DNA of 41,233 bases from an uncultured Candidatus Peregrinibacteria bacterium. GTDB taxonomy: Bacteria; Patescibacteriota; Gracilibacteria; UBA1369. Of this stretch, positions 1-41,233 are shown one piece after another. A program made the translations under genes and the position numbers. The DNA lies in assembly GCA_937858825.1 (NCBI GenBank), contig CALMAI010000013.1, forward strand, positions 1 through 41,233. Direction: 5' to 3'. Positions within the stretch are counted from its first letter, which is position 1; every line of letters begins with the position of its first letter. The notes under the pieces were generated by a model. The model was not told the origin of the DNA. It saw only the letters and a list, made by a program, of their open reading frames with translations, and did no database searches.

Positions 1-2404
1 CCAAAACGTCCGCTTTATGATCTTTAAACGTCACAATTCGTTCTTCCAGATCACTCGATCCCAGCTTTCCGTGCGCTACAATAAATCGCGCTTCCGGCAC
101 AAGTTTTTGCAGTTTTTCCGCCACACTATCAATCGTTTGTACCCGATTATGCAAAAAGTAAACCTGCCCACCCCGATTCATTTCGCGCATAATCGCCTCT
201 CGAATAAGCCCCTGCGAATAACGCCGCACCTCGGTAATAATCGGCAGACGTCCAGGCGGCGGAGTTGTAATCGTGGAAATATCACGCAGTTTGTTTAAAG
301 CAAAATTCAATGTTCGCGGGATAGGTGTTGCCGTCAAAGTCAGCATGTGAACCTCCTTCTTCAACTCTTTCAATTTCTCTTTTTGCTTTACCCCAAACCG
401 TTGTTCCTCATCAATAATCACCAGACCCAAATCCTTAAACGCAATATCCTTTTGCAAAAGGCGATGGGTCCCGATAATCACATCAATTTCACCACGTGAA
501 AGCTTCTTCAGAATCTCTTTCTGCTCCGAAGCTGTCCGGAACCGACTCAACACATCAATACGCAAATCAAACCCATCCAAACGCTTCATAAACGATCTGT
601 AATGCTGATCCGCAAGAATCGTAATCGGCGAAACAAACGCTGTCTGCTTTCCACTCATAGCTGCTTTAAAAGCCGCGCGCATAGCCACCTCTGTCTTCCC
701 AAATCCCACATCTCCACACACCAACCGATCCATCGGCACATCCCGCTCCATATCGGCCTTCACGTCATTAATAGCCTTAATCTGACCAGGGGTTTCCTCA
801 TACGGAAACGCCTCCTCAAACTGCTGTTGAAGATCCGTATCATCTTTAAACTTAAACCCTTTCGAACTTTTCCGCTCAGCATAAAGAGCCAAAAGTTCTT
901 TCGCGATAGCTTCTGTTTCTTTTTGAACCTTTTTCGTAATCGTATTCCATTCCGCACTTCCAAGTCGCGTTAACCGCGGCGGAGCCTCATCCGCACCAAT
1001 ATATTTATTCACCTTATCTGCCTGGTCGATTGGCACAAATAACTTATCGTTCTCAGCATATCCAATCTTTAAATACTCACGCGTCACCTCATCTATTGTT
1101 CGCTTCTCCAGACCCAAATACTGCCCAATTCCATGATTCGCGTGCACCACAAAGTCGTTCGGCTTCAGGCTTGTCACAAAATCAAACGCGGCCTTCTGAT
1201 TAAAATGCTTCTTCTTTTCCTCTTTAATCGACGAAATTTCCCGGTCCGTCACCAGCGCCAATTTTATTTCTGGATTCTGAAAAGCCTGGGGAACCACAAT
1301 CTCTTTATCCATATCCACAATAAAAACCCCCGAAGCATCACCAATTCGGTCCACATCTGCGTGATAAACAAAATTATTCTCATCCAGAATATTCCGCAAT
1401 TCAGTCGAATCCTTCGATAAAACCAAAACACGCCACTCATCCGCCTTCTTGTCCCTCAAATCATTCACCAGGTCATACGCCCCCCTATACTTCAACATCG
1501 ACAAATAATGCAAATGCTGATGCCCCTCATCATCCTCATTAAACGTCACAAAGCCAAGTGAATACATCTTTCCATACATCTGATCAAAACTTTCATTCCA
1601 CTCTTCATAGTATTCATCCAAAAGATCCAATTCATCCTCAATCACCAAAATATCCTTCGCAAAATAATCAGGAATACTCTTCCCCGAACTCTCATAATAA
1701 GCAGGAATAATCTCAATCTTCGGAATCGAACCCATATCCATTTTCTCATCCTGGTCATACACCTGAATATCCTCAATCTCTTCAAATCCAATCGTAATTC
1801 TAATCGGATAATCACTACATAACGGGAAAATCGTCAAAACCTCACCACTCTTGTAATAGGTTCCTTTTTCCAGCCTCGCGTCACTCGAATTCTCATAACC
1901 ATTCGCAATCAAAGCCTCAAAAAGCTCATTCACATCAACCTTTTCATCCTTTTCCAGAATGATCGTCCGCTCATGAACATCATCAAAGTCTGGTAATTCA
2001 GCCAAAACATCAGCATACGTTGCCACAATAATTTTTTTGTTGGATGCCCCACGTGAAGCCGCTCCCAAAAGCCACGAAAACTCCAGTCGCTCCATCATAT
2101 TGTCCCTCTCCGCATAACGAATATTGGTGGCATCAACTTTTTCAATCCTGTGTGTAAAAACATCAATATCACTCCACACCTGCAACGCCCGCACCACATG
2201 CTCCATTTCCACCACATCATTCACCACCCAGAGCACCTTCTGAATCCCCTTCTCAAAACGCAAAACATCACTCACTACAAAACTTTTTGCCGAAAAATTT
2301 CCCGCCCCGGAGACGGTTATATTTTTATGTTTCGTTAAGCTGTCCAAAACTCGGCTGTTTTGAACAGTCGGAAACTGCGCGATAAGATTGGTATCAGTGC
2401 TCAC
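1..2404 (-). CDS. mfd: Transcription-repair coupling factor Mfd (3' end outside window)
   Basis: Mfd is a DNA translocase that removes RNA polymerase stalled at lesions and recruits UvrA. About 801 residues are visible and the C-terminus lies beyond base 1. The N-terminal UvrB-like region keeps no working P-loop. The RNA-polymerase-interacting (CarD-like) domain is near residue 415 (DFVVHANHGIGQYLG). The RecG-like motor follows, with Walker A CGDVGFGKTE near residue 566, a GTHRLLQKD motif and the DEEQRFG box near residue 660, then TATPIPRTL. The chosen start is GTG at 2404, ten bases after the dnaN stop, so both genes are probably on one transcript. No Shine-Dalgarno sequence is visible. RID and Walker A sit some 60 residues earlier than in E. 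coli Mfd, so the N-terminal part is somewhat shorter. Identity is very secure; the exact start is less so. Confidence 0.96.
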   Translation of the reverse strand, partial: MSTDTNLIAQFPTVQNSRVLDSLTKHKNITVSGAGNFSAKSFVVSDVLRFEKGIQKVLWVVNDVVEMEHVVRALQVWSDIDVFTHRIEKVDATNIRYAERDNMMERLEFSWLLGAASRGASNKKIIVATYADVLAELPDFDDVHERTIILEKDEKVDVNELFEALIANGYENSSDARLEKGTYYKSGEVLTIFPLCSDYPIRITIGFEEIEDIQVYDQDEKMDMGSIPKIEIIPAYYESSGKSIPDYFAKDILVIEDELDLLDEYYEEWNESFDQMYGKMYSLGFVTFNEDDEGHQHLHYLSMLKYRGAYDLVNDLRDKKADEWRVLVLSKDSTELRNILDENNFVYHADVDRIGDASGVFIVDMDKEIVVPQAFQNPEIKLALVTDREISSIKEEKKKHFNQKAAFDFVTSLKPNDFVVHANHGIGQYLGLEKRTIDEVTREYLKIGYAENDKLFVPIDQADKVNKYIGADEAPPRLTRLGSAEWNTITKKVQKETEAIAKELLALYAERKSSKGFKFKDDTDLQQQFEEAFPYEETPGQIKAINDVKADMERDVPMDRLVCGDVGFGKTEVAMRAAFKAAMSGKQTAFVSPITILADQHYRSFMKRLDGFDLRIDVLSRFRTASEQKEILKKLSRGEIDVIIGTHRLLQKDIAFKDLGLVIIDEEQRFGVKQKEKLKELKKEVHMLTLTATPIPRTLNFALNKLRDISTITTPPPGRLPIITEVRRYSQGLIREAIMREMNRGGQVYFLHNRVQTIDSVAEKLQKLVPEARFIVAHGKLGSSDLEERIVTFKDHKADVL

Positions 2405-2414
2405 GTCGAATCAA

Positions 2415-3521
2415 CTAGACCTTGAGTGGCATAATAATATACACGTAATCCTTTTCTTTCACAGGGCGGACAACCGCAGGGGAAAGTTTATCCTCAATCT
2501 CCATCTGGATCTTGTCGCTTTGAATATAGTTCAAAACATCAAGCAAGTACTGCGCGTTCAGCGCAATCTTGTTGTTTTCACCAGACATAGAGATATCAAG
2601 TTCGGCCTTCTCTTCTCCAACACGGGTTTCATCAGTAGAAACCGTTAACTTCCCATCATTTGTCGCTGCGATCTTAATACTGTTGTTGTTTTCTCGTGCA
2701 AAAAGGCTTACACGTCGCACAACATTCGCAAGCGCTTCATCCAAAACCTCAACTTTCGTCTTCGTTTCTTTTGGTACAACCTTCTCATAAGGAGGAAATT
2801 TCCCTTCAATAAGACGAGACATCAACTTCACATCTCCTGCAACAAACAAAATCTGATTCTTTGAAACGCTCAATTCAACATTCTCTCCTGTTTCACGAGA
2901 CAAAATCTTTCCCAATTCCATCACGGTTTTTGCAGGAACTATGCACTCAATTTCAACATCCGTCGCTTCTTTCAAAGTGATTGTTTTCTCAGCAAGCCGA
3001 TAACTATCGGTGGCAACAACTTTCACTTTGTCTTTCTTCACATCAAACAAAACTCCAGACAAAACTGGTCGTGAAGTGTTGCTTGAAGCAGCAAAAACAG
3101 TCTGAGATATAGCTGTTTCCAGTTCTTTTGTTGGGACTTTAAACGTATTCTCTTTCTCAACTTTTGGAATAACCGGGAACTCATTCGCGTTAATTCCTTT
3201 CATTTTCGTATTTGACGAAGGTGAAGTAATCTCAACAGTATCACCATCCTTCAATTCAATTTCCAGCTTTTCATCCTTCAACAAGTTCACATACGAACTC
3301 AAAAGCTTTGCTGGAACAGTAATAGATCCCTCACTTTTCACATCAGCTGGGATAAAATACTGAATAGCCACCTCTAAATTCGTCGCTGAGAAATGGAGCT
3401 TTTTATCTTCTGCCTTCAACAAAATATTGTTCAACACAGGAAGAGTTGTATTGGGAGTAATCGCTTTACTCACAATAGTAACGGCGCGCTCTAAATCAGC
3501 TTGAGAGCAAACAAGTTTCAT
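2415..3521 (-). CDS. dnaN: DNA polymerase III sliding clamp (beta subunit)
   Basis: This 368-residue protein is the replicative sliding clamp that tethers DNA polymerase III to DNA. The length and whole-protein pattern fit the family: it starts MKLVCSQADLERAV, has the repeated clamp-domain texture with ATDSYRLAEKTI around residue 170-180, FAASSNTSRPVLSGV in the middle domain, and the typical C-terminal ending YVYIIMPLKV after a VRPV motif. The ATG at 3521 is the only sensible start. A sigma70-like promoter lies just upstream (TTGCTA, 16-base spacer, TATAAT). mfd follows after ten bases. No dnaA or recF is visible beside it, so the usual dnaA-dnaN-recF arrangement is not seen here. Confidence 0.97.
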   Translation of the reverse strand: MKLVCSQADLERAVTIVSKAITPNTTLPVLNNILLKAEDKKLHFSATNLEVAIQYFIPADVKSEGSITVPAKLLSSYVNLLKDEKLEIELKDGDTVEITSPSSNTKMKGINANEFPVIPKVEKENTFKVPTKELETAISQTVFAASSNTSRPVLSGVLFDVKKDKVKVVATDSYRLAEKTITLKEATDVEIECIVPAKTVMELGKILSRETGENVELSVSKNQILFVAGDVKLMSRLIEGKFPPYEKVVPKETKTKVEVLDEALANVVRRVSLFARENNNSIKIAATNDGKLTVSTDETRVGEEKAELDISMSGENNKIALNAQYLLDVLNYIQSDKIQMEIEDKLSPAVVRPVKEKDYVYIIMPLKV

Positions 3522-3557
3522 ATATTCCGGTCTTTAAATTACCAAATTTGTGGTTTC

Positions 3558-3585
3558 ATTATAGGGATGTGTTTCCTTTTAGCAA
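3558..3585 (-). promoter_or_regulatory. Probable promoter of dnaN-mfd
   Basis: On the minus strand TTGCTA (3585-3580) and TATAAT (3563-3558) are separated by 16 bases. The expected transcript start near 3551 gives a leader of about 30 bases before the dnaN ATG. Confidence 0.6.
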
Positions 3586-3801
3586 CCTGTTTTTTTAAAC
3601 AGTTTTCCCCTACTTCAGAAGTATTATTTTTATATTTTAATTACTTCGTAATAGTAGCTGTTTGCACATTTTGTGTTTTGTGATCTTTTCAGTTCAAATC
3701 TTATAGCTCATATTCGTGTTTTTTCTTTTCTATAAAAGATTTTTTAAGAATAGAGACTTTTCAACATCGCTCTATTTCCTGTGTAAAAGTCGTTCAAAAC
3801 A

Positions 3802-3810
3802 TGCTAAAAT
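3802..3810 (+). promoter_or_regulatory. Extended -10 promoter for the 3834 gene
   Basis: TGCTAAAAT is an extended -10 element (TGn plus a TATAAT-like hexamer). Transcription would begin near 3817. This excludes the ATG at 3801 as the start of the downstream gene and favours the in-frame ATG at 3834. Confidence 0.5.
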
Positions 3811-3833
3811 GTAAGGATATTTGTTCATACACC

Positions 3834-4682
3834 ATGATTTTTGGGAATATTGAGGCTTTCGAACCTTCATCAGAGAAAGAATCAAAAACTCAAAATAAGA
3901 AAGAATCAAAAACAAACCTCTATTATAAGCCATTTAAAAAGAAAGAAGGTGTAAGAATAGATAAAGGTGAAGATGAGGAAAAGCAAATAGAACTCAAGAA
4001 ATTAGAAAAAGAGCTCGATAAAGCAGGAAAAAACGAAGAGTTGGTAAAAAGATTTCAGGAGGTTTCAAAAAAACTACAACCAAGAAAATTGTGGACGAAA
4101 GTAATGGTGGCAGGAGAAATTCATCATATTGAGTTCGTGTCGCTCCAAAAGCAAAACAAGATTGTTTCTGTAGAATCACTTGAATCTGAAATTCCGGAAA
4201 ACCCCAATACTTTAAAAACAATTATCGCGAACTTTAGTCTCAAGAAGACAGAAGGTCGCCCGGAATCACTCTTTCTCACCTTTAAAACAACACTAACAAA
4301 TATTTTGGAAGGTGGAGGATCGGTAAAAAAAACACTCGCAACACTCCTGGAACATCAATTCGCCGGAACAGAACGGTACTACAAACGCCTGGAGGAAGCA
4401 TCGGAGCAAACTCAAAAAGAAGAACCACCCGAATTCAAAGCTGACAAAGCACAACTTATTGGAAAACTCCAAAAACAAGGAGCACAAATAACAGAACTGG
4501 AAGGAGCAAAAGCCTACACAATCATTGCAACTTTCCCTCAAGAATCAAAGCAACTTCACATTTCAACAGTCAACAAGGAAGAGTGGAATGTCCTCGAAGT
4601 TAAAAATCAAAAAAAGACAGAATCAACCAATCTTCGTCCGCAAGAAATCATCAATAAACACATAGAACAGCAGCAACAATAA
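3834..4682 (+). CDS. Unrecognised charged protein, cotranscribed with a patatin-like gene
   Basis: I do not recognise this 282-residue protein. The first 80 residues are very rich in Lys and Glu and probably disordered or coiled-coil (KKLEKELDKAGKNEELVKRF). A compact region follows (about residues 85-180) with alternating hydrophobic and polar residues suggestive of a beta-rich fold (KVMVAGEIHHIEFVSLQ), then another charged linker. A second folded segment near residues 215-260 (AYTIIATFPQESKQLHIST) loosely repeats the first. The tail is Gln-rich. There is no signal peptide or membrane segment. The ATG at 3834 is preferred over 3801 because the upstream ATG overlaps the likely -10 element. The stop lies two bases before the next gene, so the two are probably translated from one mRNA. 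Confidence 0.75.
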   Translation: MIFGNIEAFEPSSEKESKTQNKKESKTNLYYKPFKKKEGVRIDKGEDEEKQIELKKLEKELDKAGKNEELVKRFQEVSKKLQPRKLWTKVMVAGEIHHIEFVSLQKQNKIVSVESLESEIPENPNTLKTIIANFSLKKTEGRPESLFLTFKTTLTNILEGGGSVKKTLATLLEHQFAGTERYYKRLEEASEQTQKEEPPEFKADKAQLIGKLQKQGAQITELEGAKAYTIIATFPQESKQLHISTVNKEEWNVLEVKNQKKTESTNLRPQEIINKHIEQQQQ

Positions 4683-4684
4683 CA

Positions 4685-5626
4685 ATGGAATATTACCCAA
4701 CAATTGGAGTCGCCTTTGGCGGCGGAGGGGCAAAAGGTCTCGCCCAGATCGGTATTGTTGGTGTACTCGAAAAGTATGGCATTAAAATCGCCTCGGTAGC
4801 TGGGACAAGTGCTGGATCCATTGTTGGTGGAGCTGTAGCGCTTGGAAACTCGTCAGCGGAGATTCTTAAAAAAGCCGAAGGAGGAGTTGCGACCAAAAAA
4901 ATGACCAAAATCCGCAACTTCAACATTTTTAGTGAAAGCCTCATTAAAGATAAAGTTATAAACAGTGGAATCCAGGAAATGCTTGGATCAGAAACCACAT
5001 TTGAAGACACAAAAATCCCGTTTCTGGCAACAGCGGTAGACCTGGAAAGTGGTGAAGAAGTAGTGATAAAAAAGGGACGACTCTGGGAAGCGGCGCGAGC
5101 ATCATCGGCTATCCCTATGGTGTTTAGTCCTTATTTTGTAAACGGAAGATACTGTGTAGATGGAGGACTTCTGAATAACGTTCCCGCGGACCATCTCCGC
5201 AGCCAGAATCTGGACATTGTTGTGGCTATCGAATTGGGAGGAATGACCACAAAGCAGTTTATTTCTGCCATGGTTTGGAACCGATACTATCGAAAACCCA
5301 AAAGCTTTGAATTCTACCCATCATTTTTCACCAAATGGAAAATGAACACAGCACTCATGACGCAGGTACTCCTTCGATCTTTAGATATTCTCCGTGAACG
5401 CGAACAAAAAAGCCGCTACGAATTTGCAAAACCAGATATTATCATCCGTCCAAAACTCGATGCTATCTCCCTCCTCGACTTCGCAAACTACAAACAAGCA
5501 ATAACAGCAGGAGTGGAAGCGACAGAAAACATCATTCCAGCCCTTTTGGATCTGATTGAGAAAAAAAAGATAGAAAAAAGAAAGCAAATAGCCGAAACAG
5601 CAGTTGAAAATCAGAAAAAACAATGA
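4685..5626 (+). CDS. Patatin-like phospholipase (RssA/NTE type)
   Basis: This 313-residue serine lipid hydrolase of the patatin family probably cleaves acyl chains from phospholipids or lysophospholipids in the cytoplasm or at the inner face of the membrane. The glycine-rich oxyanion segment FGGGGAKGLAQIG lies near residue 10, the nucleophile elbow GTSAGS near residue 42, and the catalytic Asp in VDGGLLNNVP near residue 158, so the Ser-Asp dyad is intact. The C-terminal 40 residues are Lys-rich. It starts two bases after the preceding stop and has no Shine-Dalgarno sequence. It ends with TGA, one of several genes showing that UGA is a stop in this organism. The substrate cannot be told from sequence. 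Confidence 0.92.
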   Translation: MEYYPTIGVAFGGGGAKGLAQIGIVGVLEKYGIKIASVAGTSAGSIVGGAVALGNSSAEILKKAEGGVATKKMTKIRNFNIFSESLIKDKVINSGIQEMLGSETTFEDTKIPFLATAVDLESGEEVVIKKGRLWEAARASSAIPMVFSPYFVNGRYCVDGGLLNNVPADHLRSQNLDIVVAIELGGMTTKQFISAMVWNRYYRKPKSFEFYPSFFTKWKMNTALMTQVLLRSLDILREREQKSRYEFAKPDIIIRPKLDAISLLDFANYKQAITAGVEATENIIPALLDLIEKKKIEKRKQIAETAVENQKKQ

Positions 5627-5629
5627 TAC

Positions 5630-5649
5630 CTTAGGCGAAGACGTCTAAG
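5630..5649 (+). other. Small hairpin between patatin and lipoprotein genes
   Basis: Arms CTTAGGCG (5630-5637) and CGTCTAAG (5642-5649) pair with one mismatch around a four-base loop. An A-rich rather than T-rich stretch follows, so it is not a convincing terminator. It could stabilise or attenuate the message between the two genes. Confidence 0.3.
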
Positions 5650-5657
5650 AATAAAAA

Positions 5658-6317
5658 ATGACAAAAAAACGGATAAACATGAAAAATACAGTAATCGCCA
5701 CAATGGCAGTTGCTGCTCTTTTTGCTGGATGTTCAGCAGAAAACACTGGAGGGGATAACCAACAAGACAATCAGGTTGGACAACTCTATCCTTACTCATT
5801 TGAGACAGCCATTATTGAATATGAACTACAAGGAAATGTAGAGGGAACAATCAAAGTCTCACTCGATGGGAACCGGGCAGCACATGAAACAAACGCCACA
5901 GCAGAGGGAGAGGAGGTTCATAACATCCTTCTGGATCTGGAAGATACTCTTTATCAAATCGACTATAACGCTGGTATAGGCCAAAAAGGCCCAAACCCAA
6001 TCTATAGCGAGCTCCAAAATATCAACCCTGAAGACAGAAAAGACTTCCTCACAAAACTGGCTGTTGGAACGTCAGAAACGGGAAATGCACCAGAACCAAA
6101 AGAACAAAGAGAGATCGCAGGCCAGACCTGTGATGTTTATGAACGAAAAGGAGTTGGAGAGATCTGTTTGTGGGATGGAATTCCGCTATACTCAAGTATT
6201 GTGATCCCTGAACAGGGAGTAAACTACACCACCACAGCAACCAGCATTCAGATAAATCCTGAAGTTCCTGAAAGCACCTTCGAAATCCCTTCCGATATCG
6301 AAATCACCGAGGTATAA
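5658..6317 (+). CDS. Predicted lipoprotein of unknown function
   Basis: This exported lipoprotein of about 219 residues has a basic N-terminus, a short hydrophobic stretch and the lipobox LFAGC, so the Cys would be lipidated and the protein anchored to the outer membrane-facing surface. The mature part is a single domain rich in beta-strand pattern, containing three Cys in the stretch QTCDVYERKGVGEICLW, likely one disulfide, then a C-terminal stretch ending STFEIPSDIEI. The overall texture resembles LolA/LppX-fold or DUF4412-like lipoproteins, but I cannot assign a family. A second ATG in frame at 5679 also gives a good signal peptide. The stop codon overlaps a TATAAT that may serve the next gene. 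Confidence 0.82.
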   Translation: MTKKRINMKNTVIATMAVAALFAGCSAENTGGDNQQDNQVGQLYPYSFETAIIEYELQGNVEGTIKVSLDGNRAAHETNATAEGEEVHNILLDLEDTLYQIDYNAGIGQKGPNPIYSELQNINPEDRKDFLTKLAVGTSETGNAPEPKEQREIAGQTCDVYERKGVGEICLWDGIPLYSSIVIPEQGVNYTTTATSIQINPEVPESTFEIPSDIEITEV

Positions 6318-6318
6318 T
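6313..6318 (+). promoter_or_regulatory. Possible internal promoter before cysteine desulfurase
   Basis: A perfect TATAAT overlaps the lipoprotein stop codon and lies nine bases before the ATG at 6327. The transcript would start within a base or two of the ATG, giving a leaderless message. The -35 region (TTCCGA, 17 bases upstream) is weak. Confidence 0.35.
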
Positions 6319-6326
6319 CCCGACCT

Positions 6327-7472
6327 ATGGTGTATTTAGACTACGCAGCAGCAACACCTCTCGACCCAGAGGTTCTCAAAATGATGATGCCGTACCTGCA
6401 GGATCAGTATGGAAATCCTTCAAGTATCCATCAAAAAGGGCGTGAAGCCCGCGCGGCAATAGAAGAGTCCCGGACAACGATTGCCGACTTTTTTGGATGC
6501 ACGCCAAAAGAGGTCATTTTTACCAGCGGAGGAACGGAATCGAATAACTGGGCGGTTTTTGGTTTGGCGGAAACCCTCAAGGGGAGAGGAAATCACATCA
6601 TTACAACAGCAATCGAGCACGATTCAGTACTAAAACCAATGGAACAACTCCAGGATCGTGGGTTTGAAGTAACATTCCTTCAACCCGACAAAGACGGAAT
6701 TATTAACCCTCAACAGGTTGCGGAAGCACTCACCACAAAAACTATTTTTGCATCGATCATTTATGCCAATAACGAAATCGGAACCATTCAGGATATACCG
6801 CAAATAGCCAAAATCCTTCATAAAAAAAACATACTCCTCCACACCGACGCCTGTCAGGCTGTTAACGAAATCCCAACAAAAATGGCCGACGTTGGAGCCG
6901 ATCTCATGACGATTAACAGCGGAAAAATATACGGGCCAAAAGGGGCTGGAGCGCTGCTTATTAAAGAAAACACGAATATCACACCTCTTCTTTTTGGAGG
7001 AGGACAGGAGTTTCGTATGCGCGCCGGAACCGAAAATGTTGCCGCCTTGGTTGGATTTGCGTCCGCGATAAAAAAAATTCAACCAGAGCCCCTCAAAACC
7101 ATCCGGCTCCGCGACCACTTTATTGAACAGCTTCTCAAAATAGAAGGAGTCACATTAAATGGCCACCCAAAAATGAGACTCCCAAACAATATTAATGTGA
7201 GCGTTGAAGGAATAAATAATGAATCTCTTCTTGTTCGATTGGATATGGAAGGGATCGCCGCTTCCGCAGGCTCCGCCTGCTCCAGCGGCTCCATAGAGCC
7301 ATCCCACGTCCTGCTCGCCCTGGGCCAGACCAAAGAACAGGCCGCCACCAGCATCCGTTTTTCCCTCGGGAAAGACACCACAAAAGAACAAATCGATAAA
7401 ACAGTAGAGAAATTTGCCCAGATCATTTACGATCTAAGAGGAACAAAAAGCGAACAGACCGATAAACAATAA
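6327..7472 (+). CDS. Cysteine desulfurase (NifS/IscS family)
   Basis: This 381-residue PLP enzyme converts cysteine to alanine and a persulfide used for Fe-S clusters and tRNA thiolation. It is full length with N-terminal YLDYAAATPLDPEV, TSGGTESNNWA (cofactor phosphate), AIEHDSV, HTDACQAV, the PLP lysine in NSGKIYGPKG near residue 199, RAGTENV, and the mobile-loop catalytic Cys in SAGSACSSGS near residue 317. The usual His before the PLP lysine (SxHK) is replaced by Gly, a variation I believe occurs in this family. No iscU/sufU or thiI/mnmA is next to it; RNase Y follows after two bases. Whether it serves Fe-S assembly or tRNA modification cannot be decided, so I give no gene symbol. Confidence 0.95.
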   Translation: MVYLDYAAATPLDPEVLKMMMPYLQDQYGNPSSIHQKGREARAAIEESRTTIADFFGCTPKEVIFTSGGTESNNWAVFGLAETLKGRGNHIITTAIEHDSVLKPMEQLQDRGFEVTFLQPDKDGIINPQQVAEALTTKTIFASIIYANNEIGTIQDIPQIAKILHKKNILLHTDACQAVNEIPTKMADVGADLMTINSGKIYGPKGAGALLIKENTNITPLLFGGGQEFRMRAGTENVAALVGFASAIKKIQPEPLKTIRLRDHFIEQLLKIEGVTLNGHPKMRLPNNINVSVEGINNESLLVRLDMEGIAASAGSACSSGSIEPSHVLLALGQTKEQAATSIRFSLGKDTTKEQIDKTVEKFAQIIYDLRGTKSEQTDKQ

Positions 7473-7474
7473 CT

Positions 7475-9034
7475 ATGGACCCAATAAGTATTATCGCGGG
7501 ATTAATTGCACTGGCAGCCGGATCTGCAGGTGGGTTTTTCATTGCCAACAAAAGTGGAGGAACAAGCATTGCCGACTTTCAGGAAAAAGCAGATAAAAAA
7601 CTGAGCAAAGCAGAAGAAGAAGCGCAGCAGGTCCAACACGAGGCAAGAGAAAAAGCATCAAAGGTGAAAGATCGCATTAAAGAGGACGAGGCTAGATCCC
7701 TTGAACAGCAAAAAAAACGGCAACAGCTCATCGACTCCAAAGATGGACAGGCTCAAAAGAAAAACAACCAGGTCCAGGAACTCGAAAACCACGTTAAAAA
7801 CGTCGATCAGGAAATTGAAGCTTTCAAAAAAAGGAACATTGAAGCTCAAAAAACCCTCACCGAAAAACTCATTCAAAAAACCGGAATCAGTCGTGAAAAA
7901 GCTCAGGATACTATTATGCAGGACCTTGCCCGCGACCTGGAACTCATGCGCGAAGAAAGACTCCATAAGTATGAGCAGTACCTGGAAGAAGAAAAAGCAC
8001 GCATCGCAAAAGATGTCCTGGACAGCGCCATTCAGCGATACAGCGCCCCAACATCCGTGGAAAAACGCAGCCTTGCCGTCGTGGTAAAACATGATGAAGA
8101 CAAAGGGAAAATCATCGGACCAAACGCGGAGCACCTGATCCTCCTTCAGGAGCTCACCGAATGTGACATCATTTTCAATGATGCTCCAAAAACAATCATC
8201 ATTTCATGTCTCGACCTCGTTAAAAAACACATCGCCCGCGAAACCATCATGAAGCTCATTAAGCATCGCAACGTCACCGCAGATGTAATCCGGGAGCAGA
8301 TTGAACTGGTCAAAAAAGAGATGGAAAAACTCCTTATTAAGATTGGAAAAGACACCGTCAAAAAACTCGAACTCGATGCCCGTGGACCATATTCCGACGA
8401 CTTCTATCGCATTATGGGACGTCTGCAGTTCCGCAGCAGTTACGGACAAAACATTATGAAACACTCATTTGAGGTTGGATACTTCACCCTCATGCTCGCC
8501 GGGGAAATTGGCGCGGACATGGAAACAGCCCGCATTGCCGGATTCTTCCACGACCTTGGAAAAGCCATCGACCACGAAATGAACGAACCGCACGACCACC
8601 TCACCAAAAAAATCATGGAAGAGGCCGGATCCTTCTCGCACGAAGAGGTTCACGCCGCCTGGAACCACCACGACGCTATTCCTCATGAATCAGCCGAGTC
8701 CAAGCTGGTTATGGCTGCCGATGCTATTTCTGCCGGTCGCCCTGGTGCCCGCCAGGAAACACTCGAAAAATTCCTGGAGCACGTCCGCATGATCGAAGGC
8801 GTGGCCAACTCATACGAAGGCGTGAAAAAAACATTCGCCATTTCTGCCGGTCGTGAACTCCGCGTCCTTGTAGAACCGCAACAGCTGGAAGATAAACATT
8901 TACCTGATCTCGCTAAAGCTATTGCTGGAGAAATCCAAGAGCAAAAAGCCTACCCGGGAAAGGTAAAGGTAAACATTATCCGTCGTACCAAAGAAACCCA
9001 ATACGCCCGCAAGGCGGCCAAGGCCGGGAAATAG
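7475..9034 (+). CDS. rny: Ribonuclease Y
   Basis: RNase Y is a membrane-anchored endoribonuclease that starts mRNA decay. The 519 residues follow the family architecture: an N-terminal transmembrane segment (residues 4-25), a long Lys/Glu-rich coiled coil to about 190, a KH domain at about 213-285, and an HD phosphohydrolase domain with GFFHDLGKAID near residue 357 and HHDAIPHES further on as metal ligands. The C-terminal RNase Y domain ends KVNIIRRTKETQYARKAAK. The KH nucleic-acid loop, usually GxxG (as in IGREG), reads IGPNAEHL, so its last Gly is lost. It begins two bases after the cysteine desulfurase stop. Confidence 0.95.
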   Translation: MDPISIIAGLIALAAGSAGGFFIANKSGGTSIADFQEKADKKLSKAEEEAQQVQHEAREKASKVKDRIKEDEARSLEQQKKRQQLIDSKDGQAQKKNNQVQELENHVKNVDQEIEAFKKRNIEAQKTLTEKLIQKTGISREKAQDTIMQDLARDLELMREERLHKYEQYLEEEKARIAKDVLDSAIQRYSAPTSVEKRSLAVVVKHDEDKGKIIGPNAEHLILLQELTECDIIFNDAPKTIIISCLDLVKKHIARETIMKLIKHRNVTADVIREQIELVKKEMEKLLIKIGKDTVKKLELDARGPYSDDFYRIMGRLQFRSSYGQNIMKHSFEVGYFTLMLAGEIGADMETARIAGFFHDLGKAIDHEMNEPHDHLTKKIMEEAGSFSHEEVHAAWNHHDAIPHESAESKLVMAADAISAGRPGARQETLEKFLEHVRMIEGVANSYEGVKKTFAISAGRELRVLVEPQQLEDKHLPDLAKAIAGEIQEQKAYPGKVKVNIIRRTKETQYARKAAKAGK

Positions 9035-9049
9035 CAATCGCGCCCGCCC

Positions 9050-9078
9050 TTGAAATGAATTCATATCAGACGTACAAT
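9050..9078 (+). promoter_or_regulatory. Sigma70-type promoter for the 9106 gene
   Basis: TTGAAA (9050-9055) and TACAAT (9073-9078) are exactly 17 bases apart. The start of transcription would be near 9085, downstream of the ATG at 9055, which decides the gene start in favour of ATG 9106. Confidence 0.65.
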
Positions 9079-9105
9079 ACCCAAAGACCTTTAATCAGAA
9101 AGCCC

Positions 9106-9510
9106 ATGTTTGGATTTGGCAAAAAAAAGAAGGAAAAGCAGAAGGAGGAGGATCTACAAAAAGAGCTTGCTCAGGCCGATAAAGAGATCCAACAGGAGGA
9201 ATCAAAAACCAAGCCGACACCACAGGACCCAAAAGAAAAAAAGAAAAGCAGTAGAACCGACAAACTCGTTATGGGTGCGATTATGGGAGTGGCCGTCGGA
9301 TCAGTTGTGGGAATGTCTTTGAAGGCCAAAAACGAGCATGAACAGAAAGAGGAGCAACCATTCCTTTCTCCTGTTCAACAAAAAGAGCAGGAGCCAGCTG
9401 AACCACGCAGTCGCCTTTTTCGATTTCTTAAAAGAGTTTTTGGCAAAAACAAGCCAAAACAAAAGAAAGAAAAGAGCTTTTTCAAAAAAATTCCGAACGA
9501 ATGGGAATAG
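9106..9510 (+). CDS. Small Lys/Glu-rich protein with one glycine-rich membrane segment
   Basis: I do not recognise this 134-residue protein. It has a very basic N-terminus (MFGFGKKKKEKQKEEDLQK), a charged coiled-coil-like stretch, one hydrophobic Gly-rich segment (LVMGAIMGVAVGSVVGMSL, about residues 63-81) resembling the glycine-zipper class, then a second basic tail (KRVFGKNKPKQKKEK). The positive charge on both sides leaves topology open. The start at 9106 rather than 9055 follows from the promoter position. It sits between RNase Y and the VanW-domain protein, both of which also combine one membrane segment with long charged cytoplasmic regions. Confidence 0.7.
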   Translation: MFGFGKKKKEKQKEEDLQKELAQADKEIQQEESKTKPTPQDPKEKKKSSRTDKLVMGAIMGVAVGSVVGMSLKAKNEHEQKEEQPFLSPVQQKEQEPAEPRSRLFRFLKRVFGKNKPKQKKEKSFFKKIPNEWE

Positions 9511-9536
9511 TTTTTACAAAAAAACTGTAAGAAAAA
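9509..9536 (+). terminator. Possible weak terminator or hairpin
   Basis: GTTTTTACA and TGTAAGAAAAAC can pair imperfectly just after the 9106-9510 gene. It is AT-rich with a bulge and no clear T tract, so it is a weak candidate only. Confidence 0.25.
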
Positions 9537-9567
9537 CGGAATAAACTTGTTGCATAGGCGGGTTATT

Positions 9568-9576
9568 TGGTATAGT
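9568..9576 (+). promoter_or_regulatory. Extended -10 promoter of the VanW-domain gene
   Basis: TGGTATAGT is an extended -10 element 26 bases before the ATG at 9602. TTGTTG lies 18 bases further upstream as a possible -35. Confidence 0.6.
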
Positions 9577-9601
9577 AAACTTCCGATAATTATTGCCTAA
9601 T

Positions 9602-11824
9602 ATGGGTAAAGCTTCTCGCCGCAAAAAAGAAAAAAGGGCTCAAGGAAAACAAGAAGCCCAAACTTCCCCTAAAAGTAAAAAGGGGAAACTTTTAGCAAAG
9701 AGCAAGAATAAGTCAAAAAAAAGAACGACCACGGTAACAATCGAAGCACTCGATAAAAAAGCAAAGGCCGTTGAATCCGCGCTAACTTCTGTGGTGAAAA
9801 AGGCGCAGGAGGTTCGATCCAAAAAAGAGGGCAAGCTCAAAAAAGCAAAAAAGGTAGATCCTCAGACAATCAAAGAGAAGAAAGCTGCGACAAAAGGACA
9901 GAAAGTGAAAACAGCTGATAAAGCTCCAGAAAAAAAAGAGGTTCCGGTTGAGGCCGTTGATGAAAAAACAACAGGATTTATGACCAGCATTGCTGGCATT
10001 AAAGAGTCTATTGTCGGCGACTTCGATTCAGAAAAATGGAAGAATTTTAAAGAAGAAACAAAAAGCATCGCTACAAAAGTCGGATACACAACCGTCGCTA
10101 TTGTTGCTGTTGTTTCCATTATCATGGTCCAGGAGCTGGCATCGGACGGACGTACCCTTCCTGGAACCAAAGCTGCAGGAGTAGAGATTGGATACATGCC
10201 TTTGGATAAAGCATGGGAAAAACTCTCACAAGAGTCAGAGCAGTATCTCAATCAGCCCCTCATTTTTGCATTTGAAGGAGACACATTTCAGGTCCCAAAC
10301 AGCGATCTTGGCATCCAGATTTCAGTAGATGAAACAATGCACAACGTCCCTTCATTCCAGTTTGAACGGGAAAATCCGGTCCATTTTTTGGCAAGCCTCT
10401 TGGTAAACCATGAGATAGAGCCGGTTTATAGCTATGACAGGGATCGTGTCATTCGTGTACTGGAGCGGGAAATGAACATCGCACACAGAAAACCGAGCAA
10501 CGCCCGTTTTGTTTACACCGATGGAACCGTTCAAATTCAACCGGAAAAAGCCGGATTCGAAGTAAACAGCGATTATCTTGTAGATAGCCTGGAAAACAAC
10601 ATTAGCCAGCTCAGTACAGCCACAATCGACGTTACAATCGAACCAAAAGAACCAACCATCACGGCTTCAGATCTGGAAAAGGAGAGAGATCGCCTTATGG
10701 CGCTCCTCAACACGCCAATTCATATTGAAGGGGATGGAGAGTCAATCGACCTTACCCTTGTGAACCATTTGGACGCGGTCACATTCAACGACCCGGACAC
10801 CTTTGCATCAATTATGAATTCAGCGCACGCACAAGAGGTGACTCCGGTAAAGCTGGATGCGCGGGTCCTTATTCAACTCGATAAAGAAGCACTCCGCCAA
10901 TACCTGCAGGAAAACCTCATTAGTAAAATTGAGCGACCGGTCTCTCCGGCAACAATCTACACAAATGAAAACGGAGAGGTCATCATTGAGGGCCGGGGAG
11001 AAGATGGATTAAGTATTCCGTACGATAAGCTCATCCAGGCAATTACAACCGCAGCGAACAACGGCGAATCAACCGTAAACGTACCAATTGAAGTCGCCAA
11101 GGCCCCACTCGACATCTCTGAAGATCTGCAGGAACTGGGCATCAAAGAGCTGATCACTACGGGACACAGTGCCTACTACGGATCATCCGGGAATCGCATG
11201 TTTAACATTGAATTCGGAGCGGCAAAATACAATGGACTGCTTATTCCACCAGGAACCGAATTCTCATTTAACGAACACCTTGGAGAGGTTGATGCGGCCA
11301 GCGGATTTGTTCCGGAAAAAGTAATTAAAGGTGACGAGTTGAAATACGAGTATGGAGGAGGAATCTGTCAGGTCTCCACAACCATGTATCGTGCTGCGCT
11401 GCTGGCGGGATTACCAATTACAGAGCGCAAACCACACTCATGGAAAGTTTCATACTATGCGCAATCAATGGGAGACGGACTGGATGCCACCATTTATCCT
11501 GGTGTCACCGACCTCAAGTTCGTAAACGACACACCGGGACACATTTTGATCCAGGCTTATACTGTGGACGCAGAAGCCTACTTCAAGATTTATGGAACCA
11601 ATGACGGCCGCCAGGTGACTCTTGATGGTCCATATGGAGGAGGACTTACATGGCGATGGAACCGAACCATCCTTGATAATGAAGGAAAGCCAATGTCGAG
11701 CATTGAGGATCTGGACGAAAATGGAACAGAAGAAATCTGGAGCCGCTACGTTCCAATCCCTCCACCAAAGCCAAAAACACCAGCTCCGGCCCCTACGCCA
11801 GCTGCCCCAGCCGATGGCTTCTAA
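9602..11824 (+). CDS. VanW/YoaR-family cell wall protein with lysine-rich cytoplasmic tail
   Basis: This 740-residue protein probably acts on or binds peptidoglycan outside the membrane. Residues 1-155 are extremely Lys-rich and cytoplasmic. A single transmembrane segment (about 160-178, TVAIVAVVSIIMV) follows. Residues 190-510 hold peptidoglycan-binding-4 / YoaR-like repeats (for example ITASDLEKERDRLMALLNTPI). The VanW domain spans about 520-700 with the diagnostic PGTEFSFNEHLGEV and GGGICQVSTTMYRAA. The tail is Pro/Ala-rich. The ATG at 9602 was chosen over an in-frame TTG nine bases earlier. It is monocistronic with an extended -10 promoter and ends nine bases from the convergent TPR gene. 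The biochemical role of VanW domains is not settled (some are linked to L,D-transpeptidase regions or vancomycin clusters); no van genes are present here. Confidence 0.93.
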   Translation: MGKASRRKKEKRAQGKQEAQTSPKSKKGKLLAKSKNKSKKRTTTVTIEALDKKAKAVESALTSVVKKAQEVRSKKEGKLKKAKKVDPQTIKEKKAATKGQKVKTADKAPEKKEVPVEAVDEKTTGFMTSIAGIKESIVGDFDSEKWKNFKEETKSIATKVGYTTVAIVAVVSIIMVQELASDGRTLPGTKAAGVEIGYMPLDKAWEKLSQESEQYLNQPLIFAFEGDTFQVPNSDLGIQISVDETMHNVPSFQFERENPVHFLASLLVNHEIEPVYSYDRDRVIRVLEREMNIAHRKPSNARFVYTDGTVQIQPEKAGFEVNSDYLVDSLENNISQLSTATIDVTIEPKEPTITASDLEKERDRLMALLNTPIHIEGDGESIDLTLVNHLDAVTFNDPDTFASIMNSAHAQEVTPVKLDARVLIQLDKEALRQYLQENLISKIERPVSPATIYTNENGEVIIEGRGEDGLSIPYDKLIQAITTAANNGESTVNVPIEVAKAPLDISEDLQELGIKELITTGHSAYYGSSGNRMFNIEFGAAKYNGLLIPPGTEFSFNEHLGEVDAASGFVPEKVIKGDELKYEYGGGICQVSTTMYRAALLAGLPITERKPHSWKVSYYAQSMGDGLDATIYPGVTDLKFVNDTPGHILIQAYTVDAEAYFKIYGTNDGRQVTLDGPYGGGLTWRWNRTILDNEGKPMSSIEDLDENGTEEIWSRYVPIPPPKPKTPAPAPTPAAPADGF

Positions 11825-11833
11825 CAGTAAATT

Positions 11834-12637
11834 CTAAGCTGGCCGGTTGTTTTCCTCTTGTGGATTTTCTTCAGGTGAATCCATCTTCTTTTTCATAGCC
11901 AGAGCCTCTTCATTTTCCGGGTCGATATTCAAAACCTCATCAATAAGGTTGCGCGCCTCCCCTTCCAGCTCTCTCTCCACGTACAGGTGCGCCAACGTCA
12001 GCATATAATCAATGTTGCCCGGATCCATATCCGCGGCGCGCCGAAACATCTTCGCGGCATCCTCAAACTCTTCCAACGCATAATGAATCTGTCCAAGGCT
12101 AAAGAACCGCCCCGGACGCTCCATATCCAGCTCCAGCGCTTTTTTATAATATGTTTTCGCCTCTTCCAACTTGTCCTGACTAAAAAGAGCCATCCCCAAA
12201 TTGCTCAACATCATCGGATCATCAGAAATCGATACCACCAGCTTCTTATAAACCGTTTCCGCCTTTCCAAACTCCCCATCGCGTAAATACAAAAACGCCA
12301 ACTTCTTATACGCCTCAATACAACTTGGATCCAAAGCCAGAGCTTGAATAAGTGCCTTTTTCCCTTCCGCATCATCCCCCTTTTTCAGAGCGATTTCTGC
12401 CTTTCTCACCAGACTGTCGGCTTTCGCCACATTCTTCTCATCCACCTCTTCCCGCGAAGGGATAAACTCCTCTACCGTCACTTCAGAAGGTTTTTCCGGA
12501 CCGCCATGATGGCGAAAAAGATTCTTTGGACGGAAAAACAGCTCAAAAACTTTAATTCCCTTTTCCACCTCCAGGTATCGTCGAAGGAAAATCAATCCCA
12601 GAACCAGAATTCCACCAATAATAACTAAATCTTTCAT
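11834..12637 (-). CDS. Membrane-anchored TPR protein
   Basis: This 267-residue protein has an N-terminal transmembrane helix (LVIIGGILVLGLIFL) followed by a charged linker and at least five tetratricopeptide repeats from about residue 95 to 245 (motifs such as EAYKKLAFLYLRDGEFGKA, MLSNLGMALFSQDKLEEA, RFFSLGQIHYALEEFEDA, YMLTLAHLYVERELEGEA). TPRs mediate protein-protein contacts, so it is likely an envelope scaffold. Its ATG overlaps the TGA of holB (ATGA), showing translational coupling and that UGA is a true stop. It is the third gene of the murF-holB-TPR operon. The partner is unknown. Confidence 0.88.
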   Translation of the reverse strand: MKDLVIIGGILVLGLIFLRRYLEVEKGIKVFELFFRPKNLFRHHGGPEKPSEVTVEEFIPSREEVDEKNVAKADSLVRKAEIALKKGDDAEGKKALIQALALDPSCIEAYKKLAFLYLRDGEFGKAETVYKKLVVSISDDPMMLSNLGMALFSQDKLEEAKTYYKKALELDMERPGRFFSLGQIHYALEEFEDAAKMFRRAADMDPGNIDYMLTLAHLYVERELEGEARNLIDEVLNIDPENEEALAMKKKMDSPEENPQEENNRPA

Positions 12638-13575
12638 ATTGTAAGCATCATGTTTTCGAGCAGGAGACGGGCATTTACATTCCGCTGCAGCAAGTATTGC
12701 GCCTCCATCACTTTATCCAAAAGTTGCAAAATCTTATCGCGGCCCAATATAGCACGTTTTCCCTCAGCGTTCACGAGCAGTTCACGTCGCAAAACCACCT
12801 GGAACACATCCAAAAACTCCTTTAAAAGACTATGGCCATCCTCTTTTGCGGCTTTCGTCAGCTCTTCTATGTATAAAAACTGCTTGGTCCGATCCGGCAC
12901 CCGTAAAAACTGTTCAACATCCTCATACATGGTTCGATACCGATCAAACAGTTCCCGGTCTCCAAGCAAATCAAGAGCTTTCCCAGGCCTTCCCAGAGCC
13001 ATCTCTGCAACTGCCTCAACCATCTCTTCTTCAATCAGAGGATGCATTTTTCGCATCAAATCAACCACAACCTCATCCGCCAAACGTCCAAATTTTACCA
13101 TCCGCACACGCGAAAGAATCGTCTGAATCACATCTTTTACGTTACTCGTGGTCAATAAAAACACCGTTTCCCCGGTTGGATCTTCCAGCGTTTTCAGCAG
13201 CGCGTTACTCGATTCCAGTGTCATGCGCTCAATGTTTTGCATTAAAAGAATCTTCTTCGGGCTTTGACCGGACATACTCAATCGATCCATCAGTTTTCGT
13301 ACCGTTTCAATCTTTACTGTCTCGCCATCATCAGCCATTTCAATCGTATCCCGGTGGTACCCTTTCTCGATCTCATTGCAAATATGGCACTCTCGACAAA
13401 AATTCCCTTCACACTGCAAAATATGAGCCATCCGTTTTGCCACGGCAAACTTTCCCACAGACTCCGGCCCCGAAAAAAGGTACGCATGTGAAACCTGCCC
13501 ACGCTTAAGATCATCTTCCAGCAGTTGCAAAGACGTGTCGTGCCCCAGAATATCCCAATTATATGTGAGTGCCAT
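12634..13575 (-). CDS. holB: DNA polymerase III delta-prime subunit
   Basis: This 313-residue protein is the delta-prime-type subunit of the clamp loader that places the DnaN clamp on DNA. It starts with the typical NWDILGHD and SHAYLFSGPESVGKFAVAK; the P-loop Ser/Thr is replaced by Phe (GKF). A four-Cys zinc module (CEGNFCRECHIC) lies near residues 54-65. The segment KILLMQNIERMTLESSNALLKTLEDP lacks the acidic DExx box, and the SRC motif reads SRV. These losses fit a non-hydrolysing delta-prime rather than the gamma/tau ATPase. It starts six bases after the murF stop and overlaps the TPR gene by four bases. Confidence 0.92.
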   Translation of the reverse strand: MALTYNWDILGHDTSLQLLEDDLKRGQVSHAYLFSGPESVGKFAVAKRMAHILQCEGNFCRECHICNEIEKGYHRDTIEMADDGETVKIETVRKLMDRLSMSGQSPKKILLMQNIERMTLESSNALLKTLEDPTGETVFLLTTSNVKDVIQTILSRVRMVKFGRLADEVVVDLMRKMHPLIEEEMVEAVAEMALGRPGKALDLLGDRELFDRYRTMYEDVEQFLRVPDRTKQFLYIEELTKAAKEDGHSLLKEFLDVFQVVLRRELLVNAEGKRAILGRDKILQLLDKVMEAQYLLQRNVNARLLLENMMLTI

Positions 13576-13581
13576 AACAAA

Positions 13582-14853
13582 TTATTGAATCCGATCCCAC
13601 TCCCGGCCTTGTCGTGCCAGGAGCTCCTGTGCCCGCTCAGGTTCCTGCATTAACTGCTTCACCAGTCGCTCCAGACGAACCCGGTTCTGCGAGCCTTTCA
13701 CCAAGATAGTATCATGTTTTTGAACGATTTTTTTCAAAAAGTCTGCCGCCCCTTTTGCATCATGAAAATGGTTGGATTGGCTCTCCAAGAAGCCATTTGC
13801 ACGCGCCTCCTCCTGAATAAACCTTGCAAAATCCCCAACAGTTACCAGCATGTCAGCTTTGTCCGCCACATACTTTCCAATCTCCCGATGCTTTTTCTCC
13901 GCCACCTTCCCAAGCTCATTCATATTCCCAAGAACCGCAATCTTGCGGGCCGGACTTTCACTCAAAATATCAATTGCCTGAATAACCGCTTCCGGCGATG
14001 CATTATACGAACTATCAATAATCAACGACTCTTTTATTCCTGGAATCGGATTCATCCGTCCTGGCGGCAACTTATACTCTCGAAGTGCCACAACCGCCTC
14101 TTCAAGCGTAAATCCTTGTGTCAAAGAGACAGCAATTGCCGGCAAAAGAACATAAATCTGAAACGATCCCAACACCGGAACTGTTGCCTCCACAACCTGG
14201 TCTTTATACTCAAGTACAAACGAAAGTCCTTCCATTGAATGCTGCGCCTGCACCACACGAACATCCGCCCATTCAGCCCATCCATACCAAAGCGTTCGGC
14301 ACTGTAGTTGATCCTTCAGTGCAACAATGTGTCCATCATCCGCGTTCAAAACAGCGATTCCTTTCTCCGGTAAACTATCCACAAGTTTTTTCTTTTCAGC
14401 AAAAATATCGTCCAGATCCTTAAATTGACCCTCGGCCAGGTGTACTGGCTTAATATTGGTCATTACTCCAACCTGTGGATGAATCAGCTTGAGTAACTCA
14501 TCCATATCCCCAGGCTTATCCACACCCATTTCAATCACCAGCATCTGCATGTGCCGGCCGCCAATAAACGCTTTCCATAGGGCACCAAAAATCGTTTTCA
14601 GCCACTTGGTCGGCGATGAAAAACCTGAATCCTGTTCCAGAATTGCCAGTGGTAACCCAAACTCGGTATTGTAGCTCTTATTGCTTTTAAAAGTCTGATA
14701 TCTCTGCTTCAGAATAGTAAAAATAGCATCTTTGGTACTCGTTTTTCCTATAGATCCGGTCACCCCAACAATAAACAACCGGAGCCGTTTAAGTCGGATG
14801 CGCGCCAACCCCACCAATAAGCGCAAAACTACATTTCTTAAAAACGATTTCAT
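13582..14853 (-). CDS. murF: MurF-like Mur ligase lacking the N-terminal substrate domain
   Basis: Mur ligases of the MurF type join D-Ala-D-Ala to UDP-MurNAc-tripeptide. Visible motifs are GVTGSIGKTSTKD (P-loop), NTEFGLPLAIL, an EMGVDKPGDM segment, the central-domain N/H pattern VGVMTNIKPVHL, LNADD, PPGRMNPIPG, IDSSYNASPEA, VLGNMNELG and VKGSQ, all in MurF order. The P-loop starts at about residue 30 rather than about residue 110, so the 80-100 residue N-terminal domain is replaced by a basic, hydrophobic stretch (FLRNVVLRLLVGLARIRLK) that may touch the membrane. The ATG at 14853 is chosen over an in-frame TTG at 14907 because an AT-rich promoter-like stretch lies between them. It heads the murF-holB-TPR operon. 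Confidence 0.87.
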   Translation of the reverse strand: MKSFLRNVVLRLLVGLARIRLKRLRLFIVGVTGSIGKTSTKDAIFTILKQRYQTFKSNKSYNTEFGLPLAILEQDSGFSSPTKWLKTIFGALWKAFIGGRHMQMLVIEMGVDKPGDMDELLKLIHPQVGVMTNIKPVHLAEGQFKDLDDIFAEKKKLVDSLPEKGIAVLNADDGHIVALKDQLQCRTLWYGWAEWADVRVVQAQHSMEGLSFVLEYKDQVVEATVPVLGSFQIYVLLPAIAVSLTQGFTLEEAVVALREYKLPPGRMNPIPGIKESLIIDSSYNASPEAVIQAIDILSESPARKIAVLGNMNELGKVAEKKHREIGKYVADKADMLVTVGDFARFIQEEARANGFLESQSNHFHDAKGAADFLKKIVQKHDTILVKGSQNRVRLERLVKQLMQEPERAQELLARQGREWDRIQ

Positions 14854-14919
14854 AAAGCTTTTTCTAAAGGCGAATAATATAAAAGCACAAAAACCAAAAT
14901 GGCGCAAGCCTTGCAGCTC

Positions 14920-14948
14920 TTGAATTCATTTTCAAAAACATCCACAAT
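14920..14948 (+). promoter_or_regulatory. Probable promoter of the cyclophilin gene
   Basis: TTGAAT (14920-14925) and CACAAT (14943-14948) are 17 bases apart, 27 bases before the ATG at 14975. Confidence 0.45.
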
Positions 14949-14974
14949 GGGCCAGCAATGTAACCAAAAAAACT

Positions 14975-15685
14975 ATGAAAACACGAATAGCACCACTCTT
15001 TGCAATCCTTTTCAGCCTCACAGTATTCCTGGCCGGTTGCGAAACCGAGGCTCCAGCTACAACCAACCTTGCCACCGGAACCACCCAAACCGACTCATAC
15101 TCTAACACCCAAGAAACCATGGAAGAACCAACCACCACTTCACAGCTCACAGAAGCGGCGCAAGCTCAGCTCGCGGCACCACAGGCCGGGGACAAAATCG
15201 CCGTCATCGAGACCGAAAAAGGAACTATCAAATTCAAACTCTTCACTGACCAGGTTCCAGAAATGAGCAAGAATTTCGAAGAACTCGCCAACGCCGGCAA
15301 CTATAATGGCACTCCTTTTCACCGTGTTATGCAGGACTTCATGATCCAAACCGGAGACTTTACCAACAAGAACGGAACCGGAGGATACAGCTACAAGGGT
15401 GAAGGGACCGTCCTTCCAGATGAGATTGTTCCGGAACTCAAGCACCTTTACGGTACCGTTTCTATGGCTAACCGTGGCCCAAACACCAACGGAAGCCAGT
15501 TTTTCATCGTCACCAACGAAAATGGAACAGCCTTCCTGGACGGGAGTTACACCGTTTTCGGACAGGTTTTTGAAGGAATGGACGTAGCAGAAGCCATTGA
15601 AGCGCTTGAAATCCCAGGAACAGAAAGACCAAGCGAAACCGTAACCATGACCGACGTAAAAGTCATGGACTACCAACCAGAGTAA
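14975..15685 (+). CDS. Lipoprotein cyclophilin-type peptidyl-prolyl isomerase
   Basis: This 236-residue exported enzyme speeds cis-trans isomerisation of prolyl bonds, probably helping exported proteins fold. A signal peptide ends in the lipobox FLAGC, so it is lipid-anchored. A Thr-rich linker follows to about residue 65, then a complete bacterial cyclophilin domain with TPFHRVMQDFMIQTGD (catalytic Arg), ANRGPNTNGSQFFIV and VFGQVFEGMDV. The stop overlaps the ATG of the short acylphosphatase gene (TAATG). Given the large set of exported beta-rich proteins later in the window, an extracytoplasmic foldase is in keeping, but no direct link is shown. Confidence 0.95.
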   Translation: MKTRIAPLFAILFSLTVFLAGCETEAPATTNLATGTTQTDSYSNTQETMEEPTTTSQLTEAAQAQLAAPQAGDKIAVIETEKGTIKFKLFTDQVPEMSKNFEELANAGNYNGTPFHRVMQDFMIQTGDFTNKNGTGGYSYKGEGTVLPDEIVPELKHLYGTVSMANRGPNTNGSQFFIVTNENGTAFLDGSYTVFGQVFEGMDVAEAIEALEIPGTERPSETVTMTDVKVMDYQPE

Positions 15686-15861
15686 TGCAGGCAACCATTC
15701 ATATTAAAGGTCGCGTCCAAGGCGTCTTCTTCCGGTCAGCAGCAAAAGAAGAGGCAGAAAAACGTGGCCTTTTTGGTTGGATCAAAAATGAAAACGATGG
15801 ATCAGTTTCAGCGTGCGTTCAGGGGCTGGAAGCTGACATCCGGGAGTTCTCCATTCGGTAA
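15685..15861 (+). pseudogene. Truncated acylphosphatase
   Basis: The start codon overlaps the cyclophilin stop (TAATG). The 58-residue product begins MQATIHIKGRVQGVFFRSAA and continues with GWIKNENDGSVSACVQG, which are the acylphosphatase signature segments including the catalytic Arg (GVFFR) and Asn (KN). Family members have about 90 residues; here translation stops after EADIREFSIR, losing the last third, including the final strand and the Trp/Gly-Pro segment. The other frames downstream do not restore that segment, so a simple single frameshift is not evident. It may be a decaying gene or a short product that no longer folds; I list it as a probable pseudogene. Confidence 0.7.
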
Positions 15862-15870
15862 CTCTGACAG

Positions 15871-15899
15871 TTGACAAAATGAGTAAAAACATGCAAAAT
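15871..15899 (+). promoter_or_regulatory. Promoter of the GNAT gene
   Basis: A perfect TTGACA (15871-15876) and CAAAAT (15894-15899) are 17 bases apart, with the ATG at 15923. Confidence 0.6.
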
Positions 15900-15922
15900 A
15901 CAAAACCCATTACGTCTAAACT

Positions 15923-16750
15923 ATGGAAGCACGAAAGGATCCCCCAAGAATAATCACGCCAAACACAATCCCAAAGAATGTGAAAAGAGTGTACATCCCG
16001 GGTGAAGTGCAGCAACTTTTTCGAAAAGAGATTCTTGCAAAAAAGGGAATCGACATCGACAGCACTACAAACGACGTTGTCACACCGATCACAAGAGAGA
16101 TAGAAGAAGTCTGCGAATCGGTTCGTGATCGTGTAGTTTGGGGCATCTACGGATCGGATGGAGAGCTAAGGCACATTACAGAAATAGGCGACATTGGTCG
16201 CTTAACAACAAAAGATGCCAAGTCTTTCAAGACGCTCTATATGGATGGACTTAAAAGGCAACCAGAAGTATTTGGGAGCACTTTTCAAGCGGTGCGCCTT
16301 AACCGCGTGAGAGACTTTCAAACCTTTATCGACGAGAACTATGTAACGGGGGCAAAGCACCATTACCATGATGAAAATGGCAAATTACAGGAAGGTTTGG
16401 TGGGAATGGCGACATTAACGAGGGAAACAGGAATGAGATCACACCGGGCATGGTTTGGAAAACTTTACGTCCGCAGAGCCCATAGAGGCCGCAAATTAGG
16501 ACAGGACATCACCTATCACACTCTTGATCACGCAGCGAAACAGCGAGACATTGCTATTGTAAGCCTAAAAGTCACGACGACCAATGAAGCAGTCATCCCA
16601 TTTTATAAAAGTATCGGATTTACAGAAGGAGAAATAGAATACGATGCGGCCCGCATTGACGGATATTCATACGATTGGCTCACCATGCAGCTCGACATGG
16701 ATACATACCGGGAAATTCGTGAAAAACAAGGATTGTACATCCATGAATAA
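15923..16750 (+). CDS. GNAT-family N-acetyltransferase
   Basis: This 275-residue protein has a C-terminal GNAT domain that would transfer an acetyl group from acetyl-CoA to an amine. Strand 4 and the acetyl-CoA pyrophosphate loop are visible as KLYVRRAHRGRKLGQDI near residues 180-196 (R-G-x-x-L-G type), followed by ALKxxTTNEAVIPFYKSIGF-like residues, the typical Asn and FYxxxGF of motif B. The first 100 residues are unfamiliar (IPGEVQQLFRKEILAKKG). It has its own TTGACA promoter and stands alone, converging on rplT. The substrate is unknown; the position between translation genes and a folding gene gives no firm clue. Confidence 0.88.
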   Translation: MEARKDPPRIITPNTIPKNVKRVYIPGEVQQLFRKEILAKKGIDIDSTTNDVVTPITREIEEVCESVRDRVVWGIYGSDGELRHITEIGDIGRLTTKDAKSFKTLYMDGLKRQPEVFGSTFQAVRLNRVRDFQTFIDENYVTGAKHHYHDENGKLQEGLVGMATLTRETGMRSHRAWFGKLYVRRAHRGRKLGQDITYHTLDHAAKQRDIAIVSLKVTTTNEAVIPFYKSIGFTEGEIEYDAARIDGYSYDWLTMQLDMDTYREIREKQGLYIHE

Positions 16751-16770
16751 CGGCCCCTATCAGCAGAAAT

Positions 16771-17121
16771 TTAAAGCTCTGCTTTCGCGACCTCTACCAC
16801 CTTTTTGAAGATTTCTGGATTGTGAATCGCAAGATCCGCCAGATGTTTTCGATCAACAATCACTTTTGCCTTCAAAAGACCATGAGTGAATCGGCTGTAG
16901 TTCATACCCTCAGCACGAACAGCTGCGTTAATACGGGTAATCCAAAGTCGTCGCATATCGCGCTTTCGTCGTTTTCGCCCAATGTAAGCATTTTGCCCCT
17001 GCTTCGCATGAGCACTTTTAGCCCATCGGAACAGTTTGCTTCGAAGACCTTTAAATCCTTTCGTCTTCTTAAGAATCTTTTTATGTCGACGTCGAGTCGT
17101 TGTTCCTCCTTTTACACGCAT
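16771..17121 (-). CDS. rplT: 50S ribosomal protein L20
   Basis: This 116-residue protein of the large subunit is essential for early 50S assembly. The conserved N-terminal RVKGGTTTRRRHKKILKKTKGF, the WITRINAAVRAEGMNYSRF segment and the length match L20 throughout. It is the last gene of infC-rpmI-rplT, nine bases after rpmI. In several bacteria L20 represses this operon; whether that occurs here cannot be read directly. Confidence 0.98.
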   Translation of the reverse strand: MRVKGGTTTRRRHKKILKKTKGFKGLRSKLFRWAKSAHAKQGQNAYIGRKRRKRDMRRLWITRINAAVRAEGMNYSRFTHGLLKAKVIVDRKHLADLAIHNPEIFKKVVEVAKAEL

Positions 17122-17130
17122 AACAAAAAA

Positions 17131-17328
17131 TTAAGTAGTGTGTGGTAGCATCAATTTAATATTCTTCTCATTTCCCTTATTGGTCTCTTGCCCACCGCGG
17201 TTAAGCTTCTTTTGTCGCTTTGATTTGTTGATCAAAAGATGGTTTCGCGCAGATTTCTGAAGACGGATCTTGCCGCTTCCAGTAACTTTAATTCTTTTCG
17301 CTGCTGATTTTCGTGTCTTTTGCTTCAT
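17131..17328 (-). CDS. rpmI: 50S ribosomal protein L35
   Basis: This 65-residue basic protein of the large subunit is recognised by MKQKTRKSAAKRIKVTGSG and the segment ARNHLLINKSKRQKKLNR. It starts eight bases after infC and precedes rplT in the usual order. Confidence 0.97.
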   Translation of the reverse strand: MKQKTRKSAAKRIKVTGSGKIRLQKSARNHLLINKSKRQKKLNRGGQETNKGNEKNIKLMLPHTT

Positions 17329-17336
17329 AATAAAAG

Positions 17337-17846
17337 TTATTTTTGTGGCACCAGAATCATAAACATCGTGTATCCCTGTTTCTTGGGAGGATGATCAAGG
17401 TGCGCTATATCTTTCAACGATTCGTAGAAAAAATCAAGCTTTTCTTTCGCAATGTCCACATGTGCCGCTTCCCGACCGCGAAAAACCAGTGTCACCTTCA
17501 CGCTGCATTGCTTCTCCAGGAACTTCTTTGCCTGTTTGATCTTGGTCTCCATATCATGCTTATCAATGCGAAAAGTCAGTCGCACGCCCTTCATTTCGCC
17601 CTGCTTTTGCTGCTTCTTATGTTTTCTCTCCAGTTTAGACTGACGATACAGATGTTTTCCATAGTCCAGAATTTTACAAACAGGAGGATTTGCCTTCGGC
17701 GCTACCTCTACAAGATCCAAACCGGCCTCCTCGGCTAATTTTAAAGCCTCCTCGGTCTTTCTAACCCCTAATTGCTCGCCTTCTGCGTCAATAAGTCGCA
17801 CTTCAGGCACACGAATCTGTTTGTTGGTACGAAGCTGTTTACTGAT
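17337..17846 (-). CDS. infC: Translation initiation factor IF-3, apparent AUC start
   Basis: IF-3 binds the 30S subunit and enforces correct start-codon and initiator-tRNA choice. From the ATC at 17846 the product has 169 residues, a normal length: the N-domain carries QIRVPEVRLIDAEGEQLGV, the linker NPPVCKILDYGK, and the C-domain VTLVFRGREAAH and HPPKKQGYTMFMILVPQK. No ATG, GTG or TTG occurs in frame between the promoter and the conserved N-terminus; the first residues (ISKQLRTNKQIR) align with the B. subtilis start region (IISK...N..IR), where infC begins with AUU. E. coli infC also begins with AUU, allowing IF-3 to repress itself. A GTG 12 codons later would delete the conserved N-terminal strand. 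So AUC is the best start. First gene of infC-rpmI-rplT. Confidence 0.93.
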   Translation of the reverse strand: MSKQLRTNKQIRVPEVRLIDAEGEQLGVRKTEEALKLAEEAGLDLVEVAPKANPPVCKILDYGKHLYRQSKLERKHKKQQKQGEMKGVRLTFRIDKHDMETKIKQAKKFLEKQCSVKVTLVFRGREAAHVDIAKEKLDFFYESLKDIAHLDHPPKKQGYTMFMILVPQK

Positions 17847-17879
17847 AAAGAAAAAATAAAGATGTACAAAGCAAAAGGG

Positions 17880-17908
17880 ATGATAAAGCCAATAACCCTC
17901 ATTGTCAA
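17880..17908 (-). promoter_or_regulatory. Promoter of infC-rpmI-rplT
   Basis: On the minus strand a perfect TTGACA (17908-17903), a 17-base spacer and TATCAT (17885-17880) form a near-consensus sigma70 promoter. The transcript would start near 17873, about 27 bases before the ATC start codon of infC, with no Shine-Dalgarno sequence in the leader. Confidence 0.75.
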
Positions 17909-17914
17909 TGAGGG
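17896..17914. promoter_or_regulatory. 19-bp perfect palindrome over the infC -35 box
   Basis: CCCTCATTGTCAATGAGGG is a perfect inverted repeat of nine-base arms around a single T. The -35 hexamer of the infC promoter lies in its centre. It is upstream of the transcript start, so it would act as DNA, most simply as a repressor or activator operator. Confidence 0.55.
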
Positions 17915-17933
17915 AAAAGAGAAACAGAGAGAG

Positions 17934-17977
17934 AAAAAAAATGCTACCCCCGCCCAACTCTTGCGAGTGGGCGGGGG
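17934..17977 (-). terminator. Intrinsic terminator of the antiporter gene
   Basis: Ten-base perfectly paired GC-rich arms (CCCCCGCCCA at 17947-17956 and TGGGCGGGGG at 17968-17977) enclose an 11-base loop. On the minus strand they are followed by TAGCA and eight T residues (A tract at 17934-17941). It lies directly after the antiporter stop and shields infC from read-through. Confidence 0.92.
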
Positions 17978-17985
17978 CCTTGCGA

Positions 17986-19422
17986 CTACTCAGCCACGGC
18001 TGCTGCCTTGGCACCCTGGCGCTTGGTTTCGGGGAGCTCGTCATTCTGGCTTTTCCGAATCGCCTTGGCGATGAGCGGAGGAGCAACGAACGTGGTCGCA
18101 ATGACCACAACGACGGCGATGGCAAACGATTTCTCGTTCAGCACGCCGTAGCTCTTTCCCAGATTGGCGAAGATCAGACCGACCTCGCCACGCGGAACCA
18201 TGCCGAAGCCAACGAGGGACTTGTTCGTACCCTTGCCAGCCGCGAATCCGCAGGCATATTTGCCCACGAACGCCACGATGGTGAGGCCACCAGCCATCAG
18301 GAGCACCTGTGGATCCTTGAAGACCCGCAGGTCCACCGCCATGCCGGTGACAATGAAGAAGATCGGAACGAAGAACTTGGTCATTCCCTCGATCAGATCC
18401 TCCACATGCCCTTCCCGTGCATGTTCGGCTTCCAGCTCCAGCTCCTTCTGTACGCGCTTGCCCTCAACGAGGCCAGCCCACAGCTTGAGCTTTTTGGCGA
18501 TCTCCGGTTCCTCGAACTTCTCGAAGTGCACCGCATCCAGGACCAGCCCGGCTGCGAACGCACCCACGATCGGCTCGAGCCCCGCGAGGACCTTGGCACC
18601 GTAGGCGTAGAGCCCACAGAACACCAGTGCCATCGCCATCTTCATCTCCGGACCGGAGTGAAGTCGGCTGAAGCCTTTGCTGATAGACGGAGCAAGCAGA
18701 CGGCCCAGAAGGATCGAAACCCCTAGGAATCCGACTGCCTTGACCACGGCGATGGCGATGAAGCTTCCGCTCACCTCACCTCCCTGAGCCACAGCTGACA
18801 GCACGCCGAGAATCACCAGTCCGATGATATCGTCGACCACAGCTGCTCCGAGCACGATCCGGGTCTCTGTACTCTTGAACTTGAAGTTGTCGAATACTGC
18901 AGCCGTAATCCCGACTGAAGTCGCCGCCAACGTGGCGCCGAAGAACACGTAGACGAGCATCGAATGCCCAGGCAGAAGGAAGTAGGTGAACGCGATCCCT
19001 CCGGCCACCGGAAGAACCACCCCCACAACAGCGACAAGCGTTGCTCGACCGCCGACCTCCTTCATCTCATGGATGTTTTCCTCCAATCCGCTCTTGAAGA
19101 GCAGGAGAATCACACCCACCATAGCAACCCAATGCAAGATCGGGTCGCTCTTGGTCGTAGCCACAAAGTTCCCGAAGGAACCTTGCAGCAACCCCAGCGC
19201 ACCCACGGCAACTCCAGCCAGGAGCTCCCCCAGGACGGCCGGTTGCTTGATGCGATTGGCCAGGCGGCCACCCAGACGGGCGGCAAACAACAGGGCAATC
19301 ACAAACACAAACACTTGGAGCGCGTGCTCCTCATGTCCATGCTCCTCCCCACCAGATGCCATCGCACTGACCGAAGTCAGAAACGCCAACAATCCGGCAA
19401 AGGTTGCAATGATGGTTTTCAC
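17986..19422 (-). CDS. CPA2-type cation/proton antiporter
   Basis: This 478-residue integral membrane protein would exchange Na+ or K+ for protons across the cytoplasmic membrane. An N-terminal signal-like segment (TIIATFAGLLAFLTSVSAMA) and a His/Glu-rich stretch (GGEEHGHEEHA) precede about a dozen hydrophobic segments. Family motifs include FAARLGGRLANRIKQPAVLGELLAGV, TSVGITAAVFDN and VDDIIGLVILG (the paired acidic residues of the ion site), FAAGLVLDA and KSLVGFGMVPRGEVGLIFANLG. The GTG at 19422 is chosen because AAAGGAG lies about ten bases upstream; the frame extends further without a better start. Unlike neighbours it is GC-rich (35 of 60 bases in 18001-18060, 44 of 60 in 18541-18600), has a clear Shine-Dalgarno sequence and its own strong terminator, all signs of transfer. 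Confidence 0.93.
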   Translation of the reverse strand: MKTIIATFAGLLAFLTSVSAMASGGEEHGHEEHALQVFVFVIALLFAARLGGRLANRIKQPAVLGELLAGVAVGALGLLQGSFGNFVATTKSDPILHWVAMVGVILLLFKSGLEENIHEMKEVGGRATLVAVVGVVLPVAGGIAFTYFLLPGHSMLVYVFFGATLAATSVGITAAVFDNFKFKSTETRIVLGAAVVDDIIGLVILGVLSAVAQGGEVSGSFIAIAVVKAVGFLGVSILLGRLLAPSISKGFSRLHSGPEMKMAMALVFCGLYAYGAKVLAGLEPIVGAFAAGLVLDAVHFEKFEEPEIAKKLKLWAGLVEGKRVQKELELEAEHAREGHVEDLIEGMTKFFVPIFFIVTGMAVDLRVFKDPQVLLMAGGLTIVAFVGKYACGFAAGKGTNKSLVGFGMVPRGEVGLIFANLGKSYGVLNEKSFAIAVVVVIATTFVAPPLIAKAIRKSQNDELPETKRQGAKAAAVAE

Positions 19423-19592
19423 GTGAGAAACGCTCCTTTCCAGCGTTGTGAGAGTATGCGCCCCGCGCCTATTTTCTCTCTCTGTCAAACATCAGATGTG
19501 GAATGCCCCTTTCAAGGCCTCCACGAAGTCTTGTCTCATATGCCGGTTTAGGCGAGCACCAGCGCTCCCTTTCCCTAACATACGAGCCAGAA

Positions 19593-19620
19593 ATTATACT
19601 ACAAATTGGCCAAAAAGCAA
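19593..19620 (-). promoter_or_regulatory. Possible promoter of the antiporter gene
   Basis: On the minus strand TTGCTT (19620-19615) and TATAAT (19598-19593) are 16 bases apart. They lie in AT-rich sequence just outside the GC-rich antiporter segment, so the gene may be driven by a resident promoter. Confidence 0.45.
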
Positions 19621-19696
19621 CCCTAAAATTTTTCCAGAAGCATGGAAATCACAGAATTCTACGAAGCTATCATGTCTTTTCGAAAACCGTAAAAAA

Positions 19697-19705
19697 TGGT
19701 AAAAT
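19697..19705 (+). promoter_or_regulatory. Extended -10 promoter of the first surface-protein gene
   Basis: TGGTAAAAT is an extended -10 element. The transcript would start near 19712, leaving about five bases to ATG 19717 or 17 bases to the in-frame ATG 19729. Confidence 0.55.
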
Positions 19706-19716
19706 AAAAAGATAGT

Positions 19717-21171
19717 ATGTACATCCAAATGATAAAATCCTTACAAAAAGGTATTAGTACCGCCTTCATTGTAATGTTGAGTGTTATGGGCCTTGGTAGT
19801 GCGTCTTTAGCAGCGCCCCCTCCAGGAACAACCACGGCTCCTTATACTGTTTCCTACAGCGCCCGACTCACCGACGCCGTGGGAACGCCAATCACAACAG
19901 CACAAACCGTCCGCTTTAGTCTTTGGACCGATTCAGATTTCGATGCGGGGGACCTTTTGGGAACAGGCGCAATCGACCCAGGCGCGGCTGGCTATGCCGG
20001 TTGGGTCGAAGAGCACACAGTCACTCCAGACACCAATGGACTCTTCCACGTAGATCTTGGAACAATCACAACTCTCCCAAATGTAACATCTTCAACACAC
20101 GTTTATCTTCAGGTGGATGTAAAACCGGATGCTTCCCCAATCACAGACTACGAAGTTATTGATCCAACAGGATCAACAGCAGACACCACCGATCGACACA
20201 TCCTCAATTCCGCTTTTTACGCTATTAATGCCGATACTGTCGACAATGCCGATGTCGGAACCGGACCTGGGAACCTGGTAACACTCGATGGAGCCGGGCT
20301 TTTCGATGTAGCCTACATCCCAGGCGGGACCAATGCCGACTCATTTGTTATCGATGCCGATGATTCCGTCGCGGCCGGAACAATCCCTCTTATATTTGGA
20401 ACAACTCTTGCTCAAGTCCTTGAATACGACATTGGCAACTCATACTTCAATTTTTCAGACGACGTGAACATTACGGGAGACCTTACTGTTACCGGCAATG
20501 CGAACTTCTCTGGATCCAGTGAATTCCATATGCGTGAAGTTGCAGACGAAGCCGCAGCTGACTGTACCACCGTCAACGAACTCGTCCTCGATACCACAGA
20601 AAACCGCATTTACGTCTGTACCGCCACAGGCTCACCAGGAACATGGGCAGCAACGGGTGGAGCAGGAGGAACGTATGCCCAGAGCATTGTGATAGAACCG
20701 GAATACGAAGATGGAGTTATTGTTGCGGACGGATCCGACAATAAAGGAAAAATCGAATCCTTCTTTATAGATACGGATGGTGACCCGGGAAACGACAACT
20801 TTAATTACTACCGTTGGACTACCAGACAATCATCCCTGCAGGACATTGATCTTGTTGTCCGCGTTGACCTCCCGGACGGATTTACCGGATTCCAGGCAAC
20901 ACCAGTAGAGCTGACCTATCGAACAGCCGATGGCGTAGTAACAACCAACCACATAGATGTAGAAATAGAGGATACAGCCGGAACAGCAATTCCACTGGTG
21001 GGAGGAACAGACCTCACATCAGCTGGAGCCTTTACAACAAGCGGAATAACCTTTGGAGGAGTCCCAACATTTACAGCCGGTGAACAGATAACTATAAAGC
21101 TACGACCACACACAACCAGCTCCGGATATACCGATGTTGGACGCATCATTATAAATTATGTCGGAAATTAA
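19717..21171 (+). CDS. Exported modular surface protein 1
   Basis: This 484-residue secreted protein has a signal peptide ending near SASLA|APPP. Residues about 40-160 form a beta-rich domain (VSYSARLTDAVGTPITTAQTVRFSLW) that recurs in the protein at 25666. A copy of the surface module follows near 215-265 (LIFGTTLAQVLEY and FNFSDDVNITGDLTV). A two-Cys module comes next (DCTTVNELVLDTTENRIYVC, ending GTWAA). The C-terminal 160 residues (PEYEDGVIVADGSDNKGKIE, YYRWTTRQSSLQDIDL) are shared with the next protein. No wall-anchor motif is seen. The in-frame ATG at 19729 is equally plausible. Function is unknown; texture suggests a fibre or S-layer-associated structural protein. Confidence 0.88.
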   Translation: MYIQMIKSLQKGISTAFIVMLSVMGLGSASLAAPPPGTTTAPYTVSYSARLTDAVGTPITTAQTVRFSLWTDSDFDAGDLLGTGAIDPGAAGYAGWVEEHTVTPDTNGLFHVDLGTITTLPNVTSSTHVYLQVDVKPDASPITDYEVIDPTGSTADTTDRHILNSAFYAINADTVDNADVGTGPGNLVTLDGAGLFDVAYIPGGTNADSFVIDADDSVAAGTIPLIFGTTLAQVLEYDIGNSYFNFSDDVNITGDLTVTGNANFSGSSEFHMREVADEAAADCTTVNELVLDTTENRIYVCTATGSPGTWAATGGAGGTYAQSIVIEPEYEDGVIVADGSDNKGKIESFFIDTDGDPGNDNFNYYRWTTRQSSLQDIDLVVRVDLPDGFTGFQATPVELTYRTADGVVTTNHIDVEIEDTAGTAIPLVGGTDLTSAGAFTTSGITFGGVPTFTAGEQITIKLRPHTTSSGYTDVGRIIINYVGN

Positions 21172-21200
21172 ATTGAAATACTGGAATAATGACAAAAGTG

Positions 21201-21209
21201 TGGTATAAT
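21201..21209 (+). promoter_or_regulatory. Extended -10 promoter of surface protein 2
   Basis: TGGTATAAT, a perfect extended -10 element, lies 36 bases before the ATG at 21245. No good -35 hexamer is visible at 17 bases. Confidence 0.65.
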
Positions 21210-21244
21210 ATACTGAATATATAAAAATAATCTCACCCTTTACT

Positions 21245-22984
21245 ATGCAAAACAAAAAGCATACATGGCTCAAAAAGGCCATTAATACCCTTGTTCTCAC
21301 CATGATGGTTACGAGCAGCGCAACAGCGCAGGCAGCCATCCTTTTCCAGGATGATAACTTTCACGACATCGCATCTGATGCAATCCTCATTGATTTCGAT
21401 GGAGCCGGTGCCAACGACACCGCTATCCAGTTCGGAAATGATGCTGTTACAACAGAGAATGGAACCATTAACTGGAATATCACGACCAACACCTTTGAAT
21501 TCGACAACAGTGTTGATATCACCGGAGACCTTAGTGCCAACGGAGATGTCGACTTTTCTGCAGCAACACAAACCCGACTTCGTGAAGATACAGATCCAAA
21601 CACCAACGCGGATTGTGCCGTTATAGGTGAGTTGATTGTTGACACAACTGATGAAGAACTCCAAATCTGTACAACACCAGGAAGTCCCGGTGTATGGGCA
21701 CCAGTAGTAGCTTCCTCTACAGACGCCGACACACTCGATGGACTCGATTCATTGCAGTTCCTCCGAAGTGATACATCAGACAACTTCACATCTGGAACGC
21801 TTACAACAGATGCTGGAACAACTCTCGACGTTAACGGAGTTGCAGACTTCAGCGGAGCCACTCGATTCGCGATGGCCGCAGGAGCAGCAGATCCAGGAAC
21901 TTGTACAGAAGGAGACCTCTTCTACAACACAACAACAAATGAACTTCGTGTTTGTACCGCAACAGACACATGGTCGACAGGAGGCCCGCAAGATTTTGAA
22001 GATGTTTATGGAGCAGATGCAGACAACACCCTTACAACTTCAAACGGAGATTTCAGCATTGCAACAGGAACCGGTGAGTTCGACGTAACCTCAACAGGAC
22101 TCCTTGATTTCAACGCTGACAGCTTTGATATCGACCTCACTGGAGGATTCTTCGTAAATGCTGGAGCTGCATCAAACATTACAACTTCTGCTGGAGCTCT
22201 CACTCTTGAAGCGACAACAGATGACGTGAACATCACAGCAGGAGACGACATCGTCTTCGACGACGCACAGCTCACTGCCCCGGTAACCCTTACCGAAGCC
22301 GACACAGGCATCGACGCAACTTTCGGAACAACCGGTATTATTGACGCCCTCAACTCCCTCACATCAACTGCTACAGGGGAAGGTGCTTCAAACGTTGGTA
22401 TCGAAGATGCTGGAGGATACTACACCGGAGCAGACGTAGAGGCTGCCCTTCAGGAGCTTGGAGCTGTTTCTGGATCAAACGCGCCAAACAACGAAGTTCT
22501 AACTTTCTATCCAGAATATCCAGATGCAACCATCTTCCAGGATGGAAGTAACAATAAAGGAAAACTTGAAGCTCTCTATGATGATGCCAACAGCGAACAC
22601 TACTATTCATGGACAACCAAGCAAAACTCGGCGCAAGACATCGATATTCGATTCCGATTCCCTCTCCCGGCAGACTTCCTTGATGTGAACGATTTCACAT
22701 ATCGATATAGAACCGGTTCAACAACCGAAGCTGACAATGATGTGGAAGTAACAGTTGTAAACGTCACAGACGCTGCAACATGTGGATCAGACACAACCAA
22801 TGGATCAGCCAACGTATGGGCAACAGGAACCATTGCAGAAGCAACGCTCGAAGCGGGATGTACAGGTGGTTCAGCACTTGATGCGGGCGATATCATTGAG
22901 ATCGCAGTGAAATTGATCGACGCAACAAACGCTGCCGCAACATTCGCGGACATTGGATTCCTTTCACTCGGATACGACAACTAG
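21245..22984 (+). CDS. Exported modular surface protein 2
   Basis: This 579-residue secreted protein has a signal peptide (to about residue 25, ATAQA|AILFQ). The mature protein opens with AILFQDDNFHDIASDAILIDF, an N-terminus shared with the proteins at 23127 and 27096. The surface module AIQFG ... INWNITTNTFEFDNSVDITGDL follows, then two two-Cys modules (DCAVIGELIVDTTDEELQIC ending GVWAP, and TCTEGDLFYNTTTNELRVC ending DTWST), a repetitive Asp/Thr/Ala-rich middle, and the C-terminal domain (YPEYPDATIFQDGSNNKGKLE, YYSWTTKQNSAQDIDI) also found in surface protein 1. It has its own promoter and a strong terminator behind it. Likely a structural surface or fibre protein; no catalytic motif is visible. 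Confidence 0.9.
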   Translation: MQNKKHTWLKKAINTLVLTMMVTSSATAQAAILFQDDNFHDIASDAILIDFDGAGANDTAIQFGNDAVTTENGTINWNITTNTFEFDNSVDITGDLSANGDVDFSAATQTRLREDTDPNTNADCAVIGELIVDTTDEELQICTTPGSPGVWAPVVASSTDADTLDGLDSLQFLRSDTSDNFTSGTLTTDAGTTLDVNGVADFSGATRFAMAAGAADPGTCTEGDLFYNTTTNELRVCTATDTWSTGGPQDFEDVYGADADNTLTTSNGDFSIATGTGEFDVTSTGLLDFNADSFDIDLTGGFFVNAGAASNITTSAGALTLEATTDDVNITAGDDIVFDDAQLTAPVTLTEADTGIDATFGTTGIIDALNSLTSTATGEGASNVGIEDAGGYYTGADVEAALQELGAVSGSNAPNNEVLTFYPEYPDATIFQDGSNNKGKLEALYDDANSEHYYSWTTKQNSAQDIDIRFRFPLPADFLDVNDFTYRYRTGSTTEADNDVEVTVVNVTDAATCGSDTTNGSANVWATGTIAEATLEAGCTGGSALDAGDIIEIAVKLIDATNAAATFADIGFLSLGYDN

Positions 22985-23005
22985 GAATCATAACAGAGTT
23001 AAAGA

Positions 23006-23033
23006 AAAGCCTCCTTCAAAAGGGGGCTTTTTT
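23006..23033 (+). terminator. Intrinsic terminator after surface protein 2
   Basis: AAAGCCTCCTT and AAGGGGGCTTT pair (one G-U-type mismatch) around a three-base loop and end in a run of six T. It lies 22 bases after the stop codon. Confidence 0.88.
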
Positions 23034-23065
23034 GTTGCAGAACAAAGAGTGACAATTTTATGACG

Positions 23066-23098
23066 AAGGCCCCATCCTCATAGAGGGGAAGCCTTTTT
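23066..23098 (+). terminator. Second terminator-like hairpin
   Basis: AAGGCCCC (23066-23073) and GGGG-AA-GCCTT (23085-23095) pair with a two-base bulge, followed by T residues. It abuts the promoter of the next gene, so the two genes are doubly insulated. Confidence 0.65.
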
Positions 23099-23099
23099 A

Positions 23100-23108
23100 T
23101 GGTATAAT
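23100..23108 (+). promoter_or_regulatory. Extended -10 promoter of surface protein 3
   Basis: TGGTATAAT lies 19 bases before the ATG at 23127, so the leader would be only about 12 bases. Confidence 0.65.
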
Positions 23109-23126
23109 GTAAAGACATATTGCCAT

Positions 23127-25661
23127 ATGAAGAAAACTTTTTTTCGACAACTTATTTTCTTTTCACTCCTGCTTTGCCTTTTTGGTGGACAGCAGAAAGC
23201 TGACGCGCGAATCCTTTTTCAGGATGATGATTTCAGTGATGTTGAGTCAGATGGGATTATTATCGATGCGATTGGTGATGCGGGCGGAGATATTATCATT
23301 CAATTTGGGAGCCTCATTGGTGAAACGCTCAGCTGGAGCGCCGGCAATAACCGGTTTGAATTGAGCGATGATCTGGACCTCACCAATAACCAGCTCACCA
23401 CTGCACGCCTGGAAAATGTCACATCTCTGCCAGGTGGAGGCGCAGGGCTTGGCGCAGGAGGAATTGGACGAGTAGTAGAACTCACGGTAACAGACAGCAC
23501 GGCGCCAGGATGTACGGTTTCACCCAACTGTACGCCCGGTACATATACATGGAATGGAACGAGCTGGAATGTCCTCAGTGGCGGAAGTCTGAGCAGTGGC
23601 GGATTCGCACAAACAGTAACCGTTGCAAAAAGTGGAGGAGACTTTACGTCGATTAAAGCAGCAGTGGACTCAATCACGGATGCGACAGCTCTCAAACGCT
23701 ACGTCGTCCAGGTTTATCCAGGAATTTATCCCGAAGCCCCAATTACGGTTCCGGACTATGTGAGTATCAAAGGTTTGGGAAATCTGAGTAACATCATCGT
23801 TGTTGCGGCTGTCCCAACAGGAACTCTGCTTGACGCCGGATCGAACACACTTATCGAAAACATTTCTTTAACAGGAGCCTCTGGCGCTGGTGGTATTTGC
23901 GGACGGGCCGATGGAGTGACAGCATTTGATTTTGTTCAGTTAGCCGATTGCGAAACAGGGATTTTGGCTACAGGAAGTTCAGCATCTGTCCGCGTATTAA
24001 ATGTTGCCGCCCAGACCGGAACCTTCACCGACATTGTAAAGTATGAAGGAGGAGCAACAGGAGGAATGAGTCAGTATGCCGTTACTGGTGCAACCGCAGA
24101 TAACGCGCTGGTTGTGAGCGGAAGTGGAACACAAATCGCAATCGCCAACGCGGCCATAAAAGCACCACTCGTCACCAACGGAATTTTTGTAAACGACAGT
24201 GCCAATGTTGAAATTGGAAATGTAACAGTGCAGTTCACAGGCAACGGGCTTCGCATTGGTCCAACAGGATCAAGTGTCGTCAACGGATCCGGAGGAGTTA
24301 TAACCAACAACCAAACCTACGACATCTTTTCTGAATCAACAACAAGCAGCATCTACTATTCAGGTGTCGTTGCCAATAAAAACATGTTCAACATCCCTGC
24401 GGCCATGACCAATGTCATCACATTTAACGACAACACTATTGATGACGAAGCTCTGAACGTCCTTGGTGAGCTCAATGTGGGAATCCCTGAAGAAGGACAA
24501 GAGTCGCTCTTCGGTGAAGGTGACAGTTATACCGATGGGATGCTTGTGTATGCCTATAACGGCAGCACTTATTCAGATGTAACAACTGCGGCACAAAGTG
24601 CAACCGGCTCAACATTCAGCTATCCGGGAACCGGTGTTAATAACGCGCTCTACATCTCAAGCGATCGTCAGGATAGCCTTGGAAACTATGTGAAATTTGG
24701 AGGATATCGATACCTCACAGCTGGAACAGCAGCCAGCGGAGGGGCTATTGTCCATGAATACTGGAATGGATCATCATGGACACCATTCAATGTTATGTGC
24801 CTCCACTCAACGCTCCTTTATCGCTACGATAACTCATGCCACATTCGAGCAAACAGCAATGAATACGCACTCTTCGACAACAACATGAAGTCAAACTGGA
24901 CCCTCAGCGATCCTCCTTCAACCGGAACAAATCGCTACTGGATCCGCATACGGATCACATCCTCCCTCAGCACGGCTCCCCTGTTCGAACAGTTCAAAAT
25001 CAACCCAAATTCCACCCAGATTAATAGTGCCGGTACTTTTACATTCCTTGGAGATTCCCGTTACCGGAAAACGTTTATAACCGGGCCAGAAATGCTCTTT
25101 TATGCGCAGGGATCAAACAGCCCCGACAACACATCATTTACCGTGGGGACATTCTTCTCATCGTTTACCATGGAAAGGGCGCAGTCAGCATTCACGGGAA
25201 ATTCGTACCAGATAGAAGAAACAACGGGGTCTATTGCCTTACCAAGAGGTATCGATACATCAAACCCGGTTACGGTCCGGATTTATTGGAAAAAATCGAA
25301 CAACAACGGAGGGAACGTACAGTGGCATCTGGATTACACACTCGCTGCCGCGCGAAACGTAGAAGCCGTAGATGGATCAAATATCCCAACAGCACCACGC
25401 GCCGCTGGAGAGGACATTGACTCAGATGTATCAATCACAACTATTGAAACAGTCCCAACAGGAAGCGGCATATCTGATGACGAAGTAATTCTTTCGGAAT
25501 TCACAACTCCAATAGACATCAATGGCTACTATGAAGGGGATCCCCTTTATATTCGTCTCTATCGCGATGCCGCCGACAGTGACGATACATATACATCTGA
25601 CGCAGTTATGGTCGGATTTGAAATGAGCGGTGTCTTCTGGACCCTTGGTGAAAAACTCTAA
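23127..25661 (+). CDS. Exported surface protein 3 with right-handed beta-helix
   Basis: This 844-residue secreted protein has a signal peptide (ending near ADA|RILFQ). The mature N-terminus RILFQDDDFSDVESDGIIID and the module IIIQFGSLIGETLSWSAGNNRFELSDDLDL match its paralogues; a two-Cys stretch (CTVSPNCTPGTYTWNG) follows. From about residue 165 comes a pectin-lyase-like parallel beta-helix (VTVAKSGGDFTSIKAAVDSI and VQVYPGIYPEAPITVPDYVSIKG), resembling pectinesterase-type N-termini, lasting to about 430. The C-terminal 400 residues are beta-rich (YRYLTAG, EYWNGSSWTPFN, RYWIRIRITS) and resemble carbohydrate- or fibre-tip-like domains, but I cannot name the family. Possible role: glycan binding or a structural spike. 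No catalytic residues can be assigned. The next gene follows after four bases. Confidence 0.88.
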   Translation: MKKTFFRQLIFFSLLLCLFGGQQKADARILFQDDDFSDVESDGIIIDAIGDAGGDIIIQFGSLIGETLSWSAGNNRFELSDDLDLTNNQLTTARLENVTSLPGGGAGLGAGGIGRVVELTVTDSTAPGCTVSPNCTPGTYTWNGTSWNVLSGGSLSSGGFAQTVTVAKSGGDFTSIKAAVDSITDATALKRYVVQVYPGIYPEAPITVPDYVSIKGLGNLSNIIVVAAVPTGTLLDAGSNTLIENISLTGASGAGGICGRADGVTAFDFVQLADCETGILATGSSASVRVLNVAAQTGTFTDIVKYEGGATGGMSQYAVTGATADNALVVSGSGTQIAIANAAIKAPLVTNGIFVNDSANVEIGNVTVQFTGNGLRIGPTGSSVVNGSGGVITNNQTYDIFSESTTSSIYYSGVVANKNMFNIPAAMTNVITFNDNTIDDEALNVLGELNVGIPEEGQESLFGEGDSYTDGMLVYAYNGSTYSDVTTAAQSATGSTFSYPGTGVNNALYISSDRQDSLGNYVKFGGYRYLTAGTAASGGAIVHEYWNGSSWTPFNVMCLHSTLLYRYDNSCHIRANSNEYALFDNNMKSNWTLSDPPSTGTNRYWIRIRITSSLSTAPLFEQFKINPNSTQINSAGTFTFLGDSRYRKTFITGPEMLFYAQGSNSPDNTSFTVGTFFSSFTMERAQSAFTGNSYQIEETTGSIALPRGIDTSNPVTVRIYWKKSNNNGGNVQWHLDYTLAAARNVEAVDGSNIPTAPRAAGEDIDSDVSITTIETVPTGSGISDDEVILSEFTTPIDINGYYEGDPLYIRLYRDAADSDDTYTSDAVMVGFEMSGVFWTLGEKL

Positions 25662-25665
25662 AACT

Positions 25666-26964
25666 ATGAAAAATCTTTTCAAAACAACAATTTGTACGGT
25701 CTTCATAGTTTTGTTTGCAGTAACAGCAAACGCCGAAAGTTATATATCTTCGGTGTTTTTAATATTGGATGATGGAGGCCCGATAACCACGACTCAAACT
25801 ATCCGGTTAAGTCTTTGGGATGACGGTAGAATCGAAAGTGGAGACGTGAGTTCCGGTGTTATTAATACCGGTGCTGCCACTTATGGTGGATTCCAGGTTG
25901 AGCTAACACTCACGCCAGATTCAGTTGGACGATTACTCATACCATTTGGTGATATCGCCAGCTTCCCCGAACTCACACCAAACAATCAGTTTATGATGAT
26001 TGAGTACAAAGACGATGGTGATCCGGTAACATCATATGTTCTCTACAATGACACCTACATCAATGGAACAACGCTTGATCGTTTCCCATTGCTAGAAAAC
26101 GGAGTTTCAATATCTCAAGAGTTGTACACCAATAACGCAACAGACGCCGACACATTCACGCTCGACAAAGATAATAATGGGACAGATATTGCCATCCAGT
26201 TCGGGGAAACATTGGCAGAATCTATTACCTGGAGCTCCACCAACACCCGTTTCGAAATTTCTGACGATACACGGATTGAAGGGAACCTGGCAGTTGTAGG
26301 GCAGGGATTTATAGCCGATGACCATACCGCTGCTCTCAGTCCGGGAATTCTGAACCTTGGACGAAACGGCAGTAACTGGGAATCTTTGCAGTGGGACATT
26401 GCCTCAGGCCGATTCGACTTTTCAGATGACCTTAATGTCAATGGCGGTATTGAAGTGGCAAGCGATATCGACTTCAATCTCAATGAATCAATAGAACTGA
26501 GAGTTGAAAACCTTGCCTCAGCGCCAACCTGCGACGGAAGTTCAATTGGACGCGTCTATCAAAACACTACCGATGGAAACACCTATGCTTGTGATGGAAG
26601 CAGTTTCCAGATACTCAATAACGCTAACAGCACGCACTACCACAACGGATCTTTGGCAAACAACATTGTTACCGCAACAGTTACGAATGAGGCTACCGAT
26701 GGGGAAAACACAACATTGTATCTCACCGACGATGGAACAGTCAGTGGGAATCTCCTCTTTTCATCGGTCTATCATGTCTCAGCAGAAGCATCAGAGATCC
26801 AAACACTCGCAGAAGCTCCTGTCATGGCAGGCTATTCATACAATGCCGGGACTGGTCTGCTAACAATCAAATTCCTCGAAAGCGCGGGGATTCTCTTGGG
26901 AGGGCAGGGATTGGAAGCCGAAGAAGCATCGACCCCAATCACTATTTTCGTCATAGGAACGTAA
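25666..26964 (+). CDS. Exported modular surface protein 4
   Basis: This 432-residue secreted protein starts with a clear signal peptide (FKTTICTVFIVLFAVTANA|ES). Residues 25-135 form the same beta-rich domain as in surface protein 1 (LDDGGPITTTQTIRLSLWDDG). Two copies of the surface module follow: IAIQFGETLAESITWS with TRFEISDDTRIEGNL, and LNLGRNGSNWESLQWD with GRFDFSDDLNVNGGI. A two-Cys module (TCDGSSIGRVYQNTTDGN, YACDGSSFQIL) precedes a C-terminal domain of about 110 residues (TVTNEATDGENTTLYLTDDG). I chose ATG 25666, four bases after the preceding stop, because it gives a proper signal peptide; it is probably cotranscribed with surface protein 3. Confidence 0.87.
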   Translation: MKNLFKTTICTVFIVLFAVTANAESYISSVFLILDDGGPITTTQTIRLSLWDDGRIESGDVSSGVINTGAATYGGFQVELTLTPDSVGRLLIPFGDIASFPELTPNNQFMMIEYKDDGDPVTSYVLYNDTYINGTTLDRFPLLENGVSISQELYTNNATDADTFTLDKDNNGTDIAIQFGETLAESITWSSTNTRFEISDDTRIEGNLAVVGQGFIADDHTAALSPGILNLGRNGSNWESLQWDIASGRFDFSDDLNVNGGIEVASDIDFNLNESIELRVENLASAPTCDGSSIGRVYQNTTDGNTYACDGSSFQILNNANSTHYHNGSLANNIVTATVTNEATDGENTTLYLTDDGTVSGNLLFSSVYHVSAEASEIQTLAEAPVMAGYSYNAGTGLLTIKFLESAGILLGGQGLEAEEASTPITIFVIGT

Positions 26965-27023
26965 AAGACAACATAGAGCTACAATAGTCAACTCTAAATG
27001 GGTCTTTCATAGAACACTGAAAG

Positions 27024-27053
27024 CATTCTTTCGTGAAAAAGAATGAAATTTTT
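27024..27053 (+). terminator. Probable terminator after surface protein 4
   Basis: Perfect eight-base arms CATTCTTT (27024-27031) and AAAGAATG (27038-27045) flank a six-base loop, followed by AAA and five T. The stem is AT-rich, so efficiency is uncertain. Confidence 0.5.
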
Positions 27054-27061
27054 GATATAAT
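27053..27061 (+). promoter_or_regulatory. Extended -10 promoter of surface protein 5
   Basis: TGATATAAT gives a predicted start near 27068. A Shine-Dalgarno-like GGAGAGGG (27086-27093) precedes the ATG at 27096, unusual for this window. An eight-base direct repeat TCATGACA occurs at 27074 and 27094, the second over the start codon. Confidence 0.6.
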
Positions 27062-27095
27062 TTTATGATAAAATCATGACACTTTGGAGAGGGTC

Positions 27096-29816
27096 ATGAC
27101 AGTCATAAAAAGCAGCTTCAATAAAATGAAAAGAATAAACATACTAGCGACACTGGGAATAGCATGGCTGCTTTCAGCGGGAACATACTTCCATCAAACA
27201 AACGCTGCCATCCTTTTTCAGCAAGATTCGTTTGCAGATGTTGGATCAGAAGGGCTGGTCCTCGACTTTTTGGATCAGGCAACCGGAAACATCACCATCC
27301 AGTTTGGAAGTACACTGGGAGAGTTTATCCAATGGAATGCGACAGATCTGCGATTTGAAATAAGCGATGACATTGATCTCAACAGTAACCAAATTGTTGA
27401 AGCCCGTGTGGAAAATGTTACAGCCATGCCTGGAGGAGCTCTTGGGCTGGGAGTTGGTGGAACAGGACGAATCGTGCAGCTCACTGCTGTTGATTCTATC
27501 GCACCAGGATGTACAGGCCCAAACTGTCAGCCTGGAACCTATGCCTGGAGCGGAACCACGTGGATTGGATTGACCGGAACAACCAACGTTTCTAACGCTA
27601 CAAAGGTGGTAACCGTTGGGCCAGTTGGCCGTGACTACACCACCATTGCCGACGCAGCAACCTACCTCAATACTGTGTCAGCCGGAATCATGCTGGTAGA
27701 CCCTGGAACATTTTCCATAACAACAGCAATCGACCTGGAAAACATTGAAATCGTTGGAAAAGGAAACAACCTCACAACAATAGATATTTCAGGAGCAGGA
27801 AGCCTTCAAATCATTAACAGCGCTTTCAAAGACCTCACCATCGATGTCGACAGCGGCATTGCAGCTACAAGTGGCCTGGATGTGCAGCAAAACGGCTCAT
27901 ACGACAGCGCCATTAACTTTCAACGCGTAGATTTCGTTGTTGGAAGCGGAAAAGTAGCAATCGACAGCACTGCCGGAACGCCACCGGTCACAGACATCGA
28001 TTTTATCAACAGTACCCAAAGTGGCGGAGCAGGAAATCTCCTTCTGCCAGTCTCTTCATCCGGACTCCGCAACACCTCAACCATTCTGGTAGACGACCAA
28101 CTTTGGGTAAATCCACTCAGAATCGCTGACTGGGATGTCACCATTATTGGTGGAGGAAACGTTCTCACATCGGGAACGATTTCAACCGTTCCCGACAGAA
28201 CCATTTACGTATCGCCGGGAATGAACATTCAGGGCGCAATCGACAGCCTTGGATCAAGCGGAGGAACGATTAAACTCCTCATTGGGACCCACAGCATCAC
28301 CGCTCCGCTTATCATTACTTCAAACGACATTACGCTGGTTGGAGAAGGATCAGGAACAATCCTCTCCACTACATCAGGATCATGGACAGGAGGAACAGGC
28401 GAAAACAACGCCACCATTCAGGTTGGAGTGGCAAACGGAACAGCTCCGGTCAGCAACATCACCATCCAGAATTTTCAGATGGAGGTTGGAGCAAACACAC
28501 ACGGAATTTCTATCAATGGAGGATCGGAAAACAAAGTCATGGACATGGTCGTAACATCTACAGGAGCCAAAACATCAACGCATACAGCCATTGTCTTTAC
28601 CGATGGATCCGCAACCATTGGGGAACGATTCACGGCAACAAGAAACATCATCAACAACAGTGCCCCTGCCAACCGCTGGGTGGATGGAATCCATTTTGAC
28701 GGAAACGCTGATTTTGCCGGCCAGCTCTTCGGTTATGGAAATGGAATCCAGGACAGTATTATCTCCGAAAACATCGTTTCCGAAGCAGCAGAAACCTCAT
28801 ACGCGTTTTCACAGGTCTCTGCCTCTTCAGTCTTTTCAAACCGTGCCCGGAATCTGGCCTTTTCGCCAACAGCTTTTGGTATGTTCTTCAACGATTGTGC
28901 CGATGTGATAATCATTAATAATACTGTGGAAGGCGCGAACGCAACAGCAACAGGAATTTCACTATTCGACAATGTGGACAACACCAGCGTTATTGGGAAT
29001 GCTGTACGCGGAGGACCATCAAGTTTCAGCATCGGTATAGCGAATAATGCTGCAACAAACGCCGGAAATATTATTGCCGACAACCAGTTTTCAAGCGTCA
29101 CGACAACCATTGTGGATGCCGGAACCAACGCCAAACTGGAAACCAACCACGACAGAAAGGGGGGATCGCACGGAGGAACATTCGGGATTAACGCCGCCAC
29201 AAACCTCACCTTTATCAACGTTGATTCAACCGCTGGAGCCGCTATCTGGATGGCTGTTGACTATCGATTTGCCGTCTCCACTCCACCAGCAACCTGCAAC
29301 GCTTCATTCGCGGGACAAACATTTATGGACACCGACTCAGGAATCGTCTACGTCTGTGACACCAGCAACGGCCGCAACAAATGGCTTTCAACACAGGACA
29401 ACGTCATTTTTGGAGAACAGACCGGAAACTGCGGAGCCGGAGACAGTCCAGGCAATGAAGATGGGTGTGCCGTTGACTGGGGAAGTTCACTGGGGCCAGA
29501 CAATGCCAATGACGTCGGATTTTACATTCCTCATGACATCACTGTTACAGGGTTCGGATTTTCCGCCGATAACGACTCATGCTTCTTCGGCTCATTCGAT
29601 GTAGAAGTCTGGTCAACGGGAAGCAGCAGCGACGACAATAACTATAGTTTCGACACCAACATTGCTACCGGACTCACCGGACAAGCGCACAATGCCAATA
29701 ATCTCAATATTGATATAGACGGAGGGCAATACATTCTTTGGGGTATCGATAACAATTGTACCCAAACAATCGATGACTGGAATGTAGTTCTCTACTACCG
29801 AACTCACCACACATAA
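27096..29816 (+). CDS. Exported surface protein 5 with right-handed beta-helix
   Basis: This 906-residue secreted protein, the largest of the set, has a signal peptide ending near QTNA|AILFQ. The mature start AILFQQDSFADVGSEGLVLD and the module ITIQFGSTLGEFIQW ... LRFEISDDIDLNSNQIVEARVENVT match surface protein 3 closely. A beta-helix follows from about residue 165 to 710, in two blocks each opened by a pectate-lyase-like start (VVTVGPVGRDYTTIADAATYL and IYVSPGMNIQGAIDSLGSSGG), with Asn ladders (IIINNTVEGANATATGISLFDNVDNTSVIGN) as in NosD/CASH repeats. A two-Cys module (TCNASFAGQTFMDTDSGIVYVC) and a Cys-containing C-terminal beta domain end the protein. ATG 27096 is preferred to TTG 27084 because of the GGAG upstream. 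No enzyme motif is certain. Confidence 0.89.
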   Translation: MTVIKSSFNKMKRINILATLGIAWLLSAGTYFHQTNAAILFQQDSFADVGSEGLVLDFLDQATGNITIQFGSTLGEFIQWNATDLRFEISDDIDLNSNQIVEARVENVTAMPGGALGLGVGGTGRIVQLTAVDSIAPGCTGPNCQPGTYAWSGTTWIGLTGTTNVSNATKVVTVGPVGRDYTTIADAATYLNTVSAGIMLVDPGTFSITTAIDLENIEIVGKGNNLTTIDISGAGSLQIINSAFKDLTIDVDSGIAATSGLDVQQNGSYDSAINFQRVDFVVGSGKVAIDSTAGTPPVTDIDFINSTQSGGAGNLLLPVSSSGLRNTSTILVDDQLWVNPLRIADWDVTIIGGGNVLTSGTISTVPDRTIYVSPGMNIQGAIDSLGSSGGTIKLLIGTHSITAPLIITSNDITLVGEGSGTILSTTSGSWTGGTGENNATIQVGVANGTAPVSNITIQNFQMEVGANTHGISINGGSENKVMDMVVTSTGAKTSTHTAIVFTDGSATIGERFTATRNIINNSAPANRWVDGIHFDGNADFAGQLFGYGNGIQDSIISENIVSEAAETSYAFSQVSASSVFSNRARNLAFSPTAFGMFFNDCADVIIINNTVEGANATATGISLFDNVDNTSVIGNAVRGGPSSFSIGIANNAATNAGNIIADNQFSSVTTTIVDAGTNAKLETNHDRKGGSHGGTFGINAATNLTFINVDSTAGAAIWMAVDYRFAVSTPPATCNASFAGQTFMDTDSGIVYVCDTSNGRNKWLSTQDNVIFGEQTGNCGAGDSPGNEDGCAVDWGSSLGPDNANDVGFYIPHDITVTGFGFSADNDSCFFGSFDVEVWSTGSSSDDNNYSFDTNIATGLTGQAHNANNLNIDIDGGQYILWGIDNNCTQTIDDWNVVLYYRTHHT

Positions 29817-29864
29817 TCATCATGATGAAGAATCCGAATACTGGCTTTTTGAAACAGCATTGAG

Positions 29865-29870
29865 TATAAT
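29865..29870 (+). promoter_or_regulatory. Probable -10 element for the SLH gene pair
   Basis: A perfect TATAAT lies 35 bases before ATG 29906. The -35 is unclear. AAGGA at 29888-29892 is a distant Shine-Dalgarno candidate. Confidence 0.45.
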
Positions 29871-29905
29871 AGGTTATACGTTAGTGCAAGGAATAACTTT
29901 TTTAT

Positions 29906-30889
29906 ATGAGAAAAGCTATCAGTATTATCACCAGTGCTCTTTTTGCGGTGGGAACCATGGTTCCGGCTGCGTTAGCGTTTCCTGATGTACCAAAAACACA
30001 CGAAAACTACCTTGCTATCGAATTTTTAAACCAGTCAGGAGTTGTAAGCGGATACGAAGATGGCACATACAAGCCGAATCAGCTCGTGAACAGAGTGGAA
30101 GCTCTGAAGGTTATTTTAGAAGGGAACAACATAGAAATTTCCAGCGAATTTGGAGCAATTCCATTTTCTGATGTCCAGACAGGTGATTGGTTCACGCAAT
30201 ACGTTATGACCGCAAAAGGACTGGGTATTGTTGATGGAAATCCGGATGGAACCTTTGCTCCAGGCCGAGATGTCGCCAAGGCGGAATTTTTAAAGATGCT
30301 TTTAAATACCAATGGATTCAAAACCGAAAAATGGGAAGGCGCTCAAATTTTTGCTGATGTCCCAGCCGATCAATGGTACACCCCGTTCATGAACTACTCA
30401 GGTCAGGCAGGTCTTGTAACAAAAGACGCCAACAATAACCTCTATCCTGCTGCCGCACTCAATCGTGGAGAGGTTGCAGAAATTATGTACATGCTCAGCA
30501 TTATTCTAAGTGGAAACAACACACAATTCCTGATCACTCAGGCAGAAAAACAGATGGCACAGATCGATATCTACGTTGGTGACAACAATCCTCTCGCTGC
30601 CAAGAGAGCATCCGAGCTGGCCGTAGACATGACACAGCAGGCATACAAAAATCTACCGGAAGATAACGTTGTTCTTGGAGCAGCCAAGATTGCCCGGGCC
30701 TACGATTTTGTTATGAACGCCTATCTTTTCGCGATCCAGCAAAACTGGGCGGAAGTAGAAAACTGGTCCAACCAGGCTATTGCAAAATCCACCGAAGCCT
30801 GGGAAGTAAATGACGAACTCCAGCCAATCGCCAAACACATTAAAGATCGCGCTAACGAAATAATGGCGCAAATTCCAAGTGGCAGCTAG
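29906..30889 (+). CDS. SLH-domain protein with helical C-terminal half (A)
   Basis: This 327-residue exported protein has a signal peptide (ALFAVGTMVPAALA|FPDV) and then three S-layer-homology domains: FPDVPKTHENYLAIEFLNQSGVVSGY with DGTYKPNQLVNRVEA, FSDVQTGDWFTQYVMTAKGLGIVDG with DGTFAPGRDVAKAEF, and FADVPADQWYTPFMNYSGQAGLV with NRGEV. SLH domains bind secondary wall polymers and tether proteins to the cell surface. The remaining 130 residues look wholly alpha-helical, TPR-like in spacing (AKIARAYDFVMNAYLFAIQQNWAEVENW). The next gene has the same layout and starts 14 bases later, so the two are a tandem duplication in one transcript. Confidence 0.92.
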   Translation: MRKAISIITSALFAVGTMVPAALAFPDVPKTHENYLAIEFLNQSGVVSGYEDGTYKPNQLVNRVEALKVILEGNNIEISSEFGAIPFSDVQTGDWFTQYVMTAKGLGIVDGNPDGTFAPGRDVAKAEFLKMLLNTNGFKTEKWEGAQIFADVPADQWYTPFMNYSGQAGLVTKDANNNLYPAAALNRGEVAEIMYMLSIILSGNNTQFLITQAEKQMAQIDIYVGDNNPLAAKRASELAVDMTQQAYKNLPEDNVVLGAAKIARAYDFVMNAYLFAIQQNWAEVENWSNQAIAKSTEAWEVNDELQPIAKHIKDRANEIMAQIPSGS

Positions 30890-30903
30890 CTCAGGCTCAG
30901 TAA

Positions 30904-31911
30904 ATGAAACAAAAATTTTTGACCGCCATCATAGCGCTCGCAGTAGTGGTTGGAACAGGAGTTTCAGCCCCATTGCATCAGGTTGCACACGCTCAAACGT
31001 TCAGCGACGTTCCATCGACCAATCTGTACTACAGCTCTATAGAAGCCCTTGTAGCGAGCGGAGTTCTTCAGGGATACCCAGATGGAACATTTAAGCCGAA
31101 TCAGCCTGTAAACCGCGCAGAAGCTATTAAAATGGTCCTCACAGGTATCGGGGACAAGCCCTCCAATGGACTCTATAACACCGGATTCACAGACGTCCCA
31201 CTCGATGTCTGGTACGCCGGGTACGTTTTTGAAGGAGCACTCAAAGGAATCATCCACGGAAACCCGGACGGAACCTTTGCCGGAGCCAGAACCGTCAATA
31301 AAGCAGAGTTTCTGAAAATGACAGAGCAGGCATTCCAGGTGGATCTCTCTCCATACCAAAATATCACAGGAAATATTGCTGCCGATGTACCGGCGGGCAC
31401 ATGGTTCACGCCTTACGTAGGGTATGCTAAAGCGGTTGGATTAATCTACGCGACCGTAGAGGACACACTCTCCCCGGAAAAGCTTCTCACGCGTGGGGAA
31501 TGTGCTCAAATCCTCCACAAAATGATGTACGTAAAACAGGGGGGATATGTTCAGGAACGTCTCTCTATGGCCGAAGCGAGCATTATAGATGCTCTTTTAA
31601 AAGTCTACAGGAACGATATTGATGGAGCTGTCGCGCAGGCGGGTGTGGCACTGGAAAGAAGCGAAGAGGCACTCAACATCAACCCAGAATCAGAAACTGT
31701 CCAGGCAACACATCTACTGGCACAGGCATTTCAAAAACTCTTTCAGGCCTATAAAGCCGGAACCTTACAAAGTTACGCGCATGTCGTTCTTTATGTAAAC
31801 GAAGCCAAATCTTTAGCCGACCAGGCAGTTGAAGTGAGCAGTTCAGCACAATACTTTGCCACGCAGGTACATGAGCATGGAGATAGTCTTTTGAGCCAGG
31901 TGAAAATCTAA
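30904..31911 (+). CDS. SLH-domain protein with helical C-terminal half (B)
   Basis: This 335-residue exported protein is a diverged paralogue of the preceding gene. A signal peptide (ALAVVVGTGVSAPLHQVAHA) precedes three SLH domains: FSDVPSTNLYYSSIEALVASGVLQGY with DGTFKPNQPVNRAEA, FTDVPLDVWYAGYVFEGALKGIIHG with DGTFAGARTVNKAEF, and ADVPAGTWFTPYVGYAKAVGLI with TRGEC. A helical C-terminal region follows (MAEASIIDALLKVYRNDIDGAV, LLAQAFQKLFQAYKAG). It would be held non-covalently on the cell wall. The two proteins may form a base for the larger surface proteins encoded just upstream; that is inference from position only. Confidence 0.92.
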   Translation: MKQKFLTAIIALAVVVGTGVSAPLHQVAHAQTFSDVPSTNLYYSSIEALVASGVLQGYPDGTFKPNQPVNRAEAIKMVLTGIGDKPSNGLYNTGFTDVPLDVWYAGYVFEGALKGIIHGNPDGTFAGARTVNKAEFLKMTEQAFQVDLSPYQNITGNIAADVPAGTWFTPYVGYAKAVGLIYATVEDTLSPEKLLTRGECAQILHKMMYVKQGGYVQERLSMAEASIIDALLKVYRNDIDGAVAQAGVALERSEEALNINPESETVQATHLLAQAFQKLFQAYKAGTLQSYAHVVLYVNEAKSLADQAVEVSSSAQYFATQVHEHGDSLLSQVKI

Positions 31912-31931
31912 AGCAGAAGAATACACTGCAA

Positions 31932-31960
31932 TTGGCCATATATAAAATATATGGTATAAT
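31932..31960 (+). promoter_or_regulatory. Promoter of the proline-rich anchored protein
   Basis: TTGGCC (31932-31937) and TATAAT (31955-31960) are 17 bases apart, and the -10 carries the TGG extension (31952-31954). ATG follows at 31998. Confidence 0.7.
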
Positions 31961-31997
31961 TTAGAGATATCCCTGAAGCCGAAAACAAAAACAAAAA

Positions 31998-32804
31998 ATG
32001 AAAACCAAGGCAGGAAAAAGAGCGCTCACAAGCCTATTCTTTGCGATTACAATAATTGCAGCCACTGCTGCTATGCCCTTTGGTGCATCAATAAGCCACG
32101 CAGCTATTGGAACAAGCACCAATTACATCATGGATTCAGCTGACATTGTGAACGATGGAGCTGTGGGAACAGGAACCTCTCCCAGCTACGGTATGACGGG
32201 CATAACCGGGGACAACTTTGATGGGGAGGGATCCAGTTCAAGTTATAGTGCATGTGCGGGATTGGTAGAAGAAACATTCGCAGACTGTATTGCACCCGTA
32301 CCGCCGCCATCCCCACCAGTCGGCGGCGGCGGAGGTGGCAGCGGCCGCCCTTATCCGGTTGATGGACCACCAGAAGAACCAGAAAAGCCGGAGGAGCCGG
32401 AAACTCCTGAAGAGCCGGAAGAACCGACTCTCCCACCTCCGGATCAACCAGCTCTCCCGGGAATCCCAGGAGCACCAGAGATGCCCCAGCCAGGAACACC
32501 CCAACCGGAAGTGCCCCAACCTGAGCCACAACCACAGCCGGGAGGGTCAGGCCCAATCGCTTATGTTCCATCAGTAGGACCATTCCCTCCAATTGTCGGC
32601 GAAGGTTTTGTATGGAGGGAGGATGTGTGGTGCGCTGACTATTTTTGTTTTGATAGAAGCACGGAGGAAAGACAAATACATGGAGCCGCCGTGTCAGAGG
32701 TGGCAGTAGCACCGCTATGGCCACTCATTATTTTGCTGATCTTGATCCTCTTTATGACAAAAGAGACCTTCTTCCAGAAAGAAAAACGTAAAAAGCGGCG
32801 ATAA
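31998..32804 (+). CDS. Exported proline-rich protein with C-terminal membrane anchor
   Basis: This 268-residue protein has a signal peptide (to about residue 35, ISHA|AIGT), a short domain (TNYIMDSADIVNDGAVGTG, SYGMTGITGD, SSSYSACAGLVEETFADC) resembling the 'SxNY' repeats I associate with CPR exported proteins, then a long linker of Gly (GGGGGGSGRP), Pro-Glu repeats (EEPEKPEEPETPEEPEEP) and Pro-Gln repeats. A Cys pair (WCADYFCF) lies near residue 212. The C-terminus is a hydrophobic helix (PLWPLIILLILILFM) followed by KEKRKKRR. This layout is that of a surface protein held by a C-terminal membrane anchor, but no LPxTG-like sortase motif or PEP-CTERM motif is present. Confidence 0.87.
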   Translation: MKTKAGKRALTSLFFAITIIAATAAMPFGASISHAAIGTSTNYIMDSADIVNDGAVGTGTSPSYGMTGITGDNFDGEGSSSSYSACAGLVEETFADCIAPVPPPSPPVGGGGGGSGRPYPVDGPPEEPEKPEEPETPEEPEEPTLPPPDQPALPGIPGAPEMPQPGTPQPEVPQPEPQPQPGGSGPIAYVPSVGPFPPIVGEGFVWREDVWCADYFCFDRSTEERQIHGAAVSEVAVAPLWPLIILLILILFMTKETFFQKEKRKKRR

Positions 32805-32806
32805 AA

Positions 32807-33430
32807 CTACCGATACGCCGCTCGCCCCTGCAGGGCTCGCGTCAGCGTCAGTTCATCAGCATAATCCAGATCCCCACCAACCGGCAGACCCCGGGCAATT
32901 CGCGTAACATTCACATTCAGTGGACCCAAAAGCTTCATTATGTATAAAGCCGTCGACTCCCCTTCCAACCCCGGATTCGTCGCCAGAATCACCTCCACTT
33001 CAGACACATTTTCAAAACTTTTCATTCGATCCACCAGCGCCTGAATCTTCAATTGCTCAGGCCCTATTCCATCCACCGGCGAAAGCGCCCCATGCAAAAC
33101 ATGGTACACACCTTTATATTCACTCGTTTTCTCTAGCGCTACCACATCCAAAATCTCTTCCACCACACAAATCTGCGTCGCCTGCCGCAAACTCATCTCC
33201 GCATTAAGGCAAATCTGACACTTTTCTTCCTCCGCGATATTCCAGCAGACCGAACAAAATTGCAGACCGGTTTTAAGGTTACCAACCGCGCGCGAAAGCT
33301 CTTGCACCCGACTGTCCGGCGCGTGCAACAAGTGCATCACAAGCCGTTGTGCCGACTTTGGCCCAACTCCCGGCAATCGCGAAAACTCATCAATGAGCGC
33401 GCGAATAGATTGTGGAAGAAAAGATGACAT
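32807..33430 (-). CDS. recR: Recombination protein RecR
   Basis: RecR works with RecO (and RecF) to load RecA on gapped DNA. This 207-residue protein has the N-terminal helix-hairpin-helix (IDEFSRLPGVGPKSAQRLVMHLL), the four-Cys zinc finger (CSVCWNIAEEEKCQIC) and the Toprim domain (ICVVEEILDVVALE, YHVLHGALSPVDGIGPE, VEVILATNPGLEGESTALYI). The start is ATG 33430 (a GTG lies at 33433). A TGGTATAAT extended -10 ends eight bases before it, so the message would be essentially leaderless. It converges on the proline-rich surface gene. Confidence 0.96.
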   Translation of the reverse strand: MSSFLPQSIRALIDEFSRLPGVGPKSAQRLVMHLLHAPDSRVQELSRAVGNLKTGLQFCSVCWNIAEEEKCQICLNAEMSLRQATQICVVEEILDVVALEKTSEYKGVYHVLHGALSPVDGIGPEQLKIQALVDRMKSFENVSEVEVILATNPGLEGESTALYIMKLLGPLNVNVTRIARGLPVGGDLDYADELTLTRALQGRAAYR

Positions 33431-33437
33431 CACAAAA

Positions 33438-33446
33438 ATTATACCA
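33438..33446 (-). promoter_or_regulatory. Extended -10 promoter of recR
   Basis: On the minus strand TGGTATAAT (33446-33438). Transcription would start at about 33431, at the start codon itself. Confidence 0.6.
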
Positions 33447-33462
33447 GAAATCGAAAGCCGCG

Positions 33463-34089
33463 CTACTCGCTCAACTGGAGCCCATGAAGAACATCATAAA
33501 GCTTCACGGGATGCCGTAAATTCGTATAAGTATTACGAGCAATCATCCGATGAGACTTCTTCGAACGAAAATCTATAAATTGTAGCCAGACAATCCGCCA
33601 TGTCCTCTGTTCAACCGGCTCCGAACCAGGCATCACAAAATCATTATCAAGAAAAATTCTTTCAATTACTTGCAAAACTTCATCAGCAACAGAAGGAACT
33701 TTCATCATTTCATCCTGCAGTTGCCACAGCATTCGCAAAAAACGTATTCGGTTTGGAGCAGCCTCGGCTAAATTCAAAAAGCGATCAAGATACTGGTCAA
33801 TAAGAACCTCACGTTGGAAAGGATCGAGCGTCGAAATCTGAGTTGTGATATCATCGGCAGTTGCTCGAACCACAGTTTCGACTACATCATCCTTCGCCTC
33901 TTCAATGGCAATAGTAACAGGATCTTGCTGCGCTATTTCCCCTGACGGAGGACATGGCAGCGTATCACCTTTCTTGGTTGTTTGACGATCAGTTGGACGG
34001 ACTTTGGAAGCAGGCTGTCCTTCAAAGCCCTCTGGTGAGCCAAAAACACCTTCTATTACATCGGAAAAATCGAGTATACGGTCTTTCAT
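33463..34089 (-). CDS. Unrecognised protein, family X paralogue 1
   Basis: I do not recognise this 208-residue soluble protein. The first 70 residues are charged and probably disordered. The rest is mostly helical (FQREVLIDQYLDRFLNLAEAA, IRFLRMLWQLQDEMMKV), then VADEVLQVIERIFLDNDF, and a C-terminal beta-like part with TWRIVWLQFIDFRS and LRHPVKLYDVLHGLQ. This C-terminal pattern (WR[IV] followed by hydrophobic residues, then about 30 residues later a hydrophobic-D-[IV] segment near the end) recurs in the proteins at 34731 and 35225. ATG 34089 is chosen because the extended -10 at 34111-34119 lies over the upstream frame. It faces folE's end, separated by its own promoter. Confidence 0.75.
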   Translation of the reverse strand: MKDRILDFSDVIEGVFGSPEGFEGQPASKVRPTDRQTTKKGDTLPCPPSGEIAQQDPVTIAIEEAKDDVVETVVRATADDITTQISTLDPFQREVLIDQYLDRFLNLAEAAPNRIRFLRMLWQLQDEMMKVPSVADEVLQVIERIFLDNDFVMPGSEPVEQRTWRIVWLQFIDFRSKKSHRMIARNTYTNLRHPVKLYDVLHGLQLSE

Positions 34090-34110
34090 AGTCAAAAAAA
34101 ATTCCCGCAA

Positions 34111-34119
34111 AGTATACCA
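34111..34119 (-). promoter_or_regulatory. Extended -10 promoter of family X paralogue 1
   Basis: On the minus strand TGGTATACT (34119-34111), about 22 bases before the ATG at 34089. It is placed at the very end of folE. Confidence 0.55.
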
Positions 34120-34121
34120 AA

Positions 34122-34697
34122 CTATCGCCCAATATGCCGCAAAAACTCATTCCGTGTTGAAAGCTCCTTCTTAAAAAGTCCCCGCAACGATGACGTTGCC
34201 ACCAGTGAGTTCTGTTTTTCCACGCCGCGCGCCATCATGCAAAAATGTTTCGCCTCCACAATCACCCCCACTCCTTTCGGCTTCAAAACATCATAGAGTC
34301 CCTGCGCAATCTGACTGGTCATCCGCTCCTGATTCTGCAACCGCCGTGCATAAATCTCTACCAGTCGCGGCATTTTGCTCAAGCCAATAATCTTTCCATC
34401 CGGAATATACCCAACATGAGCCTTCCCAAAAAACGGCAGCATGTGATGTTCACACGTCGAGTAAAACTCAATATCCTTCACCACAATCATCTCATCATAC
34501 AGTTCATCGCCAAACACGGTCAGCACATCTTCCGGCTTCTGACTGTACCCGCAAAAAAGCTTCTCATAAGCCTTTACCACCCGTTTTGGGGTATCTATCA
34601 ATCCCTCTCTTGCAGGATCCTCCCCAATGAATTCCAACAATCCTTTCACCAGTTGCTGCGGATTTTTTTCGTGATCAAATTCGTTCATTGCAAACAT
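34122..34697 (-). CDS. folE: GTP cyclohydrolase I
   Basis: FolE opens GTP to dihydroneopterin triphosphate, the first step of folate and of 7-deazaguanine (queuosine) synthesis. The 191 residues show DPAREGLIDTPKRVVKAYE, DIEFYSTCEHHMLPFFGKAHVGYIP (zinc Cys and catalytic His), ARRLQNQERMTSQIA, and the second zinc ligand in AKHFCMMARGVEKQNS, so the enzyme is complete. ATG 34697 lies only a few bases after the predicted transcript start; ATG 34688 is an alternative. It stands between two members of an unknown paralogous family. queG at the end of the window uses a product of the same pathway, but no other queuosine or folate gene is seen. Confidence 0.96.
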   Translation of the reverse strand: MFAMNEFDHEKNPQQLVKGLLEFIGEDPAREGLIDTPKRVVKAYEKLFCGYSQKPEDVLTVFGDELYDEMIVVKDIEFYSTCEHHMLPFFGKAHVGYIPDGKIIGLSKMPRLVEIYARRLQNQERMTSQIAQGLYDVLKPKGVGVIVEAKHFCMMARGVEKQNSLVATSSLRGLFKKELSTRNEFLRHIGR

Positions 34698-34708
34698 TAA
34701 GCGCCAAC

Positions 34709-34717
34709 CTTATACCA
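34709..34717 (-). promoter_or_regulatory. Extended -10 promoter of folE
   Basis: On the minus strand TGGTATAAG (34717-34709). The leader to ATG 34697 would be about five bases, too short for a riboswitch. Confidence 0.5.
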
Positions 34718-34730
34718 CGATAAGCCAAAA

Positions 34731-35165
34731 CTATCTATATTGGGCCACATTATAAAAAAGCACATCCTTCAGATGAGTCGTTGCAAAATGACCATCCTTG
34801 GACACACTCAACTCAAAGTCACCTTTTTGAAGTTGTTCAACATCAAGAAACAAAACTCTCCACCCATCCTCCAGCTCAAATCGTTGCACGGTTTGGCCGG
34901 GTAAAGCCACTTTAAGAACGCGTGTTTGCACCGTCCGGTTTTCCAGCCAGCTGCACAGAACCTGAAGAAGATGTGGGTTTTTGGCTGCCACCATTTCAAA
35001 AGCAGTCGCAAAAGCCTCACGGCTATCAAAAGGAATCGCCAAATCTTGCAAATCTGCCTGGTCCTTCAGCAGAATAGCCCAAAAAGCATCCCTGGCCGAC
35101 GTGCGCTTTGGCTGGGATGGCCGTTCTGCGGGGATTTCTTCGTAGTCGCGGTTTTTGCGTTCCAT
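34731..35165 (-). CDS. Unrecognised protein, family X paralogue 2
   Basis: I do not recognise this protein of about 144 residues. After a polar N-terminus it contains KRTSARDAFWAILL, a helical middle (FATAFEMVAAKNPHLLQVLCSWLENR), then LKVALPGQTVQRFELEDGWRVLFLDVEQLQKGDFELS and a C-terminal TTHLKDVLFYNVAQY. The RTSxRD segment, the CSWLE / NWLE helix and the WR[VI]xF strand are shared with the next gene upstream, and the last two with the protein at 33463. No catalytic motif, signal peptide or membrane segment is visible. Start choice is uncertain: ATG codons at 35213, 35201 and 35165 are in frame; 35165 lies just after a TATAAA and gives the N-terminus most like its paralogues. Its frame abuts the stop of the upstream gene. 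Confidence 0.7.
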   Translation of the reverse strand: MERKNRDYEEIPAERPSQPKRTSARDAFWAILLKDQADLQDLAIPFDSREAFATAFEMVAAKNPHLLQVLCSWLENRTVQTRVLKVALPGQTVQRFELEDGWRVLFLDVEQLQKGDFELSVSKDGHFATTHLKDVLFYNVAQYR

Positions 35166-35224
35166 CGTTGAGAATTTATAGAGGGAGAAAAAGGAGCGCA
35201 TTATGGCAAGCATATGCGACAATG

Positions 35225-35800
35225 TCAAATTTCCAGCCCCGCAAATATATCAACGATAGAAACCCAGATAGTTTTCTGATCAGGCAGATATCGCCCCTGA
35301 ACCAGTGTCAGAGTAGGATTTTCACCCTTCAAATCTTCTGGCGAACAGAAATAAATCCGCCATTCTTCATCATCATGAGTAACGAGTCGCCCGGTAAAAA
35401 GAAGCGCCAAAGATTCATAATAGTTGGTTTGTTCAAGCCAGTTTTGGAGCAGCCGCAAGAAAACTTTCTTGGTTTCTGCAGTCGTTGCTGCCTCTGCCAT
35501 GCTTTTAAAAGCCCTCAAATTTGTTAGCTGATCTTCCAACTGGGGATGCACCTTTAAAAGATCACGAACACTTGTTCTTGTAGGATGAACCCCACGCTTT
35601 CGGGCATCTTCAAGCTCCTGATTAAACGATCGAGTTAAAGTATCGACAGGAGAGTCGTTATCAGGTTGTTGCCGCAATCGAACCTTGCGGACATCGGAGT
35701 CAGGACCTTTTTGGAGTGGTCGAATAATGCTCTCTTCAGGGTCAGAAGAGGAGGGTTTCAATCTTCCAATTGGGTAGGAGTTAGGCCGTTTTGGGTTCAT
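35225..35800 (-). CDS. Unrecognised protein, family X paralogue 3
   Basis: I do not recognise this 191-residue protein. The first 80 residues are polar (NSYPIGRLKPSSSDPEES). Then come TRTSVRDLLKVHPQLEDQL, the helical KKVFLRLLQNWLEQTNYYESLALLFTG, the strand EEWRIYFCSPEDLKGENPTLTLV and the end KTIWVSIVDIFAGLEI. The order RTSxRD - Leu-rich helix with xWLE - WRIxF - hydrophobic C-terminus matches the protein at 34731. No active-site pattern is evident. ATG 35800 is chosen; a GTG six bases earlier is also in frame. It ends with TGA. It is followed directly by paralogue 2, so they probably share a transcript. Confidence 0.75.
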   Translation of the reverse strand: MNPKRPNSYPIGRLKPSSSDPEESIIRPLQKGPDSDVRKVRLRQQPDNDSPVDTLTRSFNQELEDARKRGVHPTRTSVRDLLKVHPQLEDQLTNLRAFKSMAEAATTAETKKVFLRLLQNWLEQTNYYESLALLFTGRLVTHDDEEWRIYFCSPEDLKGENPTLTLVQGRYLPDQKTIWVSIVDIFAGLEI

Positions 35801-35897
35801 ATACACAAAAACATTCCGTACACCGAATAATACTCCAAAACATCAAAAATATTACGGATAACATCTTTTTGTCATCCTTCAAGAGCTAAAAAATGGC

Positions 35898-38800
35898 CTA
35901 AACAGTATATTCACTCCAATCCTTCACTTCTAAACGTTCATGGGCGCCACGCTGCATGGCATCCACAATAACCTCCGCCACCTGAAGATTGGTGATAAGC
36001 GGAATATTGTAGTCAATCGCCTTACGTCGGATCATATAGCCATCAGTGACCTCTTCATGCGTATAACTCTTTGGAATATTCACCACCAGATCCACTTTTT
36101 TTTCACTAATGGTCTGTAAAATATTCGGCGATTTTTTCGTACTCACTTTATGGAGCATAGTGTTTTTCACGCCATTTTCCTCCAAAAATGCACTTGTCCC
36201 TGCAGTCGCAAAAATCTTAAACCCAAGGGTTTTTAACTTCCGTGCCGATTCCAAGAACGCTGCTTTATCCTCCGTTCGTCCAATGCTCAAAAGCACATTT
36301 TTCTTCTTTGGAACCTTAAATCCAACAGAGATCATCGCTTTCAAAAAAGCTTCATACATATCGTCTCCAAAGCAAGCCACCTCTCCAGTTGAAGCCATTT
36401 CCACACCACTCACCGGATCCGCACCTTTCAAACGGCTAAAGCTGAACTGCGGAGCTTTTACCCCAACATGATCCAAATCCACCGTTTGGTACCGGACCTT
36501 TCTAAAGTCACTCAACTTCTTGGTGCCGAGCATTGCCTGGGTCGCGATCTCAATAAAGTTATATCCAGTCACCTTTGAGCTAAACGGGAACGACCGACTC
36601 GCCCGCAAATTACATTCGATCACCTTCACATCATTATTCTTCGCCAAAAACTGAATGTTAAAAGGACCAGTAATCTCCAACTCTTTCGCAATTTTTTTGG
36701 CAATCTGCTTCACGCGCCGAATCGTTTCTATGTAAAGCTTTTGTGGAGGGAGAACGATCGTCGCATCTCCACTGTGGACCCCAGCATTTTCAATATGTTC
36801 AGCAATCGCATAAATCAAAACCTCTCCCTTCATGGCGACCGCATCAATCTCGATCTCCTTTGCTCCCTGCTCAAATTTGCTCACCACCACCGGCGCCTCC
36901 GTACTAATTCGGCTCGCCTTGGCCAAAAACGTCGTCAAAGCCTCTTCCGTATGTGCCACAGCCATCGCGGCGCCGCTCAAAACATACGAAGGTCGCACCA
37001 ACACAGGATACCCAACCTCATCCGCAAATTTCGTCACATCATCCACAGAAGACAACTCCTGCCATCGCGGCTGATCAATCCCTAACCGGTCACACAAAGC
37101 CGAAAACTTATGCCGACTTTCCGCCCGGTCAATATTTTTCGCACTCGTCCCAACCAGCTTCACGCCAGCATCCGCCAGTTTCAAAGCCAAATTATTTGGA
37201 ACCTGCCCACCCATCGAAACAATCACACCCTTCGGATTCTCCATTTCACAAATATCCATCACCCGTTCAAACGAAAGCTCATCAAAATAGAGTTTGTCAG
37301 ACATATCATAATCGGTCGAAACCGTTTCCGGATTGTAGTTTATAATAATCTTTTCGTACCCCGCTTTTCCCGCAGTCTTTAACGCATTCACACAACACCA
37401 ATCAAACTCCACCGATGTTCCAATCGCATACGGCCCGCTTCCAAGCACCAGCATTTTCTTCTTTTTGGATGCCGAAAAGTCGATGTCATTTTCATCGCCA
37501 TGGTACGTCATGTACAGATAGTTGGTCTTAGCCGGATACTCCGCCGCCAACGTATCAATCTGCTTCACAACAGGCATAATGCCCATCTTTTTGCGGTTTG
37601 CGCGAACCTGCAATTCACTCTTTCCAGTCAGGATCGAAATCTGTTTGTCCGAGAATCCATATTTCTTTGCCTGCCGCATGGTCTCTTCATCGACTTTGTC
37701 CAGTTTCGCAAGCTTCTTCTCCATCTTCACCACATTCTGCAACTTGGCCAAAAACCATTCATCAATCCCGGAAAGTTTATGGATCTTTTCAAGGCTCCAA
37801 CCTTTTCGCAGCGCTTCAGCAACAGCCAAAATACGCCGTGGTGTTGGACTGTGAATATCTTCCGCCAATTTCTCTGCCGATTTCGCTTTCGGATCATCAG
37901 CAAGATTTTCGTTTGCCACAAATCCATATAAACCGATTTGAAGCATACGAAGACCTTTCTGCATCACCTCTTCAAAACTGCGTCCCAAAGACATAATCTC
38001 CCCCACCGATTTCATCTCACTACTAATTTTATGCGAAACTTTGCGGAACTTATCCAGATCCCACCGAGGAATCTTTAAAGCCAAATAATCGAGTGCCGGC
38101 TCAAAACATGCGGTCGTTGTTTTCGTCACAGCATTGCGAATTTCTGGCAACGTATAGCCCAAAGCCAACTTCGCCGCAACGTGCGCCAAAGGATACCCCG
38201 TCGCCTTGCTCGCCAGCGCCGAACTCCGTGAAAGTCGCGCGTTTACCTCAATAATCCGGTAATCCTCACTCTTCGGATCCAGCGCATACTGGATGTTGCA
38301 CTCTCCAATCACACCCAAATGTTGAATCACCTTAATCGCCCGTTCCCGCAGCTGGTGATACTCCCGATTCGAAAGTGTTTGCGAAGGCGCGACCACAATA
38401 CTTTCTCCGGTATGAATTCCAAGCGGATCAAAATTCTCCATGTTACACACCGTCACACAGTTTCCATACGCGTCGCGCACAACTTCGTACTCCACCTCTT
38501 TCCATCCTTTCAAATTCTCCTCCACCAAAACCTGTGGGCTATAAGCAAAAGCCGTTTCCAAAAGTTCAAACAGTTCCTCTTCCGTAAACGCAAATCCACT
38601 TCCCTTTCCACCGAGCGCAAACGCCGCCCGCACAATCACCGGATAACCAATCTTTTTCGCAGCCTTCATCCCCGCATCCACGCTGTTACACGCAATACTT
38701 TTTGGCACCTTCATGCCAATGCTCAACATCTCTTTATTAAAAACCTCCCGATCTTCTGTCTTCTCAATGGCTTCCACCGGCGTTCCCAAAACCTCAACTT

Positions 38801-39155
38801 TGTACTTCTTCAAAATGCCAAGCTTCTTCAGCTCCACACCGCAGTTCAAAGCCGTCTGCCCGCCAAAAGAAAGCAGCAAACCATCCGGCTTCTCCTTGGC
38901 AATCACTTGCTCCACAAACTCCGCGTTCACCGGCAAAAAGTACACCTTATCCGCCAGTCCCTTACTCGTTTGGTTTGTAGCGATATTTGGATTGATCAAA
39001 ACCGTGAAGATCTTTTCCTCCTTCATCGCCTTAATTGCCTGCGAACCAGAATAGTCAAACTCACCGGCTTCGCCGATCTTCAACGCCCCAGACCCAAGGA
39101 TCAATACCTTTTTCAGTTTTTTCACCTTACCTTGAATCTTTTTTGGAGTGGGCAT
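35898..39155 (-). CDS. carB: Carbamoyl-phosphate synthase large subunit (CAD-like type)
   Basis: CarB makes carbamoyl phosphate for pyrimidines and arginine from bicarbonate, ammonia (from CarA) and two ATP. The 1085 residues contain both synthetase halves (LGSGALKIGEAGEFDYSGSQ in the first, LGSGPYAIGTSVEFDWCC in the second), the oligomerisation region and a C-terminal MGS-like allosteric domain (LKTLGFKIFATAGTSAFLEENG). Several segments (RAAFALGGKGSGFA, VRDAYGNCVTVCNMENFDPLG, KVIECNLRASRSFPFSSK) look closer to animal CAD/CPS-I than to E. coli CarB (RPSFTMGGSGGGIA). ATG 39155 is preferred to the in-frame TTG at 39194, since a TATACT lies between them. carA is not in the window. Confidence 0.96.
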   Translation of the reverse strand: MPTPKKIQGKVKKLKKVLILGSGALKIGEAGEFDYSGSQAIKAMKEEKIFTVLINPNIATNQTSKGLADKVYFLPVNAEFVEQVIAKEKPDGLLLSFGGQTALNCGVELKKLGILKKYKVEVLGTPVEAIEKTEDREVFNKEMLSIGMKVPKSIACNSVDAGMKAAKKIGYPVIVRAAFALGGKGSGFAFTEEELFELLETAFAYSPQVLVEENLKGWKEVEYEVVRDAYGNCVTVCNMENFDPLGIHTGESIVVAPSQTLSNREYHQLRERAIKVIQHLGVIGECNIQYALDPKSEDYRIIEVNARLSRSSALASKATGYPLAHVAAKLALGYTLPEIRNAVTKTTTACFEPALDYLALKIPRWDLDKFRKVSHKISSEMKSVGEIMSLGRSFEEVMQKGLRMLQIGLYGFVANENLADDPKAKSAEKLAEDIHSPTPRRILAVAEALRKGWSLEKIHKLSGIDEWFLAKLQNVVKMEKKLAKLDKVDEETMRQAKKYGFSDKQISILTGKSELQVRANRKKMGIMPVVKQIDTLAAEYPAKTNYLYMTYHGDENDIDFSASKKKKMLVLGSGPYAIGTSVEFDWCCVNALKTAGKAGYEKIIINYNPETVSTDYDMSDKLYFDELSFERVMDICEMENPKGVIVSMGGQVPNNLALKLADAGVKLVGTSAKNIDRAESRHKFSALCDRLGIDQPRWQELSSVDDVTKFADEVGYPVLVRPSYVLSGAAMAVAHTEEALTTFLAKASRISTEAPVVVSKFEQGAKEIEIDAVAMKGEVLIYAIAEHIENAGVHSGDATIVLPPQKLYIETIRRVKQIAKKIAKELEITGPFNIQFLAKNNDVKVIECNLRASRSFPFSSKVTGYNFIEIATQAMLGTKKLSDFRKVRYQTVDLDHVGVKAPQFSFSRLKGADPVSGVEMASTGEVACFGDDMYEAFLKAMISVGFKVPKKKNVLLSIGRTEDKAAFLESARKLKTLGFKIFATAGTSAFLEENGVKNTMLHKVSTKKSPNILQTISEKKVDLVVNIPKSYTHEEVTDGYMIRRKAIDYNIPLITNLQVAEVIVDAMQRGAHERLEVKDWSEYTV

Positions 39156-39196
39156 ATCAAACGCGAGTATAGCCAAATCGACCAAACAAATCAAAA

Positions 39197-39511
39197 CTAT
39201 TCATTCACAATCTGATCAAACTCCATAATCAGCTGTAGTAAGGCCTGTCCATCCAAATCTCCATCAAAATATTTCACAGCATAAACACTAATGCTGCTTT
39301 GAGGAAACGCCCCCTTTTTCTCAACAACCTCTTGAACCCGGGGCACCAAAACAAACTGAATCCACTCTTCAAGAGGCATGGTGTTCATGCCAAATGGCCC
39401 CATATTTTCAAGCTTTTCCGAAGAGAGTGAACCACTGCTCCATCGCCCCAGACGTTGTATCTCTGCCACAATTTCATCAACCTTCAAATTTACTTTTTCG
39501 TACTTATCCAT
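39197..39511 (-). CDS. yqcC: YqcC family (DUF446) protein
   Basis: This 104-residue protein matches E. coli YqcC over the whole length, most clearly in MNTMPLEEWIQFVLVPRVQEVVE (E. coli: DTMEPLEWLQWVLIPRMHDLL), with the preceding PFGMNTM and the ending ALLQLIMEFDQIV. YqcC is a small helical-bundle protein of unproven role, encoded beside the tRNA pseudouridine synthase TruC in enterobacteria; truC is not present here. ATG 39511 is chosen by alignment; the reading frame extends further upstream across the divergent gene without homology. It diverges from the CPHC gene at 39558 with only 46 bases between them. Confidence 0.85.
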   Translation of the reverse strand: MDKYEKVNLKVDEIVAEIQRLGRWSSGSLSSEKLENMGPFGMNTMPLEEWIQFVLVPRVQEVVEKKGAFPQSSISVYAVKYFDGDLDGQALLQLIMEFDQIVNE

Positions 39512-39557
39512 AGACAATGTATAATGTTGAACTACAGCAACCATTATCACACACTTT
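39512..39557. promoter_or_regulatory. Compact divergent promoter region
   Basis: The 46 bases between yqcC and the first CPHC gene hold a plus-strand TATAAT (39520-39525), 32 bases before ATG 39558, and a TATACA-like box on the minus strand overlapping it. The two promoters would therefore compete. Confidence 0.4.
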
Positions 39558-39959
39558 ATGAATTTTTTGGGAACCATTCTTGTGCTCTTTTTCCTTGGGA
39601 TCAGCAACGGAGCAACGCCGTCATCAGAAACCGTGCCAGTGGCAGAACCATTGCCAACAACCGCACCAGCGCCGGCAGATGCCACCACTGAAGATCTTGC
39701 TATGTGTATCACCGACAGCGGGGCAAAATTCTACGGAGCATACTGGTGTCCACATTGTGCCGACCAAAAAGAGCTCTTTGGTGACGCCATGCAGTACATC
39801 GACTACATAGAATGCGACGCAGGCGGCGAAAACGCGCAACCGGAACTCTGCACAAGTAATAACATCACCAGCTATCCAACCTGGATTTTTGCCGACGGAG
39901 AGCGGCTTGTGGGAACACAAGAAATAGAAGTTCTTGCCAGCCAGGCAGGCTGCCTATAA
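39558..39959 (+). CDS. Exported thioredoxin-like CPHC protein 1 (VKOR-Trx-domain type)
   Basis: This 133-residue protein has an N-terminal signal or membrane segment (FLGTILVLFFLGISNGA), an Ala/Pro/Thr-rich linker, then a thioredoxin-like domain from about residue 45: DLAMCITDSGAKFYGAYWCPHCADQKELFG with the CPHC redox motif, YIECDAGGENAQPELC, and NITSYPTWIFADG with the cis-Pro. The pattern matches the C-terminal domain fused to vitamin K epoxide reductase homologues in cyanobacteria and plants, here without the VKOR membrane part. It would act outside the membrane in forming or passing on disulfides. A close paralogue follows 30 bases later. Confidence 0.9.
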   Translation: MNFLGTILVLFFLGISNGATPSSETVPVAEPLPTTAPAPADATTEDLAMCITDSGAKFYGAYWCPHCADQKELFGDAMQYIDYIECDAGGENAQPELCTSNNITSYPTWIFADGERLVGTQEIEVLASQAGCL

Positions 39960-39989
39960 TCTGACTCCCGAAACCTAACAACTATAATT

Positions 39990-40457
39990 ATGAAAAAACT
40001 TCTCACACTTTCACTTTTTTCCATCCTTCTTCTGGGAGCCTGTAAAGGAGAACCGGTTGATGGACAATACGCAGAGTTGGCTCAATGTTTGAGCGACAAA
40101 GGTGTAAAAATGTACGGAGCATTCTGGTGTCCGCATTGCGCAGAACAGAAAGAACTGTTTGGAGACGATTTCCGCTATGTCACCTATGTTGAGTGTGACG
40201 ATCGTGATCCTGCGGGAGATTCAGAGGCATGCCGTGAAGCCGGAGTTCAAAACTATCCAACCTGGATTTTCCCGGGTCAGGAACGGGAAGTGGGAACCAA
40301 AGAGCCGGAATTCCTTGGCAAAAAAGCCAACTGTGAAGTTCCAGGTATGACAGAGACTCCAATCGAATCAGAAGAAACACCAGCGGAAGAGGTTGAGACA
40401 CCAAGCGAGGAAGAAAACACTGACGACACTCCAACAGAAGAAACGACCGAAGCCTAG
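39990..40457 (+). CDS. Lipoprotein thioredoxin-like CPHC protein 2
   Basis: This 155-residue lipoprotein (lipobox LLGAC, Cys about residue 19) carries the same domain as its neighbour: ELAQCLSDKGVKMYGAFWCPHCAEQKELFG, YVECDDRDPAG with SEAC, and NYPTWIFPGQEREVGTKEPE. A 40-residue tail of Glu, Thr and Pro follows. Apart from the CPHC pair, three further Cys (in AQC, VEC and EAC) are conserved between the two paralogues, as in VKOR-linked thioredoxin domains. Anchoring by lipid versus the N-terminal segment of protein 1 may place the two copies differently. A VKOR gene itself is not in the window. queG starts immediately after its stop. Confidence 0.91.
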   Translation: MKKLLTLSLFSILLLGACKGEPVDGQYAELAQCLSDKGVKMYGAFWCPHCAEQKELFGDDFRYVTYVECDDRDPAGDSEACREAGVQNYPTWIFPGQEREVGTKEPEFLGKKANCEVPGMTETPIESEETPAEEVETPSEEENTDDTPTEETTEA

Positions 40458-41233
40458 GTGGAATCATCACAAAAACAACAAATCAGCAGGGGGATTAGGG
40501 CGTTTGCCAAAGAGCTTGGCATCGACCTGATTGGATTCACCCCTGCTGTTTTTGATGAAGAAGGATTAAAAAATCTGGCTCACTTTATTGAGAAGGAACG
40601 GCAGGGCGACATGCACTATTTGGAAGATTTTAAAAAACGAGTGGATCCAAATGTTCTTCTGCCGGGAGCGAAAAGTGTGATTGTGATTGCTATCAACTAT
40701 TTTAGAGAGACGCCGCCAGCTCCAAAAGGGCACGGAAAAGTTGCCCGCTACGCCAACGGCCGCGACTATCACAAAGTCCTCAAAAAGCTACTCAAGCAGC
40801 TGGCGGCCTACATAAACAAACAGGATCCATCAGCGCAAACAAAACTTTGCGTCGACTCCGCGCCACTCCTGGAAAAAGCCTATGCTGTTCGGGCCGGACT
40901 GGGATTCATCGGCAAAAACACCACACTCATCACGCCACAATACGGCAGCTATGTGCTCTTAGGCGAAATCCTCACCAATCTGGAATTGGAGTACGACCAA
41001 CCAGCCGATGGAACCTGCGGAACCTGTACCCGCTGCATCGATGCCTGCCCAACCAAAGCCTTCGCCGGCCCACGCGAACTGGACGCCAAACGCTGCATTT
41101 CATACCTAACCATCGAACACAAAGGTCCAATCCCGCAGGAATTCCACAAGCCCATGGGCAACTGGATTTTCGGTTGCGACATCTGTCAGGAAGTTTGCCC
41201 ATACAACAAACAGTTCGCCAAACCGCTCCAATT
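40458..41233 (+). CDS. queG: Epoxyqueuosine reductase QueG (3' end outside window)
   Basis: QueG uses cobalamin and two 4Fe-4S clusters to reduce epoxyqueuosine to queuosine in tRNA, the last step of that pathway. About 258 residues are visible. They include IGFTPA at the N-terminus, KSVIVIAINYF, ARYANGRDYHKVLKK, the active-site segment CVDSAPLLEKAYAVRAGLGFIGKNT (catalytic Asp), YGSYVLLGEI, and ferredoxin-type Cys clusters CGTCTRCIDACPTKAF and CDICQEVCPYN. The start is a GTG directly abutting the TAG of the preceding gene, suggesting coupled translation; no Shine-Dalgarno sequence is seen. Any C-terminal HEAT-like part lies outside the window. Confidence 0.95.
   Translation, partial: MESSQKQQISRGIRAFAKELGIDLIGFTPAVFDEEGLKNLAHFIEKERQGDMHYLEDFKKRVDPNVLLPGAKSVIVIAINYFRETPPAPKGHGKVARYANGRDYHKVLKKLLKQLAAYINKQDPSAQTKLCVDSAPLLEKAYAVRAGLGFIGKNTTLITPQYGSYVLLGEILTNLELEYDQPADGTCGTCTRCIDACPTKAFAGPRELDAKRCISYLTIEHKGPIPQEFHKPMGNWIFGCDICQEVCPYNKQFAKPLQ

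Follow-up and report, generated by a model that had tools for sequence, protein, structure and literature searches.

In Bacillus and Paenibacillus, S-layer proteins are anchored through SLH domains to a pyruvylated secondary cell-wall polymer (CsaB), and the anchoring scaffoldins of cellulosomes are likewise SLH-bearing, wall-bound proteins. Published work on attachment in the Patescibacteria has dealt mainly with type IV pili and with loosely described giant proteins, and we know of no account of how most members of the phylum hold their partners. For the Peribacteria, the parts of the genomic report used here describe S-layer genes and large, often cysteine-rich extracellular proteins thought to aid attachment (PMC4736985). 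The locus analyzed below combines SLH-bearing proteins with several kinds of modular exported protein. The preliminary description knew of no described system with this composition; in the open literature, a scope that leaves most subscription papers and all preprints outside, we found none, only general statements on the surfaces of Peribacteria and Gracilibacteria.

The window, by which we mean the whole stretch of 41,233 nucleotides that was analyzed, is contig 13 of a 1.32-Mb Peregrinibacteria genome in 46 contigs (G000), and from 19717 to 32804 it carries eight plus-strand genes in unbroken succession, g1 to g8. They had been presented as consecutive genes for exported proteins, and this is borne out: all eight are open reading frames at the coordinates given below, each N-terminus combines a charged n-region with a hydrophobic core whose 12-residue mean hydropathy is 1.7-3.1, together with an AxA-like cleavage site, and all eight products are predicted to be exported via Sec-like signal peptides (calls of export signals, transmembrane segments and LPxTG motifs follow sequence rules, not SignalP). 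The proposed composition also holds, with the beta-helices ascribed to two of the proteins putative. Five products (g1-g5) are modular beta-rich paralogues, mutually related by BLASTP (g3/g5 E 5e-40, g1/g4 E 1e-24, g1/g2 E 2e-16); two (g6 and g7) are paralogues with three SLH domains each above the Pfam cut-off, SLH being the only domain above cut-offs in a Pfam scan of the eight proteins; and g8 is a proline-rich protein with a single C-terminal transmembrane segment followed by a basic tail, KRKKRR. By the same sequence rules g1-g7 have no transmembrane segment beyond the signal peptide, a C-terminal one occurs in g8 only, and the LPxTG sortase motif is absent from all eight proteins, which leaves g1-g5 with no visible anchor, as had been stated. 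Housekeeping genes, including those for IF-3 and a Na/H exchanger, make up the upstream flank, and downstream lies recR (identified by reading), which adjoins the locus in relatives too. A gene for an exported lipoprotein-like cyclophilin (PF00160) is found upstream of the locus at 14975-15685, and near the locus also in G001 and G011; its product might assist the folding of exported proteins.

Four domains were defined from alignments. NTD1 is shared by g1 and g4; MOD is a short module of the stalk that recurs throughout g1-g5; CTD forms the head at the C-terminus of g1 and g2; and SAH is a helical domain with which g6 and g7 end. In the genome, which contains 71 SLH domains over roughly 33 frames, CTD is confined to g1 and g2 and SAH to g6 and g7. 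All its matches to g5 (g2-g5) and all its matches to g1 (g1, g2 and g4) fall inside the locus together with its only two SAH domains, and the locus is therefore not a random run of exported proteins. The reading we favor, and to which we give about an even chance on the sequence evidence, is that of a wall-anchored surface-fiber cassette for attachment, in which SLH domains would hold the wall, SAH would dock two fiber proteins, here called A (g1) and B (g2), and g8 would act as a tether.

Inside the locus lies a conserved core of gene types, A, B, SLH-SAH (g6) and g8, which recur together in relatives. Two samples were used, one of 59 genomes (G000 and relatives) and one of 380 genomes from across the phylum. 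SAH is present in 18 of the 59 genomes and CTD in 16, the CTD genomes being a subset of the SAH genomes and all belonging to families f1 or f7 (Fisher p 1e-12, with kinship ignored). In the phylum sample CTD is found in 38 genomes from many families, mostly in single copy and, outside the class, often in very large proteins; SAH is found in 18, and the search of these 380 genomes returned none from outside the class. Over the two samples 27 genomes contain both domains, and in 24 of them the nearest copies lie less than 8 kb apart (77 bp to 7.5 kb, median about 1 kb). The remaining three have the two domains on separate contigs; the A gene of G008 is followed by an SLH gene that the contig end truncates, and in G406 SAH and A are on different contigs. 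This linkage spans at least four families (f1, f7, f17 and f18) of one class. Under a naive model the chance of such linkage is about 4% per genome; a per-genome probability has no meaning among kin, but the four families, each taken once, still come to about 4e-6 under that model.

The arrangement of the core varies. Several f1 genomes have the order A, B, SLH-SAH, g8, recR, co-directional in most of that family; in both f7 and f18 the order is g8-type, A, B, with SLH-SAH convergent in the former and divergent in the latter. Since orientation and order differ between families, the linkage has outlasted rearrangement, and its persistence across many related lineages suggests that the parts work together. 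Two genomes (G160 and G347) have SAH with no A or B gene nearby, and in G414 SAH adjoins a 2097-aa NTD1/MOD protein. Conservation of the gene neighborhood, which had been proposed as a check, holds across families for the types of g1, g2, g6 and g8 and not for g3 and g4, with g5 optional. The idea of an assembled surface structure with a base and projecting parts fares similarly: linkage, together with the shared reading frames described below, favors it for the core and not for all eight proteins.

Protein A (g1, 19717-21171, plus strand) consists of a signal peptide, NTD1 at residues 37-213, MOD at 204-268 and the CTD head at 309-483, and protein B (g2, 21245-22984, plus strand) of a signal peptide, MOD modules and a CTD head at 409-577. 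In a tree of CTD sequences the A heads and B heads of f7 and f18 occupy separate branches (support 96/98 and 95/89), and within f1 the two are again apart (88/89 and 99/96); the row G188_7786, labelled B in this tree, comes from an A gene that is divided between two frames and represents its C-terminal part. This separation indicates that the pair is old and that both members were kept, and by this phylogeny A and B are distinct subunits derived from an old duplication. The A gene is broken in two relatives, by an in-frame TAG in G007 (L065:1609-3048) and by the division into two frames in G188 (L124:7786-11283). Stalk modules of relatives match bactofilin, one of them above the Pfam cut-off (E 6e-9), and one stalk module matches the FapA solenoid at E 0.03; the window's own proteins gave no Pfam match to bactofilin. 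The CTD profile had no convincing match in the PDB, and an AlphaFold model of g1 built from few aligned sequences reached a pLDDT of 38.6, too low for use.

The core wall anchor g6 (29906-30889, plus strand) has a signal peptide, three SLH domains at residues 24-192 and SAH at 196-325, and its paralogue g7 (30904-31911, plus strand, 33% identical) has the same three SLH domains and SAH. The SLH matches are strong (E 3e-30 in g6 and 2e-27 in g7, with totals of 104 and 95 bits, the cut-off being 20.8). The g6 and g7 copies separate in the SAH tree, which implies that the second copy, g7, is of older origin and was kept in a few f1 genomes. Compared with the PDB, the SAH profile gave weak matches to designed helical and TPR chains (8fit, E 1e-4; CTPR, E 1e-3; designed TPR chains in general, E 1e-3 to 1e-2), and Pfam TPR families had no match in g6 or g7 at E 0.1; SAH thus appears to be helical and weakly TPR-like. 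Binding of g6 and g7 to the wall would be expected from what is known of the SLH family and from a gene of the polysaccharide pyruvyl transferase family on contig 26 (PF04230, E 7e-48), a match to the family only, with CsaB activity putative. This gene is present also in members of the order that have no SAH, and it therefore supports SLH anchoring in general and not the cassette.

These features are open to a second reading, that the core is an envelope-building or S-layer module tying together membrane, wall and surface layer, with only g3-g5 adhesin-like. Across families the A and B heads and SAH persist as conserved genes in one or two copies, the heads are conserved well enough to fit a structural role as readily as that of an adhesin, g8 reaches outward from the membrane, and the stalk is bactofilin-like, a fold that polymerizes in other bacteria. 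However, most sampled families of the same order lack the core, as does the remainder of the phylum sample, so it answers no general envelope need, and CTD occurs within single large proteins of other classes. We consider an envelope module possible, if unlikely, and prefer a surface-fiber cassette.

The tether of such a cassette would be g8 (31998-32804, plus strand), which comprises a signal peptide, a domain of SxxYxL repeats at residues 34-97, a proline-rich linker, a transmembrane segment from residue 229 and the KRKKRR tail. Proteins of this type share a signal peptide, SxxYxL repeats, a low-complexity linker and a C-terminal transmembrane segment, and most have the basic tail. Between families the similarity lies in the short repeat domain (hhalign probability 6-70%), which lends weak support to homology of the g8-type domains. 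The g8-type gene overlaps the start of A in f7 and in G146 and G188, and in three genera (G218, G282 and G316) one open reading frame holds both a g8-type region and A. In two of these (G282, L126:5632-8634; G316, L127:6378-9272) the start of the frame is HTH-like, of transposase type, and membrane segments come after it; this may be an artifact of an upstream start or a membrane-bound regulator. No g8-type gene was recognized beside A/B in G002, G005, G007, G009 or G291. Cysteines are conserved in the g8-type proteins of f1, and in G011 a gene for a DsbA-like thioredoxin (L049:826-1635) overlaps the end of the g8-type gene. Near the A gene of G406 is an exported protein (L138:4534-5796) with SxxYxL repeats, cysteine-rich repeats and, by eye, a dockerin-like C-terminus.

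The NCBIfam model NF058579, 'CPR-type pilus protein PamT', on which we found nothing in the open literature, matches g8 at E 0.07 with 12.6 bits against a cut-off of 240. An identification of g8 as PamT was rejected on this score, and no relative reaches the 240-bit cut-off either. The N-domains of g8-type proteins in relatives do match PamT at about residues 5-79, below the cut-off (E 1e-6 in G006), which lends something to the proposal that the fibers and anchors are accessories of type IV pili, modifying or capping them for host contact. Gene order also speaks for it: in G002 and G007, B comes after T2SSE-T2SSF in the pilus operon, and A with an SLH gene lies between that operon and a pilin gene with a giant protein, the same arrangement being inferred for G008 from two contig ends (L054, L065, L051 and L142 for the three). 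This link concerns three genera and is not general. The pilus loci of G000 lie elsewhere, on contigs 19 and 23, as they do in other genomes examined, g8 itself scores far below the PamT cut-off, and a pilin-like N-terminus is found in none of the eight proteins; we regard a role as pilus accessory as improbable. On contig 19 of G000, at about 35-52 kb (L105), a giant protein of more than 5000 aa that carries SLH-like domains comes immediately after a type IV pilus operon, and a pilus operon (T2SSE, T2SSF and, in most, pilin) with such a giant protein next to it is seen also in L107, L109, L110 and L113, the arrangement recurring in two families.

The other fiber genes behave differently from the core of the proposed cassette. 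The lineage-specific modular protein g3 (23127-25661, plus strand), for which a beta-helix was suspected from sequence alone, has an N-terminus that shares 43% identity with g5 across 219 aa; g4 (25666-26964, plus strand, 25666 being the better start) has NTD1 and two MOD modules without CTD; and g5 (27084-29816, plus strand, its start more likely at 27126 than at 27084) has an N-terminal MOD, a conserved body at residues 177-697 and a head, head A, at 734-909. The g5 body may fold as a beta-helix; the g5-family profile weakly matches the pectin-lyase-like chain 7chu (E 0.026), while simple periodicity tests for coils in g3 and g5 gave no decisive signal and an AlphaFold model of g5 from few aligned sequences has a pLDDT of 29.2, likewise too low for use. 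Among g5-type proteins the body is conserved and the C-terminal head differs between species, with at least three kinds among orthologues. Head A, whose profile had no convincing PDB match, is carried by those of G000, G011, G018 and G041; a C1q/BclA-like head by those of G006, G047 and G057, one matching BclA_C at E 3e-4; and a third type by those of G004 and G008, as well as by a short protein of G003.

Genes of the g5 type are found in both f1 and f7 and are optional, lying near the core in G000, G001, G004, G011 and G041 and away from it in G002 and G018. Near each of those in f7 is a different SLH protein with an RlpA-like C-terminus (62-81% conserved; L056:7461-8459, L057:12749-13726, L058:4210-5358 and L062:12754-13728). 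g3 and g4 stand outside any conserved set, being lineage-specific and gained or lost among relatives. Identity between G000 and its sister genome is 98-100% for g1, g2, g6 and g7, 94-96% for g3 and g5, 87% for g8 and 75% for g4 (25666-26964 against L047:10445-11743), the most divergent gene of the locus.

Five of the genes, g2, g3, g5, g6 and g8, have a perfect TATAAT hexamer 24 to 70 nt upstream, and most of these hexamers show an extended TG. On the plus strand, these consensus matches comprise the extended -10-like site TGGTATAAT at 21204-21209 before g2 and the sites at 23103 (g3), 27056 (g5), 29865 (g6) and 31955 (g8); a further consensus match, TGGTAAAAT, lies at 19700, 17 nt upstream of g1. 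Five perfect hexamers in eight upstream regions of 120 nt (960 nt) compare with about 0.15 expected from the 6.3 per strand in the window. The intergenic gaps between g3 and g4 and between g6 and g7 are 4 and 14 nt, and the g2-g3 interval contains a terminator-like hairpin followed by a T tract (23011-23032, plus strand), the total of such hairpins across the region being not above chance. This layout suggests about six transcription units. A single-operon reading of the eight genes was set aside: six genes are preceded by promoter-like consensus matches. As g3 and g4 are, in addition, restricted to the lineage, the locus as a whole is not a single conserved operon.

Separate promoter-like sites before most genes, the paralogy of g1-g5 and of g6 and g7, and the coming and going of g3 and g4 are what one would see in an island of independent surface proteins, clustered by local duplication and shared export needs and forming no assembly. 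Yet local duplication accounts for A beside B only; the unrelated SLH-SAH and g8-type genes are linked to A/B across families despite changes of order, and g8-type and A sequences occur in shared frames, which makes such an island quite doubtful. A captured remnant of a phage tail or contractile injection system, suggested by the tail-fiber-like modular architecture, a sub-threshold Mtd_N match in g2 (E 0.02) and matches of some g5 relatives to phrog_8309, a PHROG of unknown function, has a negligible chance given Sec-like signals on all eight proteins, no genes recognized in the vicinity for sheath, tube, baseplate or capsid, no PHROG match at 0.01 among the window's proteins, no match to the g5 head among 50,697 phage records and no relative of g5 in IMG/VR.

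In the wall-anchored cassette that we favor, the SLH triplets of g6 and g7 would grip wall polysaccharide, and the helical, TPR-like SAH would offer a docking platform for the fiber proteins. A and B, probably acting as a pair, would extend outward as beta-solenoid stalks with related heads at their tips, while g8 would cross the wall via its proline-rich linker and tie the assembly to the membrane. g3, g4 and g5 would then be optional fibers added by the lineage, and swapped heads could alter the targets to which the cell adheres. Attachment to another cell or surface is the most likely function; the organism, a tiny bacterium, is probably host-dependent, an assumption made from its clade. 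We also entertain, as a speculative and rather unlikely extension, that this is an apparatus dedicated to host contact in the Peregrinibacteria/Gracilibacteria class, in which SLH-SAH, A, B and g8 form a stoichiometric complex and interchangeable accessory fibers set partner specificity. The gene types that would supply anchor, fiber pair and tether are named targets for localization, pull-down and complex prediction, and SAH is a marker by which the cassette can be traced in genomes of uncultured organisms. Should specificity reside in the g5-type heads, their swaps could help to predict partners.

Compared with the S-layer proteins of Bacillus and Paenibacillus, g6 and g7 likewise carry three SLH domains after a signal peptide, in a genome with a PF04230 member, but here SLH is fused to a private helical domain and the displayed proteins are encoded by separate genes. 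The cellulosome scaffoldins offer a parallel, an SLH protein bound to the wall whose further domain could serve for docking of other secreted proteins; unlike them, the eight proteins have no Pfam match to cohesin or dockerin, and SAH is helical and weakly TPR-like. The Peribacteria report concerns the same broad lineage and predicted extracellular proteins of an attachment type, whereas the parts of it used here describe neither a four-gene cassette nor a pairing of SLH proteins with fibers (PMC4736985). Phage tail fibers and BclA-type proteins resemble the g5 type in joining a stalk to exchangeable C-terminal heads, one of which matches BclA_C, although g1-g8 are predicted Sec-exported cellular proteins with no phage genes, and trimerization of the g5-type heads is only putative. 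SLH anchoring itself is already known; the proposed four-gene cassette would be a variant of SLH-anchored surface display.
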